This document shows positions 1 to 40,970 of a stretch of DNA of 40,970 nt, in pieces. The DNA lies in contig CAMCPM010000016.1 in the NCBI GenBank assembly GCA_945876755.1, positions 1 through 40,970 on the forward strand, written 5' to 3'. The notes under the pieces were generated by a model, which was given only the letters and a program-made list of their open reading frames with translations, ran no database searches and was not told the DNA's origin. The first letter of the stretch is position 1, and every line of letters begins with the position of its first letter. The translations under genes and the position numbers were made by a program. Source of the DNA: an uncultured Clostridia bacterium (GTDB lineage Bacteria; Bacillota; Clostridia; Oscillospirales; Ruminococcaceae).

Positions 1-30
1 AGATTTATACAAACTAAATTACGGAATGGG

Positions 31-47
31 TGCAGGCTCAGCCTGCA
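31..47. terminator. Small hairpin, possible terminator
   Basis: TGCAGGC and GCCTGCA form a perfect 7-bp stem around a TCA loop, followed by AAATTCTTGTTT. It could end a plus-strand transcript entering from before the window, but the T-run is weak. The rest of bases 1-140 shows no gene. Confidence 0.35.
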
Positions 48-157
48 AATTCTTGTTTATCTTTGAGATTATAATAATAGCCTGTGAAGAAACCGATTCT
101 TTCCGGATTTTGTATTTTTACAGCTATCCTGCACTTCTTTAACTTAAAACAAAAATA

Positions 158-182
158 CGTCCCGTATATTTCATACGGGACG
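158..182 (-). terminator. Rho-independent terminator of the HtrA gene
   Basis: CGTCCCGTAT and ATACGGGACG form a perfect 10-bp stem with a five-base loop. On the minus strand the stem is followed by TATTTTTGTTTT, a good U-tract, and it lies about 30 bases after the protease stop codon. Confidence 0.85.
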
Positions 183-213
183 CATCTATATAGAAAGGAA
201 GGAGATATAGGAA

Positions 214-1554
214 TTATTCGTTTTCTTCTGCGGATTCGTCAAGTATAATTTCAATGTCGATATTACCGTCGTTTCTTGCAAGCGTTACTGTCATTGTCTC
301 ACCGGGCTTATGCTTGTTCTTAGCGGCAACAAGTCCGTTCATGCCGCTGATTTCCTTGCCGTCGGCAGCTATGATAACGTCGCCTTCTTCGATTCCTGCG
401 GCTTCGGCGCAGGAGTCAGCCTCAACAGATACAACAAGTACGCCGGAGTTGACCGGAAGGTTATAATAGCGCTTTACAGCTGTGGTAATATCTGTACCTG
501 TTATGCCGATTTTAGGTGTTGAAACATATCCTTTGTTCATAAGGTCGTCAAGGATCGGCATTGCATCGGTTATAGGAATTGCAAAGCCTATGCCTTCGAC
601 TTGAGTACCTGCAATTTTTGAAGAGGTAATGCCTATTACTTCGCCTCTCTTGTTAAGAAGCGGTCCGCCGGAGTTGCCGGGGTTGATGGAAGCGTCAGTC
701 TGGATAAGAGTCATAGTAGCTGTTCCGCCGTTGGAAAGCTCTGTTGAAAGCTCTTTTTCAAGACCGGATACGATGCCTTCAGATGCGGAAAGACCAAGAC
801 CGAGAGGATATCCCAGCGTTACTGCTGTTTCACCGAGTTTAAGGTCGTCGCTGCTTCCGAGTACGGCAGGAATAAGACCGTCAACGTCGATTTTCAGCAA
901 AGCGAGGTCGGTATTTTCATCGCTGCCGATAATTTCAGCCTTGTGTTCCGAACCGTCAGACATTGTAACGGTTACTTCATCGGCTTCGGCAGTCCTTGTG
1001 ACAGATTCGTATCCGCCGCCGAAAAAGCTGAACGGATTGTTGTTTCCGCTGTTTTGATACGTCTGATATGTGGTTTTGATAACATGGCAGTTTGTAATGA
1101 TATATCCGTCTGCCGAAAGAACAATACCTGTTCCCGTACCGCTGCCCTGTGCCTCGTTAAACCTTGAAGTAATCAGCACGACCGACGGAGTAGCTCTCTG
1201 AATGATCTCTTCTGTGGTGAGCGAGTCGGCGTTTGCCGAGTCAATGTTAAGAAGATTTCCGAGAGAAGTGTCATCCTTGCCGTTTGAATTCTGAGGTGAA
1301 GCAGTTACAGTCTGAATTGCTTCAGATCTATTTTCGCCGTTTTCTTCTGCTGTGACGGAAGTATCATTTTGTTCAGCGGTGATCGAGTTTGCAAGGTAAG
1401 CTCCTCCGAAACCGGAAGCGCCGCCTACGAGTACGACTGCAAGAATAAATGCAGCGATCTTGCCTGCCTTTCTGCCGCCGTTCTTTGGAGGTTCAGGCTC
1501 AACAGGAGAATAGTTTGCAGTATAAGTATAGTTATTATTGTTATCTTCGTACAT
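214..1554 (-). CDS. HtrA/DegP-like membrane-anchored serine protease with PDZ domain
   Basis: This 446-residue protein is a trypsin-like protease expected to degrade or sense misfolded proteins outside the membrane. An Asn/Pro-rich cytoplasmic N-terminus is followed by one membrane segment (about 32-55) and a low-complexity linker to about 110. The protease domain (about 113-335) shows the triad His157 (TNCHV), Asp216 (NTDLALL) and Ser295 (GNSGGP). One PDZ domain follows (about 345-435). The usual motif is TNNHV, so Cys156 is a small variation. The ATG is preceded by GAAAGGCGG at acceptable spacing. It is monocistronic, with its own promoter and terminator. Assignment to the HtrA family is secure; which paralogue (HtrA, HtrB or YyxA-like) is not decided. 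Confidence 0.93.
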   Translation of the reverse strand: MYEDNNNNYTYTANYSPVEPEPPKNGGRKAGKIAAFILAVVLVGGASGFGGAYLANSITAEQNDTSVTAEENGENRSEAIQTVTASPQNSNGKDDTSLGNLLNIDSANADSLTTEEIIQRATPSVVLITSRFNEAQGSGTGTGIVLSADGYIITNCHVIKTTYQTYQNSGNNNPFSFFGGGYESVTRTAEADEVTVTMSDGSEHKAEIIGSDENTDLALLKIDVDGLIPAVLGSSDDLKLGETAVTLGYPLGLGLSASEGIVSGLEKELSTELSNGGTATMTLIQTDASINPGNSGGPLLNKRGEVIGITSSKIAGTQVEGIGFAIPITDAMPILDDLMNKGYVSTPKIGITGTDITTAVKRYYNLPVNSGVLVVSVEADSCAEAAGIEEGDVIIAADGKEISGMNGLVAAKNKHKPGETMTVTLARNDGNIDIEIILDESAEENE

Positions 1555-1617
1555 AAAAGTTACCGCCTTTCAATCATATATCAAGCAGCCTTATGACTGC
1601 TGTTCTTTTTGATTACG

Positions 1618-1645
1618 GTTATATTCTAACGCCCTAATGTGTAAA
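1618..1645 (-). promoter_or_regulatory. Promoter of the HtrA gene
   Basis: On the minus strand TTTACA is followed after 16 bases by TATAAC, about 65 bases before the ATG. The leader contains a small AGCAG/CTGCT hairpin. I saw no recognisable two-component operator. Confidence 0.5.
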
Positions 1646-1708
1646 TTATGTGAAATGACAACGAAAGATACTTAAAAGACGTATAGATTTTAAAAGAAAA
1701 GGCGGTGA

Positions 1709-2791
1709 TCAATCAAAAATACTGCTGTCAATTTGCCAGCCTGTGATTTCCGAGACTTTTCCGGCGAGCTTCATCGCAGCTTTATTGTGCGTAACGGCGT
1801 TGGGATGCTTTTCACAGCCGATGCCGTCCTCTTCACGCTGTACGTCAAATTCGAGAGCGCAAATTTTTTCATCATTCATATCCCTGACCGCCTCTTCAAT
1901 AACGGGATAAAGCTCATTACCCATCATTCCGAGAGTACATATAATATGAGCATCGGGATTTTTGCTTCGTATATCCGACAGAAATTTTATATATGCCTGC
2001 TTGAAGTCCTCAAGTCTTTCGGGAATATTTTTTGTGAAGCTTACATCATTTGTGCCGAGATTAATAACAATTACATCGGGGACAAAGCTTTCAAAATCCC
2101 ACAGTACGGGAGAATTGTTTCCAAGTGTATTTTCAATGCCTATATCGGTGTAACCGTACAGCATAGGCATTACCCAGCCGTTGTTGGGAGCAGCAGCGTT
2201 TTCGTCGTCGCACCAGCTTGAATAAACGCCGATACTGCTCCATGAAATAAGATTGTATTCGGCGGAAAAGCAGCGTGCCGTTTTTGAAGCATAATTAATA
2301 TACGGATTTTCTGTTTTCGTGCGGAAATGTTCCTCGGCGGATATGCCTTCGATGCCGAAGCCGCAGGTTATGCTGTCGCCGATAAATTCCATTCTGCGGG
2401 CCATGGGAGAGGTAGGTTCCGGTTCTCCGTCGGCGGAAATGCTTACGATACCGATCTTGTCAAAGGCTGCTTCGGAAAGCTTCATAATGCGTATCTTAAC
2501 TTTTTCCGCAGTATTGCTCTTATATATAGGATAGCTGTTTTTACCGGCCTCAACCGCAAAGCGCAGGCGTGGCTCTGCTTCGTCGTTAATAAAAACTGCG
2601 AGCTGTCCTTGAAAGATCTCTTTCCACGGTTCGTCCAAGACCCAGTCCGTCCATATCTCGGCAGTGACCTCAGTACCCGTGAAAATGAATTCCACAGCAG
2701 AACAGCTCCAGCTCAGATAGCGAATATTATTTCTGAAAATGCTTCGCCCGACGGTGCGGACGTGTTGTTTATCAGCAGTAAAAGTAATCAT
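1709..2791 (-). CDS. Carbohydrate esterase family 2-like SGNH esterase
   Basis: This 360-residue protein resembles CE2 acetyl-xylan/glucomannan esterases: an N-terminal beta-sandwich region (about 1-125) followed by an SGNH hydrolase domain. Block I is GDSITCGFG with nucleophile Ser140, a GTND block lies at 246-249, and the probable catalytic His329 is in CEKHPN near the C-terminus. There is no signal peptide, so it is predicted to act inside the cell on acetylated sugars or oligosaccharides after import; this differs from the secreted cellulosomal CE2 enzymes. It starts 18 bases after the thioesterase gene, so the two are probably cotranscribed. AAGGAA precedes the ATG. The substrate is inferred from the family only. 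Confidence 0.85.
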   Translation of the reverse strand: MITFTADKQHVRTVGRSIFRNNIRYLSWSCSAVEFIFTGTEVTAEIWTDWVLDEPWKEIFQGQLAVFINDEAEPRLRFAVEAGKNSYPIYKSNTAEKVKIRIMKLSEAAFDKIGIVSISADGEPEPTSPMARRMEFIGDSITCGFGIEGISAEEHFRTKTENPYINYASKTARCFSAEYNLISWSSIGVYSSWCDDENAAAPNNGWVMPMLYGYTDIGIENTLGNNSPVLWDFESFVPDVIVINLGTNDVSFTKNIPERLEDFKQAYIKFLSDIRSKNPDAHIICTLGMMGNELYPVIEEAVRDMNDEKICALEFDVQREEDGIGCEKHPNAVTHNKAAMKLAGKVSEITGWQIDSSIFD

Positions 2792-2809
2792 AGCGGCGGT
2801 TCCTTTCTT

Positions 2810-3247
2810 TTATTCAGAGTCAAGGTCAACTCCGATATAATCGCTGAATATCTTGTAAATATCGGGATAATCCTTTTTTGTACGGACAGGCTTCAAATCA
2901 AGGTCTGTAAAGCAGTGACGGGTTTCGCCGGTAGCCATAAGAGTACCGTCAGCCTTGTTTAAGACACGGTAGGTAACCGTAAGCTTAAAGCCGTTGAACT
3001 CCGAAATTTTAGGAATAATAACGACTTTATCGCCGAAACGTGCAGAGCTTTTATAATCGCAGGAAGCGCCGAGTACAATTATCATTACGCCCATTTCTTC
3101 CATTTTATCATAGGAAAAACCGACTTTTTCAAGGAAGTCGACACGCGCGTCCTCAAACCAGCGGATGTAGTTGGAGTGATGAACGATACCCATCTGGTCG
3201 GTTTCGTAGTAGCTTACTCTATGCTCGTAGAGGCTGATTTTTTCCAT
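2810..3247 (-). CDS. Acyl-CoA thioesterase, YbgC/4-hydroxybenzoyl-CoA thioesterase type
   Basis: The 145-residue product is a single hot-dog-fold domain, the usual size for YbgC/FcbC-type thioesterases, which hydrolyse acyl-CoA or acyl-ACP. The characteristic catalytic segment ETDQMGIVHHSNYIRWFEDAR places the active-site Asp at residue 17, next to the HHSNY motif. The start is the ATG at 3247, because AGGAG lies seven bases upstream; the longer open frame has no ribosome site. It is the first gene of a pair with the CE2-like esterase. The substrate is unknown. Confidence 0.88.
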   Translation of the reverse strand: MEKISLYEHRVSYYETDQMGIVHHSNYIRWFEDARVDFLEKVGFSYDKMEEMGVMIIVLGASCDYKSSARFGDKVVIIPKISEFNGFKLTVTYRVLNKADGTLMATGETRHCFTDLDLKPVRTKKDYPDIYKIFSDYIGVDLDSE

Positions 3248-3284
3248 AAAAAGACTCCTGTTTTTAATAATGTTAACATACAAA

Positions 3285-3313
3285 ATTATAACACAGCTTT
3301 GAAATAAAATCAA
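3285..3313 (-). promoter_or_regulatory. Promoter of the thioesterase-esterase pair
   Basis: On the minus strand TTGATT, a 17-base spacer and TATAAT lie about 40 bases before the thioesterase ATG, separating this pair from the LacI regulator upstream. Confidence 0.6.
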
Positions 3314-3341
3314 GCGGAAATGACATGGCAGCTCATACCTG

Positions 3342-4349
3342 TCAATAATTTAATGACCTGACCGATTCTTTGAAAATAAGCTTTCCCTTGACCTGTATCA
3401 TGCCCGTATGTACCGACGGCGTTTTGATTTTAGCTATCAGCGAGTCAACTGCAATAGAAGCCATCTGCGCCGTATTTACTTCAATAGTTGTAATGTTTGG
3501 GGTGCTTATGGTACTGTAAATGGAGTTGTCAAATCCCGTTACGGAAACATCATCCGGGACCTTGTATCCGTTTTCGTTCAGGACAGATATAAGGCGGCAG
3601 GCTGTTTCGTCACAATTGCAGACGAATGCAGTTGGCATTACTACAGGCAGTTCAATGGGAATAAACTTGCCCGTATCGGTATCACGGTCGCTTATAAGAT
3701 AGGAGTCTTTAAGCGGGATATTATGCTCGATAAGTGATTTTGCATATCCGAGATAACGGTCCTGAATACTGCTTGTAGCGTGAATATTTCCTATAAATGC
3801 GATGCTTTTGTGTCCGTTCTTGATGAGATAATTTGTCATTTCATAGCTTGCGTAGAAGCTGTCGCAGATTATGCAGTCTGAGTTGACCTGTTCGTTATAG
3901 AAGTCGAGAAAGACGACCGGAATTTTAGTATCAAGTATAGCTTTTGTGTATTTCTTGGACACCTGACCCAGCATTATGATCCCGTCCACACGCTGCTGAA
4001 AAAGCATTTTGGGTATTACGGCATTGTCTTCGGCTGACTGGGACAAGGTCTGGAAGAAAGCATAATGCTCATTGATCTGAAGCAGCTTTGAAATATGCCT
4101 GAAAAATTTAAAATAGAACGAATCCTCCTGAATGTAGCGTTCTGCAACAATAATACCTATATTATTGCTGCATGAGGTTTTTTTCTTTGCAGCTGTTTCA
4201 TATTTATATCCCATTTCGTCCGCGGTTTTGCGAACTTTTATCCTAAGCTCTTCGCTTACGCCGTTTTTCCCGCTGAGCGCTTTTGAGACGGCGACAACGC
4301 TTATGCCAAGCTTATCGGCAATATCCTTCATTTTTACTTCTTTCGGCAT
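3342..4349 (-). CDS. LacI-family transcriptional regulator, divergent from sugar ABC importer
   Basis: This 335-residue regulator has an N-terminal LacI helix-turn-helix (VKMKDIADKLGISVVAVSKALSG, hinge to about residue 55) and a periplasmic-binding-protein-like sugar-sensing domain (about 60-330). Recognisable landmarks are IGIIVAE near the start of the ligand domain and VSVTGFDNS, typical of GalR/LacI members. It is transcribed away from the ABC importer across a 517-base intergenic region, a common arrangement for a local repressor. AAAGGA precedes the ATG. The effector is likely a sugar taken up by the importer, but nothing identifies it. Confidence 0.92.
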   Translation of the reverse strand: MPKEVKMKDIADKLGISVVAVSKALSGKNGVSEELRIKVRKTADEMGYKYETAAKKKTSCSNNIGIIVAERYIQEDSFYFKFFRHISKLLQINEHYAFFQTLSQSAEDNAVIPKMLFQQRVDGIIMLGQVSKKYTKAILDTKIPVVFLDFYNEQVNSDCIICDSFYASYEMTNYLIKNGHKSIAFIGNIHATSSIQDRYLGYAKSLIEHNIPLKDSYLISDRDTDTGKFIPIELPVVMPTAFVCNCDETACRLISVLNENGYKVPDDVSVTGFDNSIYSTISTPNITTIEVNTAQMASIAVDSLIAKIKTPSVHTGMIQVKGKLIFKESVRSLNY

Positions 4350-4397
4350 AGATGAGATCCTTTCAAATATTTGATAAATTGTTAAACTGTTATATTA

Positions 4398-4426
4398 ATA
4401 GTACCACAATTTTAACTTAAAGACAA
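4398..4426 (-). promoter_or_regulatory. Promoter of the LacI regulator gene
   Basis: On the minus strand TTGTCT, 17 bases and TACTAT precede the regulator ATG by about 50 bases. The inverted repeat at 4412-4437 surrounds the -35 element. Confidence 0.5.
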
Positions 4427-4437
4427 GAGTAAGTTAA
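4412..4437. promoter_or_regulatory. Candidate operator, TTAACTTA/TAAGTTAA inverted repeat
   Basis: TTAACTTA (4412-4419) and TAAGTTAA (4430-4437) are perfect inverted arms ten bases apart. One arm lies between the lacI -10 and -35 elements and the other just upstream of the -35. The arm TAAGTTAA recurs at 4503-4510. Autoregulation by the adjacent LacI protein is inferred; the spacing is unlike the compact operators usual for this family. Confidence 0.35.
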
Positions 4438-4778
4438 TCATTTTATTTACATTTTTTTAATCGCATAAATTTATATTTTTAATTAAATTTAATCTTGTTT
4501 TTTAAGTTAATTTAATTAATAATTTTAAATATTTTGTGAACGAAAACGATTTACATATTTTTTATTTGATAAAATAAAGCTTAATAAACAGGTTATTAAC
4601 CCAATCAATTAATTTTTTTATAGGCAATAGTACATAAAATATTCCCATTTTTATAAGCATAGTTGTTACAATTTAACAAAAAATTACTGAGCTAAATTTA
4701 ATCAGTAAAACAATATGTGCAAAATCTTAAAGGTTAATCAAGGTTTATTGTGCAGAATGCTACTTATTTGATTTGCGA

Positions 4779-4806
4779 TTGACAAAAATGGCAACAGAGA
4801 TATAAT
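4779..4806 (+). promoter_or_regulatory. Promoter of the first sugar ABC importer
   Basis: TTGACA (4779-4784), a 16-base spacer and TATAAT (4801-4806) lie about 60 bases before the binding-protein ATG. Both hexamers match the consensus perfectly. Confidence 0.75.
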
Positions 4807-4866
4807 AAAACCGTAACATTTGAGCAAACAAAAAAATCAAACTATAATGTTTCAGGAGGTTATTTT

Positions 4867-6267
4867 ATGCAAATTAAAAAAACTTTAGCTGCAATGACAG
4901 CGGTTCTTATGGCAGGCTCGGTATTCACAGCTTGTTCATCGGGAAATGAAGGTACAGACGGTACAACAGCTGCCGAGGGCGGCGCAACAGCAGCCGCAGG
5001 TGAAAGTGCTGCCGATAACGGTGCTGCTGAAAACAGCGGAGCAATTTCAGGTACTATTAAGGTTCTTCACCACCGTACCGACCGTGACCAGGACGGCACA
5101 ATGGCAAAGCTTACCGAAGGTTTTAACGCACTTTATCCCGATGTTAAGGTTGAATATCAGTCCTTTACAAACTACACTGACGACATTGCAACACTGATGC
5201 AGTCGGACAATTACGGCGATGTTCTTATGACTCCTCAGGCTCTGAAGCAGGCTGATTTCCCCAACTTCTTCGAGTCCTTCGGTACTTATGACGAGCTTTC
5301 ACAGAAGTATTACTGGCTGGAAAACTACAGCGTTGACGGACAGGTTTATGCGCTTCCTACAGGCGGTACAGCTTCCGGTATCCTTTACAACAAGAAGGTT
5401 TGGGCTGACGCAGGCATTACAGAACTCCCCAAGACAACAGACGAGTTCATCGAGTGCCTCAAGAAAATCGAAGCAAATACAGACGCTATTCCTTATTATA
5501 CAAACTATGCGGCAGGCTGGACGATCTGCCAGTGGCAGTCTCTCGTAGTAGGCGCATCAGGCGACCCGGACTACAACACAAAGCTTCTTACAGACAAGCT
5601 TGACCTCTTCTCGGCAGGCAGTCCTTATGATGCTGTATACGGCACACTCTTCAAGATCTACGCTGACCCCACTCTCCATGAGGAAGACCCCTCAACAACA
5701 GACTGGGAAGGCTGTAAGCCTGCATTTGCTCAGGGCAAGATCGGTACAATGGTTCTCGGTTCATGGGCTATAAGCCAGTTCCAGGAGGCCGCTGTAAACG
5801 CAGGCTGCGATGTTGCTGATATCGGCTATATGCCTTTCCCCAACAGCATTGACGGAAAAATTTACTCCGTATCCAGCAACGACTACATGATGAGCGTAAA
5901 CAAGAATTCTTCCAATCTTGACGCTGCAAAGGCATATGCTGTATGGTTCTGCACAGACTCCGGCTTTGCACAGAACGAGGGCGAAATCTCCGGTTTGAAG
6001 GGCGCTCCCATGCCTGAAACACTTTCTTCCTTCGATGAGCTTGGCGTTGAACTTTTTGTTGAAAATCCTACTCCTGAGGAACTTATCGGCAAGTATGACG
6101 AGATCGCAAAGGCTTCTGAGGTTGATCCTTGGGGTGACGCTTCCACAAACTTCAAGTTCAGAATGGCTGAAGCTGCATTCAAGGGTGAGGGCGAGGACTC
6201 TTACAAGGCTATCTGTGACGATGTAAACAAGTCATGGGCAGAATCAAGAGATTCTATCCTCGGTTAA
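4867..6267 (+). CDS. Sugar ABC transporter substrate-binding lipoprotein
   Basis: This 466-residue protein is a family-1 (MalE/UgpB-like) extracellular solute-binding protein. It has a lipoprotein signal with Lys3-5, a hydrophobic stretch and the lipid-modified Cys23 (VFTAC), followed by a Gly/Ala/Glu-rich linker to about residue 58. The mature binding fold begins at GTIKVLHHRTDRD and contains the typical ASGILYNKKVW and GKIGTMVLGSWAI segments. AGGAGG sits six bases before the ATG. It captures an oligosaccharide and delivers it to the permeases encoded downstream. The sugar is not known; the neighbouring LacI genes suggest an inducible substrate. Confidence 0.93.
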   Translation: MQIKKTLAAMTAVLMAGSVFTACSSGNEGTDGTTAAEGGATAAAGESAADNGAAENSGAISGTIKVLHHRTDRDQDGTMAKLTEGFNALYPDVKVEYQSFTNYTDDIATLMQSDNYGDVLMTPQALKQADFPNFFESFGTYDELSQKYYWLENYSVDGQVYALPTGGTASGILYNKKVWADAGITELPKTTDEFIECLKKIEANTDAIPYYTNYAAGWTICQWQSLVVGASGDPDYNTKLLTDKLDLFSAGSPYDAVYGTLFKIYADPTLHEEDPSTTDWEGCKPAFAQGKIGTMVLGSWAISQFQEAAVNAGCDVADIGYMPFPNSIDGKIYSVSSNDYMMSVNKNSSNLDAAKAYAVWFCTDSGFAQNEGEISGLKGAPMPETLSSFDELGVELFVENPTPEELIGKYDEIAKASEVDPWGDASTNFKFRMAEAAFKGEGEDSYKAICDDVNKSWAESRDSILG

Positions 6268-6321
6268 TTCGTAATATTCTTCAAGCGAACAATTCCTATT
6301 CATCTTCTCCTTAAATTCCTA

Positions 6322-6367
6322 AATTTCCAATCCCGGGAACAAAACAGTTCCCGGGTATTCGGAAATT
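6322..6367 (+). other. Intercistronic stem-loop after the binding-protein gene
   Basis: CCCGGGAAC (6332-6340) and GTTCCCGGG (6347-6355) form a perfect 9-bp stem with a six-base loop. Outer arms AATTTCC and GGAAATT (6322-6328, 6361-6367) extend it. There is no U-tract, so mRNA stabilisation or partial attenuation fits better than full termination. Confidence 0.6.
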
Positions 6368-6390
6368 AAAATGCGGCGCAGATTTTTGTT

Positions 6391-6447
6391 CTGCAAAAAA
6401 GCAAAAACAATAATGGGCTGTAACAGCTTGCTTTTGCTGTTTTGCAG
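6391..6447 (+). other. Second intercistronic stem-loop before the permease gene
   Basis: Arms 6391-6409 (CTGCAAAAAAGC...) and 6429-6447 (...GCTGTTTTGCAG) pair over 19 positions with two mismatches; the loop holds a small CTG/CAG hairpin. It ends about 20 bases before the permease ribosome binding site. Confidence 0.5.
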
Positions 6448-6479
6448 ACCGATAATCCTGATATGTGGAGGCAAGGCTT

Positions 6480-7415
6480 ATGGCAAAAAACAAAATTGCG
6501 TTAAGCAATCCGTTAGGTCATACCGGCAAAAAACTTGGCGGACAGTATATGAACAAGATGATAACGGTAATACTGTTTCTTCTTATCCCGACATTGCTTT
6601 TATTTATTTTTACATATATCCCTGCATTTAATATGTTCAAATACAGCTTTGAAGAGCGCGACCAGTTCGGTGCAACGGTAAAGTTTATCGGATTTGAAAA
6701 TTACAAAACGATCTTTACCACACCCGAATATTTCTCAACATTTAAGAACAGCCTTTATTATCTTGTAGGTTCGTTCATTCAGCTTGCGCTTGCACTTTTC
6801 CTTGCTACTATACTCTGCTCTAAAATAAGAGCAAGCAACTTCTTCAAGGGCGTACTTTTCTTCCCGTACATGATAAATACCGTTGCCGTAGCAGTAATCT
6901 TCCGCCGCTTTTTCCAGAGAGGCGACGGCATTACCAATACCGACGGTACTCTCAACTCTATCATTACTCTTTTCGGCGGCGACCCTGTAAAATTTCTTTC
7001 TACCGAGGGTCTGGTAAACGTCTGCCTTGTATTTGTATCAATATGGCGTTATATCGGATTTGACCTTGTAATGTTCATAGGTGCGATACAGTCTGTTTCC
7101 CCCGACATTTATGAGGCTGCCGAGCTTGACGGTGCAAACCGCTGGCAGGTTTTCAAATACATAATCGCTCCCGGCATACGTCCAATTATTCTTCTTCAGA
7201 TGATACTTGCGGTAAAGGGCGCCATCAGCGTTTACGAGATACCGTATATTATCACAGGCGGAAAGTTTGGTTCAAGCACATTTGTTATCCAGACGACAGA
7301 AACGGCATTCAAGTTCCAGAAGGTCGGTCTTGCCTCGGCAATGGCAGTTGTGCTGACTATCATAATTATCATTGTAACGATAATTCAGAAGCTTGCGTTT
7401 AAGGAGGAAAAGTGA
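6480..7415 (+). CDS. Sugar ABC transporter permease, MalF-type
   Basis: This 311-residue inner-membrane protein belongs to the MalF/UgpA permease family. It has a short cytoplasmic N-terminus, about six membrane helices beginning near residue 25, and the cytoplasmic EAA loop (EAAELDGANRWQVFKYIIAPGIRP) that docks the ATPase. The start is the ATG at 6480: GGAGG at 6467-6471 lies eight bases upstream and would overlap the alternative GTG at 6465. It follows the binding-protein gene after a 212-base structured gap and is one base from the next permease gene. No ATPase is encoded nearby, so a shared MsmK/UgpC-like ATPase elsewhere is presumed. Confidence 0.92.
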   Translation: MAKNKIALSNPLGHTGKKLGGQYMNKMITVILFLLIPTLLLFIFTYIPAFNMFKYSFEERDQFGATVKFIGFENYKTIFTTPEYFSTFKNSLYYLVGSFIQLALALFLATILCSKIRASNFFKGVLFFPYMINTVAVAVIFRRFFQRGDGITNTDGTLNSIITLFGGDPVKFLSTEGLVNVCLVFVSIWRYIGFDLVMFIGAIQSVSPDIYEAAELDGANRWQVFKYIIAPGIRPIILLQMILAVKGAISVYEIPYIITGGKFGSSTFVIQTTETAFKFQKVGLASAMAVVLTIIIIIVTIIQKLAFKEEK

Positions 7416-7416
7416 T

Positions 7417-8295
7417 ATGTCAAAGGCATATGCTATGGATTCTTACTCAGATTACAACGATAAAGAAAGCAAAATCGTTTCGGGTATATTTACTTTTCTG
7501 AAATATGCGGTGCTGGTAATTGCCTGTCTGATAGTAATTGTTCCGCTTGTAGTAGTATTCCTCGGCTCGTTAAAAAGCAATACCGAATTCCTTTCATCAA
7601 ATGTATTTGCGCTGCCTACAAAAATTGAATGGAGCAACTACAAAACCGCATTTATCGACGGTCAAGTCCTCGAAGGATTTAAGAATACAGCTATAATCCT
7701 TGTGTTCTCGTGTATCGGAACGGTCATTACAGGTTCAATGACTGCATATGTGCTCCAGCGTTTTAAAACTACTCTGGGAACAGTCATCAAGGCGGCGTTT
7801 CTGCTGGCAACACTTCTTCCCGGAATTTCAATGCAGGTAACGGTTTACCGTATTGTAAACGCATTTCATCTTGTAGGTTCAATGGCGGCGCCGATAATTC
7901 TTTATGTCGGTACGGATATTATTTCAATTTATATTTTCATTCAGTTCCTTAATAATATTTCATACTCTCTTGATGAAAGCGCAATTATGGACGGTGCAAA
8001 TTATTTCACGGTATATTTCAGAATAATCTTCCCGCTGCTAAAGCCTGCTATTGCAACTGTCCTGATAATAAAAATAATCAGCATTTACAATGATTTCTAT
8101 ACTCCTCAGCTTTACATGGGAAAAAGCAAGCCTGTTGTTTCCACAGCTCTTTACAACTTTATCGGTCCATACGGAGCAAAGTGGGAAATCATTTTTGCAG
8201 GTATCGTGATTTGTATTATCCCGACTCTTATTATATTCCTTGTTTTGCAGAAGTATATTTACAGCGGTCTGGTAAACGGTTCTGTCAAGGAATGA
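7417..8295 (+). CDS. Sugar ABC transporter permease, MalG-type
   Basis: This 292-residue permease pairs with the preceding MalF-type protein to form the membrane channel. It has six predicted membrane helices, the first at about residues 25-50, and the EAA-like loop ESAIMDGANYFTVYFRIIFPLLKP. It ends with GLVNGSVKE, a typical MalG/YcjP C-terminus. The ATG at 7417 follows AGGAGG (7402-7407) with nine bases between, and begins one base after the upstream stop codon, indicating translational coupling. Confidence 0.93.
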   Translation: MSKAYAMDSYSDYNDKESKIVSGIFTFLKYAVLVIACLIVIVPLVVVFLGSLKSNTEFLSSNVFALPTKIEWSNYKTAFIDGQVLEGFKNTAIILVFSCIGTVITGSMTAYVLQRFKTTLGTVIKAAFLLATLLPGISMQVTVYRIVNAFHLVGSMAAPIILYVGTDIISIYIFIQFLNNISYSLDESAIMDGANYFTVYFRIIFPLLKPAIATVLIIKIISIYNDFYTPQLYMGKSKPVVSTALYNFIGPYGAKWEIIFAGIVICIIPTLIIFLVLQKYIYSGLVNGSVKE

Positions 8296-8353
8296 TGCTA
8301 TATATTAAATATACGAAAGGAGTGCATATTCTCAATCGGGAATATGGTTGGTT

Positions 8354-9370
8354 ATGAACGTAATAAAGCTTGCTGAAATGACCGGAGTTTCAAAGTCTAC
8401 AATTTACCGTGCGATCAACGGTGACAAGATCAAGGACAGCACAAGGCAAAAAATTATTGACACAATTAATGAAAATGACGTAGGCTTCAAATTTTCGGTA
8501 TTTGATTACGGAAGCGATATCAGAGTCAAGCTGGCAGCTTTGATTACCGACAGCAGCGCAGGCAGACGTTCATTTACCGCAGAGCATATCAAGAACAGGT
8601 TCTCGGAAAACGGATTTACCGTTATAGAAATTTCATCTGAAACTGTTGAGAACGGTTCTTCTGAAATTGAAAAGCTTATCGGCAAAGATTTCAAAAGCTT
8701 TATTTTTCTTGGCAGCGGACTTGACTTAAAATGCTCGGAATTTATTCATCGGGCGGCTGAGACACGGCCTGTTATTTTGATAAATTCCGATATGACAGGC
8801 AGAAATATTTTCAGCATCGAAACAAACGAAAGAGAAACTCTTGCACGGACGATATGCAAGCTTTCGGATAATTACGGCCACAGAAATTTTCTGTATTGCA
8901 TAAGCGACAAAAGCGATTACGGCAAGCAGCTTGCTTATGGCTTTGAGGACGGGATAATTCTTTCGGGACTTGACAGAAACAGCTTTTGCGCTGCCGATTG
9001 CTGCGGCGGAAGGCTTACTCCTGCAGAAAGCATTTTCACAGCTCTGAAAAATAATCCGGAAGTAACAGCAGTCATAACGCAGGATGAAGCAACTGCTGCG
9101 GCGGCGGTCAAAGCGGCTTCGGCACTGGGACTGAAAATACCCCGTGATGTAACTGTTGTGTCGTTCCGCAATTCGGGAATAACAACTTCCGAAGCATCAG
9201 ATATTGCGTGCATAGACGCAAAGTCCGAAACTGTAAGCGACATGGCGCTGACTCTTACAATTGCCGCTATTAACGGTAAGCATATTTCAAAGCATATTGA
9301 TATTCCATGCAGTTTTTTACAGAAACGTACAGTGGGAAAAGCTGCTCCGAAATATTCCAAAGCTATTTGA
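8354..9370 (+). CDS. Second LacI-family transcriptional regulator
   Basis: This 338-residue protein begins with a LacI helix-turn-helix (VIKLAEMTGVSKSTIYRAINGD), then has a sugar-binding-protein-like effector domain. The effector domain is divergent; the usual SVTGFDN segment reads TVVSFRNS. The ATG at 8354 is chosen because it places the helix-turn-helix at the normal distance; TTG at 8348 is possible. No strong ribosome site lies at the right distance (AAAGGAG at 8316-8322 is about 30 bases away). It lies 58 bases after the permease gene and is probably cotranscribed, so the importer has a LacI regulator on each side. Target and ligand are unknown. Confidence 0.88.
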   Translation: MNVIKLAEMTGVSKSTIYRAINGDKIKDSTRQKIIDTINENDVGFKFSVFDYGSDIRVKLAALITDSSAGRRSFTAEHIKNRFSENGFTVIEISSETVENGSSEIEKLIGKDFKSFIFLGSGLDLKCSEFIHRAAETRPVILINSDMTGRNIFSIETNERETLARTICKLSDNYGHRNFLYCISDKSDYGKQLAYGFEDGIILSGLDRNSFCAADCCGGRLTPAESIFTALKNNPEVTAVITQDEATAAAAVKAASALGLKIPRDVTVVSFRNSGITTSEASDIACIDAKSETVSDMALTLTIAAINGKHISKHIDIPCSFLQKRTVGKAAPKYSKAI

Positions 9371-9470
9371 TACTAATAACCAATAAAACTGTAGACAAAA
9401 AATCTTCGCATAATCCATATACGCAAGATTATGCTCGATTTTTTGTACAGTTTTTAATTGGTTCTTAGTA
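9371..9470. repeat. Long imperfect inverted repeat, MITE-like or structured RNA
   Basis: Bases 9371-9415 and 9427-9470 are near-perfect inverted copies of each other (about 44 bases per arm, a few substitutions and small indels) around an 11-base loop. The outer ends read TACTAATAACCAAT and ATTGGTTCTTAGTA. It begins immediately after the LacI stop codon. It could be a miniature inverted-repeat element or the folded 3' end of that transcript; no clear target duplication is visible. Confidence 0.7.
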
Positions 9471-9525
9471 TGAAAAGTATGTAATTGACAGTTAAATAAA
9501 ACATCAGTATAAAAATAAAAAAATA

Positions 9526-9553
9526 CGGCGGACAATTTCAAAATTATCCGCCG
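9526..9553 (-). terminator. Terminator of the pyruvate formate-lyase operon
   Basis: CGGCGGACAATTT and AAATTATCCGCCG form a 13-position stem with one mismatch and a tiny loop. On the minus strand it is followed by TATTTTTTTATTTTT. It lies 12 bases after the stop of the glycyl-radical subunit gene. Confidence 0.85.
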
Positions 9554-9564
9554 AAATTTTATTT

Positions 9565-9807
9565 TTACATGGATTTGTGGAACGTACGGGAAATTACATC
9601 ATCCTGCTGTTCCTTGGTAAGCTTGTTGAAATTTACTGCATATCCGGAAACTCTGACTGTGAGCTGAGGGTATTTCTCGGGGTGAGCCTGTGCGTCAAGA
9701 AGAGTCTCTCTTGTAAAAACATTTACGTTGAGGTGATGTCCGCCCTTGGAAACATATCCGTCAAGAAGCTCGATAAGGTTATCAACCTGCTGATTTGTAT
9801 TTGCCAT
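9565..9807 (-). CDS. Stand-alone glycyl-radical domain of pyruvate formate-lyase (GrcA/YfiD-like)
   Basis: This 80-residue protein corresponds to the C-terminal domain of ordinary pyruvate formate-lyase. GGHHLNVNV (22-30) is followed by [23 protein letters not shown], with the radical-bearing glycine at Gly55 in RVSGYAV, and the conserved end [18 protein letters not shown]. In enterobacteria the free homologue GrcA/YfiD repairs oxygen-damaged enzyme, but there the main enzyme still has its own radical domain. Here the core protein in the same operon lacks it, so this protein is inferred to be an obligatory partner in acetyl-CoA plus formate production. AAAGGAAG lies upstream, 14 bases after the previous gene. 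It must be activated by a radical-SAM PflA, not encoded in this window. Confidence 0.93.
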
Positions 9808-9821
9808 AGTAATCTTCCTTT

Positions 9822-10034
9822 CTATTCATCATCATCATCATCGTCGAAACCCTTGTGCAGGGTCGGCTGACAGCACGCCTGATTTCCCGTGCCGCAGTCG
9901 GTACTGTTAAAGGTCTGAACCGTCATATCTCCCGAATCGGGGTCGTTGACGGTAACATTGATATGCCCGCCGCCGTCGCTCATCAGGCGGTCGAGCATAT
10001 CGACAAGGTCGTTTATTCTTTTCTTTTCGTCCAT
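9822..10034 (-). CDS. Small protein resembling a truncated glycyl-radical domain, without the glycine loop
   Basis: This 70-residue protein lies between the lyase core and the free radical domain. Residues 6-29 ([20 protein letters not shown] and NVTV) align with residues 7-30 of the 80-residue neighbour ([20 protein letters not shown] and NVNV). The second half differs: there is no RVSGYAV loop, but a segment CGTGNQACC (Cys47, Cys54, Cys55) and an acidic tail of six Asp and a Glu encoded by a GAT/GAC repeat. Its start overlaps the core stop as TAATG, implying translational coupling. It could be a structural filler, a metal or redox protein, or an assembly factor. The function is unknown; the reading frame is well supported by coupling and by the next gene's ribosome site. 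Confidence 0.8.
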
Positions 10035-12103
10035 TAGCGAACCTCTTTTTCAAGGCGGTCAAGGTCAAGGTCGCCCATAAATATTGCGCCGTCCTTGCCG
10101 AGAGCGTCAGGAATTATCGAGAATGTGTTGGAGATACCGTCCTGAGCGTGTCTGAACGGAAGCTTTGCAACGCTGGAGAGGGAAGCAGTCGCACCGTTTA
10201 CGTCTCTGCCGTGCATGGGGTTAGCACCGGGAGCAAGAGGCTCGCCCATCTTTCTGCCGTCGGGAGTATTGCCTGTTTTCTTGCCGTATACAACGTTTGA
10301 TGTAATAGTAAGAATAGACATTGTAGGAATACTCTTGCGGTATGTGTGATGGCTTCTGATCTTATCCATAAACTTGCGGACGATATCAACTGCGATCTGG
10401 TCAACACGGTCATCGTTGTTTCCGTATTTGGGGAAATCGCCCTCTACCTGATAATCGACTACGATGCCGTTCTCGTCACGAATACACTTTACCTTTGCAT
10501 ATTTGATAGCGCTGAGTGAGTCCGCAACAACGGAAAGTCCTGCGATACCTGTTGCAAAATAGCGCTTTACTTCTCTGTCGTGAAGAGCCATCTGAAGCTT
10601 TTCGTAGCTGTATTTGTCGTGCATATAGTGGATAATGTTAAGAGTATTTACATAGAGTCCTGCAAGCCAGTCCATCATGTCCTCATACTTGGACATAACA
10701 TCATCATAGTCCAAATAATCTCCCTCAACAGGACGGTACTTTGGTCCTACCTGAACCTTGAGACGCTCGTCAACGCCGCCGTTGATTGCGTAAAGCAGAC
10801 ACTTTGCAAGGTTAGCTCTTGCGCCGAAGAACTGCATTTCCTTGCCGACAACCATTGATGATACGCAGCAAGCGATAGCGTAGTCGTCGCCGTGAACGGC
10901 TCTCATAAGGTCGTCGTTTTCGTATTGGATAGAAGATGACTTGATGGACATTTCTGCGCAGTATTCCTTAAACTTTCTCGGAAGTTTTGTTGACCAAAGA
11001 ACAGTCATGTTCGGCTCGGGGGCGCTGCCCAGATTATCGAGAGTGTGGAGATAGCGGAAGCTGTTCTTGGTAACGAGAGTACGTCCGTCTATGCCCACGC
11101 CGCCGATGGATTCCGTTACCCATGTGGGGTCGCCTGAGAAAAGCTCGTTATATTCGGGAGTACGGGCAAATTTGACCATACGCAGCTTCATGATGAAGTG
11201 GTCGATGTACTCCTGAGCCTGCTCTTCGGTGATAAGACCCTTGTCAAGGTCGCGCTGAATGTAAATATCAAGGAATGTAGAGGTGCGTCCGAGGCTCATT
11301 GCTGCACCGTTCTGCTCCTTAACTGCTGCAAGATAGCCGAAATACAGCCATTGAACGGCTTCCTTGGCATTTGCAGCAGGCTTGGAAATATCAAAGCCGT
11401 AAATTCTGCCAAGCTCTTTAAGCTCTTCAAGAGCCTTTACCTGGTCGGCAAGCTCCTCGCGGAGACGGATATTTGCGGAGGTCATTCTCACCAGCGAGGT
11501 TTCTATCTGGTGCTTTTTGTCGGCGATGAGCCTGTCCACGCCGTAAAGCGCAACTCGGCGGTAGTCGCCGATGATTCTTCCTCTGCCGTATGCGTCCGGG
11601 AGACCCGTAATAATTGCGGATTTTCTCGCCATACGCATTTCGGGAGTATATGCGTCAAAAACGCCCTGGTTGTGAGTCTTTCTGTATTTTGTGAAAATCT
11701 CAACGACCTCAGGGTCGACCTCATAGCCGTTTTCATGACAAGCGTTCTGAGCCATGCGGATACCGCCAAAAGGCTGGAGAGAACGCTTCAGAGGCTTGTC
11801 GGTCTGAAGTCCTACGATTTTTTCAATATCCTTGTTGATATAGCCTGCGCCATGAGAGGTGATAGTGGAAACTATCTTTGTATCCATATCAAGGACGCCG
11901 CCTGCTTCACGCTCTTTCTGGAAAAGCCCGAGGACTTCGCTCCAAAGCGCCTTTGTGTCATCGGTAGGCCCTGCAAGAAAAGATGAGTCACCCTCATACG
12001 GTGTATAGTTGTTCTGAATAAAATCTCTGACATTTACCGAACCGCTGCTCCAGCGGCCCAGTTTAAATCCCGCCCACTCAGCGGGAAGTTCTTTTGTCAT
12101 CAT
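10034..12103 (-). CDS. pflB: Pyruvate formate-lyase core subunit lacking the C-terminal radical domain
   Basis: The 689-residue product matches pyruvate formate-lyase (formate acetyltransferase) from near its N-terminus through [19 protein letters not shown] and [16 protein letters not shown], then stops at EKEVR. Typical enzymes are about 750-760 residues; the missing part is exactly the glycyl-radical domain, found two genes downstream. The catalytic pair is present as Cys412-Cys413 in [28 protein letters not shown] precedes the ATG. The enzyme converts pyruvate and CoA to acetyl-CoA and formate, central to mixed-acid fermentation. It is unlikely to be a recent frameshift: the C-terminal piece has its own start and ribosome site, and a coupled gene lies between. 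Confidence 0.95.
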
Positions 12104-12148
12104 GTTAAAACCTTCCTTTCAAAATCAGACAATTTTTACGTCCGTTAA

Positions 12149-12177
12149 ATTGTATCATATTTTTCGTTATCTTACAA
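12149..12177 (-). promoter_or_regulatory. Promoter of the pyruvate formate-lyase operon
   Basis: On the minus strand TTGTAA, 17 bases and TACAAT lie about 45 bases before the lyase ATG. Both palindromes are upstream of the -35, a position suited to activator binding. Confidence 0.7.
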
Positions 12178-12193
12178 GGGCTGCAACGATATT

Positions 12194-12209
12194 TATCAAT
12201 ATATTGATA
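12194..12209. promoter_or_regulatory. 16-base perfect palindrome upstream of pfl promoter
   Basis: TATCAATATATTGATA is self-complementary. Its centre is about 60 bases upstream of the predicted pfl transcription start, where class I CRP/FNR-type activators often bind. The sequence is not the canonical FNR order TTGAT-N4-ATCAA, so the binding protein is not identified. Confidence 0.5.
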
Positions 12210-12221
12210 CTTTTTTAATAT

Positions 12222-12243
12222 TTAACACAACCTGTTGTGTTAA
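12222..12243. promoter_or_regulatory. 22-base perfect palindrome upstream of pfl promoter
   Basis: Arms TTAACACAAC and GTTGTGTTAA flank a central CT and are perfectly complementary. The centre is about 90 bases upstream of the pfl start and about 165 upstream of the HD-GYP start. It shares TTAAC/GTTAA elements with Rex sites but does not fit the Rex consensus spacing. Confidence 0.55.
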
Positions 12244-12362
12244 CTGGATAAATTTATGCTTGTTTTGTTTATATTAATATACAGCTTGTGTAAAATCTGA
12301 TTAAAAACAAACAGGAAAAATAAGTACGATTGTGAAAAAATTGTATAAAATAAAAATTACCG

Positions 12363-12391
12363 TTGAAAAACAATAGGATATGTGATATAAT
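12363..12391 (+). promoter_or_regulatory. Promoter of the HD-GYP gene
   Basis: TTGAAA, a 17-base spacer and TATAAT lie about 42 bases before the ATG. Confidence 0.7.
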
Positions 12392-12433
12392 ATTATTCGA
12401 GAAAAATAAACATATTTTTTCAGAGGTTTTTAT

Positions 12434-14101
12434 ATGAATAATAATATATTTAAAATTTCCGATGAGCGCACAACACGCTTTCTTGCAAATGCTATGCTGG
12501 TTTGTACAGGGATTTTTGCTGTTTCGTGGGTGCTTAACGAGCTTAATATTTTCGTTATTGAAAATAAAGCTTTTACAATAGTATCTATTGCCAGCGGATT
12601 GATTCTCATTATACCCAAAGCAGCTCTTCTTATACTTAAAAGATATGAGGAGTGGATAAAATATGCTGTAATAGTATGCTCCACAGTTGCAATATGCCTT
12701 GCATACAGCGTGCTGACATATCATATGGTCATGATGTTTGCTTTTCCTCTTATAATGTCCGTAATGTACTTCGACCCGAAGCTTACCTTGTTCACAACAA
12801 TCGAAAATGCTGTTTTTATGACTGCAGCGCATATTCTTAGCTTTTTTCTTTCGGTAATGGACAGTGACCCTCTTAAAAGTATACATGCTGTTATTGTTTA
12901 CGGTCTGCTGCCGAGATTGTTTATTTTTGGTACATTTGCGTTAATATGTACTGCGCTCGGAAGGATCACTCATAAGATGCTTGAACGGCTGAATGATTCA
13001 AGTGAAGAAATTGAGCGCAGCAAGGAAAGCCTTGACACGATCATTACCGTTTCACGTTCGCTTTACGGAGCCTCGGATATGATAGAGCTTGCAAGTCTTA
13101 TCAGGTATGCGGTCTATACGGTAACTGCAAAAATTCAGGGAGATACCGGCGCTCCTGTTACTGCCGTCGGAGTGAGAGCAGAGGACGGCGCTTTCCATTA
13201 TCTTGACAACGACCTTAATTCCGGAATAGACATCGCCGCAGGCGGTTCGGTTAACGTTAAGCTGCCGAATATAAGCTTTTCCTACCCGATTGAAAGACAG
13301 AAGGTCTGGGATGACATACAGATACGCAAAAACGGCATAGGCATGAGCTTTTATGAAAACGGCGGATTGCTTTTTTATATTTCTTTGGAATTCCCTGTTG
13401 ATACAGATGATGTTCTGCTGAAAAATTCACTGAGTATCCTCTATAACAATATCAATATTGCAATACGTCAGACAAAGGTAAACAGCGATATTTTCAAGAC
13501 GCAGGAGTCGGTAATACTTTCATTTGCGGAAATTTCCGAATCGAAGTCACGTCAGACAGGCCAGCACGTTAAGCGTGTGGCGGAGTATGTCCGTGTTATG
13601 GCAGGCTATGCCGGATATGACGAAAAAAGTTGCGGAGAAATTGCTCTTGCGGCAATGATGCACGATATCGGAAAGCTTATGATACCGCCGGAGATACTTG
13701 AAAAGCCGTCAAGACTTACTCCCGAGGAATTTGCGGTGATAAAGAGTCATGTTACTTACGGCGAAAGCCTGCTGAAAAATTCTCCGGGCGAGGTAATGGC
13801 AATGGCACGGCGTATTGCTCTTCAGCACCATGAACGCTGGGACGGCAGGGGCTATCTCGGCTATTCGGGAGAAAAAATCGACTATATCTCAAGATTTGTC
13901 GCCGTTGCGGACGTTTTTGACGCACTTGTTTCAAAGCGTTCATATAAGGACGGCTGGCCGCCTGAGGAGGCATACAAGGAAATCGTCAAGCAGCGGGGCG
14001 CTCAGTTTGCTCCTCATGCAGTGGATATTTTTGTGAAAAGCTATGATAAAATACTTGAGATACTCAAACAGTACCCGGACCAGGTCGCTCAGTCCGCTTA
14101 A
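12434..14101 (+). CDS. Membrane HD-GYP domain protein, probable cyclic-di-nucleotide phosphodiesterase
   Basis: The 555-residue protein has about six N-terminal membrane helices (roughly residues 17-175), a coiled linker (185-205), a divergent middle region that may be GAF-like (210-345) and a C-terminal HD-GYP domain (about 355-545). Metal ligands are visible: His378, His410-Asp411 (MMHDIGKL), His439, His465-His466 and Asp470. The signature loop reads DGRGYLG rather than DGxGYPxG, so the GYP proline is Leu475. HD-GYP enzymes hydrolyse cyclic di-GMP or related dinucleotides. The N-terminus probably senses a membrane or external signal. It is transcribed divergently from the pfl operon; a functional link is only suggested by the shared region. 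Confidence 0.88.
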   Translation: MNNNIFKISDERTTRFLANAMLVCTGIFAVSWVLNELNIFVIENKAFTIVSIASGLILIIPKAALLILKRYEEWIKYAVIVCSTVAICLAYSVLTYHMVMMFAFPLIMSVMYFDPKLTLFTTIENAVFMTAAHILSFFLSVMDSDPLKSIHAVIVYGLLPRLFIFGTFALICTALGRITHKMLERLNDSSEEIERSKESLDTIITVSRSLYGASDMIELASLIRYAVYTVTAKIQGDTGAPVTAVGVRAEDGAFHYLDNDLNSGIDIAAGGSVNVKLPNISFSYPIERQKVWDDIQIRKNGIGMSFYENGGLLFYISLEFPVDTDDVLLKNSLSILYNNINIAIRQTKVNSDIFKTQESVILSFAEISESKSRQTGQHVKRVAEYVRVMAGYAGYDEKSCGEIALAAMMHDIGKLMIPPEILEKPSRLTPEEFAVIKSHVTYGESLLKNSPGEVMAMARRIALQHHERWDGRGYLGYSGEKIDYISRFVAVADVFDALVSKRSYKDGWPPEEAYKEIVKQRGAQFAPHAVDIFVKSYDKILEILKQYPDQVAQSA

Positions 14102-14134
14102 TGCGAAAAATACAACAAAAATCACAAAAAACTC

Positions 14135-14162
14135 TTGCAAATGTTTAAAAATATGCTATAAT
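14135..14162 (+). promoter_or_regulatory. Promoter of the fructokinase gene
   Basis: TTGCAA, 16 bases and TATAAT lie about 48 bases before the start codon. Confidence 0.65.
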
Positions 14163-14209
14163 ATTCATAATGGATGATTTTTACTACGGGGACTGAAAGG
14201 GGAATAAAA

Positions 14210-15172
14210 ATGCCTGATATTATGGCAATCGGCGAAATGCTGGTTGATTTTACCGCCGTTACCGATAAGGACGGCGATATTTACTACAAACAAAATCCGG
14301 GGGGTGCTCCGGCAAACGTTGCGGTCATGGCGGCGAAGCTGGGTGTTTCAAGCGGTTTTATCGGCAAGCTGGGCAAGGATATGTTCGGCAAATATTTGAA
14401 GGAAACTCTTGAAAACGAGGGCGTTGAAACCAAGGGCGTTATCCTTGACAAGGATTTTTCAACGACCCTTGCCTTTGTCCGCAAGGGCGAGGACGGCGAG
14501 CGTGATTTCGTTTTTTACAGAAAAAACAGCGCTGACCTTAATCTTAATTTCAGCGAGGTAAATCTTAAGCTTATAGACAACTGCAAGCTGCTGCATTTCG
14601 GAGCGCTTACGCTTACTGCCGAGCCGTCAAAGTCGGCGGTGATAAATACGGTCGAATACGCAAAGCAGCAGGGCAAGATAATTTCCTATGACCCCAACTG
14701 GCGCGAACGCTTGTGGGAGTCCAAAGAAGCTGCGGTGAAGGCTATGAGAAGCGTTCTCAGATACGCCGATGTTGTAAAGGTATCTGAGCTGGAGCTTCAG
14801 ATAATTACCGACTGCGCAAATCTTCTTCCTGCAATTGCAAAGCTGCTTAATTCTGGAGTAAAGGTCGTGTGCATTACTCAGGGCGCAAAGGGCTGTATTA
14901 TTGCTACGAGAAAGGGAATCGAGCGTCTGCCGACTTTCAAGGTCGAAACTGTCGATACTCTCGGAGCAGGTGACAGCTTCTTCGGTGCGTTCCTTTCAAA
15001 GCTTGTTCTTTCGGGAAAGACAATGGACGAGATAGACATGAACGACCTGCGTGAATTTGCAATGTATGCCAACGCCTGCGGTTCGCTTAGCTCGACCAAG
15101 GTGGGGGCGATACCTGCAATGCCTACGCATGAGGAGATAATGGAGCTTATGGCAAAGGGACCCGAATATTAA
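14210..15172 (+). CDS. PfkB-family sugar kinase, probable fructokinase
   Basis: This 320-residue kinase of the ribokinase/PfkB family carries the N-terminal signature GGAPANVA (31-38), the DPNWR segment (161-165) common in bacterial fructokinases, and the C-terminal DTLGAGDSFFGAF motif with catalytic Asp255. It should phosphorylate fructose, or a close relative, with ATP in the cytoplasm. The start at 14210 is supported by AAGGGGA seven bases upstream. It has its own promoter and a strong terminator, so it is monocistronic. Fructokinase is preferred over 2-keto-3-deoxygluconate kinase from overall resemblance, not proof. Confidence 0.88.
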   Translation: MPDIMAIGEMLVDFTAVTDKDGDIYYKQNPGGAPANVAVMAAKLGVSSGFIGKLGKDMFGKYLKETLENEGVETKGVILDKDFSTTLAFVRKGEDGERDFVFYRKNSADLNLNFSEVNLKLIDNCKLLHFGALTLTAEPSKSAVINTVEYAKQQGKIISYDPNWRERLWESKEAAVKAMRSVLRYADVVKVSELELQIITDCANLLPAIAKLLNSGVKVVCITQGAKGCIIATRKGIERLPTFKVETVDTLGAGDSFFGAFLSKLVLSGKTMDEIDMNDLREFAMYANACGSLSSTKVGAIPAMPTHEEIMELMAKGPEY

Positions 15173-15187
15173 ATAGTGCAAAACAAA

Positions 15188-15213
15188 CGCCGGACAGCGA
15201 AAACTGTCCGGCG
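15188..15213 (+). terminator. Terminator after the fructokinase gene
   Basis: CGCCGGACAG and CTGTCCGGCG form a perfect 10-bp stem with loop CGAAAA, followed by CCCGTTGTTTATTTG. It lies 15 bases after the stop codon. Confidence 0.8.
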
Positions 15214-15290
15214 CCCGTTGTTTATTTGTTGGCTTACTGCCTTTGTAATCTTATTAATGATTATTACATATTGATTTTACCGAAAGTCTC

Positions 15291-15319
15291 TTGCAATCGG
15301 CGCTGAAATATGGTATACT
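15291..15319 (+). promoter_or_regulatory. Promoter of purB
   Basis: TTGCAA, 17 bases and TATACT lie about 40 bases before the purB ATG. I saw no purine-box operator. Confidence 0.7.
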
Positions 15320-15358
15320 ATTCAAAATTGTTATGTATATTAAAAAGGAGCTTTTATT

Positions 15359-16795
15359 ATGTCCGATTTTAACAGCTATGAATCACCGTTCTGTACACGG
15401 TATGCCAGCAAGGAAATGCAGTATGTCTTTTCCGCTGACAAGAAATTTACCACATGGAGAAAGCTGTGGGTCGCTCTGGCAAGAGCCGAAATGAAGCTTG
15501 GTCTGCCTGTCACACAGGAGCAGGTCGATGAGCTTGAAGCCCACATCGACGATATCGACTATGCTACCGCCGCGGAGCGCGAAAAGCTTGTCCGTCACGA
15601 TGTTATGGCGCACGTTTATACCTACGGTCTTGCCTGCCCCAAGGCAAAGGGTATCATTCACCTTGGCGCGACTTCCTGCTATGTAGGTGACAACACCGAC
15701 GTTATCATCATGCGTGACGCACTTAACATTGTCAGAAGAAAGCTGCTTAACGTTATTTCACAGCTTTCCGATTTTGCAATGAAGTATAAGGCTATGCCCT
15801 GTCTTGCGTATACTCACCTCCAGCCTGCGCAGCTTACTACCGTTGGCAAGCGTGCTACTCTCTGGATAAACGAGCTGCTTATGGACCTTGATGAGATAGA
15901 GTACCGCATAGCTTCGCTGAAGCTTCTCGGCTCAAAGGGTACGACCGGTACACAGGCTTCATTTATGGAGCTTTTCGACGGCGATACCGAAAAGGTCAAG
16001 AAGCTTGAAAAGATGATCGCTGATGAAATGGGCTTCGACGGAGTTGTTCCCGTTTCCGGTCAGACCTATTCCAGAAAGGTGGACGCACAGATAGTTTCCA
16101 CTCTCGGCGGAATTGCACAGTCTGCAATGAAGTTCGCAAACGACCTGCGTATTCTCCAGAACTTTAAGGAAATGGAAGAACCCTTTGAAAAGAATCAGAT
16201 CGGTTCGTCTGCTATGCCTTACAAGAGAAATCCTATGCGCTGCGAAAGAATCACGGCGCTTGCAAGATACGTTATGATAGATACTCTGAACCCTGCGTTT
16301 ACGGCAGGTACACAGTGGTTCGAGAGAACTCTCGACGACTCTGCAAACAAGAGAATTTCCGTTGCCGAGGGCTTCCTTGCTGTTGACGCTATTCTTAATA
16401 TCCTGCTTAATGTTACTGCCGATTTGGTAGTATACCCCAAGGTTATCCGCCAGAGAGTTATGCGTGAGCTGCCGTTTATGGCTTCCGAGAACATTATGAT
16501 GGACGCTGTAAAGAAAGGCGGAGACCGTCAGGCTCTCCACGAGAAGATAAGGACATACGCTATGGAAGCAGGAAAGCAGGTCAAGGAGTTTGGTCTTGAA
16601 AACGACCTTATCGACCGTATTCTCAAAGATCCCGACTTTAACCTCAATGCGGACGAAATAGAGGCTATTCTCAAGCCGGAAAACTTCACAGGCAGAAGCG
16701 AGCAGCAGGTTGAAGAATTTGTTGCGGAATGTGTAAAGCCTGTTCTTGACAAGAGCGGCGTAAAGCTTGGTGAGACTGCCGAGCTGACAGTTTGA
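15359..16795 (+). CDS. purB: Adenylosuccinate lyase
   Basis: The 478-residue protein is adenylosuccinate lyase, which releases fumarate from SAICAR and from adenylosuccinate in purine synthesis. The fumarase/aspartase superfamily signature SSAMPYKRNP lies at 283-292 and contains the catalytic serine. Other family landmarks are HDVMAH (80-85), GATSCYVGDN (103-112) and YTHLQPAQ (151-158, His153). Length is typical of the PurB group with the longer C-terminus. AAAGGAG precedes the ATG. It has its own promoter and stands alone rather than in a pur operon. Confidence 0.97.
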   Translation: MSDFNSYESPFCTRYASKEMQYVFSADKKFTTWRKLWVALARAEMKLGLPVTQEQVDELEAHIDDIDYATAAEREKLVRHDVMAHVYTYGLACPKAKGIIHLGATSCYVGDNTDVIIMRDALNIVRRKLLNVISQLSDFAMKYKAMPCLAYTHLQPAQLTTVGKRATLWINELLMDLDEIEYRIASLKLLGSKGTTGTQASFMELFDGDTEKVKKLEKMIADEMGFDGVVPVSGQTYSRKVDAQIVSTLGGIAQSAMKFANDLRILQNFKEMEEPFEKNQIGSSAMPYKRNPMRCERITALARYVMIDTLNPAFTAGTQWFERTLDDSANKRISVAEGFLAVDAILNILLNVTADLVVYPKVIRQRVMRELPFMASENIMMDAVKKGGDRQALHEKIRTYAMEAGKQVKEFGLENDLIDRILKDPDFNLNADEIEAILKPENFTGRSEQQVEEFVAECVKPVLDKSGVKLGETAELTV

Positions 16796-16813
16796 TAATT
16801 TGATCGAATAAAA

Positions 16814-16881
16814 ACGGGCGGCTGGCAGCCGTTCCTGCGGTATTGTGCGCAATTTTGCAGGGACGGATACTATCCGCCCGT
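16814..16881 (+). other. Long compound stem-loop between purB and the CYTH gene
   Basis: ACGGGCGG (16814-16821) pairs with CCGCCCGT (16874-16881). Inside, CCGTTCCTGC (16829-16838) pairs with GCAGGGACGG (16857-16866) with one wobble, and an ATTG/CAAT pair caps it. No U-tract follows; the element ends nine bases before the CYTH ribosome site. It could be a processed terminator, an mRNA leader structure or an intergenic repeat. Confidence 0.6.
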
Positions 16882-16901
16882 GAGTGGTTTTGGAGAATAT
16901 T

Positions 16902-17585
16902 ATGAATTACACGAAAAAATTTCTTATAAAAATGCCCGACAGCTTTGGAGACGGAAAGGGTTACAGCATTAGAATTTACAGAAACGAAAAAAATGCCGCG
17001 ATCCTGGAAAGCAACGGGGAAACTTACGGCTTTGAGGTTATTGTGGAAATCACGGGAAACGATTTTTACAGTGATGAAGCAATCGCAAAAAGAGACGGAA
17101 AGCTGCTTTTTCTTGAAATTGAAAGGCGCTGGCTGGTGAAGATACCCGAAAATATCGGAGAGTTTGAGTCACATTATATTGAGCAGGCTTATCTTGCTCC
17201 CGAAAAGGGCTTTCAGGGTAGAATACGCCGCTGGGACGACAAGTTCATCTACACAGAAAAGGCACGGACAGGCAGCAGTATGACCCGTATAGAAAATGAA
17301 AAGGAAATCACGGAAACGGAGTATGCAGAGTTTTTGAAGCATACTATTTTAAATGTGATAAAAAAGCGCAGGTATATTATTCCATGTGATGGGATACATT
17401 TTGAACTGGATATTTTTGAAAATACTGTTGAAAGCGGTTATGCCATTATGGAAGCAGAGCTTCCGGACGAAAAATCAGAAGTGAAAATTCCCGATTTTGT
17501 GGAAATTATCCGTGAGGTCACAGAGGATAGCTACTATACAAACAGAAATTTTGCTTCAATGGATAAAATTAAGCTTCTGAAATGA
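16902..17585 (+). CDS. CYTH-domain protein with N-terminal extension
   Basis: The 227-residue protein has a CYTH (triphosphate tunnel) domain from about residue 72, opening with EIERRWLVK and continuing with the charged strands GRIRRWDDKFIYTEKARTG and ENEKEITETE typical of the tunnel. CYTH proteins bind triphosphates and metal; bacterial members act as tripolyphosphatases or thiamine triphosphatases. Residues 1-70 form an extra region that I do not recognise. The ATG at 16902 is preceded by TGGAGA; the upstream GTG at 16884 lacks a site. There is no partner gene, and the CHAD domain often linked to CYTH is absent. Confidence 0.82.
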   Translation: MNYTKKFLIKMPDSFGDGKGYSIRIYRNEKNAAILESNGETYGFEVIVEITGNDFYSDEAIAKRDGKLLFLEIERRWLVKIPENIGEFESHYIEQAYLAPEKGFQGRIRRWDDKFIYTEKARTGSSMTRIENEKEITETEYAEFLKHTILNVIKKRRYIIPCDGIHFELDIFENTVESGYAIMEAELPDEKSEVKIPDFVEIIREVTEDSYYTNRNFASMDKIKLLK

Positions 17586-17594
17586 ATACAGCTA

Positions 17595-17623
17595 TTGACA
17601 CACAGCGTAAAAAATGTTATAAT
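17595..17623 (+). promoter_or_regulatory. Promoter of secD-secF
   Basis: TTGACA, a 17-base spacer and TATAAT, both perfect hexamers, lie about 50 bases before the secD GTG. The promoter starts 10 bases after the CYTH gene stop. Confidence 0.8.
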
Positions 17624-17671
17624 TAAACGATAATTTGTGTTGCTTTATGTAACAAAACAGGAGGTTAAATC

Positions 17672-19084
17672 GTGAGAAAAGTTAAAAAGCCTGTTTTCTT
17701 TATCGTTTTTGCGCTGATACTGATATTTGCGGCTTCCGTATTTTTCGGCTTCAGCACATATTACGGCGATATGAATACAGTTTATGTCAAAGGCGTTGAC
17801 AATATACGCTTCGGTATCGACATCAAGGGCGGCGTTGACGTTACATTTACTTCCCCCGAGGATATCGACGCTACCGATGCGCAGCTTGACGCAGCTAAGG
17901 AAGTTATCGTACAGCGTATGATAAATCTTGGTATTACGGACTACGAAAGCTATATTGATTACAGCAATGACCGTATTATCGTGCGTTTTCCCTGGAAAGA
18001 GGGCGAGACCAATTTTGACCCTGAGGCTGCCGTTAAGGAACTGGGCGAAACTGCACAGCTGACCTTCCGTGAGGGCTACGAGGTCGATGAGCTTGGTATG
18101 TGGACAGGCGTTACAAAGGATAACATTATCCTTGTGGGTTCGGATGTGCAGGAGGCTTATGCCGCTTATGTACAGGAAGATTCGGGCTCTATGGAATGGC
18201 TTGTAAGTCTCCAGCTTACCGACGAGGGCGCAAAGAAATTTGCTGAGGCTACTGCAAAGCTTTATGAAACAAGAGGCGTAATTTCTATCTGGATGGACGA
18301 GACCTGCATTTCATCTCCGCAGGTACAGGCTGTTATCAGCGACGGCAGAGCAACCATTACCGGCAGCTTTGACGCCGACAGCGCAAAACAGCTTGCCGAC
18401 AAGATCAATTCCGGTGCGCTTCCCTTCAAGCTTGTTACTTCAAGCTTCTCAACAATTTCTCCGAGCCTTGGTGCAGGCGCTCTTGAGGCTATGGTAGTTG
18501 CAGGTATTATTGCATTTGCTTTCATCGCAGTTTTCATGATCGCTGTATACCGTCTCCCCGGCGCAGTTTCTGTTATTGCGCTTATCGGACAGGTTGCAGG
18601 TACTTTGGCGTTTATTTCCGGTTACTTCGGATTTATGAACGGTTCTATCCTTACTATTCCGGGTATTGCAGGTATTATCCTTGCGGTAGGTATGGGCGTT
18701 GACGCCAACGTTATTACTTCCGAGCGTATCAAGGAAGAGCTTGCCAACGGAAAGACGCTTGACGGTTCTATTGAGTCGGGCTTCAAACGTGCGTTCTCAG
18801 CTATTCTCGACGGCAATGTAACAATGATACTTGTTGCTATTATACTTATGGGTGCGTTTGGTACTCCCGACAGCATTTTCTCTAAGGCGCTCCATTTTGT
18901 ATTCTTTATGTTCGGACCGTCAACAGCAGGTACGATCTACTCCTTCGGCTTCACATTGCTGACAGGCGTTGTACTTAACCTGTTCTTCGGCGTGTTCTGT
19001 TCAAGAGTTATGCTTGCTTCGCTTTCAAAGTTCAAAGCGTTCCGAAACCCCAAGCTTTACGGAGGAGGTGTTAAGCATGAATAA
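17672..19084 (+). CDS. secD: Protein translocase subunit SecD
   Basis: The 470-residue membrane protein is SecD, which with SecF uses the ion gradient to aid export through SecYEG. A first membrane helix (about 7-28) is followed by the family motif RFGIDIKGGVDVTF, a large external P1 region to about 260, and five C-terminal helices ending near 455. GIAGIILAVGMGVDANVITSERIKEEL is the conserved helix carrying the proton-relay Asp. The start is GTG, with AGGAGG seven bases upstream. Its last eight bases overlap secF. Confidence 0.96.
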   Translation: MRKVKKPVFFIVFALILIFAASVFFGFSTYYGDMNTVYVKGVDNIRFGIDIKGGVDVTFTSPEDIDATDAQLDAAKEVIVQRMINLGITDYESYIDYSNDRIIVRFPWKEGETNFDPEAAVKELGETAQLTFREGYEVDELGMWTGVTKDNIILVGSDVQEAYAAYVQEDSGSMEWLVSLQLTDEGAKKFAEATAKLYETRGVISIWMDETCISSPQVQAVISDGRATITGSFDADSAKQLADKINSGALPFKLVTSSFSTISPSLGAGALEAMVVAGIIAFAFIAVFMIAVYRLPGAVSVIALIGQVAGTLAFISGYFGFMNGSILTIPGIAGIILAVGMGVDANVITSERIKEELANGKTLDGSIESGFKRAFSAILDGNVTMILVAIILMGAFGTPDSIFSKALHFVFFMFGPSTAGTIYSFGFTLLTGVVLNLFFGVFCSRVMLASLSKFKAFRNPKLYGGGVKHE

Positions 19085-20030
19085 AAAATTTAATTTTGAT
19101 TTCATTGCTCACAAGAAGATATTTTTCATAATCTCAGCCGTTGCAATTGCAGTATCAATTCTTTCAAGCTTCATATTTGGTGCAAATCTTGACATTCAGT
19201 TCAAGGGCGGTACTATCCTTACATTTATTTATGACGGCGAGATAGACCAGTCGCAGTTTGAAAAGGACGCTACCGAGGCTCTCGGCGGAATAGGCGTTAC
19301 TTCGACCGTTGGTGAGGATTTCTCCACAGGCAGAAATAACATTCAGCTTTCGCTTATTTCAAACAGCGGACTTACCTCAGACAAGCAGATAGAGCTTACA
19401 AATACAATTGAGGAAAAATATGCCGCAAACAACATTGAGCTTCTTGAATCTTCGGACGTTTCACCGTCCTCGGGTAAAGAATTCTTCCTGAAATGTATCG
19501 TGGCAGTCCTGCTTTCATTTATCGTACTGATAATTTACATTGCTATTCGCTTTAAAAATATCGGCGGCTGGCTTGCAGGTGTATGTGCGGTTACTGCGCT
19601 TCTTCACGACTGTATCATTGTTTACGGTACTTTCATTATCTGCAGAATGTCCATCAACGCCAACTTTATGGCGGTCGTACTGACAATTCTCGGATATTCC
19701 ATCAACAACACCATCGTTATTTATGACCGTATCCGTGAAAATGAAATTCTTTACAGAAAGAGCAAGACCCGTGAGGAAATCGTTAACCTGAGTGTAAATC
19801 AGTCCCTCACCCGTTCAATTAATACGTCAATTACAACTATTGCCGCTATGCTTGCGGTAACTATCGTTGCAATGATCTACGGCGTAACCTCGATCATTTC
19901 CTTCTCGCTTCCTATGATGATAGGTATGATCGCAGGCGCATATTCTTCGGTTTGCTTTACCTGTCCTCTGTGGCATACTCTTGAAAGTCTCCGCAAAGGC
20001 GGTAATAAAACCAAAAAGGCTAAAGCATAA
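19077..20030 (+). CDS. secF: Protein translocase subunit SecF
   Basis: The 317-residue SecF partner has a first helix (about 15-35), the motif LDIQFKGGTILTF, a small external domain, and five further helices, including LTILGYSINNTIVIYDRIRENE, which is highly conserved. The ATG at 19077 follows GGAGGAGG and lies inside the end of secD (eight-base overlap), so translation is coupled and the subunits are made together. The C-terminus is Lys-rich (GGNKTKKAKA). Confidence 0.96.
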   Translation: MNKKFNFDFIAHKKIFFIISAVAIAVSILSSFIFGANLDIQFKGGTILTFIYDGEIDQSQFEKDATEALGGIGVTSTVGEDFSTGRNNIQLSLISNSGLTSDKQIELTNTIEEKYAANNIELLESSDVSPSSGKEFFLKCIVAVLLSFIVLIIYIAIRFKNIGGWLAGVCAVTALLHDCIIVYGTFIICRMSINANFMAVVLTILGYSINNTIVIYDRIRENEILYRKSKTREEIVNLSVNQSLTRSINTSITTIAAMLAVTIVAMIYGVTSIISFSLPMMIGMIAGAYSSVCFTCPLWHTLESLRKGGNKTKKAKA

Positions 20031-20041
20031 TTAAACATTAT

Positions 20042-20072
20042 CGCGGCAGGACGGAGTTTCTCTGTTCTGCTG
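20042..20072 (+). terminator. Weak terminator-like hairpin after secF
   Basis: CGGCAGGACGGAG and CTGTTCTGCTGCCG pair imperfectly around TTTCT, followed by GTTGTATTC. It may only reduce read-through into the isomerase gene, for which I see no separate strong promoter. Confidence 0.4.
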
Positions 20073-20100
20073 CCGTTGTATTCTACAGGAGTGATTTTCG

Positions 20101-20895
20101 GTGAAAGCGGGAGTATCTACGGCGTGTATGTATCCCACAGAGCTGGAAAAGGCTTTCCGCTTCCTTGCGGAAAACGGCGTTAAAACTGCCGAGATCTTTG
20201 TTAATTCCCACTGCGAGCTTTCAGACCCGTATAAAAGCGAAATGCTTGCGGTAAAGAAAGAATACGGAGTGGATGTGGTCTCGGTTCACCCGTTTACCTG
20301 CGGTATTGAGCCGATGATGCTTTTTACCGCCTATGAGCGGCGTGTGGACGATATGCTCGATTACTTTAAAAATTTTTTTGAGTATATGAACAGCTTCGGC
20401 GCAAAATTTTTTGTTCTTCACGGAAACAAGAATCAGAACAAGTGCGATGATGAGCTTTACTTTGAACGCTATCTGAAAATTCAGGAAACTGCGGACAGCT
20501 TCGGCGTGTGCGTAGTTCAGGAGAATGTTTCCCGCTGTACGGGCGGAAGCCTTGATTTTCTTGTGAAAATGAAAAAGGCATTGGGTGAAAAAGCCTCATT
20601 TGTACTTGACGTAAAACAGGCTCACCGTGCCGGAAACGACCCTATCCAAATGGTAAGAGCATTGGGTAAAAACATTAAGCACGTTCATTTTTCCGATTGC
20701 GGAAAAAACGGGGATTGTCTGAAATTCGGTTACGGAGAGTACGACAATAAAACTTTTTTCAATGAGCTGAAAAGTACAGGCTACTGCGGAAATGTAATTC
20801 TGGAGCTTTACAGTGACGGCTATAAAAACGAAGCCGAACTTGCGGAAAATTATTCTGCGCTTCAAAAATATTTTGTTGATAACGATTTGATTTAA
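20101..20895 (+). CDS. Sugar phosphate isomerase/epimerase-like TIM-barrel protein
   Basis: The 264-residue product belongs to the xylose-isomerase-like TIM-barrel superfamily (AP endonuclease 2 fold). Visible features are [25 protein letters not shown] with the metal-ligand Glu, [36 protein letters not shown] and VILELYSDG. These residues place His/Glu/Asp metal ligands at the barrel mouth. It starts with GTG behind AGGAG at nine bases. It lies 22 bases before glycyl-tRNA synthetase and is probably cotranscribed. The substrate is unknown; the superfamily includes endonuclease IV and hexulose and inosose isomerases. Confidence 0.8.
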
Positions 20896-20917
20896 TTTCG
20901 ATATGGAGGTTATTGTA

Positions 20918-22291
20918 ATGGTAGAAAAAAGTATGGACAAAATCGTTGCTCTTTGTAAGGGCAGGGGATATGTTTATCCCGGCTCTGAGATCTACGGCGG
21001 TCTTGCAAACACATGGGACTACGGTCCTCTCGGCGTTCTTCTCAAGAATAATATCAAGAATGCGTGGCTGAAAAAGTTCGTTCAGGAGTGTCCTTACAAC
21101 GTTGGTCTTGACAGCGCAATACTTATGAATCCCCAGACATGGGTAGCTTCGGGTCACCTCGGCGGCTTCTCCGACCCTCTTATGGACTGCCGTGAGTGTA
21201 AAACACGTCACCGTGCTGACCAGCTTATCGAGTCCCAGACAGGTACAAATCCCACAGGCTGGACAAATGAGCAGATGAGCGAGTTCATCGAAAATAATGA
21301 TGTCAAGTGTCCTAACTGCGGAAAGAAGAATTTTACTCCTATCCGTCAGTTTAACCTTATGTTCAAGACGTTCCAGGGCGTTACCGAGGACTCAAAGGCT
21401 GAGCTTTACCTCCGTCCCGAAACCGCTCAGGGTATCTTTGTAAACTTTGCAAATATTCAGCGTACGACCCGTAAAAAGGTTCCTTTCGGTGTTGCACAGA
21501 TAGGTAAATCTTTCCGTAACGAGATCACACCGGGTAACTTTATTTTCCGTGTTCGTGAGTTTGAGCAGATGGAGCTTGAGTTCTTCTGTAAGCCGGGCAC
21601 AGACCTTGAATGGTTCCAATACTGGAGAAGCTATTGCCGTGACTTCCTTCTCGGACTCGGCATCAAGGAGGAGCATCTTCGTCTTCGTGACCACTCTCCC
21701 GAGGAGCTTTGCTTCTACTCCAAGGCTACCACTGACTTTGAGTATCTCTTCCCGTTCGGCTGGGGCGAGCTTTGGGGCGTTGCGGACAGAACCGATTACG
21801 ACCTTACACAGCACATCAAAACAAGCGGCAAGTCCCTTGAATATTTTGACCCCGAAACAAATGAGAAGTACGTTCCTTACGTTATCGAGCCGTCTCTCGG
21901 CGTTGAAAGACTGTTCCTCTCCATTGTTTGCGAGGCTTATGACGAGGAAACCATCGGCGAGGGCGATGTCCGTACAGTTATGCACCTGCACCCTGCACTT
22001 GCACCTATCAAGGCAGCAGTCCTTCCTCTTACAAAGAAGCTGAAGGATCAGGCTATGGAGGTTTACACAATGCTTTCCAAGCATTTCAGCGTTGACTATG
22101 ATGAGGCAGGTCAGATAGGCAAGCGTTACCGCCGTCAGGATGAGATCGGTACTCCTTTCTGCATTACTTATGATTTCGATACTCTTGAAAAGGACGGCTG
22201 TGTTACCGTTCGTGACAGAGACACAATGGAGCAGGAAAGAGTTAAAATTGAGGATCTGGTTGATTATCTCAACAAGAAGCTTGAATATTGA
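20918..22291 (+). CDS. glyS: Glycyl-tRNA synthetase, single-chain type
   Basis: The 457-residue protein is the alpha2-type class II glycyl-tRNA synthetase (also called GlyQS), which charges tRNA-Gly. The N-terminus shows [26 protein letters not shown] zinc-binding insertion has Cys91/Cys94 (CREC) and Cys131/Cys134 (CPNC). Class II motif 2 and its approach are clear in [15 protein letters not shown] and [13 protein letters not shown], with an anticodon-binding domain from about 355. The ATG at 20918 is chosen because GGAGG (20906-20910) lies just upstream and would be inside the longer open frame. No T-box leader is visible. Confidence 0.97.
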
Positions 22292-22304
22292 TTCCGGCAT
22301 TTTG

Positions 22305-22341
22305 ACCCGATGCGATCCCAGCGGTTGCGTCGGGTTATTTT
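22305..22341 (+). terminator. Terminator after glycyl-tRNA synthetase
   Basis: ACCCGATGCG and TGCGTCGGGT pair with a wobble and a mismatch around a roughly ten-base loop, followed by TATTTTTAG. Confidence 0.7.
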
Positions 22342-22394
22342 TAGATTTTATTGGCTGACATATTGCACTAATAAATTGTGAAAGGAATTTTGAT

Positions 22395-23654
22395 ATGAAC
22401 CTTAAAACCGCACCTATGGGCTGGAACAGCTGGGACTGCTACGGCGCTGCCGTTGATGAGGAAACCGTCAGAAAAAACGCCGAGTTTATGGCTAAGCATC
22501 TGAAAAAATACGGCTGGGAGTACGTTACCGTTGATATCCAATGGAGTGCACCTAACGCAAAAAATCACGAGTACGACCCGTTCACCGAGCTTTGCATGGA
22601 CGAATATTCGCGCCTTATCCCTGCCGAAAACCGCTTCCCGTCGTCGGCAGGGGGAAAGGGCTTTGCTCCTCTTGCGGAGTATGTTCATTCTCTTGGACTG
22701 AAATTCGGCATACATATTATGAGAGGTATTCCCAGACAGGCTGTACACAGAAACACCAAAATCAAGGGTACGGACAAGACCGCCCGCCAGATAGCAAAAA
22801 CCGCAAGCATCTGCGCATGGAATACCGATATGTACGGCGTTGACCCCGACAAGGACGGCGCAAGAGCTTACTATGACAGCATTTTTGAATTGTACGCCTC
22901 ATGGGGCGTTGACTTCATCAAGTGTGATGATATTGCCCGTGAGCTTCCCCACGAGGAGGCGGAGCTGATTATGCTCAGCGAGGCGCTGAAAAACTGCGGA
23001 AGAGATATGATACTGAGCCTTTCTCCAGGACCTGCGCTTCTCGAAAAGGCGGAGCTTTACAAGCAGGTGTCCAATATGTGGCGTATCACCGACGATTTCT
23101 GGGACAAGTGGGAGCTGCTTTACGCTATGTTCGAGCGTGCCGAAAAGTGGTGTACTCATACTGGTGCAGGACACTGGCCTGATGCGGATATGCTTCCGAT
23201 AGGACCTATTCTTCAGGACTACGACAAGGCGAACCGCACCAAGTTCACCGAAAACGAGCAGATAACAATGATGACGCTGTGGAGCATTTTCCGTTCACCG
23301 CTTATTATCGGCGGAGAAATGACCGGATTTGACGATTTTACAATGAGTCTGCTTACAAACGAGGATATTCTTGCAATGCACAGTAATGCCCGTCATTCCC
23401 ATCAGGTATGGAAAAAAGAGATAGAAGGCGTTGAGCATATTCTCTGGACTGCCGCAAGCGCAGACGGGGGACAGTACATTGCAGTATTTAACACGGGTGA
23501 AACAGCAAGCGATATTGAAATTTCTCTTTCCGATGTTGAAATTTACAACAAGGTAATGGGCAAAGAGCTTTGGAGCGGAGAAAGCATTTCGGCGGACTGC
23601 GTTCTTGCCGTAAGCCTTGAAAGTCATGGCGCAAAGGCGTTTTATCTTAAATAA
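22395..23654 (+). CDS. GH27 family alpha-galactosidase-like glycoside hydrolase
   Basis: The 419-residue protein has the GH27 hallmark at its N-terminus (PMGWNSWDCYG, 7-17) and a TIM barrel followed by a C-terminal beta domain from about 335. The likely nucleophile is Asp178 in FIKCDDI; the usual motif is KYDNC. The likely acid/base is Asp234 in MWRITDDFWD. GHWPDADMLPIG (259-270) is another conserved stretch. No signal peptide is present, so it should act inside the cell on imported oligosaccharides, releasing alpha-galactose or a related sugar. AAAGGA precedes the ATG. Family is secure; specificity is not, given the altered nucleophile region. Confidence 0.88.
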   Translation: MNLKTAPMGWNSWDCYGAAVDEETVRKNAEFMAKHLKKYGWEYVTVDIQWSAPNAKNHEYDPFTELCMDEYSRLIPAENRFPSSAGGKGFAPLAEYVHSLGLKFGIHIMRGIPRQAVHRNTKIKGTDKTARQIAKTASICAWNTDMYGVDPDKDGARAYYDSIFELYASWGVDFIKCDDIARELPHEEAELIMLSEALKNCGRDMILSLSPGPALLEKAELYKQVSNMWRITDDFWDKWELLYAMFERAEKWCTHTGAGHWPDADMLPIGPILQDYDKANRTKFTENEQITMMTLWSIFRSPLIIGGEMTGFDDFTMSLLTNEDILAMHSNARHSHQVWKKEIEGVEHILWTAASADGGQYIAVFNTGETASDIEISLSDVEIYNKVMGKELWSGESISADCVLAVSLESHGAKAFYLK

Positions 23655-23658
23655 TAAA

Positions 23659-23696
23659 AATGAGAGGCATAGAGTTTTTGGCTCATGCCTCTCATT
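23659..23696. terminator. Bidirectional terminator between convergent genes
   Basis: AATGAGAGGCAT and ATGCCTCTCATT form a perfect 12-bp stem with a 14-base loop. A-rich sequence before it gives a usable U-tract on the minus strand; the plus-strand tract is weaker. It serves the GH27 gene and the converging membrane-protein gene. Confidence 0.8.
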
Positions 23697-23717
23697 ACAT
23701 AAATTTAAATTGTATTT

Positions 23718-24593
23718 TTAATTATCGGATGTTTCTGTATTTTCGCTCTTTGCATTTTCAATCGACTGGATAAAGCTGTCCGCAGGAGCAGCAGGCTGTT
23801 CGGGAACTGCTATCTGTTCTTTCATGCGGAGCGCAAAAATCAATGCGGCAACTCCAACTGCAACGACAATGACTGTTCCTGCAACAGCGTTAGGAATCAG
23901 TGCTGAAGCGCTGCCTATTGCTGCAAATATCAAAGCTGAAATGCCTATTCCGGCAAAAGTCTTTTTCACGCAGGCACCGCGCATGATAAATACCGCAGCC
24001 GCTATGCAGAGTATTGCAAAGCCTGCTGCTGCAAGAATTTCTGTAAAGCCGTCGAGTACGGTAAATCCTGTGTAAACCTCTTTCATTGATTTGACCATTT
24101 CCTTATCCATAGCGCCCATTTCAATAAGTGAAGCATATTGCTTGTCAAAATCGCCGCTGTTTATCTGAGCAAAAACTGTATACATTGTAACAAGTCCGAT
24201 TGCAGTTGTTATCAGATATCCTGCACTGAAACCGAGACCGCAGGAAACAGCTCCGTTAAAGGTACGGGTCTTCTTCATGCAGGCGCCTATGCATATGCCC
24301 ATTGCAAGGACTATAAATACGCACAAAACTGCGCTGAGAACTGCCGTAAGTACAGGAGGAATATCAGCTTCTGTCATCATCATATTTCCCGATGACATCA
24401 TAACGGACATTGAAATAATTCCGCCGACAATGCTGTAAGCTATTGTTGCGATCACATATGCGAGAACGCCTGCCCAGAAGCTTGAAGCTTTGATCTTATG
24501 GGTCGCAAGAAGCACAATTCCGCCTATTAAAGGAACAACGCCTGTGAGAACTATGCCGATAAGTACGGTCATAATGACATTTTGAGTTATCAT
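23718..24593 (-). CDS. Multi-pass membrane protein, weakly YhfC-like
   Basis: This 291-residue protein is very hydrophobic, with about seven to eight membrane helices and a polar C-terminal tail from about 262. The N-terminal pattern (TGVVPLIGGIVLL, then KASSFWAGVLAYV) recalls the YhfC family of putative membrane proteases, but the zinc-ligand motif of that family (near GLGHGGIE) reads GLGFSAGYL, so activity is doubtful. The ATG at 24593 has AAAGGGG eight bases upstream. It is monocistronic with its own promoter. I cannot assign a function. Confidence 0.7.
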   Translation of the reverse strand: MITQNVIMTVLIGIVLTGVVPLIGGIVLLATHKIKASSFWAGVLAYVIATIAYSIVGGIISMSVMMSSGNMMMTEADIPPVLTAVLSAVLCVFIVLAMGICIGACMKKTRTFNGAVSCGLGFSAGYLITTAIGLVTMYTVFAQINSGDFDKQYASLIEMGAMDKEMVKSMKEVYTGFTVLDGFTEILAAAGFAILCIAAAVFIMRGACVKKTFAGIGISALIFAAIGSASALIPNAVAGTVIVVAVGVAALIFALRMKEQIAVPEQPAAPADSFIQSIENAKSENTETSDN

Positions 24594-24642
24594 AAATAAA
24601 GCCCCTTTCAAAGTTATTGTACTAAGACAATATTACAATATG

Positions 24643-24671
24643 ATATTACCACACTTTTCTTGATTCGTCAA
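24643..24671 (-). promoter_or_regulatory. Promoter of the membrane-protein gene
   Basis: On the minus strand TTGACG, 17 bases and TAATAT lie about 50 bases before the ATG. The rest of the divergent gap holds GTGC/GCAC and ATAGCTG/CAGCTAT hairpins (24721-24757) and a CCTCTG/CAGAGG repeat near 24805-24830, but no clear promoter for the sigma-factor gene. Confidence 0.6.
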
Positions 24672-24865
24672 GTATTATTTTGAAATTTTTATCAAATTTC
24701 AATTAATTATATATTACAAAGTGCAAAAAGCACATAGCTGCGTTGTTTGACAGCTATTCAGCTTAAAGAAAAAATTTTTTATCCGTGAAAAAAAACGTCC
24801 CTCTGAGTTGTATTTATTACAGAGGATAACAATATTTCGGCGCAAACGCCATTGGGGGAAATAAA

Positions 24866-25390
24866 ATGTATTCCGAAAATGCTGTCAGCTACGGAACTGA
24901 CGGTTATATTCAGTATGTTTTAGATACATATTCTCAGACCATTATAAGGCTCTGCTATACATATGTACACAACATCTGCGACGCTGAGGATATTGCTCAG
25001 GATGTTATGGTCACGCTTCTTAAACGGGGCAAGCCTTTTGACAGTCCCGAGCATGAAAAAGCGTGGCTGCTGAGGACGGCTATCAACAAAAGCAAGAACC
25101 ATCTTAAATCCGGATGGATAAAGCGTACCGTTCCACTGAATGAAACTGATAATTCCGAAATTGATAATTCCATGGATGAGAAAAATCAGGTGATGGAGGC
25201 TGTGCTGTCGCTTCCCGAAAAATACCGTACAGTTATTCACCTGTTTTATTATAACGGATATTCCATAAAGGAAATTTCCGCGATAGTGGGCAAAAAGCCT
25301 GCGACCGTAGGTACTCTTCTTGCAAGAGGACGGGGCTTACTCAAAGAAATGATGATAGGAGGTTTTGATGAAGATGAGCAAGTCGATTAA
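24866..25390 (+). CDS. ECF-type RNA polymerase sigma factor
   Basis: The 174-residue protein is a sigma-70 family ECF factor. Region 2 spans about residues 14-80 (RLCYTYVHNICDAEDIAQDVMV, then a helix ending AWLLRTAINKSKNHLKSGW). Region 4 spans about 105-160 (VLSLPEKYRTVIHLFYYNGYSIKEISAIVGKKPATVGTLLARGRGLL) and supplies -35 recognition. GGGGG precedes the ATG. The last 23 bases overlap the next gene, whose ribosome site is inside this coding sequence; such coupling is usual for a sigma and its anti-sigma factor. The regulon is unknown. Confidence 0.93.
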   Translation: MYSENAVSYGTDGYIQYVLDTYSQTIIRLCYTYVHNICDAEDIAQDVMVTLLKRGKPFDSPEHEKAWLLRTAINKSKNHLKSGWIKRTVPLNETDNSEIDNSMDEKNQVMEAVLSLPEKYRTVIHLFYYNGYSIKEISAIVGKKPATVGTLLARGRGLLKEMMIGGFDEDEQVD

Positions 25391-26384
25391 GGATTACAAA
25401 GACGCTATGGACAGCATCAAAATTTCTGACAGCTTCTATAAAAGAACCGAGAGCCTTCTTACCGAACTGCCCGAAGTAAAAATCGAGAAAAAGCCTGTGC
25501 TTTCAAGCAGACATCTCACAGCCTTTATTTCAGCTGCGGCAGCTTGTCTTATGCTTGTTTTCGGGGCGCGTTTTGTTATAGACAGGCGTACTCAGGAAAT
25601 TGAAACGGTAACGGGTATTACAGAAATTACTATTGAAACAAATGAAGAAACCTCACCGCCGCTTATTGATTCCTTTGAGGAGGACGCTTTGGTGAATGAT
25701 GCAGGCGTGGTCGTAGGCGATATGCCGCCCATTCCCGAAGAAGAAAGTGTTGAATGTGATGACGCTGCCGATTTAGACGGAGGTGTTTTTCCTGATTCGG
25801 AAGGAGAATTTGATGAAGAAGCTCCGGTTGCTCAGGCAAATCCGACTGTCGCTCAGGATTCGGGTGAGGGAAAAAAGGAAACGCAGCCTGTTGCTTCAAC
25901 AACTCCTGCGGTTACTACAACATCGCAGACCGGAACTTCTGAAAATCATAAAAAAGAAAATGAAGTTCCGCTGCTCAGCGATGTGAACTATGACTATGTA
26001 ACTGTTGAGATCACGCCGTATTTTAATATGGGCAGTATAAAGTCCGGTGAAGATTCCGTCAAAAAGAAAGGCAGCGACTGCAAGGACATCATTGAGTACA
26101 TTTCCGGACTTGCTCAGAATTCGCATAAAATAAGTAATTATTCGTTTAAATCAATTTTTTCAATTCAGATAGCAGATGAAAATATCGGGCTGACATTTTA
26201 CAGTATTTACGTTACCGACCTTAATGCTATCGTAATTACAAGGCACGATGATATTAACGGTCAGGAGCGCTTTACATTCGGCGTGAATGCTGAGGATTAT
26301 GAAAATCTGAAACACCTGCTTTTCCTGCAATTCGGTTCGGAAGAGGATTATGAGCTGTTTAAAAATCTTATCAGCGGCAAATAA
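25368..26384 (+). CDS. Single-pass membrane protein, putative anti-sigma factor
   Basis: The 338-residue protein has a cytoplasmic N-terminus (1-48, with the amphipathic SKSIKDYKDAMDSIKISDSFY typical in position for sigma binding), one membrane helix (about 50-70), a long acidic and then Thr/Ser-rich external linker (about 75-205) and a C-terminal folded region (210-338). I recognise no zinc-finger anti-sigma or RsgI motif. ATG at 25368 follows AGGAGG (25357-25362) with five bases; ATG at 25374 is possible. Its role is inferred from overlap with the sigma gene and topology. Confidence 0.75.
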   Translation: MKMSKSIKDYKDAMDSIKISDSFYKRTESLLTELPEVKIEKKPVLSSRHLTAFISAAAACLMLVFGARFVIDRRTQEIETVTGITEITIETNEETSPPLIDSFEEDALVNDAGVVVGDMPPIPEEESVECDDAADLDGGVFPDSEGEFDEEAPVAQANPTVAQDSGEGKKETQPVASTTPAVTTTSQTGTSENHKKENEVPLLSDVNYDYVTVEITPYFNMGSIKSGEDSVKKKGSDCKDIIEYISGLAQNSHKISNYSFKSIFSIQIADENIGLTFYSIYVTDLNAIVITRHDDINGQERFTFGVNAEDYENLKHLLFLQFGSEEDYELFKNLISGK

Positions 26385-26396
26385 TTTTCGCTTATA

Positions 26397-26508
26397 GTGC
26401 CGTCCCCCAACGGCAGTATATTACAGTACCGTTGTTCGGTACAAAAATTTTCCCCCAAAGAAACGCACTGTATGGTACAGAGCTTTTGCTCGTATCGGAC
26501 AGTGCGTT
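26397..26508. terminator. Three hairpins between convergent genes, including a strong terminator
   Basis: In order: TGCCGT/ACGGCA (26398-26415), GTACCG/CGGTAC (26426-26442, followed by AAAAATTTT), and AACGCACTGT/ACAGTGCGTT (26462-26508). The last contains an inner GAGC-TTTT-GCTC hairpin and is followed by ATTTTTG. They end the anti-sigma gene on the plus strand and the second ABC importer on the minus strand. Confidence 0.75.
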
Positions 26509-26526
26509 ATTTTTGTTATATTGGTA

Positions 26527-27363
26527 TTATCCCTTTACTGCGCCTGCAATTACCCCTTCAATAATATACCGCTGACAGAAAAGGTAGAAAATTATTATCG
26601 GTAAAATCGCAAGTACCAGCATTGCCATAAATCCGCCCCAGTTTACTGCTCCGTATGCGCCCTGCATTGCAATTTGTATCGCAACAGGCAGAGTTTTATT
26701 GCTTGTACCGAGGATAAGGTACGGCAGAAGATAGTCGTTCCATATCCACATGGCGTTCAGTATGGTGACCGTTATCGCCGTGGGTTTCAGTATGGGGAAT
26801 ACTATCATGAAAAATATCTGCACGGGATTACAGCCGTCGATTTGAGCCGCTTCTTCAAGCTCTCTCGGTATGCCCTTGATAAAGCCGCTGAGCATGAATA
26901 CTGACAGTCCTGCACCGAAGCCGAGGTAAACGAAGATTATTCCAACAGGATTGTTGAAGTGTATTTTAGTTACCACAAAGGTCATGGTGTACATTACCAT
27001 CTGGAACGGCACTATCATACTGAAAAGGAATGTGCCGTAAATCGCTTTTGTCACAGCACTTTTCACTCGGACGAGATACCATGCCGTCATTGATGAAAGC
27101 AGCGCAAGTACCAGTACGGACAATACCGTTATAAACAGAGAACGTCCGAATGCAGCGATTATTCCTGCGCTTTTTATGCCTGTAACGTAATTTTCAAAGC
27201 CTGCAAATGTTTCACGGTTCGGAAGCTTAAATGGACTTCCCATAATGCTGAACTTCGTTTTGAACGAGTTGATGAATACTATAAAAATCGGGAACAGAAA
27301 CAGTGCCGAAAGTATTATCATTAAAACGAACAGAGCTGCGTTTGAGGTACGCTTTTTGCCCAT
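26527..27363 (-). CDS. Sugar ABC transporter permease, MalG-type (second importer)
   Basis: The 278-residue permease has six predicted membrane helices, the first at about 10-32, and the ATPase-docking loop EEAAQIDGCNPVQIFFMIVFPILKP. The C-terminus IIEGVIAGAVKG is typical of the MalG/AraQ group. Its ATG overlaps the stop of the upstream permease by one base (TGATG), showing translational coupling. It is the last gene of the operon and, as in the first importer, no ATPase gene follows. Confidence 0.93.
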   Translation of the reverse strand: MGKKRTSNAALFVLMIILSALFLFPIFIVFINSFKTKFSIMGSPFKLPNRETFAGFENYVTGIKSAGIIAAFGRSLFITVLSVLVLALLSSMTAWYLVRVKSAVTKAIYGTFLFSMIVPFQMVMYTMTFVVTKIHFNNPVGIIFVYLGFGAGLSVFMLSGFIKGIPRELEEAAQIDGCNPVQIFFMIVFPILKPTAITVTILNAMWIWNDYLLPYLILGTSNKTLPVAIQIAMQGAYGAVNWGGFMAMLVLAILPIIIFYLFCQRYIIEGVIAGAVKG

Positions 27364-28193
27364 CAGCTTTCGACCTCCCTGCTGCTTGTTATTTTAAGCT
27401 GTGCAAATGCGATAAGCGCTACAATAAGAAAGAATATTACCGCCTTGGCCTGACCTACGCCCTGCCAGCCGGCTCTGCCGTAAAAGGTGTTGTATATGTC
27501 AAGAGCCAGCATCGCCGTTTTTCTTGCAGGAGCGCCTGCGGTAAGGGCAAGGTTCTGGTCGAACAGCTTAAACGAGTTTGTCAGAGTAAGAAAGGTACAG
27601 ATAGTTATCGACGGCATTAGCATCGGTATGGTAACGTTTTTCATTGTCTGAAGCCTTGTTGCGCCGTCTATTTCGGCGGCTTCGTGCAGGTCACGGGGGA
27701 TGTTCTGCAAGCCTGCGATATAAATTACCATCATATATCCGATAAGCTGCCAGTTGGTAAGCACCACAAGTCCCCAAAAGCCGTATTTTGCATCATAGCT
27801 TATATCTACTCCGAAATAGCTCAGTATGCCGTTGATGATAAGGTTCCAGATATAGCCGAGGACGATTCCGCCTATAAGATTCGGCATAAAGAAAATCGTT
27901 CGGAAAATATTTTTTCCCCGTACAGCACCCGTCAGCGCCATTGCAAGCAGAAACGCAAACACATTTACGGTAATTACAGAAACTATCGTAAACAGTGCCG
28001 TGAACCGCAGCGCATTGAGAAAATCGCTGTTGCTGAAAGCCTTGATATAATTTTCAAGTCCTACCCATTCTGCATTTGAAACCGTGGTGAATCTGTTGAA
28101 TGACAGATATATTCCCATGAGAAAGGGTATTATAAAAAATAATGCAAATGCCGCAAGTGTCGGAAGAACGAACAGTGGAAAATACTTTTTAAT
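27363..28193 (-). CDS. Sugar ABC transporter permease, MalF-type, with uncertain non-ATG start
   Basis: The permease has six membrane helices starting at YFPLFVLPTLAAFALFF and the EAA loop EAAEIDGATRLQTMKNVTIPMLMP. The start is unclear. No ATG, GTG or TTG lies near the first helix; the only in-frame TTG (28277) is deep inside the upstream gene without a ribosome site. GAAGGGG lies nine bases before an ATT codon at 28193, giving a 276-residue protein with the normal N-terminus IKKYFPLF, so I annotate ATT. CTG at 28202 is too close to the site. A sequencing error is another explanation. Confidence 0.85.
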   Translation of the reverse strand: MKKYFPLFVLPTLAAFALFFIIPFLMGIYLSFNRFTTVSNAEWVGLENYIKAFSNSDFLNALRFTALFTIVSVITVNVFAFLLAMALTGAVRGKNIFRTIFFMPNLIGGIVLGYIWNLIINGILSYFGVDISYDAKYGFWGLVVLTNWQLIGYMMVIYIAGLQNIPRDLHEAAEIDGATRLQTMKNVTIPMLMPSITICTFLTLTNSFKLFDQNLALTAGAPARKTAMLALDIYNTFYGRAGWQGVGQAKAVIFFLIVALIAFAQLKITSSREVES

Positions 28194-28213
28194 TTTAACC
28201 AGCCCCTTCGCCC

Positions 28214-29596
28214 TCAGGCAAGATTTGCGCTCTCGTTTTTCCAGCTTTCGGAGACAGTTTTTTCTACCTCGTTCCAATCAATGCTGCCCTGTGCATATCT
28301 GAGAAGTGCAGAGCCGAAATCATCCTTGAAGGTCTGGCTGGGGAACAGAGTAAAGTTCCAAGGAATGTTTACAATGCCTTTCTCGTCCATCCAGTCCAGC
28401 ACCTCTCTTGTTAGAGGGTCGTTGGGAGTTTCGGCGTCGTCAAACGTGTCGAATGGAGCGATAAAGCCAAGGCTGTTGGTAACGTAATTCTTTCCGCTTT
28501 CACTGGAATAAAGCCAGAAAAGGAAATCTGCGGCAGCCTGCTGTTCAGCCTGTGAAGCCTGCGAGTTGATGCAGAAGAAATTTTCTGTACCAATGCAAAG
28601 TCCCTGATTTTCCTCTCCCTCAATGCCCGTGTAAATTGGGAGATACTTGATATTATCGGCAGTTACCTTGTTGCCGCTTATGCCCTTTATCTGACTCCAA
28701 GCCCAGTTTCCGTTCTGGACCATTGCACATTCGCCGAGAGCAAATTCCGCCATTGATTCATCGGTGATCTTTGAACCGAGCATTTTCTTATCTACGGTGG
28801 AATTGTTGATATACAAATCGAAAATGTTTTTGAAATACTGCCCGTACTCAAAGCTGATTTCCTTTGTACCCTCGCCTGTCAGGTCAACATTATTGTTTTT
28901 GAACTCATAGTAAATAGGAATGTTTGCAAGATGAGTCTGCCAGCGCCAGTCATCTCCGGGCTTGAGAGAGGTACACGCAAAAACACCTTTGATTCCCAGC
29001 ACATCCTTTTTAGACTGCATATCTTCTACTACCGCTTTCAGGTCGGCAAAATTTTTAACGTCGTCCATATCATCAAAAGCTACCGCTTTGTCGGGCAGGT
29101 CGAAATACTTTTCGGTAATTTCGTCATTGTAGATGATGCCATAGCCCTCAACGGTGTAGGGGATACCGTAAACCTTTCCGTTATAGGTAAGCGCCGCATT
29201 TTTGTCGGTAAGATGAGAATACAGCTTTGTATTGCTCAGGTCGGCGCAGTAGTCCCTCCAGTTTGCATAGCCGCGTGGACCGTTCACCTGAAAAATCGTG
29301 GGAGCTTCATTTGTTGCCATTTTAGCGCTGAGAGTCTGCTCGTAGGTATTGTTTGCAGCAGTTTCCACGATAACGGTATTTCCCGTTTCTTCGTTGTATT
29401 TGCGGACGATTTCCTCATATGCCGTTGCGCTTTCGGGTTTGAAGTTCAGAAAACGTACCGTTTTTGCTGCATTTGCTTGATTGTTTCCCGTATTTCCGTT
29501 ATTGCCGTTGTTTGCAGTATTGTCTCCGCCGCAGGCTGTAAAAATAAGCGGCGCACCCATTGCCATTGCAAGAATTAAGCCGATTTGTCTTTTCAT
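28214..29596 (-). CDS. Sugar ABC transporter substrate-binding lipoprotein (second importer)
   Basis: The 460-residue protein is a family-1 extracellular solute-binding protein. A lipoprotein signal (KRQIGLILAMAMGAPLIFTAC) ends at Cys22, followed by an Asn/Gly-rich linker. The mature domain begins KTVRFLNFKPES and includes GIPYTVEGYGIIYNDEITEK and the conserved ALGECAMVQNGNWAWSQI. The ATG at 29596 has AAGGA upstream. It presents an unidentified sugar to the two permeases encoded 20 bases downstream. No regulator gene is adjacent, in contrast to the first importer. Confidence 0.93.
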   Translation of the reverse strand: MKRQIGLILAMAMGAPLIFTACGGDNTANNGNNGNTGNNQANAAKTVRFLNFKPESATAYEEIVRKYNEETGNTVIVETAANNTYEQTLSAKMATNEAPTIFQVNGPRGYANWRDYCADLSNTKLYSHLTDKNAALTYNGKVYGIPYTVEGYGIIYNDEITEKYFDLPDKAVAFDDMDDVKNFADLKAVVEDMQSKKDVLGIKGVFACTSLKPGDDWRWQTHLANIPIYYEFKNNNVDLTGEGTKEISFEYGQYFKNIFDLYINNSTVDKKMLGSKITDESMAEFALGECAMVQNGNWAWSQIKGISGNKVTADNIKYLPIYTGIEGEENQGLCIGTENFFCINSQASQAEQQAAADFLFWLYSSESGKNYVTNSLGFIAPFDTFDDAETPNDPLTREVLDWMDEKGIVNIPWNFTLFPSQTFKDDFGSALLRYAQGSIDWNEVEKTVSESWKNESANLA

Positions 29597-29650
29597 AATA
29601 TCAATCCTTTCATTTCCTGTGCTTTCGGAATTGTTTTGATTATTATTTTC

Positions 29651-29680
29651 ATAATCGGCGTAACTATACATTAATTTCAA
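29651..29680 (-). promoter_or_regulatory. Probable promoter of the second ABC importer
   Basis: On the minus strand TTGAAA, 18 bases and GATTAT lie about 55 bases before the ATG. The -35 is eight bases from the CIRCE element. Confidence 0.45.
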
Positions 29681-29688
29681 AAAACAAA

Positions 29689-29715
29689 TTAGCACTCACA
29701 CATTACGAGTGCTAA
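29689..29715. promoter_or_regulatory. CIRCE element (HrcA operator)
   Basis: TTAGCACTC and GAGTGCTAA are separated by exactly nine bases, a perfect match to the CIRCE consensus bound by the heat-shock repressor HrcA. It lies between the second ABC importer and hsp20, about 180 bases before the hsp20 ATG. hsp20 is the expected target; a possible promoter (TTGATA at 29740, CATTAT at 29763) lies between. Confidence 0.95.
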
Positions 29716-29895
29716 TTTTCATCATTTTTTCACAATATCTTGATATTTTAATCATACAGCAGCATTATTATATAATCGTTGAAAGAAAAAGAAAGAAGTG
29801 GTCACCAATGGGTCATATAAATAAGCTGCTTTGCAGATAATTACACAGAAACAAATTTAAATGAAAACATATGATGTTTTTAAGGAGGAATTTAT

Positions 29896-30321
29896 ATGTT
29901 TGGACTTACACCGTTTGAAAAAAAGAGTTACGATTTATTCAATGCTTTTCACGATTTTGAAAAGGACTTTTTCGGAGGCGACATACCGTTCAATTCCTGC
30001 AAGACCGATATTGTGGACAAGGGCGATAAATTCGTTCTTGAAGCGGAGCTTCCCGGCTTTGACAAGGACGATATCAGGCTTGATATAGACGGCGGTTTTC
30101 TTACTCTTACGGCTGAGCATAACACCGAAAACGAGGAGAAGAATGCCGACGGAAAATATATCCGCCGAGAACGTTCCTACGGCTCATATCAGAGAAGTTT
30201 TGACATTTCGGGTATAAACGCCGACGGCATTGACGCAGAGTACAAAAACGGCGTCCTGACGGTTGCACTTCCGAAAAAGGTAATTGCACAGCCCGAAACA
30301 AAGCGTCTTGAAATAAGATAA
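29896..30321 (+). CDS. Hsp20/alpha-crystallin small heat-shock protein
   Basis: The 141-residue chaperone binds unfolding proteins without ATP. A short N-terminal arm (1-35) precedes the alpha-crystallin domain (about 36-130): KFVLEAELPGFDKDDIRLDIDGGFLTL, the RRERSYGSYQRSF segment and the A-x-x-x-NGVLTVALPK motif at 117-130. The short C-terminal tail ends with LEI, acting as the I-x-I-like oligomerisation motif. AAGGAGG lies upstream. A CIRCE element upstream predicts heat-shock repression by HrcA, and a perfect terminator follows. Confidence 0.95.
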   Translation: MFGLTPFEKKSYDLFNAFHDFEKDFFGGDIPFNSCKTDIVDKGDKFVLEAELPGFDKDDIRLDIDGGFLTLTAEHNTENEEKNADGKYIRRERSYGSYQRSFDISGINADGIDAEYKNGVLTVALPKKVIAQPETKRLEIR

Positions 30322-30337
30322 ATATTTACAAGCGTAT

Positions 30338-30367
30338 GCCCCCTTTTGATTACGGTCAAAAGGGGGC
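30338..30367 (+). terminator. Terminator of hsp20
   Basis: GCCCCCTTTTGA and TCAAAAGGGGGC form a perfect 12-bp stem with loop TTACGG, followed by GTTTTGTG. Confidence 0.9.
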
Positions 30368-30380
30368 GTTTTGTGTAAAT

Positions 30381-30409
30381 TTGACTTTTTAAAATGTTGA
30401 TGGTATAAT
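30381..30409 (+). promoter_or_regulatory. Promoter of the glycosyltransferase gene
   Basis: TTGACT, 17 bases and TATAAT lie about 75 bases before the ATG. Confidence 0.75.
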
Positions 30410-30419
30410 GAATTCAGTG

Positions 30420-30435
30420 ACAAATCGGGATTTGT
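30420..30435. promoter_or_regulatory. Palindromic candidate operator
   Basis: ACAAATC and GATTTGT flank a central GG. The 16-base palindrome covers roughly positions +4 to +20 of the predicted transcript, a usual place for a repressor such as TetR or MarR types. No regulator gene is adjacent. Confidence 0.4.
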
Positions 30436-30483
30436 AGGTATGAATTATCCTTTTGATATCTTACAAAGGAGGAGAAAGACCAA

Positions 30484-31686
30484 ATGAAGAAAACGGCGAT
30501 TTTTACGATGGGTACGCGCGGAGATGTGCAGCCGTATATCTTTCTATCAAAGGAATTGATAAAGAATGGATATGAAGTAACACTGGGTTCTCATCCCTGC
30601 TGGAGAGAATTGGTTGAAGCTGCGGGGATACAGTTTGAGCCGATCGGACCGGATATTGATATAGAGAAAGAAGCTGCGGCTATCAGGGGAGCAGTATCGA
30701 ATCCCGCCATGAGCATGCTCAAGACCATGAATTTTGTTTTTCGAATCATACAAGAATCTACAACCGAAGTATATGAGGCTTGTAAGGGAAAAGATTTCAT
30801 CATTGTCAGCCACAGTCAAATGGGGGCTGTTGAAGCTGGGGTTCTTGGAATTCCGACGGTAAATGTGACGCTTCAAACGGAGATGATTGGAGAAAAACTG
30901 CGGCCTCAGACCTTCAAAGATAAAGTCATTGGAGGGATGATAGCAAAGCAGGTGGCTAAGCCGTATAACAAGATTCGAAAGGTTTATGGACAAAAGCCTG
31001 TAAAATCGGCTGATGAAATCATGTCTGACCGACTTAATCTGATTCCTATAAGCCGATATGTTGTGAAAAGGAATCCATACTGGGAAGAAAAGAATGTACT
31101 TACAGGGTACTGGTATGACGAAGAAACGGAATATGTTCCTGATGAAAAGCTGGCAGAATTCATTGCGAGCGGTGATAAGCCCGTGATTCTTGCGCTTGGC
31201 GCGATGTCTTTCGAGGACAGATCTGAAAAAGAGAAGCTTGATATGTTTGTCAACGCTTTTAAGAAAACAGGATGCAGGGCTATCATTCAGGGATTCCAAA
31301 AGACAATACGGGACTATGAATTGCCTGAAACTATGATTGCATGTGGAAGTGTACCACACAGTTGGTTGTTCAAGCAGGGCAAGTTTGTCATACATCATTG
31401 TGGATTTGGAACCTCTGCGGCGACGCTTGTTTATGGAATACCCTCTATACCTGTTCCTCATGTGTTGGATCAATTGGGTTTCGCTATGCAACTTAATAAT
31501 GTAAATGTAGCGACAAAACCGTTGAAAGCCAAGGACTTAAGCGAGGAAACGATTATAGCCAGGATCAAGGAAATGCATGATGGCTATGATGAAATGAAGA
31601 AGAATGCAGAAATGATTTCCGAAAGAATCCGGACAGAGGGCGGCGTAGCAGAGGCTGTCCGACTGATCAATGAATTCATGGCTTAA
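30484..31686 (+). CDS. GT1-family (UGT/MGT-like) glycosyltransferase
   Basis: The 400-residue protein has the two-domain GT-B layout of sterol, macrolide and flavonoid glucosyltransferases. The N-terminal domain opens with the typical GTRGDVQPYIFLSKELIKNGYEVTL. The C-terminal nucleotide-sugar domain includes PVILALGAMSFEDR, HSWLFKQ and HHCGFGTSAATLVYGIPSI (from His304), which binds the donor diphosphate. It transfers a sugar from a nucleotide donor to a small hydrophobic acceptor, lipid or antibiotic. AAAGGAGG precedes the ATG. Glycine GGA and other A-ending codons are more frequent than in neighbours, suggesting recent acquisition. Possible roles are drug inactivation or glycolipid synthesis. 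Confidence 0.88.
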   Translation: MKKTAIFTMGTRGDVQPYIFLSKELIKNGYEVTLGSHPCWRELVEAAGIQFEPIGPDIDIEKEAAAIRGAVSNPAMSMLKTMNFVFRIIQESTTEVYEACKGKDFIIVSHSQMGAVEAGVLGIPTVNVTLQTEMIGEKLRPQTFKDKVIGGMIAKQVAKPYNKIRKVYGQKPVKSADEIMSDRLNLIPISRYVVKRNPYWEEKNVLTGYWYDEETEYVPDEKLAEFIASGDKPVILALGAMSFEDRSEKEKLDMFVNAFKKTGCRAIIQGFQKTIRDYELPETMIACGSVPHSWLFKQGKFVIHHCGFGTSAATLVYGIPSIPVPHVLDQLGFAMQLNNVNVATKPLKAKDLSEETIIARIKEMHDGYDEMKKNAEMISERIRTEGGVAEAVRLINEFMA

Positions 31687-31734
31687 TATGACTGAGTACG
31701 ACAAATTCCAATTTATCAATTAGATTATTAAAAT

Positions 31735-31763
31735 AACCTGAGAAGAAAATTCCTTCTCAGGTT
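31735..31763. terminator. Bidirectional terminator between glycosyltransferase and dapL
   Basis: AACCTGAGAAG and CTTCTCAGGTT form a perfect 11-bp stem with a seven-base loop. T-runs follow on both strands (AATTCTTT on plus; ATTTTAAT on minus). Confidence 0.85.
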
Positions 31764-31781
31764 AATTCTTTATATCTGATT

Positions 31782-32987
31782 TTATTTTTTCAGAAGCGAT
31801 TTGAGCCTTGACATTGCTTCAACAGTGTTTTCCCTTGAACCGAAAGCTGTCAGACGGAACCAGCCCTTTCCGTTGGGACCGAAGCCCTCACCGGGAGTTC
31901 CTACGACCTGAATTTCATTCAGCAGGTAATCGAAAAATTCCCAGCTTCCCATATTGTCGGGGCATTTAAGCCAGATATAAGGCGAGTTCTTTCCGCCTGT
32001 GTACTTGATTCCAAGCTCATCACAGGTGTCCGCCATAATGCGTGCGTTTTCCATATAATAATCAATTGCCTCGTGAGTCTGCTTCTGTCCATCAGCGCTG
32101 AAAACAGCCGCAGCAGCACACTGAATTGGGTATGATACGCCGTTGAATTTGCTTCCCTGACGGCGGCACCATATTTTGAACACGCTTACAGCTTCTCCGT
32201 CATAGGTGTATGCATTAAGCTCTTTCGGAATTACCGTATAGCCGCAGCGTGTTCCGGTAAAGCCTGCTGTCTTGGAGAGAGAGCATATCTCAATCGCACA
32301 TTCTCTTGCGCCCTCAATTGCAAAAATACTCCTCGGCAGCGACTTGTCACGGATAAACGCTTCATACGCCGAATCGAAAATAATTATCGCATTTTTGCTT
32401 TTTGCGTAATCGACCCACTCTTTAAGCTGTTCCTTGGTATAAACCGAGCCTGTAGGGTTGTTTGGCGAGCAAAGATAAATAATATCGCAGTCAACGGACA
32501 GGTCGGGCATTGCCGCAAATCCGTTTTCTTCGTTGGAGCTTGCGTAAATGATATCCTTTCCGCTCATTGTGTTTGAGTCAACATAAACGGGATAGGCAGG
32601 GTCGGTGACAAGAACTGTATTCTGCTCTCCGAAAATATCAACAATATTTCCGCAGTCGCTTTTAGCGCCGTCGTTTATCAGTATCTCTTCCGGGTCGATG
32701 TCAATTCCGAAGCTTTTGTAGTATCCGGCAACAGCCTCACGCAGGAAAAGATAACCGCGTCCGCTGTCTTCATAGCCTTTGAAGGTTTCCTTGTGCAGCA
32801 TTTCATCTGCGCCTTTTTTCATAGCGTCAACAACAACGGGAGCAAGGGGCAGCGTAACGTCGCCGATACCCATTCTTATAAGCTTTTTATCGGGATTTGC
32901 CGCCTGATAAGCCTTGAGCCTTTTGGCAATGTCGATAAAAAGGTAATTTTCCTTTAATTTAAGAAAATTCTCATTTATAAAAGCCAT
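31782..32987 (-). CDS. dapL: LL-diaminopimelate aminotransferase
   Basis: The 401-residue PLP enzyme converts tetrahydrodipicolinate directly to LL-diaminopimelate with glutamate as amino donor, a one-step bypass of the succinylase and acetylase routes to lysine and peptidoglycan. The N-terminus (FLKLKENYLFIDIAKR and IRMGIGDVTLPL) is characteristic of DapL. YLCSPNNPTG (171-180) and the PLP-binding Lys239 in SLSKTAGFTGTRCGY are clear. It lies 12 bases after dapF, so the two consecutive pathway enzymes are cotranscribed. Use of glutamate links it to the glutamate synthase operon upstream. Confidence 0.97.
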   Translation of the reverse strand: MAFINENFLKLKENYLFIDIAKRLKAYQAANPDKKLIRMGIGDVTLPLAPVVVDAMKKGADEMLHKETFKGYEDSGRGYLFLREAVAGYYKSFGIDIDPEEILINDGAKSDCGNIVDIFGEQNTVLVTDPAYPVYVDSNTMSGKDIIYASSNEENGFAAMPDLSVDCDIIYLCSPNNPTGSVYTKEQLKEWVDYAKSKNAIIIFDSAYEAFIRDKSLPRSIFAIEGARECAIEICSLSKTAGFTGTRCGYTVIPKELNAYTYDGEAVSVFKIWCRRQGSKFNGVSYPIQCAAAAVFSADGQKQTHEAIDYYMENARIMADTCDELGIKYTGGKNSPYIWLKCPDNMGSWEFFDYLLNEIQVVGTPGEGFGPNGKGWFRLTAFGSRENTVEAMSRLKSLLKK

Positions 32988-32999
32988 AATGACCGTCCT

Positions 33000-33836
33000 T
33001 TACAATTCAATTTCACCGTCGAAAACCTTTGCCGCAGGACCTCTCATAAGAACAGTCCCGTCGCTTTTGTAAGTAATTGCAAGATCTCCTCCGCGAAGCT
33101 TCAGAGTAATTTCCTCATCATGCTTTGAGTAACCGCATAAAACTGATGCAACGGCAGTAGCGCAAGCGCCTGTACCGCAAGCCCATGTTTCTCCGCTGCC
33201 ACGTTCCCATACGCGCATTTTAAGAGTACAGCTGTCGATTATCTCGCAGAACTCGGTATTTACCCTTTCGGGGAAAAGCTTGTGATTTTCAAATGACGGA
33301 CCGATTTTTTCAAGGTCCAGCTTATCTATACCGGTCGTGAAAAGTACGCAGTGAGGATTACCCATTGAAACAGCGGTAACATTATGCATCTTGCCGTTTA
33401 CCTCGATTGGCTTGCCGATAAATGAGTCGCCCTCGGCAAGCATTGGAATATCGGCAGGCTTGATGACAGCCTTGCCCATATCGACCTCCACCGTTTCCAC
33501 AAGACCGCCCTTAACAAACAGTTTAAGCCGCTTAATGCCGCTTTTGGTTTCAAGGGTAATGTCTGTTTTATCGGTAAGACCGTTGTCGTAAACGTATTTA
33601 CCGATACACCTGCTGGCGTTTCCGCACATCATTCCCTCAGAGCCGTCTGCATTGAACATACGCATACGAAAATTCGCCTTGTCCGACGGCATAATAAGCA
33701 CAAGCCCGTCAGCGCCTATTCCGAAATGACGGTCACTTATGATTCCCGAAACCTTTTCGGGATTTTCAACTGTTTCATTAAAGCAGTTAACATAAACATA
33801 GTCGTTGCCTATGCCCTGCATTTTTGTAAATTTCAT
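33000..33836 (-). CDS. dapF: Diaminopimelate epimerase
   Basis: The 278-residue enzyme isomerises LL- to meso-diaminopimelate for peptidoglycan and lysine. The N-terminus MKFTKMQGIGNDYVYVN is typical. The two catalytic cysteines are Cys71 in FNADGSEGMMCGNASRC and Cys220 in GSGETWACGTGACATAV. The ATG at 33836 is chosen from the family N-terminus and the AAGGA nine bases upstream. It lies 21 bases after the ANTAR regulator gene and 12 before dapL; together they form an apparent three-gene operon. Confidence 0.97.
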   Translation of the reverse strand: MKFTKMQGIGNDYVYVNCFNETVENPEKVSGIISDRHFGIGADGLVLIMPSDKANFRMRMFNADGSEGMMCGNASRCIGKYVYDNGLTDKTDITLETKSGIKRLKLFVKGGLVETVEVDMGKAVIKPADIPMLAEGDSFIGKPIEVNGKMHNVTAVSMGNPHCVLFTTGIDKLDLEKIGPSFENHKLFPERVNTEFCEIIDSCTLKMRVWERGSGETWACGTGACATAVASVLCGYSKHDEEITLKLRGGDLAITYKSDGTVLMRGPAAKVFDGEIEL

Positions 33837-33857
33837 AATGCAAATTCCTTTCGGCAA

Positions 33858-34430
33858 TTACATTTCATAAGTTTTAAGAATATCCTGCGCCACCTCTACC
33901 TGAGGAACGCGCATATCCATAGCCCGCTTCTGGATCTGCCTGTGAGCGTCCGCCTCGGATATCCTCAGATACTCAACCAGTACGCATTTTGCACGGTCGA
34001 TAAGCCTGATATCGCGCAGCTTTGTTTCAAGCTTTTCCTTCTCGTTTTTGAACTCCTTGCTGTGTTCGTTTGAAAGCATAACGAACCTGAAGGTCTGCAA
34101 AAGCAGCGTTTTGTTAAGAGGCTTCGGAAGCACAAAAATATCGAGAGTACCGATTTTATTTGCAATTTCTCCGCAGACCTTTGACGGTGCTGCGATAATT
34201 ACTCCGCAGCCGTTTTTAGCAGCGTGTACTGCAAGTTCAAGTCCGAATTCATTTTTCAGCGGAGCGTTTACGATAACAAGAGAATAGACGTTATTTTCGA
34301 TAAGTTCTTTTGCGCCGCTTCCGTCCGAAACGGAAATATGCTCAAAACCAAACTCGGAAGCGGTGAGGGATATGTTATCCAAAGTCTCGCCGTCCTGAGA
34401 AAAAATTATAATGCTGCGTTCTTCGGACAT
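33858..34430 (-). CDS. ANTAR-domain regulator with degenerate receiver
   Basis: The 190-residue protein has an N-terminal receiver-like domain (about 5-118), a short coiled coil (122-142) and a C-terminal ANTAR RNA-binding domain (about 130-188: RLIDRAKCVLVEYLRISEADAHRQIQ followed by KRAMDMR). ANTAR proteins prevent transcription termination by binding paired hairpins in nascent RNA, often in nitrogen-related genes. The phosphoacceptor position reads Asn55 (LVIVNAP) while Lys103 (LPKPLN) is kept, so classical phosphorylation is unlikely. A very strong ribosome site (GGGGAGGGG) precedes the ATG. It lies between the glutamate synthase operon and dapF-dapL; its targets are unknown. Confidence 0.9.
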   Translation of the reverse strand: MSEERSIIIFSQDGETLDNISLTASEFGFEHISVSDGSGAKELIENNVYSLVIVNAPLKNEFGLELAVHAAKNGCGVIIAAPSKVCGEIANKIGTLDIFVLPKPLNKTLLLQTFRFVMLSNEHSKEFKNEKEKLETKLRDIRLIDRAKCVLVEYLRISEADAHRQIQKRAMDMRVPQVEVAQDILKTYEM

Positions 34431-34494
34431 AATTACCCCTCCCCGATAATATTAAAATTTTATTCTGTATAAAGAAAAATATACCTTGTATTAA

Positions 34495-34523
34495 ATTATA
34501 GCATATTTTTTCTCACGAGTAAA
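34495..34523 (-). promoter_or_regulatory. Promoter of the ANTAR-dapF-dapL operon
   Basis: On the minus strand TTTACT, 17 bases and TATAAT lie about 65 bases before the ANTAR ATG. No terminator separates it from the glutamate synthase operon, so read-through is also possible. Confidence 0.65.
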
Positions 34524-34526
34524 GTC

Positions 34527-35255
34527 TTAGTTGTTAACGTAAAGCTGTTTATACGGGTTAGCCGTATTTGGAACAAGCTTGAAGAAGTGAGATTTGAGCA
34601 GTTCGTCTGCATTATAGCCAAAACTTGCGGCAAATTCCTCAACATCGGGACGTATTGCCTCTATATCTTCCGGGGAAGCGTCAGTGCATTTTACCTGAAC
34701 GGGAAGTCCCTTAGGAGCGTGTTCTGTACGGATATAAATTGCGCCGCCGTGCATACCTGTTCCGCAGAAGCTGCCTACGGGACATTCGTCCTCATGACCT
34801 ATACCAAGCACGATAATTCTTCCGCCTGCCTGATATTCGCCGAGAAAATCACCAACCTTTTCGCCGATGACTATCATAGGAATGTGGCTCTGGTATTCTT
34901 TCATATGGATACCTGCACGGTAGCCTGCGCTGCCCTTGATAAGTATCTTTCCGTCACGCATACCGTAGCCGGCTGCATCGCCGCAGTTGCCGTGTATAAT
35001 TATCTCACCCGAGTTCATAGTGTCTCCTGTCGCATCCTGAGCATTGGCGAAAACGTTGATGCGGCAATCGTTCAGATAAGCGCCGAGAGCGTTGCCCGGA
35101 ATGCCGTGTATTTCAATGTTTTTATCAGCGGCGCTGCTGCCGATATAGCGGTGTCCAAGCGCATTTTCAATAATAATATCTTTATCCTTGGCAGAGCTTA
35201 CAAGGTGATTCAAGTCCTTGTAGTGCATACCTGTCGCATTGATTTTAGTTGCCAT
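34527..35255 (-). CDS. Glutamate synthase GXGXG-domain subunit
   Basis: The 242-residue protein corresponds to the C-terminal beta-helix (alpha subunit domain 3) of bacterial GltB. Repeated glycine patterns are visible: GNALGAYL, GNCGDAAGYGMRDGKILIKGSAGYRAGIHM and VGDFLGEYQAGGRIIVLG. In fused GltB this domain supports the ammonia channel between glutaminase and synthase sites. The ATG at 35255 is preceded by AGGAGG and overlaps the end of the flavoprotein gene by 11 bases. It is the last gene of the split glutamate synthase operon. Confidence 0.93.
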   Translation of the reverse strand: MATKINATGMHYKDLNHLVSSAKDKDIIIENALGHRYIGSSAADKNIEIHGIPGNALGAYLNDCRINVFANAQDATGDTMNSGEIIIHGNCGDAAGYGMRDGKILIKGSAGYRAGIHMKEYQSHIPMIVIGEKVGDFLGEYQAGGRIIVLGIGHEDECPVGSFCGTGMHGGAIYIRTEHAPKGLPVQVKCTDASPEDIEAIRPDVEEFAASFGYNADELLKSHFFKLVPNTANPYKQLYVNN

Positions 35256-36492
35256 TTCCGACACCTCCTGCAAGCTTTTCATTTCTGCGTTCTCTTGTGA
35301 AAGCCATCATCTGCGGCTTATTTTTAAGCAGCTCGAAATCGCATTCGTCAATTGATATATGCTGCTTGATAAGAGATGTATAAATACCTGCGCGCTTTAC
35401 ATCGCCCATAAGGATAAAGCCTTTCAGCTCGTTATCCTTTGTGACAAGCTTTTTGTAGTTCTCCTTGCCGTCGGTCTCAACGAAAGCTTCTCCGTCATAG
35501 CTTCCTGCTGTGATAATGTGCAGACCGAAAAATCCGATAGCGTTCATAGGTATAGCGTTAAGGTAGTATGTTTCCTTGCCTGCCATATTTTTGCCTGCGA
35601 CCTCGCCCTGCATGAAAGCGTTGGGGAGAAGTGCAAGTATCTTCTGCTGTCCCGAAGTGATATCAAAGGATTCGGTGCAGTCGCCTGCGGAGTAAACGTC
35701 TTTCAGACCGTCAACAGCCTGTTTGTTGTCGGTAACGATTCCTCGGTTCACCTTTCCGCCTGCTTCGGAAACAAGTTCTGTATTGGGGCGGACGCCTACC
35801 GCAAGGATGACTATATCAAAATCCACGGTTTCGCCGTTGTTGAGTACAGCAGACTTTTCGGAAAATTTCTTCACGCTTGTACCGAGAATGAATTTCACGC
35901 CCTTGCTTTCGATATGCTTCTGCATAATAGCCGATGCTTCGGTATCAAGAATGGACGGAAGTATCCTGTCTGCAAGGTCTACGACGGTCATATCCGCACC
36001 GTAATGCTCCAGAGCCTCAGCAGCTTTCAGACCGATAAGTCCTGCGCCGACTATCAGGACTTTGGCTCCCTCGAAAATAGCTTCTTTAACGGCTTTTGCG
36101 CTGTCAAAGGTCATGAATGTGAACTTCTTTTCAACCTTTTCAAGACCCTCCATAGGCGGAACAAACGGCTTTGAGCCTGTCGCAACCATAAGCTTGTCAT
36201 AGCTTACCTCGTTGCCGTTTTCAATGGTAATAGTCTTTTTATCGGGATTGATCTTGATCACCTTGGTATCAAACAATGTGTCAACATCGTTTTTCTCATA
36301 AAAGTCCGTATCGCGGTAACGCATATTTTCTTCTGTAACTGCGCCTTTGAGCCAGTAGGAGATAAGCGGACGGGAATATGTGCTGTACTTCTCATCGGAG
36401 ATAATAACTATCTGACCTTCCTTGTCGTACTCGCGGATACCCTGAACTGTACCTATCGCAGCGGCGGAGTTGCCGATAATAACGTATTTCAT
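35245..36492 (-). CDS. FAD/NAD(P)-dependent oxidoreductase of the glutamate synthase operon
   Basis: The 415-residue flavoprotein belongs to the pyridine-nucleotide-disulfide oxidoreductase superfamily. An FAD-binding GNSAAAIGT motif lies at the N-terminus, an NAD(P)-binding VLIVGAGLIGLKAAEAL motif at about 146-162, and the second FAD segment at VYSAGDC. There is no CxxxxC disulfide, so it resembles NADH-ferredoxin, rubredoxin or nitrite-reductase-type reductases rather than thioredoxin reductase. It occupies the role of GltD: passing electrons from NAD(P)H through the ferredoxin subunit to the synthase. Its start overlaps the ferredoxin stop as TGATG, and a Gly-rich tail (GGVGNGN) ends it. 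Confidence 0.9.
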   Translation of the reverse strand: MKYVIIGNSAAAIGTVQGIREYDKEGQIVIISDEKYSTYSRPLISYWLKGAVTEENMRYRDTDFYEKNDVDTLFDTKVIKINPDKKTITIENGNEVSYDKLMVATGSKPFVPPMEGLEKVEKKFTFMTFDSAKAVKEAIFEGAKVLIVGAGLIGLKAAEALEHYGADMTVVDLADRILPSILDTEASAIMQKHIESKGVKFILGTSVKKFSEKSAVLNNGETVDFDIVILAVGVRPNTELVSEAGGKVNRGIVTDNKQAVDGLKDVYSAGDCTESFDITSGQQKILALLPNAFMQGEVAGKNMAGKETYYLNAIPMNAIGFFGLHIITAGSYDGEAFVETDGKENYKKLVTKDNELKGFILMGDVKRAGIYTSLIKQHISIDECDFELLKNKPQMMAFTRERRNEKLAGGVGNGN

Positions 36493-36941
36493 CAATCCTC
36501 GCCCCTTTCTTCAAATACGATAGCTCTGTTGGGACAATTTGCAACGCAGGCAGGTTCGCCTGCACTGTTTCTTGTGCAAAGCTCGCACTTTGTAATAGTT
36601 TTTCCGCCGTTTTTCTCGTCGATAACGATACAGCCGTAAGGGCAGGAAAGAACACAGGTATAACATCCAACGCATCTGCTGCCGTCGATTTCGATAACGC
36701 CGTTATTGATCGAAAGTGCGCCTGTGATGCATCCCTTAACACAGGGAGCATCTTTACAATGACGGCACTGAACGGCAAAGTTTATTCCGTCGCCCTCTTC
36801 AACGGTAATTCTGGGGACGGGAGCTTTATCAAGCTTGAAAGCCTTTGCCATATCGGTTTCACCGCTGTTGGCAAAAGCACAGTAATATTCACAGAGATGG
36901 CACCCTAAGCACCAATCTTCATTTACATAGACTCTTTTCAT
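36492..36941 (-). CDS. Four-cluster 4Fe-4S ferredoxin subunit, HycB/DmsB-like
   Basis: The 149-residue electron carrier contains 16 cysteines in four groups (11/14/17/21, 59/62/67/71, 90/93/96/100, 119/122/132/136), enough for four [4Fe-4S] clusters in the arrangement of HycB, DmsB and related electron-transfer subunits. No signal or membrane segment is present, so it is cytoplasmic. Its position between synthase and flavoprotein genes, with overlap to the latter, suggests it wires the flavoprotein to the glutamate synthase. Confidence 0.93.
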   Translation of the reverse strand: MKRVYVNEDWCLGCHLCEYYCAFANSGETDMAKAFKLDKAPVPRITVEEGDGINFAVQCRHCKDAPCVKGCITGALSINNGVIEIDGSRCVGCYTCVLSCPYGCIVIDEKNGGKTITKCELCTRNSAGEPACVANCPNRAIVFEERGED

Positions 36942-36974
36942 CTGTAAAACTTCCTTTCTTGGTGTTAAGGTCGA

Positions 36975-38480
36975 TTATTCGCCTGCGTGCTGAATGCCGA
37001 GGATATCAAGTTCTTTCTGGTTAAGACCGATACCTCTGAGCATGAGCCTGTTTCCGCGGAGGGATTCGATAGAGTTGATACCCATACCGCCCATCATTTC
37101 CTTTATCTCATGATCCCACGCATGAACGAGATTAACAAGTCTCTGATAGCCTATTTCAGGGTTGAGACGTTTTACAAGGTCGGGACGCTGTGTAGCAATA
37201 CCCCAGTTGCACTTGCCGCTGTGACAGCTTCTGCAAAGGTGACAGCCGAGAGCAAGCAGCGCAGGTGTACCGATATAAATAGCGTCTGCACCGAGAGCGA
37301 TGGCTTTTACCGCATCGGAAGAGGAACGAATGGAACCTCCGACAACGATGGAGACCTCGTTTCTGATACCCTCGTCACGGAGTCTCTGGTCAACTGCCGC
37401 AAGAGCAAGCTCAATAGGAATACCAACGTTATCGCGTATTCTTGTGGGAGCAGCGCCTGTACCGCCACGGAAGCCGTCAATTGCGATTATATCTGCGCCT
37501 GAACGTGCAATACCGGAAGCAATTGCCGCAACGTTATGAACGGCTGCAATTTTTACGATAACGGGCTTTTTGTACTCGGTAGCCTCTTTCAGCGAGAAAA
37601 TAAGCTGGCGGAGGTCCTCAATTGAATAAATATCATGGTGGGGAGCAGGTGAGATAGCGTCCGTACCCATAGGTATCATACGAGTTCTGGAAACATCTTC
37701 GCGAATCTTAGCGCCGGGAAGGTGTCCGCCGATACCGGGCTTTGCACCCTGACCCATTTTTATTTCGATAGCTGCACCTGCTTCAAGATAGCCCTTGAAC
37801 ACGCCGAAACGTCCGGAAGCTACCTGAACGATAGTATTTTCACCGTACTGATAAAAGTCCTTATGCAAACCGCCCTCACCTGTGTTGTAGTATGTACCCA
37901 GCTCTGCGGCTGCACGGGCAAGGCTTTCGTGAGCGTTCTTGGAAATAGAACCGTAGGACATTGCAGAGAACATTATAGGAATATTAAGCTCAAGGTGCGG
38001 AGGCAGTTCGGTATTGATGCTTCCGTCGGGATTTTTCTTTATTGTGCTTGGCTTTTTGCCAAGAAAAACCTTTGTCTCCATCGGTTCACGGAGAGGGTCG
38101 ATAGACGGGTTTGTTACCTGAGAAGCGTTGATGAGTATCTTATCCCAGTAAACAGGGTAATCCTTAGGGGTACCCATTGAAGAAAGGAGAACTCCGCCGC
38201 TTCCCGCCTGACGGTAGTTTTCTATCATTATCTGCTGGGTATAGTTTGCGCTTTCACGGAAAGCATTTTCATTTGGACGAATCTTCAGCGCACCTGTGGG
38301 ACAGATGCATACGCAGCGCTGGCAGTCAACGCACTGAGCGTCCTTGGTAAGCATTTTATCGTAATCCGCATCGTAGAAGTGAACTTCGTTTGAACACTGA
38401 CGTTCACAAGCGCGGCATTTGATACATTTATCGGTATTTCTGATTACCTCAAACTGGGCAGGAAAGAAGTTTACAGGCAT
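36975..38480 (-). CDS. Glutamate synthase FMN-binding subunit with N-terminal ferredoxin domain
   Basis: The 501-residue protein is the archaeal-type large-subunit core. A ferredoxin domain with two 4Fe-4S motifs (Cys19/22/25/29 and 50/53/56/60) precedes the FMN-binding TIM barrel of glutamate synthase (about 85-480). Landmarks are MFSAMSYGSISKNAHESLA, NTGEGGLHKDFYQYG, GQGAKPGIGGHLPG, IDGFRGGTGAAP and the cluster-binding CHLCRSCHSGKCNWGIATQRP. It converts 2-oxoglutarate plus ammonia to glutamate using reduced clusters. Its start overlaps the glutaminase gene by 10 bases. Confidence 0.95.
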   Translation of the reverse strand: MPVNFFPAQFEVIRNTDKCIKCRACERQCSNEVHFYDADYDKMLTKDAQCVDCQRCVCICPTGALKIRPNENAFRESANYTQQIMIENYRQAGSGGVLLSSMGTPKDYPVYWDKILINASQVTNPSIDPLREPMETKVFLGKKPSTIKKNPDGSINTELPPHLELNIPIMFSAMSYGSISKNAHESLARAAAELGTYYNTGEGGLHKDFYQYGENTIVQVASGRFGVFKGYLEAGAAIEIKMGQGAKPGIGGHLPGAKIREDVSRTRMIPMGTDAISPAPHHDIYSIEDLRQLIFSLKEATEYKKPVIVKIAAVHNVAAIASGIARSGADIIAIDGFRGGTGAAPTRIRDNVGIPIELALAAVDQRLRDEGIRNEVSIVVGGSIRSSSDAVKAIALGADAIYIGTPALLALGCHLCRSCHSGKCNWGIATQRPDLVKRLNPEIGYQRLVNLVHAWDHEIKEMMGGMGINSIESLRGNRLMLRGIGLNQKELDILGIQHAGE

Positions 38481-39586
38481 TTTCTTTTACCCTCCTCACT
38501 AAGATTTACAATGACAGGTTCACCGCCGCGAGGGCTTCTGATGTTGTCCACATCGGGACAAATCGCACGGATAGCACATTCCTCACTGGCAATATAAACC
38601 ATATCTCCCTTTTCCGCAACGACCATCGAACGGAGCTTCAGTCTGTCGTTAAGAGCCATAAGACCGCCCGTATATCCAAGAATAATGGAGAACGGTCCGG
38701 TGATAAGCAGGCTTGAAAGTGCATTGCGGAAATATTTCAATTTAGCTGCTTTTTCGGGGTCTGTTTTTTCCATAGCGTCAATTTCGCTCCAGAACGGTGC
38801 GGCAATAACGCTTGCTATGTCTTCAAGGCTCAGATTCTGTTTTCTGTTCAGGTAATCGAAAATATATGTAATTACCTCGGTATCTGTAAGAAGCGTACAC
38901 TTGTAGCCGAACATTTCTATAAAGCGTCTGTTGGCGTCATATGAGGAAATTTCGCCGTTATGTACGATAGTGTAATCCAGCAGAGAAAACGGGTGAGCGC
39001 CGCCCCACCAGCCGGGGGTATTTGTGGGATAACGTCCGTGAGCTGTCCAGGCGTAGCCTTCGTATTCTTCAAGACGGTAGAATTCTCCAACATCTTCCGG
39101 GAAGCCTACTGCCTTGAAAACACCCATATTTTTACCGCTTGAGAAAACGTAAGCGCCGTCAATATCATTGTTTATTCTAATAACGCACTGAGCAACAAAC
39201 TCTTTTTCATCAAGCTGTGACGATGCAATTTTTGTAGGCAGAGGATTCACAAAATAGCGCCAGATAAGCGGCTCGTTTATAATTGCAGGGATCTTCTTTG
39301 TAGGTATGCGGCTGAGATTTACCACATCAAAGTGACGGTCAAGAAAACGCTCTGTCTGTTCTCTTGCAGTGTTTGAATTGTAAAAAACATGGAATGCGTA
39401 CAGATCCTTGTACTCGGGATAAATGCCGTATCCTGCGAAGCCGCCGCCGAGACCGTTTGAACGGTCGTGCATATAAGAGATGGATTTCACAACGTCACTG
39501 CCGTTCAGCTTGTGTCCGTCTCTGCTGATAAAGCCGGAAATTGCACATCCGGAGGGAATTCTGATTTCTCCTTCTTTTAAAAGCAT
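38471..39586 (-). CDS. Glutamate synthase glutaminase subunit, class II amidotransferase
   Basis: The 371-residue protein corresponds to the N-terminal glutaminase domain of GltB. The nucleophile is Cys14 in PSGCAISGFISRDG; class II enzymes need a free N-terminal cysteine, so residues 1-13 should be a removable propeptide. Other landmarks are YAWTAHGRYPTNTPGWWGGAHPF and the NGEI segment. The ATG at 39586 is supported by AGGAG nine bases upstream; the longer open frame lies in the promoter and leader. It releases ammonia from glutamine for the synthase subunit encoded next. Confidence 0.94.
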   Translation of the reverse strand: MLLKEGEIRIPSGCAISGFISRDGHKLNGSDVVKSISYMHDRSNGLGGGFAGYGIYPEYKDLYAFHVFYNSNTAREQTERFLDRHFDVVNLSRIPTKKIPAIINEPLIWRYFVNPLPTKIASSQLDEKEFVAQCVIRINNDIDGAYVFSSGKNMGVFKAVGFPEDVGEFYRLEEYEGYAWTAHGRYPTNTPGWWGGAHPFSLLDYTIVHNGEISSYDANRRFIEMFGYKCTLLTDTEVITYIFDYLNRKQNLSLEDIASVIAAPFWSEIDAMEKTDPEKAAKLKYFRNALSSLLITGPFSIILGYTGGLMALNDRLKLRSMVVAEKGDMVYIASEECAIRAICPDVDNIRSPRGGEPVIVNLSEEGKRKCL

Positions 39587-39603
39587 ATACTCACTCTCCT
39601 GAA

Positions 39604-39649
39604 AAAATATCGGAAACCGTTGTAAAAAAAATCGGTTTTTTGACCCGAT
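39604..39649 (-). promoter_or_regulatory. Leader with alternative terminator-like hairpins before the glutamate synthase operon
   Basis: In transcript order: ATCGG (39649-39645) can pair with CCGAT at 39635-39631, which runs into eight T, a compact terminator. Alternatively AACCG (39637-39633) pairs with CGGTT (39619-39615) while the same ATCGG pairs with a second CCGAT (39613-39609), followed by six T just before the ribosome site. The folds are mutually exclusive. This suggests attenuation, not proven. Confidence 0.5.
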
Positions 39650-39653
39650 ACTA

Positions 39654-39682
39654 ATAATAACATATAAAAAAGCAATTGTCAA
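39654..39682 (-). promoter_or_regulatory. Promoter of the glutamate synthase operon
   Basis: On the minus strand TTGACA, 17 bases and TATTAT lie about 70 bases before the ATG; transcription should start near 39647, just at the leader hairpins. Confidence 0.75.
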
Positions 39683-39831
39683 TAGAATTTTGCAAGATTT
39701 TTTATTTTAACTTGCAAAATCAAGTAAATAATTTATGAATTTCTGCAAAAATGCTTTATATTTGCTGAAATGAATAATTTTAATTTCATTTTTCATAGAG
39801 AAATTCATTTTTCCGGCATTTGCGGCCAATA

Positions 39832-39860
39832 TTGACAAAATAATCATAAGGTGTTATATT
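39832..39860 (+). promoter_or_regulatory. Promoter of the zinc-ribbon protein gene
   Basis: TTGACA, 17 bases and TATATT lie about 45 bases before the start codon. Confidence 0.65.
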
Positions 39861-39904
39861 ATATATGTATAATTTGCAATTTTGAACCGAAAGGGGTCTT
39901 GAAA

Positions 39905-40744
39905 ATGAAGTGTCCGGAATGCGGTGCTGAAATTAATGATAATGATGTTTTCTGCGGAAGCTGCGGCGCAGAAATTATTTATAATAACATTGATACTGAA
40001 AATGCCGAACAAAAACATGACGAGAAGTCTGACAATAAAAAAAACGGCAGTAAAAATAAAAAAGACAGCGGAAAAAAAGAAAAGAAACGCAGCTTTAAAA
40101 CAACATTGAAAATCGCAGGTGTGATCGCTGCGGTCATTGTTATTGCAATAATAATAGTATGTGTGCTTGATTCAGTGAGATCTTCCAAGGGACGAAAAAT
40201 TTTTGAACAGGTCCCTCTCGGAAGAGACATTGATATAATAGAGGCTGATACCGGTGCGGCATTTATAAGCGGTGAAAATTCATCATATGGTGCGTTGAAT
40301 CATATTGCGGATTACGACTATATCTGCGAAGCGGAGGACAGCGTTACCGTCAGCGGCATAAAGCTTCCTGAATGGGCGGTGCTGCTGAGAAAAGGCTCGG
40401 ATAATTCGGTAAATGAGGCTGTGCTTTACAATTTCGGCGCTATAAAGCACAATTGGATGGGCAGCAAAACTGCGGCAAAAATTGAAACCGCCGCAATAGA
40501 ATATGGCGTGTCTGCCAAAAGTGCGGAGCGTACGCTTGGATTAAAGCCGTATACTATTATAAAAGAAAGTGCAGAAAATATGTCTGTATATGTATACAGA
40601 TATCACTATGTTGATGACGAATCGGGAAATACGGTTGTTATGAACTTTTATGTTGCTGTAAGCGATGTGGACAATCAGGTCAAGAACGTTTATGATAAGC
40701 AGCTTGACTATCTGAATTTGATTTTACAAACCGAAAACAATTAG
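39905..40744 (+). CDS. Zinc-ribbon single-pass membrane protein of unknown function
   Basis: The 279-residue protein begins with a zinc ribbon (Cys3/Cys6 in CPECG, Cys17/Cys20 in CGSCG), then a highly charged Lys/Asp/Asn linker (about 30-65), one membrane helix (about 67-88) and an external region of about 190 residues. The external part has no domain I recognise. The ATG at 39905 is preceded by AAGGGG at eight bases. Such ribbon-linker-helix proteins are common in Firmicutes and often linked to the cell envelope; the role of this one is unknown. It is monocistronic with its own terminator. Confidence 0.85.
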   Translation: MKCPECGAEINDNDVFCGSCGAEIIYNNIDTENAEQKHDEKSDNKKNGSKNKKDSGKKEKKRSFKTTLKIAGVIAAVIVIAIIIVCVLDSVRSSKGRKIFEQVPLGRDIDIIEADTGAAFISGENSSYGALNHIADYDYICEAEDSVTVSGIKLPEWAVLLRKGSDNSVNEAVLYNFGAIKHNWMGSKTAAKIETAAIEYGVSAKSAERTLGLKPYTIIKESAENMSVYVYRYHYVDDESGNTVVMNFYVAVSDVDNQVKNVYDKQLDYLNLILQTENN

Positions 40745-40752
40745 TATTTAGT

Positions 40753-40781
40753 AAAAATCGGGTTTTAAAAGCCCGATTTTT
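40753..40781 (+). terminator. Terminator of the zinc-ribbon protein gene
   Basis: AAAAATCGGG and CCCGATTTTT form a perfect 10-bp stem around TTTTAAAAG; the final T-run serves as the U-tract. Confidence 0.85.
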
Positions 40782-40883
40782 ACTTTATATTACATTTAAA
40801 GGCAAATCAAATGTGCATTATGCCGCAAAATGTTGAACTAATGTTGCTTTAAGTGGAAACTTTGCCGAATATGCAAAAAAGCC

Positions 40884-40912
40884 TTGACAAAGCGAAAAGG
40901 AAGTAGTATACT
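40884..40912 (+). promoter_or_regulatory. Strong promoter, probably of an rRNA operon
   Basis: TTGACA, 17 bases and TATACT with an A-rich upstream region and a GC-poor start. No open frame follows to the window end. Confidence 0.7.
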
Positions 40913-40970
40913 AATAAAGCTGACTCACGAGAGGGTCGAGGAAAAAGGAAAGCGAAGAGCCTTGAAAACA
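40913..40970 (+). ncRNA. Probable start of a 16S rRNA leader, cut by window end
   Basis: The untranslated sequence ends with GAGCCTTGAAAACA. Text like CTTTGAAAAC(T) is common in the leader ahead of Firmicutes 16S genes, and the preceding promoter is strong. The identification rests on this resemblance only, because the rRNA gene would begin outside the window. Confidence 0.5.

Follow-up and report, generated by a model that had tools for sequence, protein, structure and literature searches.

How does a pyruvate formate-lyase (PFL) operate when its glycyl-radical domain is encoded by a gene of its own? The question is raised by an operon in an uncultured Clostridia bacterium of the Ruminococcaceae. 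The window, i.e. the whole stretch of DNA analysed, is the 40,970-nt contig CAMCPM010000016.1 (assembly GCA_945876755.1), and the operon coordinates given here refer to it. It is not trivial for an enzyme split by nature to work, since E. coli PFL cut at a nearby position shows no detectable binding of the spare part in the accessible portion of the work describing it (PMC8683613). The original prediction had described a 689-residue core with Cys412-Cys413 and a radical domain present as its own 80-residue gene (RVSGYAV, Gly55), and had taken this domain to be an exchangeable subunit. Open reading frames and profile matches confirm the description. The interpretation is upheld in part, in that the domain is a separate subunit, the 80-aa protein termed GrcA3, on which the core must depend: the core is the sole PF02901 protein of its genome, and 31 genomes of the family have a truncated PFL only.

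The split operon

The genes are on the minus strand, in the order core, 70-aa middle protein, 80-aa GrcA3 and hairpin.

10034..12103, minus strand: PFL core subunit, 689 aa, C-terminal glycyl-radical domain absent (TIGR01255 match, alignment with E. coli PFL)
10865..10870, minus strand: codons of the active-site vicinal pair Cys412-Cys413 (sequence; PFL chain alignment; invariant in 40 aligned split cores)
9822..10034, minus strand: middle protein, 70 aa, with a GrcA-like N-half, Cys47 and Cys54, and an acidic end (sequence, profile comparisons)
9873..9896, minus strand: middle-protein stretch from Cys47 (9896-9894) to Cys54 (9875-9873) (sequence, alignment)
9565..9807, minus strand: GrcA3, free glycyl-radical subunit, 80 aa, with RVSGYAV and Gly55 at 9645-9643 (NF038360 match)
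9526..9553, minus strand: terminator-like hairpin 3' of GrcA3, a 12-pair stem with a T run

The start of the middle protein overlaps the core stop codon (TAATG). Terminator-like sites in the region number six, versus a mean of 2.5 in shuffles.

The core scores 1133.5 bits against the PflB model TIGR01255, over the family cut-off of 994.2, and its match spans profile positions 2-663 of 744; the 80-aa protein covers the remaining positions, 663-744. Aligned with E. coli PFL chains, the core reaches residue 680 and the 80-aa protein takes up residues 683-759; the alignment also identifies Cys412-Cys413 as the vicinal active-site cysteines of a PflB, both of which are invariant across 40 aligned split cores. 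The core therefore resembles PflB (E. coli PFL, PDB 1h16) in score, in the cysteine pair and in colinearity to residue 680. It differs in a profile match that breaks off at position 663 of 744, in a glycyl-radical domain that forms a chain of its own, and in the presence of an extra cysteine element, which in this genome is not on the core, whose own C-terminal tail has no Cys.

The 80-aa protein is a member of the NCBIfam family GrcA3 (NF038360; 167.3 bits, cut-off 158). That model is named as a cofactor, whereas here GrcA3 provides the one PFL of the genome with its sole radical domain. GrcA/YfiD (TIGR04365; PDB 6owr) is a free radical domain of the same kind; the 80-aa protein differs from it in score (102.5 bits versus a cut-off of 170, over profile positions 66-126 of 126 only), in lacking the N-terminal region, and in serving no intact PFL. 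A GrcA/YfiD spare part implies an intact PFL to repair, and the sole PF02901 match in this genome is the truncated core.

This last point comes from the organism's own genome (2.34 Mb in 43 contigs; completeness 99.69%), where a PF02901 search for a full-length PFL found none and returned one match, the 689-aa core. Besides GrcA3 and the end of the core, PF01228 matches one protein more, NrdD, the anaerobic ribonucleotide reductase (RNR). From these matches it follows that the radical domain of the sole PFL is the free 80-aa protein, and gene content indicates that GrcA3 would be the only radical domain available to the core. One PflA is above cut-off, on a contig other than that of the operon. 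The lack of a full-length PflB agrees with the original prediction.

The split is partly recognized already, through the NCBI GrcA3 model and two split-type cores in the PDB (38la and 38lb, both entered as 'Formate acetyltransferase'), which likewise lack the radical domain in the chain. The 38lb core carries the tail PDCACA and shares 83% identity with the core of Olsenella uli across 662 residues; 38la is possibly a cut construct. No free GrcA3 chain was found among 33 PDB matches to the 80-aa protein. The novelty of the original prediction is reduced by these entries, although a literature search, with most subscription journals outside its coverage, found no paper describing a split PFL.

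Distribution and phylogeny of split PFLs

GrcA3 is over cut-off in 31 of the 197 family genomes. An independent TIGR01255 search found 125 matches, spread over 124 of these 197 genomes; 86 reach positions 741-744, 32 stop at 663-677 and seven are fragments. By-eye comparison shows that 31 of the 32 short matches belong to the same 31 genomes that have GrcA3, and that each of these has one TIGR01255 match only, a truncated one; the TIGR01255 search with this comparison found no fused PFL of that type in the 31 split genomes. Within the genus, this PFL is found in five of 21 genomes, and all five matches end at 663-667. The four genus loci other than that of the window have the same three genes. 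The gene order seen originally is thus present in relatives; the middle gene, although the most unusual part, had been left undescribed.

A wider set of named loci consists of the best 80 of 575 relatives of the 80-aa protein in a contig search, a set biased towards close kin. In all of the best 80, a truncated core is just upstream of GrcA3 on the same strand; 49 of these loci also have a pflA match, in most cases a short distance behind GrcA3. These best 80 include Ruminococcus, Lachnoclostridium phytofermentans, Blautia caecimuris, Holdemania, Olsenella uli and Gastranaerophilales, among others. Across the phylum GrcA3 is over cut-off in two of 398 genomes, one of them the organism's own. 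Fifteen more free GrcA3 genes from other families of the order, found via weak middle-protein profile matches, adjoin cores with a Cys tail. An order-wide search for split versus fused forms gave a match in 186 of 384 genomes, from which no split count was drawn. Fused and split forms also occur within single genera (genus g108, with G108 fused and G188 split; genus g82, with G171 fused and G081 split), pointing to replacement or transfer.

The 32nd short match (genome G122) is a re-fusion, in which a split-type core, a linker with CDNC and a GrcA3-type domain form one 796-aa frame (L190, 284-2674). The GrcA3-type domain scores 144.3 bits against NF038360, under the cut-off of 158, and on the tree the protein is among the split cores on a long branch. 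The re-fusion suggests that core and GrcA3 behave as one working unit. Cysteines were looked for in the linkers of 32 ordinary fused PFLs (25 by script, seven by eye) and none were found.

In an unrooted tree of 117 rows (quick search, no bootstrap), all 84 split cores group together with the re-fused one (SH-aLRT 99), and the 32 ordinary fused PFLs are outside it. With a viral core and the two PDB cores added, the base of the split group is no longer clear. The dN/dS ratio is 0.01-0.06 for the core (12 of 12 pairs) and 0.00-0.06 for GrcA3 where computable, with dS often above 1 and many pairs near saturation.

Two minor features of GrcA3 loci can be added. A gap of at least 30 nt before GrcA3 is present in 42 of the 80 examined loci, where starts are heuristic and some rows are misassigned; 18 of these 42 gaps fold with z < -2.5 versus mononucleotide shuffles (L083, L086, L101, L139, L143 and others), and several form a near-perfect stem. 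The folded gap is possibly an mRNA stabilizer that raises GrcA3 over core. In L119 and L134, GrcA3 has a long C-terminal extension past FHSSL (frames of 138 and 139 aa).

The middle protein and a travelling cysteine pair

The middle protein has no family in the libraries searched. With Pfam (35 members), the best match is to an unrelated family at E 0.007, and Gly_radical appears in three of the 35 with a best E of 0.033. The copy from the window scores 19.8 bits against the NCBIfam GrcA3 model, far under cut-off, and has no PHROGs match at E 0.01. Its FlgK match (E 0.086) is under cut-off and was seen in one of 35 members, and a FlgK-like protein was rejected. The best PDB sequence match is a designed protein (E 0.0033), taken as chance. 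Some other glycyl-radical enzymes have Fe-S small subunits; no match to such a family was found with Pfam (35 members) or, for the window copy, NCBIfam.

Profile comparisons show that the N-half of the middle protein, which has no radical glycine loop, is related to that of GrcA3 (hhalign E 1.1e-7 over 31 columns). Its C-half has relatives in the tails that end the cores of other species (E 3.2e-7 over 22 columns; a score of 34.6 versus a maximum of 13.8 in 60 column shuffles). The Cys-bearing core tails read, for example, DCSNGACSSPTLFEGLD; these core-tail relatives have the Cys tail and no GrcA-like half. In the middle protein D15, C47, C54 and P57 are invariant in 35 of 35 aligned copies, and a looser alignment of 52 rows has Cys in 45 rows of the first column and all 52 of the second. 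Two conserved cysteines near the C-terminus, as in an RNR-type tail, are therefore found in both settings: C47 and C54 in the 35 copies, and two or more Cys in all 31 core tails whose locus lacks a middle protein. The spacing of the two cysteines varies, which is loose for one precise redox site and counts against a redox reading, as does the first Cys column of the 52-row alignment, filled in no more than 45 rows. The dN/dS of the middle protein is 0.05-0.15 in the eight of 12 pairs where it is computable, with dS often above 1; judged from these ratios, the protein evolves faster than its neighbour genes, yet is constrained.

The cysteine pair was counted in 75 of the 80 loci (the best 80 of 575), those with a core aligned over more than 550 residues; L105 was reassigned by hand. 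A middle protein together with a core tail devoid of Cys is found in 44 loci; the other 31 lack a middle protein, and their core tails contain two or more Cys. None of the 75 has both elements and none has neither. The five partial-core loci left out comprise two with a middle protein (L077, L118), two with a Cys tail (L131, L139) and one with neither (L142). On well-supported branches of the tree, at least six changes are needed for 'middle protein' and at least four for 'Cys tail'; this implies that the cysteine pair switched genes several times, yet was kept.

Three family loci (L026, L028 and L031) have neither Cys element inside the operon. Their genomes (G190, G111 and G177, respectively) contain an unlinked middle-protein gene, with E values of 5e-16, 4e-16 and a weak 1.2e-4, the last with RCAAGVC. 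The unlinked genes are at L199 1498-1701, L200 1498-1701 and L201 1495-1689; by eye, the L199 and L200 copies adjoin a deaminase-like gene, and the L201 copy, with RCAAGVC, is divergent. In six tail-type genomes the middle-protein profile gives weak N-half matches to GrcA3 (five) or nothing (one), and full-length matches (E < 1e-18) are found in only four of 394 genomes of the order.

The cysteine element looks new, and appears to be the novel part of the system. A 70-aa protein that accompanies the core, or else gives way to a tail on it, points to an unrecognized step in the loading or keeping of a glycyl-radical enzyme. Structure models of the middle protein and of a tail-type core are weak (mean pLDDT 69.4 and 71.7, respectively). 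The former predicts a helix at 3-19 and strands at 24-31 and 36-42, followed by a low-confidence tail that is the Cys half; in the latter, the tail is predicted to be without structure (pLDDT <50 for residues 652-701).

Viral copies

Free radical domains were found on 16 viral contigs; 13 are GrcA3-like (76-84% identity) and three are longer and YfiD-like. The contigs that carry free GrcA3 genes (L214-L226) are up to 333 kb long, and three of them (L217, L219 and L225) have a small activase-like match nearby. Several 'phage' records with core matches may be bacterial contigs by label and were excluded as evidence. The viral copies fit the notion that GrcA3 is a mobile part. Two viral contigs have the core in two ORFs. 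One contig, L216, encodes a 680-aa split core that ends SLGKDED directly before GrcA3. Middle proteins were looked for inside the 16 viral loci, and L216 has neither Cys tail nor middle protein within the 7.2-kb stretch examined, which argues against a need for the Cys element in catalysis as such.

Possible mechanism and alternatives

The locus very probably encodes a two-component PFL, and the separate radical subunit is strongly supported by gene content. The core would contribute the pyruvate/CoA barrel and Cys412-Cys413, and GrcA3 would complete the fold and contribute the radical-bearing Gly55; the unlinked PflA presumably activates GrcA3. Oxygen cuts glycyl-radical enzymes at the glycine, as described in the available text of PMC12288474. 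Because cleavage falls there, oxygen damage would cost an 80-aa protein and spare the core, and GrcA3 might then be exchanged. With the fragile part as a separate subunit of 80 aa, the idea of exchange is directly testable, and a two-part design is on offer. It should be pointed out that the hosts are, by name, gut and rumen anaerobes, so that routine oxygen repair is not an obvious need.

Work on E. coli shows what a split PFL may have to overcome. YfiD replaces the lost part of E. coli PFL; when the PFL is cut at residue 695, YfiD binding is undetectable and activation with YfiD is 32-fold less, and residues 696-733 were proposed as a recognition element (accessible portion of PMC8683613). 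The same portion reports that the cut PFL is activated 5.4-fold better by YfiD without its N-terminus than by whole YfiD, far below the pair of cleaved PFL and YfiD. This closest E. coli mimic suggests that a bare split is not wholly dead and that a third element need not be required. The natural core ends earlier than 695 and GrcA3 is without the YfiD N-terminus, so probably an added feature secures loading or activation, and the conserved cysteine element is a candidate for it.

This third element, the Cys pair on the middle protein or on the core tail, would serve the reusable core. The middle protein may dock at the radical-domain site via its GrcA-like N-half and, once docked, either flag the empty site for loading or activation of GrcA3, or re-reduce oxidized Cys412/413. 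The chances are about evenly balanced that the third element performs docking or redox service, the two taken together; redox service alone is possible and rather doubtful. The redox idea draws on class I RNR. The C-terminus of E. coli NrdA reads DDGCESGACKI, and re-reduction of the active site is ascribed to the cysteine pair on this flexible tail (PMC5704485, in its accessible text). NrdA shares a C-x2-G-A-C type motif (CESGAC) near the C-terminus of an enzyme with an active-site Cys pair; it differs in being an unrelated protein, and here the Cys pair, a candidate dithiol, is often on a separate protein. The boldest proposal is that the middle protein is a radical-domain stub that docks in trans in the vacated site and re-reduces Cys412-Cys413 by an RNR-like dithiol; the core would then serve repeatedly as the scaffold of expendable radical subunits, of which some are also encoded on viral contigs. 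Taken whole, it is tentative and unlikely. If true, this would make the middle protein a novel type of partner for glycyl-radical enzymes. The aminoacyl radical enzymes also vary the glycyl-radical theme, by altering the radical residue and not the chain (PMC11528403, as far as its available text goes). Against any need for a third element, PDB 38la ends LGKED, though it is possibly a cut construct, and the partial-core locus L142 shows neither element.

The strongest competitor, a real possibility that falls short of even chances, is that the Cys element is a handle for docking and activation only, which stands in for E. coli residues 696-733, and that the cysteines bind metal or fix the fold. 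A recognition element has been proposed in E. coli (PMC8683613, accessible portion), the middle protein has the helix and strand of GrcA in the profile comparison, and the model predicts helix 3-19 and strands 24-31 and 36-42 ahead of the low-confidence tail. However, the feature common to both architectures is the Cys tail, and the core-tail relatives do without the GrcA-like half.

The same relatives bear on a second alternative, namely a placeholder role for the middle protein, which would leave one of the two sites in the PFL dimer vacant or block entry of GrcA3 before activation. PFL is regarded as a half-of-sites enzyme. A GrcA-like N-half that lacks the radical glycine loop would suit such a role, as would half-site reactivity, which is termed hypothetical for E. 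coli PflB in the accessible part of PMC12338860. But species with a Cys tail on the core and no GrcA-like half show that a placeholder is not general, and this reading is improbable.

It is very improbable that GrcA3 acts as a spare part of the usual kind beside a core that is a PFL in decay or simply a cut one. GrcA/YfiD proteins are indeed known as spare parts (PMC8683613, accessible portion), but the 31 split genomes have no full-length PFL of TIGR01255 type, the core is under strong purifying selection, and the catalytic Cys pair is invariant in 40 cores. A sequencing or assembly error that broke one gene can be rejected with near certainty, as a 70-aa gene is between the halves and the same break recurs in all five PFLs of the genus, in 31 of the 197 genomes of the family and in every one of the 80 named loci (the best 80 of 575).

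Other genes of the window

A divergently oriented gene for an HD-domain (HD_5) protein, at 12434-14101 on the plus strand, adjoins the PFL operon, and a PfkB-family kinase is encoded beyond it at 14174-15172. At 35245-39682 on the minus strand, a pyridine nucleotide-disulphide oxidoreductase with a rubredoxin-reductase C-terminal domain is found beside glutamate-synthase and glutamine-amidotransferase domains in separate ORFs. Perhaps this set represents a second enzyme in split form.
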